Of a stretch of 35,768 bases of DNA, positions 1 through 35,768 are shown piece by piece. The stretch comes from Candidatus Altimarinota bacterium (GTDB taxonomy: Bacteria; Patescibacteriota; Gracilibacteria; BD1-5; UBA6164): the NCBI GenBank assembly GCA_022565555.1, contig JAIUMN010000007.1:1-35768 (forward strand), given 5' to 3'. The notes beneath the pieces were generated by a model. That model worked only from the letters and a program-made list of their open reading frames with translations, was not told where the DNA came from and ran no database searches. Positions within the stretch are counted from its first letter, which is position 1; each line of letters begins with the position of its first letter. Position numbers and translations under genes: made by a program.

Positions 1-1334
1 AAAATCTCAGTAATCCAGTATATGCAATTGCTTTCAACGGACTTGCATGGAAGAATGATAATCCAGAGAAAAAGGATATGACACCACTTCTTGATTATAT
101 CATGGAACATGTACCTGAAGCAAAAAATGACGCAAGTGCATCGTTTAAAATGCAAATTGCAAACCTTGGGTATGATAACTTTCTTGGACGTCTTGGAATA
201 GGTCGTATCTATGAAGGAACCGTAAAACAAGGACAAGAAGTATGGATAGTTGCAAACTCTGGAGAAAAACGTAAAGGAAAAATCACAGAAATCCTTACAA
301 ATGAAGGACTTGAAAAAGTAAAAAGTGCCGAAGCATACGCTGGAGATATCGTAACAATCGCTGGTATTGCTGATATATTTGTTGGAGAAACTATTGGTGG
401 TTCTGAAAATGTTGAACCAATGCCAGCAATCACCATAGATGAACCGACACTTCGTATGGAGTTTCTGGTAAATAACTCACCATTTGCTGGTCGTGAAGGA
501 AAAATGGTAACTTCGAGACAAATACGTGACAGACTTGAAAAGGAACTAGAAACGAATGTAGGTCTCAAGATAGACTTTGAATGAGGAGATAACTTTATCG
601 TTTCAGGACGTGGAGAACTCCATCTCTCAGTACTGATTGAAACTATGAGGCGGGAAGGATTTGAGCTTCAAGTTGGGGCACCAGTCGTAATTATGCAAGA
701 GGAAAATGGTCAAAAAATGGAGCCTATAGAACGAGTAACTATCTCAGTTCCAACAGAAACTTCTGGGTCAGTTATCGCTGAACTTTGAAAAAGACGAGGA
801 GAGATGCAAAATATGTTTGATGAAAATGGAATCACAAATCTTGAGTTCCTTGTTCCAACTCGTGGACTTCTTTGATTTAAGTCAGAGTTTACAACCCTCA
901 CTCGAGGAGAAGGACTTCTCTCAAGTGGATTTGAGTGTTACGCACCACATAAAGGACATATAGAAAAAAGAAACAGAGGATCGATGATTTCTATGGAAAA
1001 TGGAACTGCGATGGCGTATTCAATATTTAATCTTCAAGACAGAGGAATGATATTTATCAAGCCACAAACAGAACTTTATGAAGGTATGATTATCTGAGAA
1101 TCTTCAAAAGATCAAGACCTCAGTGTGAACGCTACAAAAAATAAGAAACTTACCAACGTACGTGCTTCAGGAACAGATGAAGCCCTCAGACTGGTACCAC
1201 CAAAGCTTATGAGTCTTGAGGAGGCTATTGACTACATATCACCTGATGAATACGTAGAAGTCACTCCCCTTAGTGTTCGTCTCAGAAAGAAATACCTTAC
1301 TGAAGGTGAAAGAAAAAGAAATAAAAACGGATAA
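1..1334 (+). CDS. typA: Ribosome-associated GTPase TypA/BipA, C-terminal part (5' end outside window)
   Basis: TypA (BipA) is a translational GTPase of the EF-G family that binds the 70S ribosome and helps subunit assembly and stress adaptation. The GTPase domain lies off the left edge. What remains starts near the end of the G domain and continues through domain II ([15 protein letters not shown]), domain III ([14 protein letters not shown]) and the TypA-specific C-terminal domain ([28 protein letters not shown]). The reading frame is position 3 and stays open to TAA at 1332-1334 only if UGA is read through. UGA falls at 582-584, at 786-788, in RGLLGF and in MIIGES, where the family has conserved glycines. 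With UGA as stop the gene would be in several pieces. A convergent terminator follows. Identity is certain; the start is not visible. Confidence 0.96.
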
Positions 1335-1343
1335 TACCCCTAT

Positions 1344-1381
1344 AACATAAAAGACAGAAATTAATTTCTGTCTTTTATGTT
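1344..1381. terminator. Perfect 38-bp palindrome, bidirectional terminator between typA and dnaE
   Basis: Two 19-base arms, AACATAAAAGACAGAAATT and its exact complement, meet with no spacer. The hairpin sits 9 bases after the typA TAA and 3 bases before the dnaE stop (reading from the other side), with A/T-rich flanks on both sides. A shared bidirectional intrinsic terminator for the two convergent genes is the natural reading. Confidence 0.8.
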
Positions 1382-1384
1382 ATT

Positions 1385-4300
1385 TTATAAATTCTCTTTT
1401 TCCCACTCTTGGAGCTCATGAAGTTTTGCAAGTGAACACTTTGTATCAACTTCTTGTCCTTGAAGGAGGATATATATCTTAATATCTCAGCTTTTTTGAG
1501 TCTCAAGAAATGCCTTGAGAGCGTGGATTTGTTCAAGCTTCGTTCAGCTTGGAATATCTACGATATATTTTTCTGAGAAATCAGCATCACTAGAGTCTAT
1601 TTCTATAGAAAGTGACTTAGGATTTTTTTCTGATTTTTCTAGCTTATTCTCCTGTATCTTTTCTTCCAGTATCTCTTCAAAATCTTCTGATATAATATCA
1701 GAATTATCTCATGATGATTGTATATCATGATTATTCTCGCTCATCTTAGGAGAAATATCTTTAGTATCTTGCTTGAGGCTTTGAGTAACTATTTCAGCTT
1801 GCCTAAGTACCCTTTTATCAGTTCAGAAAAGGTCGTGAGACTTTGCCTGTTCACGTACTTGAGAGAGCGTTACGAGACGAAGAGATCGAATGCGTAGACC
1901 TTTTCTTCCGTAGTCAAAGTTTACAGTGAAACTACCATCAAGAATAAGAACCTTCCCTATTTCAAGATCATTTTTTACCTCCTGATACTGCTTATCAAAA
2001 AGTGTTGCCTCAAAATCAGCATCATAGCTTTCGCAGCTAAGAAATACCATAACTTTCCCATTTTTTGTCATAATTTTTCGCATATCTGAAAGTACCGCTA
2101 CTACACTCACTTGATTCTTTTGAAGCTCCTCTTGAAATTTTTCTTTATTTTTTTCAGAAGCCATCTGTAGTGCATAGAGAGACTCTTTGAGGTATTTAGT
2201 GTTTTTTGATCGTCTCATGACGTATTTTTTGAGTCCATCAAGCGGATGTCCTGAAACCATATATCAAAGAACTTCTTTCTCTCCAGTAAGTTTTTTTTCA
2301 AAACTCATAGGAAGGACTTTCTCAAGCTCAAAGCTTTGAGACTCTCCTCATATCATATCAAAGAGTCAGATTTGAGATGAAGCCTGCTTTTTTTCTTCTG
2401 CCTTTACACTCCGAAGTATATTTTCTATACTTGCAAGCAGACTTCAACGCTCTCAAAATACATCCATTGCACCAGCAAATATCAGTGCTTCAAGAGATTT
2501 TTTATTAAGTACTTCGCGTCATGCTCGCTTCATAAAATCATCTATATCAGAAAACTTCTTTTCACTTCTCGTATCAATAATGGCTGCAATAGGGCCATCT
2601 CAAAGACCCTTAATAGCCTTTAATCCAAAACGAATATTCTTTTCATCTATAAAAGTAAAGTGCTTCATTGATTCGTTAACATCAGGAGGAAGAATACCTA
2701 TTCCATGATTTTTTGCTTCTGCTACCTCAAGCTTAATACGATCCATATTTTCCTCATCCGAAACCATCATAGAGGTAAGAAATTGTGTACGATAATGCGT
2801 TTTAAGATAGGCTGTTTGATACGCAATAAGCGCGTAACACGCAGCGTGAGATTTATTAAAAGAATAATTAGCAGCTGGCTGAATCATCTCCTCATAGATA
2901 AATCGACTCGTCTCTGGTTTATAATTCTTAAAGCTTGCAGCTTTTTCTATAAATTCTCACTTTAGTTTCTCTACTACTGATGCTATTTTTTTACCGACTC
3001 ATCTACGTAGGAGATCAGCTTCTCAGAGAGAAAATCCAGCCATATACTGTACAATAAACATAAGCTGTTCTTGGTAGACTGCAATTCAATAACTTACATC
3101 AAGTATCTTCCGTAAGTCTTCCTCAAGCTTCCTACGTTCCTCCTCTACAACCTCATCCCCATACTTTGCAAGTTCTTCACGAAGTTTTGGAAGCATATAC
3201 TCAACAGCTTCACGTCCGTGTTTTCTCTCAACATAACTTGGGATATACGCAAGTGGTCCTGGACGATACAAAGATACCATGGCAATAAGATCTTCCAGTC
3301 TATCAGGAGCAAGGTCTTTGAGATATTTTCTCATACCGTCAGACTCAAATTGAAATACTCATGTGGTATCCCCCTTTGCAAAAATTGTTGCAAAGACTTT
3401 TGAATCATTCAGAGGAATACGAGACATATCTATTTCATCTCAGGTAGTATTTTTAATAATTTTAAGTGCGCGTTTGATAATCGTAAGATTTCGAAGACCA
3501 AGAAAGTCCATCTTTAAAAGTCCAAGGTCTTCAAGTGGATATGCTGAAAACTGTGTCACCACCGCCTCTGCATCTTTTGGGGGATGTGCAAGCGCTGTAA
3601 AATCTGTCATTGGTCGAGGTGCAATTATTACTGCACAAGCATGGACTCCAAGTTGCCTCACGTTTCCTTCTATCTTAAGTGCTGTATCAATAATCGCTTT
3701 ATATTTAGGATTAGTTTCATACATTTGTTTAAACTCTGGTGCTTCTTCTAGCGCTTTTGCAAGTTTTGTACCCGGTTTTTCTGGGATAAGCTTTCAAAGT
3801 TCATTCATCTCAGAAAAAGGAACTCACATAACTCTTCAAACATCTTTTACTGCAGCACGAGCAGCAAAGGTACCAAAAGTACATATCTGAGCAACGTGGT
3901 CTTCTCCATACTTTTGTCGACAATACTCAACTACCTTATCTCTGTCCACATCAGCAAAGTCGGTATCGATATCTGGCATCGAAATACGTGCAGGATTCAA
4001 GAAACGCTCAAAAAGTAAATCATAAGGAAGTGGATCAATATCTGTAATACCTGTCAGGTATGCCATCAAGCTTCACGCGGCAGATCAACGTCATGGTCAT
4101 ACAGGGATTCCCTCTCTACGTGCCCAACCAATATAGTCTGCAACAATAAGAAAGTAGGCATCAAATCACATCTCATGAACTACTACAAGTTCATATTCAA
4201 GACGAGTTATTTTCTCTCTCATATCATCAGAAAAACCTTCGAGTAGCTTCTTCTTTTCATCGCTATAAAAAGTGAGTGAGAGTTCTTTTAGCTCCTCAGG

Positions 4301-5356
4301 ACTTGTTTCAGTAAGTTTTTTCTGAAGTCACGGTTGATCAAGTTTTTCTATAAGTGTACGTAAATCTATTTCACTCAGTTCTTCTTCATATCTCCAGTTT
4401 AGTCAAATATATGATAAGTATCTCAGATACCATTCATCACTATCAAGTTTCTTGAGTCAAGAACTCAGATTATCTTGATACTCGTTGTAAAGTCTGTATT
4501 CATTTTCAGGAAGATAAAACTTTGGAATAAGTATATCTCACATAGAGATAGAAATATCAACTCTATCAGCAATTTTTTGTGTATTTTCAAGAGCAGAAGG
4601 AAGAAATCAAAATTGCATCTGCATCTCTTCTTGGCTTGAAAAATGATACTCTCCTCTTATAAGAGTTGGTCTATCAGGATTTTCAACCTCATGCCCTGTT
4701 CCAAGTGCCATAATAACATCTTGGGTCTTTTTATCTTCTTTTTCTACATAGTAGACATTTTGGCAGGCTACGAGAGGGTATTCGTATTTTTTATGAAGCT
4801 CTATGAGCTTTTCAGTTATAAACTCCTGCTTTGGTATATCAGAGTGATACAAAAGTTCCAAAAAATAATTATCTTTTCCAAAAATCTCCTGATACATCTC
4901 AATACGAGCTGTGATATCCACTTCGGACTTTCACGATAAAATATAATAGGATATCTCGGAAGATACAGGACCACTAAGACATACTATACCTGAGGAATAT
5001 TGTCGCAGCACCTCAAGAGTAGTTCGTGCTGTTTTCCCAGCATTATCAAGAGAAGCTTTTGTAACAATCTGGATAAGATTTTTATATCACTCGTTGCTCG
5101 TTGCAAGAAGTACAAGCTTATGAAGAAGCTTTTCATCAAGTTCACTTTGCGTATAGATTTCAGCACCAAGTATTGGAGTTATCCCTTCTTCCTTGGCATA
5201 TTTATACAGTTCATGGAGTCCATGAATATTTCAGGTATCTGTGAGAGCTACCGCTGACATTCCGAGAGATTTTGCTTTTTTGATAAGATCTTTTGGTTTT
5301 GCTATGCCTTCTAAAAGTGAATAATGAGAGTGGGTATGAAGATGAATAAATGACAT
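1385..5356 (-). CDS. dnaE: DNA polymerase III alpha subunit (DnaE), with C-terminal extension
   Basis: Replicative DNA polymerase, C-family, 1323 residues. The N-terminal PHP domain opens with [13 protein letters not shown] at residues 5-17. The palm carries GPGRGSAAGS and then PDIDTDF near residue 460, which holds two of the catalytic aspartates. This is followed by the fingers ([27 protein letters not shown]) and an OB-fold (about residues 1070-1170). After the OB-fold is a serine- and acid-rich linker and a short folded-looking end ([13 protein letters not shown]), about 150 residues, making the protein longer than the roughly 1160 residues of E. coli DnaE. ATG at 5354-5356 is chosen because the PHP motif starts four residues later. 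There is no Shine-Dalgarno site. Many in-frame UGA codons read as glycine. It is divergent from ung. Confidence 0.97.
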
Positions 5357-5462
5357 ATAAATAATATTTTTTATAGAATGGAGTATTGAGACAAGTATAT
5401 TTATTTTTGGAAAAAATACGAGGATAGATATACTTTTTATGCAAATAACTCGTAAAATAAAT

Positions 5463-6131
5463 ATGAATATACAACTTGAAGCATCTTGGAAAGAAACACT
5501 TGCATGAGAATTTGAAAAAACATATTTTCAAGATATCAAATCTTTTCTCGTATCAGAAATACAAGCTTGAAAAATTATATATCCTCATCCAAAAAATATA
5601 TTTACCGCTCTAAATATATGCCCACTTCATGCTGTAAAAGTAGTAATACTTGGGCAAGACCCTTATCACTGAGAATGACAAGCACACGGACTCTCATTTT
5701 CTGTACAGGATGGGATCAAACTCCCCCCAAGTCTTAGGAATATCTATAAAGAACTCAAGCTTGAGTATCCAGATTTTCAAATACCTGAGTCTTGAAGTCT
5801 CACTCACTGGGCAGAACAAGGAGTACTCCTTCTTAACAGTATACTCACAGTTGAATCTGGAAATCCAGCAAGTCATTCCAGGATAGGTTGGGAAATATTT
5901 ACTGATGCTATTATCTCAGAGCTTTCATTAAGACAAACATGAATCATCTTCCTTCTCTGGGGAAGCTTTGCTCGTAGTAAAAAAACTCTGATCGATCCTT
6001 CTCGTCATCACATCCTCGAAGCCCCACACCCCTCGCCTTTTTCAGCACATAGCTGATTTTTTGGCTGTGGACATTTCACAAGAGTAAATGAGATACTTGC
6101 GGAAAGAGGAGAGAAAGAGATAGAGTGGTAA
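5463..6131 (+). CDS. ung: Uracil-DNA glycosylase (family 1)
   Basis: Removes uracil from DNA in base-excision repair. It is 222 residues, the usual family-1 length. Motif A is [18 protein letters not shown] with the catalytic water-activating Asp at residue 66; [10 protein letters not shown] and the HPSP loop near the C-terminus complete the family signature. Two glycines of motif A (the G after PYH and the G before QAH) are encoded by UGA, which is among the clearest proofs of recoding in this window. The start at 5463 gives an N-terminus like E. coli Ung; an in-frame ATG 24 bases upstream (5439) would add eight residues and cannot be excluded. No Shine-Dalgarno site. Divergent from dnaE across 106 bases. 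Confidence 0.97.
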
Positions 6132-6213
6132 TATTTTGATTTTTGAATAAGATAAGTGATGAGAAAGAAAACTCATTAAAACTCAAGTTATTTTAATATC
6201 TCATTTATAACTT

Positions 6214-7035
6214 ATGTATTTCTTATATTTATGAATATTGCTATTTATAGCTATTTTCTTTATAAATATTATGCCTATATTTATAACATCTAAAATATAT
6301 AAGCTCGAACTACCGATGAAAAAGTTTTTCAGCCTTGTTTGAATCATATTATTTTTTCCAATATCAATATTTTTTTGTAAAAACATATATTTGTACTTAA
6401 AAGATAACAATAAAATCATATGACTGGCTGGATTTATTAAAATTTTGTGTACGATTTTTGCTTTTGTTATAATTATATGATTATTACTATTTAGTATACT
6501 CAGCTACTTTATACAACCCGTACAACAGAATTGACAATCTATGTTTCCAGCTATCTATGATAGACAGTTTCTGTTAGCACATAATTTTGTAAATAATTAT
6601 AAAAGATGAGATATAATTCTATTTAAAAATAATGATAACCTAGATATAAAGAGGATTATATGACTTCCAAACGAGGAATTAAAGATAGATGATTGAAAAG
6701 TATTTATTTATAATGGAACAGAGTACCAAGAACTAGATGAAATATATTTGAATGAACAAAATAAGAATTCTACACGTGTTAGATGAATTTCTGAAGATAT
6801 AAGCTATTATATTCCGGATTGAATGTATTTTGTGATGTGAGATAATCGTCAATACTCTACAGATTCAAGAACCTGCTTTTCTACATGTAGAGAATGAGAG
6901 ATAGAATTTTTAGCAAGAGAAGATATATTAGGAAAAGTATATTTTGATTTATGATATTTTAATTTTGAGACAAGAGCCTTTAAGCATCCAGTATTTTTAA
7001 TTCCAACTTATCCTAGATTTTTTAATATAGATTAA
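6214..7035 (+). CDS. lepB: Signal peptidase I
   Basis: Membrane serine protease that cleaves signal peptides from exported proteins. It is 273 residues. Three hydrophobic segments come first (about residues 1-22, 35-60 and 70-95). Then come box B, NGQSMFP, with catalytic Ser at residue 109; box D, IKRIIGLPNE, with general-base Lys at residue 146; and box E, YFVMGDNRQYSTDSR. The glycine in NGQSM and that in MGDNR are UGA-coded. ATG 6214 is the first in-frame start after a TAA at 6208; ATG 6271 would remove the first hydrophobic segment. The usual bacterial enzyme has one or two N-terminal helices, so the third is slightly unusual. No Shine-Dalgarno site. Confidence 0.93.
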
Positions 7036-7066
7036 TATACAATATACTCCTAACTTTTCCCCCCCT

Positions 7067-7456
7067 ATGATATCTTTCTGATACACCATCCTCTACGTCG
7101 CGGACGTTAAGCAAACCCTCGATTTTTATGAACAAGTATTTTGATTTGAGAGAAAGTTCATCACCGACGAAGCAGACTACTGAGAACTTGTAAGTGGCAC
7201 AACTACCCTCGCCTTTGCAAGTATCGAACTAGGAAAAAGTCACGATACTAGCATGTCTGAGAATTCAAAGCAACATGCAGTACTTCCCTTTGAGATTGCA
7301 TTTACCACTAATGAGGTAGAAAAATATTTTCAAAAAGCACTTGATCGGTGAGCAATAAGCGTAGTCACCCCCGAGCAAAAACCTTAGGGACAGACCGTAA
7401 GTTATGTTCGAGATATCAATGGTTTTCTCGTCGAGATATGTAGTCCTATAAACTAA
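7067..7456 (+). pseudogene. VOC (glyoxalase/dioxygenase-fold) protein interrupted by TAG
   Basis: The reading frame gives one VOC module, ILYVADVKQTLDFYEQVFGF at the start and SYVRDINGFLVEI at the end. This is typical of the glyoxalase/bleomycin-resistance superfamily, whose single-domain members are about 120-130 residues. The frame is open over 130 codons except for one TAG at 7385-7387, codon 107. The local context is KP-stop-GQTVSYVRD, where relatives commonly have tryptophan, so one G-to-A change of TGG would create it. UGA codons elsewhere in the frame read as glycine. If TAG terminates, the last 22 residues, including the final metal-ligand strand, are lost. It could be a recent pseudogene, a sequencing error or a readthrough site. 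Substrate cannot be told. Confidence 0.75.
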
Positions 7457-7459
7457 ACT

Positions 7460-8083
7460 ATTCCCCACTGTCCGCTTTGTCAGAGTCCATCCTTGCATTT
7501 CTATCAAGAGACATTTTACAAGTGCAGGTGATGTAAAAGTGTATATCGTGATGCTCAGTATTTTTTAAATGATCAGCAAGAAAAGGCTCGCTATGACACG
7601 CATAATAACGATATACTAGATGTCTGATACCAAAGATTTGTCTCGCCAATTACCACGCGCGTAGAAAGAGATTTTGAGATACATGTAAAATGACTCGACT
7701 ATGGAGCTGGACCAGGACCCGTCATATCACATATACTTTCAGAAAAATGATACCAACTCGCACTCTATGACCCCTACTATCATCCGGATACTTCCGTCCT
7801 TCAGGCACGCTATGACTTTATTGTATGCTGTGAGGTGATTGAGCATTTTCATCATCCTGATAGAGAGTTTGAGAAACTATTCTCTCTTTTAAAAAATACG
7901 GGGAGACTCTACCTCATGACAGAGATATTTCACGAGTGACGAGATTTTAAGAATTGGTACTATAAAAATGATCCGACTCATGTATTTTTTTATCATAGAG
8001 AAGCTTTTGAGTATATTGCCAAAAAGTATCATGCGAGACTTGTGGAGATAGATGAGAGGTGTATCGTTTTTGAGAAATCATAA
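7460..8083 (+). CDS. SAM-dependent methyltransferase with N-terminal zinc ribbon, probable ATT start
   Basis: Class I methyltransferase of about 207 residues. The protein opens with a four-cysteine zinc ribbon (HCPLCQS, then YKCRGCKSVYRD). The SAM-binding glycine loop is LDYGAGPGP near residues 79-87, then LYDPYYHPD, CCEVIEHFHHP and NWYYKNDPTHV. That set matches the bacterial 'methyltransferase domain-containing' family whose members begin directly at the CPLC motif. The frame is the same as the VOC gene and begins right after its TAA (7454-7456). There is no ATG, GTG or TTG before CPLC: only ATT at 7460 fits, giving M-P-H-C-P-L-C. A TTG just downstream would delete the first zinc knuckle. 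UGA codes several glycines. Methyl acceptor unknown. The C-terminus is complete (TAA 8081-8083). Confidence 0.85.
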
Positions 8084-8097
8084 CAGATAATATATAT

Positions 8098-8611
8098 GGC
8101 TCTTACCTAGTTGACGAAACTTTAATATCGTTATACTGGCAGTATGAAGACAAAATACAAGTATAGAAAATGAGCTCAACTTGACAATTCTACAACAGAG
8201 AAAATTATCGACTGTTTTGTAGAAGATATTCCAGCTATAAAAGTATGAAAAATACTCTGAATCAATCGTAAAACTATAGATAATTGGTACCTATATTTCA
8301 GAGAAATAATATATGAAGAATGTAGAAATAAAAAGTAAGAAAAACTTTGATGAGGAATTTATGGACTCGATGAAAGTTATTTCTGACCTACACGAATAAA
8401 AGGAAAGCGAGGAAGATGAGCTGGATGAAAAACAATAGTATTTGGACTTTTAAAAAGAGACTGAGAAAGTTTAATGGGATACAAAAGAATTCTTTTTATT
8501 TATATTTGAAAGAATCTAAGTATAGATATAATATAAGAATAAACTGATGAGATATGTATAAAAATCTTCTTAAAATTCTAAGAAATTTTAATCCGTAACT
8601 GGGGAAGATCC
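8098..8611 (+). mobile_element. Decayed IS1595-like insertion element, about 0.51 kb, with imperfect terminal inverted repeats
   Basis: The left end GGCTCTTACCTAGTTGACG (8098-8116) and the complement of the right end, GGATCTTCCCCAGTTACGG (8593-8611), align with a few mismatches and one gap. Between them lies a broken transposase frame of the IS1595/ISXO2 type. Intact elements of this family are usually longer, so this is an internally shortened or decayed copy. I could not find a clear direct target duplication; the left flank is a TA run that hides one. Confidence 0.72.
8144..8536 (+). pseudogene. IS1595-family transposase fragment
   Basis: The first 64 codons give a helix-turn-helix-like N-terminus with ILGINRKTIDNWYLYFRE, ending at an in-frame TAA (8336-8338). 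The same frame then resumes with LDESYFGPT, GKRGRGAGGKTIVFGLLKRDG, which is the signature start of the ISXO2-like DDE domain, where the aspartate of LDESYF is the first catalytic residue. After about 15 more residues homology ends and the frame stops at TAA 8534-8536. The other two catalytic acids are missing. The glycines of RGRGAGGK are partly UGA-coded, so the element was adapted to the recoded host. Non-functional. Confidence 0.8.
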
Positions 8612-8643
8612 TAATTAAATAGCATTAACTTTCTATGTAACAT

Positions 8644-10098
8644 ATGGAAAACAATTATAAAGATTATCTTGAATCATATGCTTGGAAAGCATTAAAAAAA
8701 ATGAAACTAGAAGAGCAGCCAAATTGTGAATGTTGTTGAGTACCTGCAACAAGTGTTCATCATCTTTCTTATGAAAGAAGAGGAAGTGAAAGAGAAAGTG
8801 ATATTGTAAGTATTTGTGAAAGATGTCATCATGAATGTCATTTTGTTAATTGATACCAAATAAAAAATGATGAAGAGATTTTGAGAAGAAGGTTTGAGGA
8901 AGTAAGAACAGAATTTTGAAATAATACTGGGATATCTCATAAATGGTGTGAGGTTGATATGATGATCTGGGATGCACCAAGTGATAGCGAATATGAGATA
9001 TTGTATGCCAAAGATTATAATAATGTTTTTATCTTTTGGATGTGTAATGAATGAAGTGATTCACCAGATAAATGGTTTAAGATAGACTGAGCAGATCCAG
9101 AGACGTTTCGATTTTTAGATGATGATAGGAAATATGCTAAGGATAAGAATTTTGTTTATTATTTCTCTCACTCTATTCAAACTCATACGTGTTACATACA
9201 CGACCCTGAAATGTCAGAAACAACAGAGGAAGAGGAAGAAAGAAGTGATAGTTATGAATCGAAAAAAATTGATTGAGCAGATCCAGAGACTTTTCGATTT
9301 TTAGATGATGATAAGAAATATGCCAAAGATAAAAATTATGTTTACTATTACTATTTTCATAGTAAGACAAATCACTATTCTGAAGATGCTCATAGTTATT
9401 CCCAGTATAGTGAATGGAAAAAAATTGATTGAGTAGATACAGAGACTTTTCGATTTTTAGGTGGTGATTATGCTAAAGATGAGAATTTTGTGTATTTGGG
9501 AGGAAAAAAAATTGATTGAGCAGATCCAGAGACGTTTCGATTTTTAGGTAGTGATAGGAAATATGCTAATGATAGGAATTTTGTGTACTACCTCGGAACA
9601 AAAATTGATTGAGCACACTCATTATCATTCAAATATGTAGATGATAACTTTACAAAAGATAAAAAAAATGTTTATTGGAGAGGAAAAAAAATTGATTGAG
9701 TGGATCCAGAGACTTTAGAAATTGTAGGTGAATATACTTTTTTATCACCAGATATCCCAAATTTTTGTTATTGGGATATTTATTATATTAAAGATCGGAA
9801 CAATGTTTATTATCGTAATCCTTTTTGATGATGGCTTAAGATAAACTGAGTAGATCCTGGGACGTTAGAATTTTATGACACTGATAGTCACAGTCATATA
9901 ATAGATAAAAATCATGTTTATAGTGGTATTGTGAAAGATTGTTGAGATAATGGAGATTTTTTATACTGCTACTGGGGAAGAAATAATAAATTAACTGTGG
10001 ACCAATTCAGAAAATGGTATAAGGAATATGATGAGCAAATGCGGCGAGAATACGAAGAATATATAGAGCAAATGCAGCGAGAACTTGAGGAAGAATAG
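8644..10098 (+). CDS. HNH-like zinc domain fused to seven DKNYY-type repeats
   Basis: A 484-residue protein in one open frame (UGA as Gly) ending in TAG. Residues 1-67 look like an HNH endonuclease module: CECCG (Cys28, Cys31), VHHLSYERRG (His39-40) and IVSICERCHHECHF (Cys58, Cys61, His66). After a linker come about seven copies of a repeat of the form KIDGADPETFRFL...YAKDKNFVYY, matching the DKNYY repeat family, in which each unit ends in DKNxVYY. The end is a charged helix (RREYEEYIEQMQRELEEE). No signal peptide is visible. Both modules are known separately; their fusion suggests a DNA-cutting effector, but that is inference. The asparagine of the HNH core is not obvious, so activity is unsure. 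It sits between an insertion-sequence remnant and a truncated gene. Confidence 0.8.
9079..9930 (+). repeat. Intragenic DKNYY-coding repeats (about seven units)
   Basis: Units begin near 9079, 9264, 9421, 9507, 9601, 9687 and 9838 with AAAATTGATTGAG or a close variant. Units 1, 2 and 4 are nearly identical for about 40 bases (GCAGATCCAGAGAC, then TTTCGATTTTTAG), while units 5-7 have drifted. The spacing is irregular, with larger insertions in units 1 and 2. The pattern indicates recent duplication within the gene, not a CRISPR array. Confidence 0.85.
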
Positions 10099-10174
10099 AC
10101 ACATAAACCTGAGAAAGAAAAAATAAGAACAATATAAAAAAGGTATATATGCTATTTTTTGAAATTTTGAATTT

Positions 10175-10390
10175 ATGAATATTTACATTGCACACTCTAG
10201 AAGTTTTGACTTCAAAAAAGATTTATATGAAGCAATCAGGAAAAGTTTTTTAAATGGTGAACATACTTTTGTTTTACCTCATGAAACTACTGAAGAACCT
10301 TTTAATTCAAAAGATTACTTAAAAAATCAAGCAACTTTAATGATAGCAGAAGTTTCTGAACCCGCTACAGGTTGAGATAGATATGAGTAA
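10175..10390 (+). pseudogene. Truncated nucleoside 2-deoxyribosyltransferase-like gene
   Basis: A 71-residue frame begins MNIYIAHSRSFDFKKDLYEAI, continues through LPHETTEEPFNSKDYLKN and reaches LMIAEVSEPATG, then ends seven residues later at TAA (10388-10390). The pattern IAHS...LPHE...IAEVS.P.TG is that of the nucleoside 2-deoxyribosyltransferase-like fold, where about 50 more residues (the G.ELGWA segment) should follow. Just after ATG-G the neighbouring frame reads EIDMSNARISLL, which resembles the expected continuation, so a frameshift at about 10371-10374 is likely. If translated, the short product lacks half of the fold. No Shine-Dalgarno site. Confidence 0.6.
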
Positions 10391-10490
10391 TGCTAGAATA
10401 TCTCTACTGAAATAATCCAACAAATTCACCTGATTATAGTATATTATAGAGTAGCAAAGAAAAAAAGCATTAGTCTCGTTTAAGTATCTA
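10391..10490. other. Gene-free gap with decaying coding remains
   Basis: This AT-rich stretch after the truncated deoxyribosyltransferase-like gene probably contains the out-of-frame remainder of that gene. I see no other coding or RNA signal in it. Confidence 0.4.
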
Positions 10491-10523
10491 AAAAAAGAAT
10501 ATTCAAATTGAATACTCTTTTTG
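10491..10523 (-). terminator. Terminator after tRNA-Val(GAC)
   Basis: On the minus strand AGAGTATTC and GAATATTCT pair across a short loop, followed by a run of seven T. It lies just downstream of the last tRNA of the cluster, so it probably ends the RNA-gene transcript. Confidence 0.75.
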
Positions 10524-10532
10524 GGTGTCTTT

Positions 10533-10609
10533 TGGTGAGTGATATTGGACTTGAACCAACGACCTCTACAATGTCAATGTAGCGCTCTCGCCAACTGAGC
10601 TAATCACTC
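10533..10609 (-). tRNA. tRNA-Val (GAC)
   Basis: A 77-base cloverleaf with acceptor GAGTGAT/ATCACTC, D-arm TAGCTCAGTTGGCGAGAGC, anticodon stem CTACA/TGTAG enclosing TTGACAT (anticodon GAC), T-arm GGTTCAAGTCC and encoded CCA. It reads GUC and GUU. Last gene of the tRNA cluster. Confidence 0.95.
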
Positions 10610-10633
10610 ATAATGCAGAGATAGTATAACAAA

Positions 10634-10659
10634 AAAACTCTCTTTTAAAAGAGAGTTTT
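10634..10659 (-). terminator. Perfect inverted repeat with U-tract between the two tRNA-Val genes
   Basis: AAAACTCTCTTTT is followed at once by its exact complement. On the minus strand the stem ends in TTTTTTTG, as in an intrinsic terminator for the transcript that carries tRNA-Val(TAC). Confidence 0.8.
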
Positions 10660-10676
10660 AATAATTTATGTATATA

Positions 10677-10753
10677 TGGTGGGTGATATAGGATTCGAAC
10701 CTATGACCCCCTGCTTGTAAGGCAGATGCTCTCGCCAACTGAGCTAATCACCC
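10677..10753 (-). tRNA. tRNA-Val (TAC)
   Basis: A 77-base cloverleaf with acceptor GGGTGAT/ATCACCC, anticodon loop CTTACAA (anticodon TAC), T-loop GGTTCGAATCC and encoded CCA. It reads GUA and GUG. Together with the neighbouring GAC isoacceptor it covers all valine codons. Confidence 0.96.
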
Positions 10754-10765
10754 GGGGTGGAAAAA

Positions 10766-10841
10766 TGGTACACGAGACAGGGCTCGAACCTGTGACCTTC
10801 GCCTTAGAAGGGCGCTGCTCTTCCAACTGAGCTACTCGTGC
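10766..10841 (-). tRNA. tRNA-Arg (TCT)
   Basis: A 76-base cloverleaf with acceptor GCACGAG/CTCGTGT (one G-U pair), anticodon loop CTTCTAA (anticodon TCT), T-loop GGTTCGAGCCC and encoded CCA. It reads AGA and AGG, which are abundant in the nearby genes. Confidence 0.95.
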
Positions 10842-10891
10842 GAAAGTCAGCTGTAAATTAGATTTACCTGCAGTTAAAACTTAATATCATT

Positions 10892-11010
10892 GTCTTGGCG
10901 GCTACCTACTCTTGCACATCTACGAGATGCACTACCATCAGCACAAGTTGACTTAACTTCTGTGTTCGAAATGGGAACAGGTGTACCCCAACCGTTATAA
11001 CCACCAAGAC
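10892..11010 (-). rRNA. rrf: 5S ribosomal RNA
   Basis: About 119 bases whose ends pair (GTCTTGG with CCAAGAC). Inside are the conserved CCCATTTCGAACACAGAAG and AGTAGGTAGCCGCC segments. Ends are set by the terminal helix. It lies 91 bases after the 23S gene. Confidence 0.95.
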
Positions 11011-11101
11011 ACTAACATTAAAATTCGTATGAGCATATTTTGCACACATAATCTGATAGTCAAAGTTAATAAGTTCGCATAAATATTTGTAAAATAATAT
11101 T

Positions 11102-14030
<2,929 letters not shown>

Positions 14031-14156
14031 TATAGTATTTACACAACTATTTATAACAATTAACTTATTAACTTAGACTGATCAGATTATGTTAAGGTAC
14101 AAAATAAACAAGATTATTAGAAAAAAAGAAAACCGAATCGTTTTCAGGAAAAATAT

Positions 14157-15630
<1,474 letters not shown>

Positions 15631-15638
15631 CGTAAATG

Positions 15639-15661
15639 CTCTATCTTACCGAAAGATAGAG
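15639..15661 (-). other. Hairpin in the 16S leader
   Basis: CTCTATCTT and AAGATAGAG form a perfect 9-bp stem over a 5-base loop just upstream of the 16S 5' end. No U-run follows, so processing or leader folding is more likely than termination. Confidence 0.6.
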
Positions 15662-15765
15662 ACTTTTGATTTTTGAGTTTTTCCAAAACTTTCAAAGGTT
15701 TCTTTTTTTCTAATATTCTGTTTATTTTAAAGAACAGTGTTTCTGTGCTTTTTCAAAGCCGCCTT

Positions 15766-15793
15766 ATTGTAAAAATTTAATTCCTAAAGTCAA
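15766..15793 (-). promoter_or_regulatory. rRNA promoter P2 (TTGACT-N16-TACAAT)
   Basis: On the minus strand a -35 TTGACT is followed after 16 bases by TACAAT, about 135 bases upstream of the 16S 5' end. Spacing and position fit the proximal promoter of a ribosomal operon. Inferred from consensus only. Confidence 0.6.
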
Positions 15794-15835
15794 AACTTTT
15801 TTACTCTTTTTTTAAGAGTGTTGACTTATAGTGAA

Positions 15836-15863
15836 ATTATATTTCAAATAAGATGTATCTCAA
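15836..15863 (-). promoter_or_regulatory. rRNA promoter P1 (TTGAGA-N16-TATAAT)
   Basis: On the minus strand TTGAGA, 16 bases, then a perfect TATAAT, 70 bases upstream of the other promoter. A tandem pair is the classic arrangement of rRNA operons. Confidence 0.6.
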
Positions 15864-15948
15864 GAAAGCAGAGGGATTGTATTGGCAAATAGTTGTTTGT
15901 CAAAACTTTTTTATACTTTTCTTTTTTGGGTAAAATTAACCCTAAAAA

Positions 15949-16024
15949 TGGTGGGCCTGGAAAGAATTGAACTTTCGACCAATCGGTTATGAGCCGACTG
16001 CTCTAACCACTGAGCTACAGGCCC
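15949..16024 (-). tRNA. tRNA with CAT anticodon (Met or Ile2)
   Basis: A 76-base cloverleaf with acceptor GGGCCTG/CAGGCCC, anticodon loop CTCATAA (anticodon CAT), T-arm GTTCAATTC and encoded CCA. The D-arm and anticodon arm (GTGGTTAGAGCAGTCGGCTCATAACCG) look more like the bacterial Ile2 tRNA, whose C34 becomes lysidine, than elongator Met, but I cannot separate them by eye. The G1-C72 pair argues against initiator tRNA. Confidence 0.85.
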
Positions 16025-16037
16025 AAAATTTGGAAAA

Positions 16038-16127
16038 TGGCGGAAAGAGAGGGATTCGAACCCTCGGTACCGTAAACGGTACACACACTTAGCAGGGGTG
16101 CGCATTCAACCACTCTGCCACCTTTCC
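16038..16127 (-). tRNA. tRNA-Ser (GCT)
   Basis: 90 bases with a long variable arm (GTGTACCGTTTACGGTACC), acceptor GGAAAGG/TCTTTCC, anticodon loop CTGCTAA (anticodon GCT), discriminator G and encoded CCA. It reads AGC and AGU. The anticodon stem has one C-U mismatch. Confidence 0.93.
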
Positions 16128-16152
16128 AGTCACACAGTATTTATAAAGAACA

Positions 16153-16240
16153 TGGCGGAGAGACAGGGATTCGAACCCTGGGTGACTTGCGCCACGACGG
16201 TTTTCAAGACCGTTCCATTCGACCACTCTGGCATCTCTCC
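16153..16240 (-). tRNA. tRNA-Ser (TGA)
   Basis: 88 bases with a long variable arm, acceptor GGAGAGA/TCTCTCC, anticodon stem ACGGT/ACCGT around CTTGAAA (anticodon TGA), discriminator G and encoded CCA. It reads UCA-type serine codons. The anticodon TGA should not be confused with a tRNA that decodes UGA, which would need TCA. Confidence 0.95.
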
Positions 16241-16246
16241 TTAAAT

Positions 16247-16321
16247 TGGCTCCCCCGACTGGATTCGAACCAGTGACCAAATGGTTAACAGCCATCTACT
16301 CTACCGCTGAGCTACGGAGGA
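16247..16321 (-). tRNA. tRNA-Asn (GTT)
   Basis: 75 bases with acceptor TCCTCCG/CGGGGGA, anticodon loop CTGTTAA (anticodon GTT), T-loop GGTTCGAATCC, discriminator G and encoded CCA. First gene of the tRNA-rRNA cluster, 30 bases after a good promoter. Confidence 0.95.
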
Positions 16322-16350
16322 ATACTTTATACAACTTACAAAGCGTGACG

Positions 16351-16378
16351 ATTTTATAAAGAAAAGCCTCTATGTCAA
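16351..16378 (-). promoter_or_regulatory. Promoter of the tRNA cluster (TTGACA-N16-TAAAAT)
   Basis: On the minus strand a perfect -35 TTGACA lies 16 bases from TAAAAT, directly upstream of tRNA-Asn. It probably drives the four-tRNA unit Asn-Ser-Ser-Met/Ile2. Confidence 0.65.
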
Positions 16379-16386
16379 ACTTTTTA

Positions 16387-16424
16387 TGATAAAAAACTTC
16401 CCGACTTTTCGAGAAGTTTTTCAC
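16387..16424 (-). terminator. Terminator after the PiT-like gene
   Basis: On the minus strand AAACTTC and GAAGTTT pair around TCGAAAAGTCGG, followed by a T-run. It lies between the stop of the PiT-like gene and the tRNA promoter and separates the two units. Confidence 0.7.
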
Positions 16425-16488
16425 AATGAGAATACTAATAATTTGAACAGGATAGAGGTGTAAATATTATTTTAGTGAAAAATAAAAA

Positions 16489-17583
16489 CTACATCGTACC
16501 AGTCAGGTATCTAACTATCATAAGTGCGAAGACTGATATCCCAAGTCAGACCATAATTTTGGAGAAGTCTTTCCAAGCTTCTTGGAAAGCAACCATCATA
16601 CGACCTGGTCACTCAATAATATCTATACGATTAATAAAACGTATCCCAAACTGGCGACCGGCAAGAAGTCATACGAAAACCCACGTAGTACTCATTGGTA
16701 TATTAGACCATTCTTTAAAGATGATGAGTATTATGAAGTATACTAAGTCTACCATTGTTGCTGCGATAACATGATTCGTTGAAGTTTTTTTCGTTACAAT
16801 ATTTCCTACGGGTCATCCATTGATATAGAAAGTATAGGCGAGTCCGAGAAGAAAGAGTACAGATATCGTAAGCATAATCTCAATACTCAGTTGAGATGGG
16901 AGAAATACAGCGATATTTACCATATCATGCATCAGCCACGTACCAAAAAGAAGTATCGTAGTAGAAGTCTGAGCAATACGCCAAAAAGCTGACTTACGGG
17001 TTTTTGCGTCATTATCCTCTACTTTAAAGTGTTTCAATATATATTCAGCTATAAGCCATATACAAAATGCTGAAGCAAAGGCAACTGCGTATCATGCTGC
17101 TGATTTTATCACTATTTCTCAGAATAAACCTGAGGTAGAAAATATTGCAAGCATCAGAAGTGAAGTAGAAACTGGAACTCAGCGAAAGCGTGTTAAAAAT
17201 ACAAGTATAAGCGGGAAGAGAGGAATATACCATGCTATCTCCATCTCAGCATATCCTTTTGCAAATATTCTTCCATAGGTAATATCTCCATTATTAATCA
17301 GAAAACCATACCATAAAACCGAAAGAAGTACTATTGCTACACCAGTGTAGAGATATTTCCAAGGTATATCTTGGTTTGAATGGATATAGGTCATAAGTGT
17401 TTGCACTGCGTCGTTTCATATCACAGCGTAAGCTGCGAGAGCAAAACCTATGGCTGCCCACACATTCCCTATCAGGATCCACAGGAGAATAGTAAATGCT
17501 ATATAAAACAAAAGTCCTATCTGAACATGGATATTTTTAAAATCTGAGAGGACGTCATATTTAGTTTTTGCAAGTTTATTCAT
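16489..17583 (-). CDS. PiT-like membrane transporter (inorganic phosphate transporter family, divergent)
   Basis: An integral membrane protein of 364 residues with about eight to ten hydrophobic segments. Two places resemble the duplicated PiT signature: GNDAVQTLMTY (residues 56-66) with FRGVPVSTSLLMLA in the first half, and ATMVDLVYF with WSNIPMSTTWVFVGLLAGR in the second. In PiT proteins these positions carry ND and PxSTTH motifs that line the phosphate/sodium path; here the second Asn-Asp is replaced by TMVD and no histidine follows STT, so the substrate may differ. ATG 17581-17583, stop TAG. UGA encodes the glycines in GNDA and RGVPVS. It follows gyrB on the same strand but behind a terminator. 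Membrane role is sure; family assignment is moderate. Confidence 0.65.
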
Positions 17584-17610
17584 AAGAATATTTTAAATAA
17601 TAAAAATAAG

Positions 17611-17640
17611 CACTAAAAAAAGAGGATATAATATCCTCTA
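17611..17640 (-). terminator. Terminator after gyrB
   Basis: On the minus strand AGAGGATA and TATCCTCT form the stem, followed by a T-run of seven, five bases after the gyrB TAG. A clear intrinsic terminator. Confidence 0.85.
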
Positions 17641-17644
17641 TTTA

Positions 17645-19549
<1,905 letters not shown>

Positions 19550-19579
19550 ATGTTTGTGTTTATAAAATACATCACATAT

Positions 19580-19607
19580 ACTATATTCAGCTTAAAAACA
19601 AGGTCAA
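19580..19607 (-). promoter_or_regulatory. Likely gyrB promoter (TTGACC-N16-TATAGT)
   Basis: On the minus strand TTGACC, 16 bases, TATAGT, ending 30 bases before the gyrB ATG. A short AT-rich leader without Shine-Dalgarno sequence would result. Confidence 0.55.
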
Positions 19608-19610
19608 ATC

Positions 19611-19640
19611 AAAAAACCTCTGAGACGAGAGATTTTTTTT
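19611..19640 (-). terminator. Second terminator downstream of the cyclase gene
   Basis: AATCTCT and AGAGGTT pair around CGTCTC on the minus strand, followed by T6. It lies just before the gyrB promoter and would block readthrough from the cyclase operon. The U-rich flanks would also work on the plus strand. Confidence 0.55.
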
Positions 19641-19701
19641 CACACTAATACGAGCAAGTTTTGCGGGGATTTTTCCTATATTTAAATTTTTTTCTATTTT
19701 G

Positions 19702-19726
19702 AAAAAAAATTTTCCTGACGGGAAAA
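19702..19726 (-). terminator. Terminator after the cyclase gene
   Basis: On the minus strand TTTTCC and GGAAAA form the stem over CGTCA, followed by eight T. It lies 39 bases after the cyclase stop. Confidence 0.75.
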
Positions 19727-19764
19727 AGAAAAAAGTTCGTGAGAGAGCGAGTTTTAATAATTTT

Positions 19765-21819
19765 TTACTTCCCTTCCATAATCCAAACTCCATCCCAGTT
19801 TTTGTCAGGTGGGGTAGTAAGAAAGTTCTCGCTGCGAGAGAGAAGTGTATATGCTGGTTTAAATCACTCAGAAGATAGTTCTCTAAATAATTCAGAGGCT
19901 CGTATGAAATCTTGTTTTCTGTAGAGTTCTAACGCATGCTCATATTGTTCCTTCTGTATAAGTAATTTTTTTGATATCTCTCACTCTTTTCAAAGAAGTT
20001 CATATATCTTGACTCAAATGTCTTTCCCAAGTACTTTAATAGTATCTATCTCACAAAATATATATATCTCTCAAGTATTTTTTACAAATTCTTCACTTAC
20101 ACAGATATATGTTCCATAATATTTATTGACTCACTCAAGCCTTGAAGCAAGATTAATACTATCTCCTAATGCGGTAAAATTCATCTTACGTCATGGTGCT
20201 CAAATATTTCATACAATCGCATCCCCAAGATGGATTCAGGTTCTTACTCTCAGTTCTCTTCAAAGCTTTTGCTTCCAGTGTTTTGAAAGTTTTTTTATAG
20301 CAAGTTTTTGTTCAAGAAGTGATTCACATACTTTGTGGCTTTCTTTCAAATTTAATGACGCGAAAGCTCACCAAAGCGCCATAATAGAATCACCTTCATA
20401 CTTGTCTATGTATGCTCAATGCTTCATAAGTATCTCTGTAAATTCTCAAAGGTACTCACGCAGGAACATAACAAGTTCTTCTGGTGAAAGCTTTTCACTT
20501 ATTTCTGTAAAATGTTCAATATCCGAAAAATATACAATGAGCTCTTTTTTTTCTCCATCAAGGTATACCTTCCCATGTTCATGTAGAACTTCTTCCATAA
20601 TATCAGAACTCACATATTCACTCAGTGCTTTCCCAAGCTTTTGTTTATTAGTATCTTCTATAAGATACTTCACAAGATTTGAAATTCAAAAAGATAGAAA
20701 AAATGATGCTATAATCTCAAAAGGAAAATTAAATATAAGATTTGAAAATAAGAGAATAGTAATGGGAATAAAAAGAGTGAATAAGAAAAAAATAACAAAA
20801 TTTCAGTATACTAAAACGATCGTACGAGAAGAAAAGTTGACACTTACAGAAAGAAGGATGATACAAAAAATAAGCACCCATTCATAAAGACGATGGAAAT
20901 AAAGTAAATACTGATGAGTAAGGAGAGTATTAAGAATATTTGCGTGAATAAAGACTCCATACTCAACTTTGTTTGGAGTAAAAAATTCATCCTTGAGCCC
21001 TTCAGCAGCTGGTCAAATAAGAATTATAGCATCACGTAAGCTTTGATTTTCCTGTATTTCATAGAGTTTCTCTTGATCAAGGATATCAGAAAATGATATA
21101 TAACGGAATGATTCAGGTGATGTAAAACGTATAAGTATTTCTTCTTCATACGGCTTTGAAAGCGGAATATCTCATAGTGGTGAGAAAAAATAACTTCTTG
21201 ATCTATAACTTCAAAATCAAAAATAATCTCGTTCAAAAAGAGTGCTGTAGTAGTTTCTCAGTATCCGGAGTGTAAAATGTTCGAATTCTCATCAATCCTC
21301 AAAAGTTCTTTTCGGACGAAAACTATATACTGTACGATTAGATGCTTCAACAAGAGGAGAGACATATCCATAATCACTATATTGTCAAAATACATCTATT
21401 TGAGGAACATAAACTCTTCATTCTCTATCTATTGAGGCTCATAGAATTACATTTCAGTTATCTTGAAGTGTACGGGAAAGTCTTGCATCTTCAAGTTCTG
21501 TACTTCTATCGAGCAAAAGCAGATCAAGCCCAACTGTTGCAACTCCAAGTCTATTGAGATTTTCTATAGCCTCGGCATATATGGTTCTTTCAAAAGGAAA
21601 TTGTCATATCACATCAAAACTTGGTTCATCAATTCATATTACTACAATATTTGAATTTACTTGAGCTGGGGAAAAAAAGTTTTTAAGATGATAAAATTGA
21701 GTTTGGATATCTTTATTAAAAGATGAAAATGATGAGCTTGCACTCAAGAGAATAAGAAAAACTATACAACTTAAAAAAATAGTAAGGAGTTGTGTATTTT
21801 TTTTAAGTGCGTGTATCAT
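19765..21819 (-). CDS. CHASE2-domain adenylate/guanylate cyclase (class III)
   Basis: Membrane nucleotide cyclase of 684 residues. An N-terminal helix (TIFLSCIVFLILLSA) leads to an extracytoplasmic CHASE2 domain (VVIGIDEPSFD, ATVGLDLLLLDRS, DAIILIGPAAEGLKDEFFTP). Three membrane helices follow (about residues 330-410), then the class III cyclase domain. Metal-binding aspartates are in VYFSDIEHFTEIS and IDKYEGDSIMALWG. The Asn and Arg of NFTALGDSINLASRLEG are the transition-state pair. A tetratricopeptide-like tail ends in NWDGVWIM. The product, cAMP or cGMP, cannot be told from the sequence by eye. The ATG follows the stop of the FecR gene by one base (TAGTATG), so the two are translationally coupled. 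Likely senses something outside the membrane. Confidence 0.93.
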
Positions 21820-21820
21820 A

Positions 21821-23104
21821 CTACCTAAGGAGATTACGTATAGTATCTCAAAAAGTGTCTTCAAGAAAATTATCAATTGCTTCTGAAGTTCCATCAAGTA
21901 TATCTTGAGGACGTATTTGAGATACGTTAGAGATATCAATTTGAAATATTTCCTCTATTGTATTGATACTTCTTTGAAATTCTTGGCGTAACTCAGGAGG
22001 AATACCTTGAAGTCCTCTCTCAAGTATAGTTGTGTCAATACCAGAAACGAGTCAAGGATATCATTCTATAAAATCCAAAATAGACTCTAGTTGCCTCATA
22101 TTTCACCTCTCTATAAGTCAATCGATATCTAAAAGGCTTCTCTCAAGCATACTTTGCCTAAAAGCAGTATCATCACTAAGAAGTACGAGAGCTTTTTGTA
22201 GGAATACCTTTCGCATATATAACTCCTCTTGGTCTGGAGATATAAAATTGTAGTCCTGATATCTTTTTTGAACTGCATTGAAAACTTTCTGCCTTTGTCA
22301 GCTTTTGATCTTTGATATAAGCTCCTCAACACTCTCAAAGCTCTTGGTTGTGTCAATTTCATAGAGAATACGATACTCAGGAAAAAACCATTCCATTATT
22401 TTTAAAAATGGGTTAAATCTTATACTCTTTTGTTCAAGTTCACGTAAAAGTTCAGCTTGATACTCTATATCTGATACTTTATTAAATTCTGTCCAAGCTC
22501 TATCTTGGAATGCTCGGAGAAAGATATCTATATCAATAAATACTTGTTCTACAATATTGTATGGAGTATCAGGAGTAATAATTATTTGATCTCCTTCTCG
22601 AGTAATAAGCTCTATAGCATGTTCACTCGCCCTAATAAATCAAGCCTCAATGTCAACATCAAATACTGTTCCTCGCACTCATGCATCAAATCACTCAAAC
22701 TTTTGAGTAAAAGATGAATCATTTCAAAGAAATGAAATAACCTGTGACCAAGTTCTTCATGAAAATAGCTCAAAAGATATAGTAATTTTTGATCTATCTT
22801 TACTGATATCATTTTGTTCAATCAGAAGTTCACTGGATTCTCATACCCTTGTAATAGATCCATCTCACCATTCTATTACTGCACGACTTTGTACTCAAGT
22901 ACGAATAATGTCTCCGGATATAATTTGCTGCCTTATATCTTGAGGGAGTATATTTTCATTGAGAAATACCTGTCAGTATATTGGACTCACATATGACTGA
23001 GTATCTCGAGTACTTTGTGAATACGCCTCATAAATCTGAAATCAGAGCAACATAATAATTAACGCAATACATCAGAGAAAGAGTTTGTTTTTTAATATTT
23101 TCAT
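21821..23104 (-). CDS. FecR-domain protein, membrane-anchored
   Basis: 427 residues. An N-terminal hydrophobic anchor or signal (KNKLFLGCIALIIMLLGFQIY) precedes a FecR domain at about residues 40-175: GDIIRTGVQSRAVIEWGDGS, then GVRGTVFDV, the typical FecR ending. The rest (about residues 180-427) is helical and of no known family. FecR domains outside iron uptake are often found exported and next to CHASE2 cyclases, where they are thought to pass an envelope signal. Here the gene ends one base before the cyclase ATG. No sigma factor of the FecI type is nearby, so the iron-uptake role is unlikely. Stop TAG. Several UGA glycines, including in GVRGT. Confidence 0.88.
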
Positions 23105-23162
23105 ATATACTTTGTGAAATAAACTATACGTATTATATCAAAAACATTAAAAATACGCAAAA

Positions 23163-23582
23163 ATGAAGAAGCAATATGCACTTACTATTCTTATAGTAAT
23201 ATTTTTATATCTCCTGTATCTTGTAATTTCTTATACCTATAATGATTATAGAGTAGGAATGTATATAGAAGAAATACAGAATACAAATGCTCAGCTTCTT
23301 GAGAATATTATTGAGACTGAAAGAGAATTAGAACAAAAAACAACTCTTGCACATAAAAATAAGGTTCTCAAAACAGAACAGTGACTCAGAAATCGTAATG
23401 AAGAAGTACTTTTTCTTATTAGTGAGGAACGTTATAGGATGTTTACAGAGGAGCAAAGCATAGAGCTTCCAAGAAGTGAAAGAACAATTAATGAACGTAT
23501 CGGTGATACAGAAAACTTAATAGCCTCTATGACTATATATGAAAGATGGATGTATTTCTTATTTTGACAAGACATAAGATAA
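23163..23582 (+). CDS. Small membrane-anchored coiled-coil protein
   Basis: 139 residues. A single N-terminal membrane helix (YALTILIVIFLYLLYLVI) is followed by a long charged helix with heptad-like spacing (IEEIQNTNAQLLENIIETERELEQK) and a C-terminal part without recognised motif. This is the build of FtsB/DivIC/FtsL-type division proteins, which are about 100 residues, but no diagnostic residue supports a firm call. Divergent from the FecR-cyclase operon by 58 bases. The TAA stop lies inside the stem of the terminator. One UGA falls at codon 75 and one near the end (LFGQDIR). Confidence 0.7.
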
Positions 23583-23614
23583 AAAAGACTCGATTTACGA
23601 GTCTTTTTTATCTT
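23576..23614. terminator. Bidirectional terminator overlapping both stop codons
   Basis: A 17-bp perfect stem (AAGATAAAAAAGACTCG and its complement) closes a 5-base loop. The TAA of the plus-strand coiled-coil gene lies in one arm, and the TAA of the minus-strand pilin-like gene overlaps the end of the other. Each arm supplies the U-run for the opposite direction. Confidence 0.9.
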
Positions 23615-24041
23615 ACAAGTCGGAAAAGTCAGCTGGAAAATCATCAAGAGATCTTGGAGGAGGAGTGCTACGTGAAGGAGTACTAGAACTTTGTCAACCA
23701 AATATCTTATCTCAAATTTCTTCTATCTTTTCAAATATTCTCTGTGGTCGGGCATAACGTTCAACATCAAGTCCAAGAAGTCTTCAAAAAACTGGAAACA
23801 AAAATATAGTAAGAACTGTAATTACAACACCAATAACTGCATATCTAATAGTATTAATTGCTGGTTTAATTTTATCATCTTTTCATCAAGATAGGATAAG
23901 AAGAAGTCATCACCAAAGTATAAAAACTATAGAAAGTATTCAAGCAGAAAGAACAAAAATAGATATAGCGAGAAGGATAAATTCTCAAAAATCCATTTGA
24001 CCTTCAAATATTCAAGATGCATGTACATGTGGTATAAACAT
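23613..24041 (-). CDS. Two-helix pilin-like membrane protein (TrbC/VirB2 or T4SS-pilin type)
   Basis: 142 residues. A short N-terminus is followed by two hydrophobic helices (EFILLAISIFVLSAGILSIVFILWGGLLLIL and TIRYAVIGVVITVLTIFLFPVFG) with a short charged loop SGGKDDKIKPAINT between them. This is the pattern of the small pilin-like membrane proteins common in candidate-phyla-radiation genomes. The C-terminal tail is Ser/Pro-rich (SSSTPSRSTPPPRS). Many glycines are UGA-coded. It is the last gene of the rpsP-khpA unit, seven bases after khpA, which is an odd place for a secretion or pilus component. Without other T4SS genes nearby the role stays open. Confidence 0.65.
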
Positions 24042-24047
24042 AATGAT

Positions 24048-24296
24048 TTAGTTATGAGATTCTTCAACAATCTTTAAAGTAAGCTTTTTTCCAATCTTCA
24101 TACCCTGGAGTCTTACAAGAGAACGAAGTGAAGAGATAGTGCTTCATTTCTTTCAGATTATAAGTCACATGTCTTTTGGGTTCACTTGAAGTGTAAGAAG
24201 AGTACCAAGTTCATCATCACGTATATCTATAATGATATCTTGTGGATTATCAACTATATTTTCTACAATAAATTGTAAAAATTCTACTTCCTTCAT
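24048..24296 (-). CDS. khpA: KH-domain RNA-binding protein KhpA (YlqC type)
   Basis: 82 residues with the single KH domain of the KhpA family. The RNA-binding GxxG loop appears as MGLIIGKKGSTISSLRSL at about residues 43-60, preceded by the typical LTLQVNPKD. KhpA binds mRNA and sRNA, usually as a dimer or with KhpB. In many bacteria it lies next to rpsP, as it does here, 57 bases after rpsP. Two of the loop glycines are UGA codons. ATG 24294-24296, TAA stop. Confidence 0.93.
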
Positions 24297-24353
24297 AGAT
24301 ATATGGTTTAAAACTAAAAAACTATTGCAGTAAAGTACAATAGCTCTATGGAA

Positions 24354-24593
24354 TTATAAAGTAATATTATTAGTCTCCATTAGTTTTTTGACTCGTGGAG
24401 AAAACTGAGCTCCATTTGAAACATATCATTTTACTTTTTCCACATCCTTTATCTTAAATTCTTTGGAGAAAGGATTGTAAAAACCAAGTACTTCTTTGTA
24501 TCCATGTTTTGCAGCTTTTGTATGTTCTGTGAGAACTATACGGAAAAAAGCCATATTTCTTTTACCAGAACGTGAGAGTCGTATTTTTAACAT
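24354..24593 (-). CDS. rpsP: 30S ribosomal protein S16
   Basis: 79 residues. LKIRLSRSGKRNMAFFRIVL at the N-terminus and LGFYNPFSKEFKI are standard bS16 motifs; SPRVKKLMETN closes the protein. Start ATG 24591-24593 gives the usual MLKIRL; an upstream in-frame ATG at 24620 is part of the spacer after tRNA-Leu. One UGA glycine (KGYVSNGAQ). It heads the rpsP-khpA-pilin unit. Confidence 0.97.
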
Positions 24594-24623
24594 AGGTGCA
24601 ATATAATTTTTATTAAACATATT

Positions 24624-24708
24624 TGGTGCCCAGACCGGGAATTGAACCCGGACTCCCGAGGGAACAGGATTTTAAGTCCTGCGTGTCTACCATTTCCACC
24701 ATCTGGGC
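24624..24708 (-). tRNA. tRNA-Leu (TAA)
   Basis: 85 bases with long variable arm, acceptor GCCCAGA/TCTGGGC, anticodon stem CAGGA/TCCTG around CTTAAAA (anticodon TAA) and encoded CCA. It reads UUA and UUG. It lies between rpmB and rpsP on the same strand and may be cut from the same transcript. Confidence 0.96.
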
Positions 24709-24758
24709 AAAAGCGGAAAGGTGAAAGTGAGAATATTTACTTCAACTTTCCAAAAAGA

Positions 24759-24956
24759 CTAGACAATACCTTTTTTCTTAAGGGTCTTCAATCACTTTGC
24801 AGATACTGTAATTTGGAAGACCAAACCAGTTTCAGGATCACGTATATTTTTCTTAAAAAGATTTGGGTAGAATTTTCTTTTTGTCGCTCTCATCGAGTGA
24901 CTTCTGTTATTTCATACTCCTGTCTTCTTTCCAGTTACTTCACAAACTCGAGACAT
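24759..24956 (-). CDS. rpmB: 50S ribosomal protein L28
   Basis: 65 residues. MSRVCEVTGKKTGVGNNRSH and RKFYPNLFKKN are the bL28 signature, with VSAKGLKTLKKKG at the end. Of the zinc-site cysteines only one remains, so this is the zinc-free type. Three in-frame UGA glycines would cut this short protein to pieces under the standard code. Stop TAG. Confidence 0.96.
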
Positions 24957-24982
24957 AATAATGATATTAGAGATATAATAAT

Positions 24983-25306
24983 TTAAGCCTTTATTTCGAT
25001 ACCTACCCCGCTTGGTATAGATACTGACTGGAGCATTTCAAGTGTTTTAGGCGTAGGGTCTTGAAGCTCTATAAGTCTTTTGTGTCGACGTATTTCAAAC
25101 TGCTCTCTTGCATCTTTATTTACAAAAGTTGATCTATTAACAGTTATTTTCTGCACCTTAGTAGGGAGGGGAATAGGTCCCACGACGATAGATCAAGAAT
25201 CATTTCAGATATCAACAATTTTCTTTACTGCTTCATCAATAAGTCTATGATCAAATGCCTTCACGCTTATACGTATCTTTTGAGCATCTTTTTTTACTGC
25301 TGACAT
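24983..25306 (-). CDS. rpsJ: 30S ribosomal protein S10
   Basis: 107 residues. KIRISVKAFDHRLIDEAVKK, GPIPLPTKVQK and the NRSTFVNKDAREQFEIRRHKR loop are uS10 hallmarks. UGA encodes the glycines of SGNDSGS just before the conserved VVGPIPLP. Start ATG 25304-25306 with TATAAC eight bases upstream and no Shine-Dalgarno site. It follows tuf, as in many bacteria, behind a strong hairpin. uS10 also serves as NusE in antitermination. Confidence 0.97.
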
Positions 25307-25338
25307 TATACTAAGTTATAAAAATATAGAGTAGCTGA

Positions 25339-25366
25339 CTTCTTTCAAGAAATATCTTGAAAGAAG
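25339..25366 (-). other. Strong hairpin between tuf and rpsJ
   Basis: CTTCTTTCAAGA and its exact complement form a 12-bp stem over AATA. No U-run follows on the minus strand, so processing, mRNA stability or attenuation in the tuf-rpsJ message is more likely than full termination. Confidence 0.65.
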
Positions 25367-25381
25367 CTAAGTCACGTTATA

Positions 25382-26581
25382 TTATGCAATGATTTTTGCA
25401 ACAACTCCTGAACCAACAGTTCTTCCTCCTTCACGGATTGCAAATCTAAGACCTTCGGTCATCGCAATAGGTACTTGAAGTTCAACTGTCATTTGGATAT
25501 TATCACCAGGCATAACCATTTCAACTCCTGCAGGAAGTTCAATATCACCAGTTACATCAGTAGTTCTGAAGTAAAATTGTGGCTTATATCCCTTAAAGAA
25601 TGGAGTATGTCTTCCTCCTTCATCTTTTGAAAGTACATATACTTCTGCTTCGAATTTTGTATGAGGAGTAATAGATTTTGGTTTTGCAAGTACTTGTCCT
25701 CGCTCAACATCATCTCGCTCTATACCTCTGAGAAGAAGTCCAGCATTATCACCTGCTTGTCCTTGATCAAGAAGCTTATGGAACATCTCAATACCTGTTA
25801 CAGTAGTAGTTTTTGTATCACGTACTCCAACTATTTCGATAGTTTCACCAACCTTAACAACTCCTTGTTCGATTTTTCCAGTAACAACAGTACCACGACC
25901 CTTGATAGAAAATACATCTTCAACTGGCATAAGGAATTCTTTATCAAGATCTCTTTCAGGAACTGGTACAAACTCTTCGATAGCATTGAAAAGTTCAACG
26001 ATAGTTTTAGCCCCAAATTCTTTATCCATATCTGTAGGGTTTTCAAGAGCAACAAGTCCTGATCCTCTTATGATAGGAGTATCATCTCCAGGGAAATCAT
26101 ACTTAGAAAGGAGGTCTCTTATTTCCATCTCAACGAGATCAATCATCTCTTCGTCACCCCCCATCATATCACACTTATTGAGAAATACTACGATATAAGG
26201 AACACCAACTTGTCTTGAAAGAAGGATATGTTCACGAGTTTGAGCCATAGGACCATCAGTTGCAGCACAAATAAGAATTGCAGCATCCATCTGAGCAGCA
26301 CCAGTGATCATATTTTTTACGTAGTCAGCATGCCCTGGACAATCAACGTGAGCATAGTGTCTATTAGCAGTTTCATACTCAACATGAGAAGTATTGATAG
26401 TAATACCTCTTGCTCTTTCCTCAGGAGCATTATCAATAGAAGCAAAGTCTCTTACTCCTTCACCACCTCCGTATAGTCCATTAAGAACAACAGAAATTGC
26501 AGCGGTTGTAGTAGTTTTTCCATGATCTACGTGACCAATGGTACCAATGTTCATATGTGGTTTTGATCTGTCAAAAGCCAT
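25382..26581 (-). CDS. tuf: Elongation factor Tu
   Basis: 399 residues, full length. G1 is GHVDHGKT, switch I ends in [14 protein letters not shown]3 is DCPGHAD, G4 is NKCD. Domains II and III follow ([33 protein letters not shown]). Delivers aminoacyl-tRNA to the ribosome. All 42 glycines are GGN codons; none is UGA, unlike every other sizeable gene in this window, so this is the only long gene readable with the standard code. ATG 26579-26581 with no Shine-Dalgarno site and a TATATA box seven bases upstream. Confidence 0.99.
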
Positions 26582-26649
26582 AATAAAATATATAAAAAAT
26601 TAAAATATGTAGCAAAAGTATTGTAGGAAAAAAAGCGTAGAAATCAATA

Positions 26650-26736
26650 TTAACTTCGTGCTTTTTTTACTTTTTTTGCGATAATATCAAGCGCTCTTCG
26701 GAGTTTTCTTCGAGCATGTGTTCGTAGTCTTGGCAT
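26650..26736 (-). CDS. 28-residue very basic peptide upstream of tuf
   Basis: MPRLRTHARRKLRRALDIIA then KKVKKARS, with 14 Arg, Lys or His residues in 28. ATG 26734-26736 lies four bases after the stop of the 69-residue gene and its own TAA is 68 bases before tuf. The size and charge resemble tiny ribosomal proteins, but it is not bL36, bL34 or THX as I know them. It could be a lineage-specific ribosomal protein or simply a short open frame; the tight spacing favours a gene. Confidence 0.5.
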   Translation of the reverse strand: MPRLRTHARRKLRRALDIIAKKVKKARS

Positions 26737-26740
26737 AATA

Positions 26741-26950
26741 TTATAGTGTATTAGTTTTTATCCCGTATTTTTTAAGCTTCACTCCAACAATTTGCATTGC
26801 ATTTTGTAGCCATTTTGTTTCTCCTTCAAAAGATACTCTTTCTTGAAGCTTTTGGTAGTGTCCTATAGCCTTAGATACTTTTGTACCTCAAATAGGCCCC
26901 TTCTTATTTACAGAGTAGTTTAATCGTCTTGGTCTTTTATTTGCTGGCAT
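26741..26950 (-). CDS. Conserved-looking 69-residue basic protein of unknown function
   Basis: MPANKRPRRLNYSVNKKGPI at the N-terminus, then KVSKAIGHYQKLQERV, FEGETKWLQNAMQIVGVKLK. Rich in Lys and Arg, no membrane segment. One UGA glycine (PIGGT). It lies 23 bases after tRNA-Ala and four bases before the 28-residue gene, both heading into tuf. The context suggests a translation role, perhaps RNA binding, but I recognise no family. Confidence 0.65.
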
Positions 26951-26973
26951 AAGATCACATCAAGAAGTAAAAA

Positions 26974-27050
26974 TGGTGGAGGATAGGAGAGTCGAACTCC
27001 TGACCTCTCGCGTGCAAGGCGAGCGCTCTAGCCAACTGAGCTAATCCCCC
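26974..27050 (-). tRNA. tRNA-Ala (TGC)
   Basis: 77 bases with acceptor GGGGGAT/ATCCTCC, anticodon stem CTCGC/GCGAG around CTTGCAC (anticodon TGC) and encoded CCA. The G3-U70 pair, the identity element for alanyl-tRNA synthetase, is present. Confidence 0.96.
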
Positions 27051-27064
27051 AGAAAAAATAATAA

Positions 27065-27141
27065 TGGCGAGATTGACGAGACTCGAACTCGCGACCTCCG
27101 CAGTGACAGTGCGGCGCTCTAACCAACTGAGCTACAACCCC
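27065..27141 (-). tRNA. tRNA-Asp (GTC)
   Basis: 77 bases with acceptor GGGGTTG/CAATCTC, anticodon stem CCGCA/TGCGG around CTGTCAC (anticodon GTC), discriminator G and encoded CCA. First gene of the translation block; TATAAT lies immediately upstream. Confidence 0.96.
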
Positions 27142-27229
27142 TTATTATAGCTTATAAGTAATATAACTATAAAAAAGCGAGGGGATTATATGAAAAAATA
27201 ATGGGAATGCAAATATTTTTGAGAGAAAA

Positions 27230-29611
27230 TTATGAGAGAAAGAATGGAGTGACTATTTTTGATTTTTCTTTGTGGTAAAAATCAAGCTGAGATATGTCCT
27301 TAATATCATCAATTCATACCTTTCATATATAAAGTTCTTCCAGTAAGCCTCATCAATCAATATAATTTTTTACCTGAGTATACCCATTAAGATATACAAC
27401 ATCCTTCATAAAAATACCTTCTTTAGAGGTATTGTGAACGCCTCTCTTGAGTCGTAAAATATAATCAAATACGCGAGCATAATCGTTATTATAATATTCA
27501 CACATATTTGATACAAGCTTAGAAAATGAATGCTTCTGAGCATAACGTAGGAAAAAATATCGTTCATAAATACCATAAAACTTTTGAAGTTTTGGGGAAA
27601 GGAAACGATTTTGATTATAAATTGCTATACCCTCTTCAGTTGCAAGATATCCCGCGGTTCACTTTTGAAATAAAAAGTAAGGGAGTTTTCGAGCATTAAG
27701 TGTTCGGAGATAGTGTCACTCGATTTCATGAGCAATAATAGATCTAAATTCTTTTTTTCATACATTTGCTGATCTTCGCATAGAGAGAAAGTCTCACTTG
27801 ACTGAAAAGCGTGCTGCACTATCACCTATCTTGAGTTTCAGCTTTATACCGTATATATGGTTAAACTTTTTAATCTCAGAACGTATCTCATCTTCACTCA
27901 GAGGTATTTCTGCTTCTATATCTCATTTTTGAGCAAGTATAGTTTTTGTTATCTCAAAGTTCTCATCCTCTACGATTCAAAAAATACTCTCTCAGAGCTG
28001 AGAAAAACGCTTCATATCTTTTGAAGCATGTGCCTCAACTATATCAAGCTTTTTCATAATCTCTTGCTGCTTTCTAAAAAATAACTCAGAAAGAGGAATA
28101 TCTGGAATATCAATACGACGAAGATTATGTTTCAACTCTTGGATATCTACACTCAGAGGATTATATATAAACTGTGGTGCATATTCGCCTTTTGATGCTA
28201 TAAATTTTTGCTTCTCCTCTCCTACATTAATTGGGTAAAATAATTTCAAAAGTGGAATCTTTTTATCTATATCTCTAAGTTGTATATCAATATCTTGAAG
28301 TATTTTAAACTGACTCTCAGTAATAAGACTATTCACTTCTTTGATTTTAAGGTTTGCAAGATATGGATTTTCTCATTTTTTATACTTGTATGGATCTATA
28401 AAAAACCCTCTGAGAGCTTTTTTTCATAGGAGTAGTTTTTCTCAACTCAACTCTTTACATGTAAAAATTAAAACCCTCTTTATATCCATAAGTGTAGTTT
28501 CTAGGCGCACTTGAAACTGACTCTCTATATCTATGCCAAGCACATCACGCGCAAACTCTTTATCAATATAATTTTCACTCTGAGAGGCTCGAATATCTGC
28601 GATATAGTTATAATTTTTTTCTTTATAGCTAAACTGGAGATACTCCCTCAGTCATAAGAGTTTTTTTCCACTCACAGACTCAACTCGTTCAGAGATAATT
28701 CATCCAAATAAATCTTTTCATAGACGTACTCATTTTTCGATGCTATCAACAATTATTCCATCGACTCGTTTTAGTCTCGCTTCAAGGGGGGCAAGGTTTA
28801 CATTTTGTATTTCAAGTCCTGGGCGTACATTCATCTCAAGAAGAAGTGGTCCATCTTTATCATCTAGAACAATATCACATCAAAGAAATGGTATCTTAGT
28901 CACATATTGAACACGTACTGCAAGGCTTAATATTTTATCCCAATCTGGTAATAAAAGTCACCGCATATCCCCTATTCCAGGAATACTTTTTATCTGCTTT
29001 CCATGATGAGATATATAGGTAAGTCTTCCATTTCCTAAATCTATTCCTATAGCACATGCTCAAGCATGAATATTTGCCTTTCATTTTGACTCAGCTGTTG
29101 GTATACGCATCATAGCCATAACTGGAACACTATTATAAATAATGATACGTATATCCGGAAGTCCATACTTTCAAAGAAGTTCTATATCACTTACAAGCTC
29201 GATTTTTTTTTCGATAAAAATACTATCTCTTCTTCCTGAAAGTGAGAAAAATCCATCTATAATACGTATACAATGCTGGTATATCTGTTTTGAAGTGTAG
29301 ATTTCTCAGCTTGAAGTTATGAAACTTTTATCAGGTCTCTTATCGCCTATAATAAGTATCCCTTTTCCTCAATATCAGTTATTTGGTTTAATAACAAATG
29401 GGGGCTCAAGAGACTCTATAAGTTCCATGCTTATTTCTCAAGTATTTTTTAAGATTGCAAAAGTCTGAGGAACAGCAACTCAATGACCTGAAAGAAATTT
29501 TTTAGTTTTAAGTTTAGAGTCTGCAAGGCGTCTATAATGAGAAAAATCTTCACTTTGTATATAAAGGAGATTTCGTGCATTCTGCCCAAGTACTCCATGA
29601 CTTTTTGGCAT
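27230..29611 (-). CDS. ATP-grasp (alpha-L-glutamate ligase-like) fused to MATCAP/DUF1704-type metallopeptidase
   Basis: 793 residues with two enzyme halves. Residues 1-290 form an ATP-grasp domain of the alpha-L-glutamate ligase-like type: FVIKPNNGYGGKGILII (ATP-binding lysine and glycine loop), PDIRIIIYNSVPVMAMMR, and LLLEMNVRPGLEIQN with the metal-binding Glu and Asn. Residues about 400-780 match the DUF1704 (MATCAP, 'QEGLA-motif') family: IIAHEIEGHYLRT near residue 628 is the zinc HExxxH motif, and LATEEGIAIYNQ near 655 supplies the third ligand. Family knowledge: such ligases add amino acids to protein or peptide ends; MATCAP enzymes remove terminal residues. It lies two bases after ftsX. 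Both active sites look intact. Several UGA glycines fall in the motifs, including in HEIEGH. Confidence 0.85.
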
Positions 29612-29613
29612 AA

Positions 29614-30519
29614 TTATTTTTTAGTTATATATTTTTGAGAAGAGAAAAATCCTGAAAGTCCTCACACAGAGAGAAATATAAGTGCTTGAAGAAAGAGTAT
29701 GATTACTATATTTCACGGATAGACTTCATGAAGTTCAGTCAATTCAAATACATACGATATATTTGTTACAAGAAGTACAAATAAAATCGTAGAAAGTATA
29801 AATGAAATCCCGACATACAACAAAGCCTGAACAGTAAAGGGTCCGGAAAGAAAAAACTTACTTCCTCATACTAACCTCGTTATATATATCTCATCCCGAT
29901 AATAATAGATAAAATTCCCTATGATAGAATATACGATAATAGCAATAGATATAATAAATGTTACTATAATAACATAGAGTCATACTTGAAGAATATTAAG
30001 TACTTGTATCACAGTACTAATACGCTCAAACTGACGAGCATAGCTTGAGAAATACTCTTCAGTCTCTCAGGCAGTTTGCTCCAGAAGGATATACATACGT
30101 TTTTCTATCAGTGTATTGAGTCTTTGATACTCTTGAAGTGGGATATTTTCAAGCGTGATAGTTTCTGGGAGAGGATTTTGAAGCTCTAGAATATTTACTA
30201 ATTCAGGATCACGAGCACGTATCTCCTCAAGTACATCATCTTTATTTTTATAAATAATTTCAATACTTGGTATAGATTGACGTAAATCATTTTTTAAACC
30301 TAATACCTCAAGTGAGTTCTGATCATACTCATCTTTTAGGTACAGTGAAATCGTTAAACGATCATTTATCTCATCTATGATACGGAAACTTACTCCATGT
30401 ATCACAATAAGTATGTTAATAAAAAACATAAGAAGTGTGAGGATAAGTATCGAAGAAAGACTTAAAAAGGTATTTCTGAGAATATTTTGTATCGCGTAGG
30501 AAAGGATGCGAATAAACAT
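29614..30519 (-). CDS. ftsX: Cell-division protein FtsX
   Basis: 301 residues with the FtsX plan. It has one N-terminal helix (FLSLSSILILTLLMFFINILIVI), an extracytoplasmic domain with LTISLYLKDEYDQ and the typical DVLEEIRARDPELVNIL, and three C-terminal helices (LYVIIVTFIISIAIIVYSIIG, FTVQALLYVGISFILSTILF, VILFLQALIFLSVGG) with the EIYITRLVGGSKFF coupling segment between them. FtsEX regulates peptidoglycan hydrolases at division. ftsE is not next to it, which is unusual. Its stop is two bases before the ATG of the ligase-peptidase gene, so the two are likely co-transcribed. No Shine-Dalgarno site. UGA codes the glycines of LVGGSK. Confidence 0.9.
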
Positions 30520-30693
30520 AAATAGTATTTAATTTTATTTAGTACCTAGTATATAAAAAACTTATCTTTTGTAAAAATAATTATATCGACTCGATATTCT
30601 GCAAAAATACTATTTTGTCAAGGAAATATATTTGGAGGAAATAAGGAAAATATGTTAGAGTAAAAGAGTATTTATATTATTAAAATAGTTTTT
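30520..30693. promoter_or_regulatory. Divergent intergenic region between ftsX and the giant-gene pair
   Basis: 174 AT-rich bases between divergent genes, so it must hold promoters for both. TATATTATTAA lies about 20 bases before the plus-strand ATG and is a candidate -10; I cannot assign the -35 boxes with confidence. No RNA gene is visible. Confidence 0.45.
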
Positions 30694-33600
30694 ATGAATA
30701 GTGTTCAGTATCCAAGTTATCATCCTGCGGTACAGGAGTTACGCAGACTAAGAGAAGAGCCAATGGATAGAGAAAATGCACAAAACTTTCTTAACTATCT
30801 TGAAAGACAATTTCCAAATTGATCTTGGGAACGGCACCTATCCCCAAAACAAGAAGTTGAAGCATACCTAAATCGACTAGATAGAATCAACTATAATTGG
30901 GCAGCAGATATTAGAAACTCTATTAGAAGTACAAATCATCAAATAAATGCGCTTCGACAAGATGTACATCCCTCAGATACAGAGCCAGCCTCAATACAAA
31001 GTGTAACATCTCAAAATCTTGAAAATATCAATATAAGTAGAGAATTAGCGTATGCTTTATGAGAAAGTACTATCAGTAATCCTTTAACGAGAGAGGCGAT
31101 ATATAGATATCAGCAAAGGCAAAACATATCTTCTGATAGAATTATTTGAAGAGAGACATATTTAGAAATGAGAGCTTGAGAAATAAATAATGGCATCAGG
31201 AGTTCAATAGATAATATAAATGGTCTTAGTGATAGAATATATGATATAAAGTTAATCTTAGAGAACTGAACAAAAACTTGAGTAAATGTCATTGCACTTC
31301 GTTTACTTTTAAGAAGTTTTGAAAATACACATGAGGATAATCCTCAATTTAATAATCTTTATCAAGAGTTTTTCAATTGGTATAATGATTGGGAAGAATG
31401 ATACAATAACTCTGAACAGGGACTACGAGATACAGAAATAATAGACACTCTCCTTTCTGGGGATGAGCTTCCTTGAGATATAGATGAAACCCCTGAACAA
31501 AGAGAACAAAGACAAAGCTTATATCGTAGAATCCAAAGTGGTGAATATTGAGCAGAAGAGGCTCTCAGAGATGTATGAAATCTTGCAACACATCCTTTTG
31601 TATTACTTATTATATGATGACTCTTTTTATTTGGGAAATTTGGAGCTTGAAGCAAATTTACTGACGCTTTTTGGAAACGTGCACTTTTATTATGAGTCTG
31701 AATCTTTAATCTTGATAGCTTAAGAGATATGAGAGATGATGCTATAAGTGGGTATAATAACCACATAAGTCCACGTCACGAGTCAGAGTGAGCACGGGAA
31801 AATATTTATAGAAACTGGAATAATGAAAACTCTGAATTAAGACAGCATTTTCCTGATAGTGGCTTTTTTGAAGCAGTAGAAAATAAATTTACTGAAGATT
31901 CTGCTCTCAGGTTCATTAAACTGGAAGATATATCTGGATATATCGAAAAAATAAATGAAGGAAATATTTCTGAACTTCCTTGATTTCTTCAAAATATAGA
32001 AGTCAGCGGACAACAACTTACTCCAGAACAACTACGAGCATATCTCAATAGCCTTCTTGTTGCATGACAATGAACATCTTATACATATATTCACGAAATT
32101 AATGATGAGCCAAGACCTCTAACACTTGCATCAACTATGACAGTTATTAGTTGAGGATTTGCACTTTGAGCAGCAGTACTTGGAGCACCATTTACTGCAT
32201 GAGTTGCAGCTCTTGTATGAACAGGTTCGATTGTAGCAAAAATGGCTTGATATGATATATCTCTATCTGATTTAATAGCTAAGCTTCAGGCAACACCCGA
32301 GTGAAGTCGAGCTTTGAGAGAATTCAATGAAATTCTTGAGACTCTTCCTGAATGAAGTGAGGTAAAAAATGAGGTCGTATCAATATTACAAAGTGAAACT
32401 TGAAATAAGATTGAATGACTACAATGATTGAAGCAAAGATTTCCTGAGTATAGTGAAATAATTGATAACATTATCTTAAGGTCAGTATCAATCCAATCAA
32501 CTACAATAGAAGTAAGTTTTTTCCATTCTGATTTTTGGTGAAGACTTTGAGTAAGAGAACTTGAGAGTGATGAAATACAACAACAAATGGATGCACTTGA
32601 AACACTTCGTTCAAGTATAAGTTGAATAAGTGGAAATGAATCCGTATGAGAACAGATTAATACACTTATCGAAAGACTTGAGACTGAAAAAATACAAAAA
32701 ATTAATGAAGAAGCTTCAAGGGAAAGAATAAATATATTAGAAGCTCCTTGAAGAATAGAAGGAGATATAACAACCTTAAGGTGAGAAATAGAATCTCTTC
32801 AAGCAAGAATAATAATTGAGGAAAGCAACTTAAGGTCTGCGACTGATAGTCAAAATCAAGAACGAATTCGATGAATAATAGAAGATTTACATAGTACTGT
32901 AAGAGATAAAAGACTACAAATACAACAACTTGAATCACAGTTTCCAGAAGCACAAAGGTCTCGTTCAGATATACTTGTTGAAGACGGGATACGATTTGCA
33001 AATAATCTTATTGCAACTATTCCAAGCAATATAGAATCGTTAAATATTACTGATATTCGAAGAATTTTAAGTGATTATGATTCATCTCGAAGAACATTAG
33101 AAAGATATGTAGAAGATAGTACCTATGCGTGAAATGAAAAAAAACAATTACTAGAGAGTCTCTATTGAGATTTCAATGAGATATTAGAAAGTCTTGAAGT
33201 AAGATTAGAAATAGAAGAACAAAGAATTATAGAATCTCATGAACAAATATTACAAGACATAGAGGATAGAGTAAGAGATTTTGATTTTCTTGATTCTGAT
33301 ACTCTGGAACGACTACAAAACTTCTTCTCTTCACAAATAAGAGAAGAAAACCAAGAAATGCTTGAACGGGGATCTAGAGATATCTCAGAAATTGAGTCTC
33401 TTTATATAGAAAAAATTATACAGCTTCGTGAAAATATGATCCAGGAAATACAAGATTTAGATACCTTTAATATACAAACTGCACGAGAGAGAGTAAATGA
33501 GATACAACAACTCGATAGTCTCATGGAAAGTATGTCATGGCAGTGAGATATAACAAGTCTCAGTGACCTACAAGAGTATATAAGAACCCAAGTACCTTTT

Positions 33601-33846
33601 GTACTTATAGACTGAGTATGAGAGGTTGTAACAGAATTTCGAGATATAAAAGATAGTGAAAATAATTTTATAATTCCTGATGATATTAGGTGAAATATCG
33701 ATGTAGTACTAGAAAGAGACGAAACAAAAATCAGTGAATTAATAGATGTTATTTCAAGGCCAGCATTTAATAATATAAGAGAAAACACTATTCGTGACGG
33801 AAAAAATATTATTCAACTATTAGAAGAACTCTCATCAATATCATAA
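30694..33846 (+). CDS. Giant membrane-anchored coiled-coil protein of unknown family (first of tandem pair)
   Basis: 1050 residues, one open frame only when UGA is glycine; by hand I count about 42 UGA codons against about 20 GGN. The N-terminal 290 residues are hydrophilic and helical. Hydrophobic segment 1 is HPFVLLIIGGLFLFGKF (about residues 299-315). Segment 2, about residues 475-510, is Gly/Ala-rich (ISGGFALGAAVLGAPFTAG, VAALVGTG). After residue about 600 the protein is almost all long charged helix with heptad-like patterns (LETLRSSISGI, INTLIERLETEKIQKI, IEDLHSTVRDKRLQIQQLES). No catalytic motif was seen. Start ATG 30694 has no Shine-Dalgarno site. The next gene starts 12 bases after its TAA in the same frame phase. 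A structural or surface role is a guess. Confidence 0.8.
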
Positions 33847-33858
33847 TATAACTAAAAT

Positions 33859-35768
33859 ATGTCACTCGAAACAAACATATATAATGACACGATAAATGAA
33901 ACTCTTCCTGCAAATGTAAGAGATGGGCTAACACGGCTTGCAAGAGATACTGGTATCTCAGAAAGTCGTCTACAAAGAGAAATATTAGTTGCACAAGTCG
34001 GTGATTGATGACTTGATTTTGATGAAATGTTTTGAAGTAATGATACGGTTTGAGAAAATGCTGTAGGAAATACTCAATGAGAAAGACAGTCTGAAACAAG
34101 TGATGGGTTAAATTTTGATGGAATGTTTTGATCAAATGATCAAAACATTTCAGATAATCAAGGCTCACCAGAAACCACACATTCACAAACAATCGATACA
34201 CGATATAGACAATTTCTTGAACAAGTCTGAATTACAGAAGAAGAATTAATAGTTTTATTGCAAAGAATAGAAGAACAGAGTAATCAAGCTGAAAGCATGA
34301 ATACATTGAGACTTGAAAGCACAATCAATACCATAAGTCTTTCTTGAGATGCGCAGAGACTATGGAATCAACATTTTCAAGAGCAATTTACTCATATATT
34401 ACGTCAATCTAGGTGACCATTTGAATTACAGGTACCAGAAGATATTCGATGAAATACTATTATTTTTAATAAAGAATCATTTAGCACTCAAGAAGAGGCC
34501 CTCAGGGCACTTTATGATATGAAGCTGATACTACAAGTGCTCAGCTCTGGGGATATACCAAGTCGGATAGCAGAACTTAATAGGGGGCAACGACGACTTG
34601 AGGTTGAAGCCGTAGATCAAGATTCTTGAAATGGGTCATGGATATCAATCGAAACGGTATGAACAGGTTTAGGTTTTTTGGCAACTTTTATTTTGATTCG
34701 TGAAATCCGAAAATGGCAAAACAATCGAAGAGCAGCAGCACCCGCAAGACCTCCAGTCCAAGTAGCACCAGCAGAATGATCTGAAGTCGTCAGTGAGAGA
34801 TGACAAAGAGTAAGAGATCTTATAACCCTACTTGAGTCAGATGATACAAGACTTCAAGGTCTGCAATGAGAAGTTCAGAGATTTAATGGATGAAATATTG
34901 AAGATATGAGAGAAGGACGATTTTATAATCAACTTAGAATATTTATAAATCAAGCTGGAGTGAAGTTGTGACGTGGAAAAATTATATCGTTTTGAATGCT
35001 TGCATCTAACGCAAAACGTAAAACACTAATAGATGATTTTTTAAAAGAACAAATATCAAACCGTAATTCTCTCTTAGAAGCATTCAGATCAAGATCAACT
35101 ACTGAAGCTGGATGAGTATATGATGAACAAATGAGAAACTATATACAACTCTCTCATGAATACTGAAATACAGATGAATTTGATAAGATTGAAGAGTATC
35201 AGAACAGAAGAAAAATCGTAATAGAAGAATGAAGAATTTGACAACTTATACTATGATATAACGAGGCGGATGCAAGATCATCTGTTCAACAGCATTTTTT
35301 ATCAAATATATGAAGTGGGAAAACATCAACAGAAGTTTTTTGAAGAAATGGATTAGGTGCACGTCTCGGAGAAATAGATATAGAAAGAATATTTCCTATA
35401 GAAAGTCTTCGTTCTATCCCTCCAGAAATAGCAACTCCCGAAGATATACGAGCTCGACAATTTTATCATAATATCAGAAATCCAAGTAGCTCAATTGATA
35501 TTCAGGCTAATCTCAGTGAATTTCTTAATAGTATATGAAAAAATAGTGGTACAAATATGTACCATTTATATAATTTTAAAACCGCATATGCAATTATATG
35601 ACATATACTAGACTGACATAATGTCGATAGAGCTAAAACTCTGTGATTTGCTGAAGATTGGTGAGCTCTCGATGCACGAATTGGAAATAGTAGTGCAAAT
35701 AGCTATCTAGTATCAAAAAATAGAATATTTATAGTATGAGATTTTCAACAAAGCATTATTAACTACAT
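33859..35768 (+). CDS. Second giant protein of the tandem pair, C-terminus outside window
   Basis: At least 636 residues, running off the right edge, UGA-rich. The N-terminus is acidic and low-complexity with two copies of a short motif: LDFDEMFGSND and LNFDGMFGSND, about 39 residues apart. One membrane helix is near residues 262-282 (ISIETVGTGLGFLATFILIREIRKW), followed by a Pro/Ala linker (AAAPARPPVQVAPAE). The region after it (LITLLESDDTRLQGL, FYNQLRIFINQAGVKLG, GRIGQLILGYNEADARSS) is mixed helical without a family match that I recognise. SNIGSGKTS looks like a P-loop at a glance but lacks the leading glycine. It starts 12 bases after the previous gene, so the two form an operon. Confidence 0.78.
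33997..34152 (+). repeat. Duplicated LxFDxMFGSND motif in the second giant gene
   Basis: The segments coding for LDFDEMFGSND (about 34012-34044) and LNFDGMFGSND (about 34110-34142) are near copies at protein and DNA level (ATGTTTTGA in both). They sit in an acidic, Ser/Asn-rich N-terminal tail. Repeated short linear motifs of this type often bind a partner, which is inference. Confidence 0.7.

What the first reader, a model, noticed from the sequence alone, without database searches (positions are those of the whole stretch)
27230..29611. Amino-acid ligase and terminal-residue peptidase fused in one protein, coupled to ftsX
Seen: an ATP-grasp domain with intact ATP and metal motifs, joined to a DUF1704/MATCAP domain with intact HExxxH. 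Known: related ligases add glutamate or other residues to protein or peptide ends, and eukaryotic MATCAP removes the C-terminal tyrosine from tubulin. Inference: one polypeptide could add and remove the same residue, an 'edit' switch, perhaps on a cell-envelope or division protein, since ftsX is two bases upstream.
Basis: partly seen in the sequence, partly recalled or inferred. Interest (0 to 1): 0.75.

Follow-up and report, generated by a model that had tools for sequence, protein, structure and literature searches.

The report
Fused glutamate writer and eraser enzyme
One protein of a tiny, uncultured bacterium (Candidatus Gracilibacteria) joins an enzyme that adds amino acids, probably glutamate, to protein ends to a zinc enzyme of the family that trims the tails of our own microtubules; its likely target is the glutamate-glutamate end of a partner membrane protein, so a bacterial 'tail code' becomes directly testable.

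Summary
Window 27230-29611 (-) encodes a 793-aa protein only with TGA read as Gly (28 TGA codons). It contains an RloC/RimK-like ATP-grasp ligase and a MATCAP zinc carboxypeptidase; every motif residue I checked is invariant in 29 fusions. ftsX ends two bases upstream, but only one family shows that linkage. The fusion itself is found across several Patescibacteria groups.

(1) Between the two enzymes lies a third domain, a degenerate RloA/RimB retropepsin: DTG is kept in 7/89 fusions but 10/11 unfused relatives, so MATCAP appears to have replaced the older peptidase. (2) The true partner is an RloB-like PKD-7TM membrane protein, directly upstream in 58/63 loci and co-occurring with the fusion in 36 of 38 relatives that carry either. 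This is a patescibacterial version of the Pseudomonas Rlo system. (3) That partner ends in Glu-Glu in 78/81 fused cases, against 0.5% background and 2/22 unfused, although neighbouring positions vary freely.

Best mechanism (0.5): the ligase adds Glu to, and MATCAP trims Glu from, the partner's cytosolic C-terminus. Domains, module and tail are shown; activity, amino acid and substrate are inferred. New variant of a known kind.

The parts
27230..29611 (-). Whole fusion gene (793 aa, TGA=Gly): RloC-like ATP-grasp ligase + degenerate retropepsin + MATCAP carboxypeptidase
   Evidence: full-length homologues
28712..29602 (-). ATP-grasp domain, residues 4-300 (RloC / TIGR02291-like; K75, P-loop G79-G84, D153/R155, R169, D246, E259/N261)
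   Evidence: PF14397 E 6.6e-53; TIGR02291 6e-67; RimK Z 17.3; 35% identity to Legionella RloC
28370..28705 (-). Degenerate RloA/RimB-like retropepsin domain, residues 303-414; catalytic DTG lost in this protein (ADIRASQ at that place)
   Evidence: hhalign 99.7%, E 4e-26 against intact retropepsin tails; motif table; separate model Z 11.1-11.5 to RloA, RloA2 and lpg0085
27233..28321 (-). MATCAP metallocarboxypeptidase domain, residues 431-793
   Evidence: PF08014 E 3.1e-31; human MATCAP Z 24.2; profile vs 7z5g E 2.7e-26
27713..27730 (-). Zinc motif HEIEGH (H628, E629, H633)
   Evidence: invariant in 29 fusions; aligned to H280/E281/H285 of human MATCAP
27629..27637 (-). EEG motif; E660 = presumed third metal ligand (human E316)
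   Evidence: invariant in 29 fusions; aligned to human EEG; E316A strongly lowers human activity (PMC10499314)
29614..30519 (-). ftsX, 2 bp upstream, probably co-transcribed in this family; genomic neighbour, not the conserved partner
   Evidence: TIGR00439 1.1e-19; adjacent in 18/20 loci of the same family

Best explanation
The protein is a bifunctional writer-eraser of C-terminal glutamate and the enzymatic half of a patescibacterial Rlo-type module. The ATP-grasp (RloC/RimK-like) domain activates a C-terminal carboxylate as acyl-phosphate with ATP and ligates an amino acid, most likely L-glutamate. The MATCAP zinc domain removes C-terminal glutamates one at a time. The middle retropepsin-like domain is the eroded ancestral RloA/RimB eraser, now probably a linker or scaffold. 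The most likely substrate is the cytosolic C-terminus of the partner RloB-like membrane protein (signal peptide, extracytoplasmic PKD-type region, 7 TM), which ends in -Glu-Glu. The length of its acidic tail would report or set the state of this envelope protein. SHOWN by computation: domains, motif conservation, fusion history, RloB-like partnership and co-occurrence, retropepsin decay, -EE tail. INFERRED: catalysis by either domain, glutamate as the residue, the tail as substrate, physiological output (perhaps osmotic or envelope stress, as for Pseudomonas Rlo). My probabilities: both active sites functional 0.8; works with the RloB-like protein 0.85; residue is Glu 0.7; substrate is the -EE tail 0.5.
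For: Both domains keep their motif residues and folds. The MATCAP family is a C-terminal carboxypeptidase that removes Tyr and Glu; human TMCP2 is most active on a Glu-ending tail and TMCPs shorten poly-Glu (PMC10499314). RimK, the closest solved ligase, adds Glu to RpsF, and RloA and RimB cut poly-Glu (PMC11957791, PMC12239564). Fusion and 7TM gene co-occur 36/1/1/22 in 60 relatives (p 4e-14); PF08014 and PF14402 co-occur 33/7/25/127 in 192 Patescibacteria (p 7e-15). 7TM is directly upstream in 58/63 loci. In the fused set the last residue is E in 80/81 and the one before in 78/81 (entropy 0.10 and 0.26 bits, against 2.6-3.3 at positions -3 to -7); background 3/600 ORFs. Eleven of 11 unlinked 7TM genes of fusion-bearing genomes in the window's family also end -EE, so a ribosome-binding site for the fusion gene cannot explain it; 23 linked cases have gaps over 40 nt. 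Outside the fused clade, MATCAP is often encoded beside an ATP-grasp gene that carries an intact retropepsin. In Pseudomonas, loss of RloB or RloC rescues loss of the RloA erasers, as expected if RloC writes what RloA removes.
Against: No activity has been shown for any RloC-type ligase or any bacterial MATCAP in the papers found. P0001 lies below the NCBIfam equivalog cut-offs of TIGR02291 and TIGR02421. All fusions form one clade, so the link between fusion and -EE rests on about one independent contrast; what is strong is retention of -EE within that deep clade. Legionella RloB ends ARS, most unfused patescibacterial RloB-like proteins do not end -EE, and one with intact DTG does (L124), so the tail is not a general Rlo substrate. 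In Pseudomonas RloA is periplasmic, while the fusion has no predicted TM segment. C-in topology of the 7TM protein is from a hydropathy count plus its signal peptide only.
Confidence: 0.5

Rival explanations
1. Free poly-alpha-glutamate homeostasis: the ligase builds free poly-Glu (as RimK also does), MATCAP trims it, and the RloB-like 7TM protein exports, anchors or senses the polymer; its -EE end is a primer or docking site rather than a regulated tail.
For: RimK makes free poly-alpha-L-glutamate and RimB stimulates it; glutamate is an osmolyte and rlo mutants are osmosensitive (PMC11957791, PMC12239564). RloA is periplasmic in Pseudomonas, which fits an exported polymer.
Against: In the fusion the eraser is cytosolic and tethered to the writer, which would be futile for making an exported polymer. 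A strictly terminal -EE on the partner is explained more directly if it is the acceptor.
Confidence: 0.22
2. The fusion edits the C-terminus of another protein (division or envelope factor), and the -EE end of the RloB-like protein is a static feature (interaction motif or protection from tail-specific proteases).
For: ftsX is adjacent within 2-101 bp in 18 of 20 loci of the window's family. RimK's known target is a ribosomal protein.
Against: ftsX linkage is confined to one family; FtsX ends KK and FtsZ and RpsF of this genome do not end in Glu. A static motif would not be expected to be rare in the unfused clade, though that contrast is not phylogenetically independent.
Confidence: 0.18
3. 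The ligase adds a different residue or modifies a small molecule or cell-surface polymer (Pfam calls the family sugar-transfer associated; RimK-like relatives act in cofactor, LysW and cyanophycin pathways), and MATCAP processes that product.
For: The best structural neighbours after RimK include ArgX/LysX and cyanophycin synthetase; other patescibacterial loci carry several further ATP-grasp genes and an N-formylglutamate-amidohydrolase-like gene beside MATCAP.
Against: TIGR02291 is by far the best family; the MATCAP fold is a protein-tail carboxypeptidase where tested; no carrier protein or polymer gene was recognised as recurring beside the fusion (clusters, most not annotated).
Confidence: 0.08
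4. One catalytic site is dead or regulatory, as has already happened to the middle retropepsin, so the protein only adds or only removes.
For: The middle domain shows that eraser sites in this protein family do decay.
Against: All ATP, metal and zinc motif residues checked are invariant in 29 fusions of 29-56% identity to the window protein.
Confidence: 0.1

Closest known systems
RloABC operon (Pseudomonas aeruginosa; PMC12239564)
   Same: RloC-type ATP-grasp (35% identity to Legionella RloC), a 7TM_transglut RloB-like partner, an RloA-fold domain, and an eraser for acidic tails
   Different: Eraser is a cytosolic MATCAP zinc carboxypeptidase fused to the ligase, not a secreted retropepsin; the retropepsin remnant is degenerate; RloB-like protein has PKD instead of transglutaminase; its C-terminus is -EE
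RimBK hybrid / RimK + RimB (PMC11957791)
   Same: Glutamate ligase and poly-Glu protease of the same tail in one polypeptide
   Different: RimBK order is retropepsin-RimK; here the order is ligase - dead retropepsin - MATCAP; ligase is nearer RloC than RimK; RpsF of this genome lacks a Glu end
Tubulin TTL/TTLL and MATCAP/TMCP (KIAA0895L, KIAA0895; PMC10499314)
   Same: ATP-grasp writer opposed by a MATCAP-family eraser on acidic C-terminal tails
   Different: Separate eukaryotic proteins acting on tubulin; here one bacterial protein; no tubulin was looked for and FtsZ is not Glu-ended
Proteobacterial QEGLA (TIGR02421) operon, e.g. Shinella plasmid L162
   Same: MATCAP-family gene next to an ATP-grasp (glutathione synthase) gene
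   Different: Separate genes, an N-formylglutamate amidohydrolase neighbour, no RloB

Membership tests
RloC / alpha-L-glutamate ligase-like (TIGR02291; PF14397) | Profile score above curated cut-off | tested here: inconclusive
   PF14397 180 bits vs cut-off 31.4 (met); TIGR02291 225.9 bits vs 314.2 (best family, cut-off not met). Filed as RloC-like, not as the equivalog.
RloC / alpha-L-glutamate ligase-like (TIGR02291; PF14397) | ATP-grasp catalytic Lys and acidic metal ligands (E..N) | tested here: met
   K75, D246, E259, N261, R263 invariant in 29 fusions
RloC / alpha-L-glutamate ligase-like (TIGR02291; PF14397) | ATP-dependent ligation of glutamate | not testable with these tools
   needs enzymology
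MATCAP (PF08014) | Profile above gathering score and MATCAP fold | tested here: met
   109 bits vs 27; Z 24.2, 2.7 A, 278 residues to 7z5g
MATCAP (PF08014) | HExxxH plus EEG third ligand | tested here: met
   H628, E629, H633, E660 invariant in 29 fusions, aligned to human E281/E316
MATCAP (PF08014) | Carboxypeptidase activity on C-terminal Tyr/Glu | not testable with these tools
   needs assay
TIGR02421 (QEGLA equivalog) | Score above curated cut-off | tested here: not met
   137.8 vs 338.65 bits
RloA/RimB retropepsins (PF05618), for residues 303-414 | Homology and fold | tested here: met
   hhalign E 4e-26 to PF05618-bearing tails; Z 11.1-11.5 to RloA, RloA2 and lpg0085
RloA/RimB retropepsins (PF05618), for residues 303-414 | Catalytic D-T-G motif | tested here: not met
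   lost in this protein and in 82/89 fusions; DTG kept in 10/11 unfused relatives
RloABC-type system | RloB-like 7TM_transglut protein encoded with RloC | tested here: met
   58/63 loci directly upstream; in the window genome present but unlinked, PF14402 57.4 bits vs 25
RloABC-type system | NCBIfam RloB (NF052267) cut-off and transglutaminase domain | tested here: not met
   28.6 and 65.4 bits vs 900; N-terminal part is PKD-type. Called RloB-like only.
RloABC-type system | Secreted RloA protease | tested here: not met
   no PF05618 match in G000; the fusion shows no TM segment or signal-like stretch by hydropathy
FtsX | FtsX profile | tested here: inconclusive
   TIGR00439 1.1e-19 but 70.8 bits vs cut-off 255; Pfam FtsX and ECD domains weak and below cut-off

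The most novel reading that the evidence does not exclude
Patescibacteria carry a bacterial 'tail code': one enzyme writes and erases poly-glutamate on the cytosolic -Glu-Glu end of a 7TM envelope protein, using an ATP-grasp writer and a MATCAP eraser, the same pair of families that edits tubulin tails in eukaryotes. In this clade the MATCAP domain took over from an older retropepsin eraser whose remnant still sits between the two enzymes. RloB-type proteins would then be the missing substrate of Rlo-type systems.
Probability: 0.42. Interest if true: 0.87.

Novelty: new variant of a known kind. Interest (0 to 1): 0.7.

Why it matters
The authors of the Rlo work state that the physiological substrate of the system is unknown and possibly a protein poly-glutamylated after translation (PMC12239564); RpsF and the Legionella SdeA are the only bacterial proteins they name as poly-glutamylated. 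The fusion ties writer and eraser together, shows that a retropepsin eraser was probably replaced by a MATCAP carboxypeptidase in evolution, and points to a concrete acceptor: the -EE end of the RloB-like partner. That turns an open question into a peptide assay. It would also extend the opposition of ATP-grasp and MATCAP enzymes, known from the tubulin code, to bacterial envelope biology, in a group of bacteria with very few characterised proteins.

Tried and rejected
FtsX as the conserved partner: rejected, adjacency is limited to one family and 7TM adjacency is the widespread state. FtsZ or RpsF as obvious Glu-ended substrates in this genome: not supported, they end FLRKKK and NLEA. The -EE tail as a by-product of a ribosome-binding site for the next gene: rejected, because 11/11 unlinked copies keep it, 23 gaps exceed 40 nt and codons are mostly GAA GAA. 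Independent-contrast test of fusion vs -EE: only 1 supported pair, uninformative. P. aeruginosa RloB tail not obtained (Legionella RloB used instead). Literature: no paper with DUF1704 + ATP-grasp or KIAA0895 + ATP-grasp in the held library; the Iyer et al. 2009 amidoligase paper, which might mention DUF1704 neighbourhoods, is not held, so priority for the association cannot be excluded. Structure search of the whole model did not list retropepsins for residues 303-414; the domain had to be folded alone. That separate model used an alignment that included five intact-DTG relatives. An early middle-domain alignment failed on wrong coordinates and was redone.

Full report
1. What is there. The window belongs to a Candidatus Gracilibacteria-type genome (G000, 1.02 Mb in 49 contigs; named relatives) that reads TGA as glycine: under table 11 most genes are fragments, under table 25 they are whole. 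At 27230..29611 (-) lies a single 793-aa ORF with 28 TGA codons. hmmscan gives ATPgrasp_ST (25-284, 6.6e-53) and MATCAP (468-776, 3.1e-31), with RloC-type TIGR02291 (6e-67) and TIGR02421 (5.4e-40) as best NCBIfam families, the latter two below their equivalog cut-offs. The AlphaFold model (pLDDT 85.7) matches human MATCAP over 455-793 (Z 24.2, 2.7 A, 278 residues) and RimK over 6-287 (Z 17.3, 3.3 A, 215 residues). In 29 fusions of 29-56% identity to the window protein, K75, G82, G84, D153, R155, R169, D246, E259, N261, R263 (ligase) and H628, E629, H633, E660 (zinc site) never change. The human equivalents E281 and E316 are needed for activity (PMC10499314).

2. Distribution. 37 of 60 relatives have a match to the protein; most are full-length fusions of about 780-830 aa, a few are partial or ligase-only. 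All 80 best loci in a scan of 84,980 species genomes match over both domains, from Gracili-, Peregrini-, Peri-, Magasanik- and Parcubacteria. Elsewhere in Patescibacteria the two halves are separate genes, directly adjacent (L112, L114, L121, L126) or a few genes apart (L115-L118, L120, L122, L124). The ATP-grasp tree puts all fusions in one well-supported clade with 2 changes of state; the single unfused label inside it, L177, comes from a locus cut short (G214 has a 792-aa fusion frame).

3. A third domain. The part between the enzymes (303-414) was overlooked. In unfused relatives the ATP-grasp protein ends in a PF05618 retropepsin domain with the motif (I/V)DTGA. Profile comparison of the fusions' middle part with these tails gives 99.7% probability, E 4e-26, and the flanking motifs SGK.V.G..E and IxGxxxLxxFLxDP are shared. 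Folded alone, its best PDB matches are RloA, RloA2 and lpg0085 (Foldseek 5e-5; Z 11.1-11.5). The catalytic DTG is kept in 10/11 unfused relatives and in 7/89 fusions, the latter in Peregrinibacteria-type sequences. The simplest history is RloC joined to RloA, then MATCAP added, then the retropepsin site decayed.

4. The partner. The gene directly upstream of the fusion in 58 of 63 testable loci is a secreted-PKD plus 7TM_transglut protein (PF14402 1e-27 to 2e-34), i.e. RloB-like. In the window's genome it is present but unlinked (contig C6; L141 1480-3027 -, 515 aa) and hits NCBIfam RloB with E 5.9e-7, far below its cut-off. Fusion and 7TM gene co-occur in 36 of the 38 relatives that carry either (p 4e-14). 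Across 192 Patescibacteria MATCAP and PF14402 co-occur 33/7/25/127 (p 7e-15). A Legionella plasmid carries the canonical RloA-RloB-RloC order, and its RloC is 35% identical to P0001. So the module is a relative of RloABC, with MATCAP in place of the secreted RloA protease.

5. The tail. RloB-like proteins of fusion loci end in Glu-Glu: last residue E in 80/81, the one before in 78/81, entropies 0.10 and 0.26 bits, whereas positions -3 to -7 have 2.6-3.3 bits, and the number of residues after the RF(R/K) motif varies from 7 to 11. Background in the same loci is 3/600. Unfused systems end otherwise in 20 of 22 cases (after moving L177 to fused). The two exceptions are L121, whose retropepsin is NTG and whose MATCAP is adjacent, and L124, whose retropepsin is intact. 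All 11 unlinked copies from fusion-bearing genomes of the window's family keep -EE; G021, which has a ligase without MATCAP, ends ISE. This cannot be a ribosome-binding site for the fusion gene. Because the fused proteins are one clade, the fused/unfused contrast is close to one event and its Fisher p values should not be taken at face value; the retention of -EE over the depth of that clade is the stronger argument.

6. Mechanism. RimK adds Glu to protein C-termini; RloA and RimB cut poly-Glu; human TMCP2 prefers Glu-ending tails and TMCPs shorten poly-Glu chains (PMC11957791, PMC12239564, PMC10499314). A signal peptide, an extracytoplasmic domain and seven TM helices put the RloB-like C-terminus in the cytosol (hydropathy only), where the fusion must be. 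I therefore propose reversible glutamylation of the RloB-like -EE end by the fused ligase and carboxypeptidase. In Pseudomonas, deletion of rloB or rloC rescues loss of the RloA erasers, the genetic pattern expected for writer and acceptor against eraser, although RloA is periplasmic there. Rivals: free poly-Glu metabolism, another protein target, a different residue, one dead site.

7. Known or new. RimBK hybrids (retropepsin + RimK) and RloABC are published; the retropepsin activity of one RimBK has been shown. I found no report of a MATCAP-ATP-grasp fusion or of bacterial MATCAP activity in the held library; the 2009 amidoligase survey that could mention gene neighbourhoods is not held. New variant of a known kind.

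8. The ftsX link. ftsX adjacency is real (2 bp here; 18/20 loci of the family) and suggests co-expression with division genes in that family. It is not shared by the rest of the fusion clade, and FtsX itself does not end in Glu.

Noticed in passing
L002 1303-2865 (-), G000 contig C2 45053-45694: Second, solo MATCAP-like protein (520 aa; HEIESH and EEG motifs; PF08014 4.7e-7) in the window's genome; similar weak second matches appear in several relatives. Substrate unknown.
   Followed up: partly
L116, L117, L118: Between the RloC-type ligase and the MATCAP gene lie three further ATP-grasp/RimK-type genes (about 328, 570 and 318 aa), suggesting a longer peptide-building pathway in that family (for L117).
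   Followed up: partly
L122 5911-8673 (-): Triple fusion ATPgrasp_ST - PF05618 retropepsin (DTG intact) - second ATP-grasp, 921 aa, beside a divergent MATCAP gene.
   Followed up: no
L133 (G021, same family as the window): RloB-like plus RloC-like genes without MATCAP, branching with the unfused clade; RloB-like tail ends ISE. Looks like horizontal replacement of the system.
   Followed up: partly
window 19765-21939 (-): CHASE2 + adenylate/guanylate cyclase catalytic domain, with a FecR-domain gene upstream (21821-23104): a cyclic-nucleotide signalling gene in a reduced genome.
   Followed up: no
window 30694-33846 (+): 1050-aa largely coiled-coil-looking protein with only weak matches (PG_binding_1 0.024), divergent from ftsX.
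   Followed up: no
window 10893-15631 (-): Complete 16S-23S-5S rRNA operon flanked by tRNA genes; explains the stretch without ORFs.
   Followed up: yes
window 29614-30519 (-): ftsX is not next to an ftsE gene here; the best FtsE-like ATPase of the genome is on another contig (C35, below the family cut-off).
   Followed up: partly
L064: A record labelled Nitrospirota MAG carries the fusion and nests among peregrinibacterial sequences; probably a mis-binned contig.
   Followed up: no
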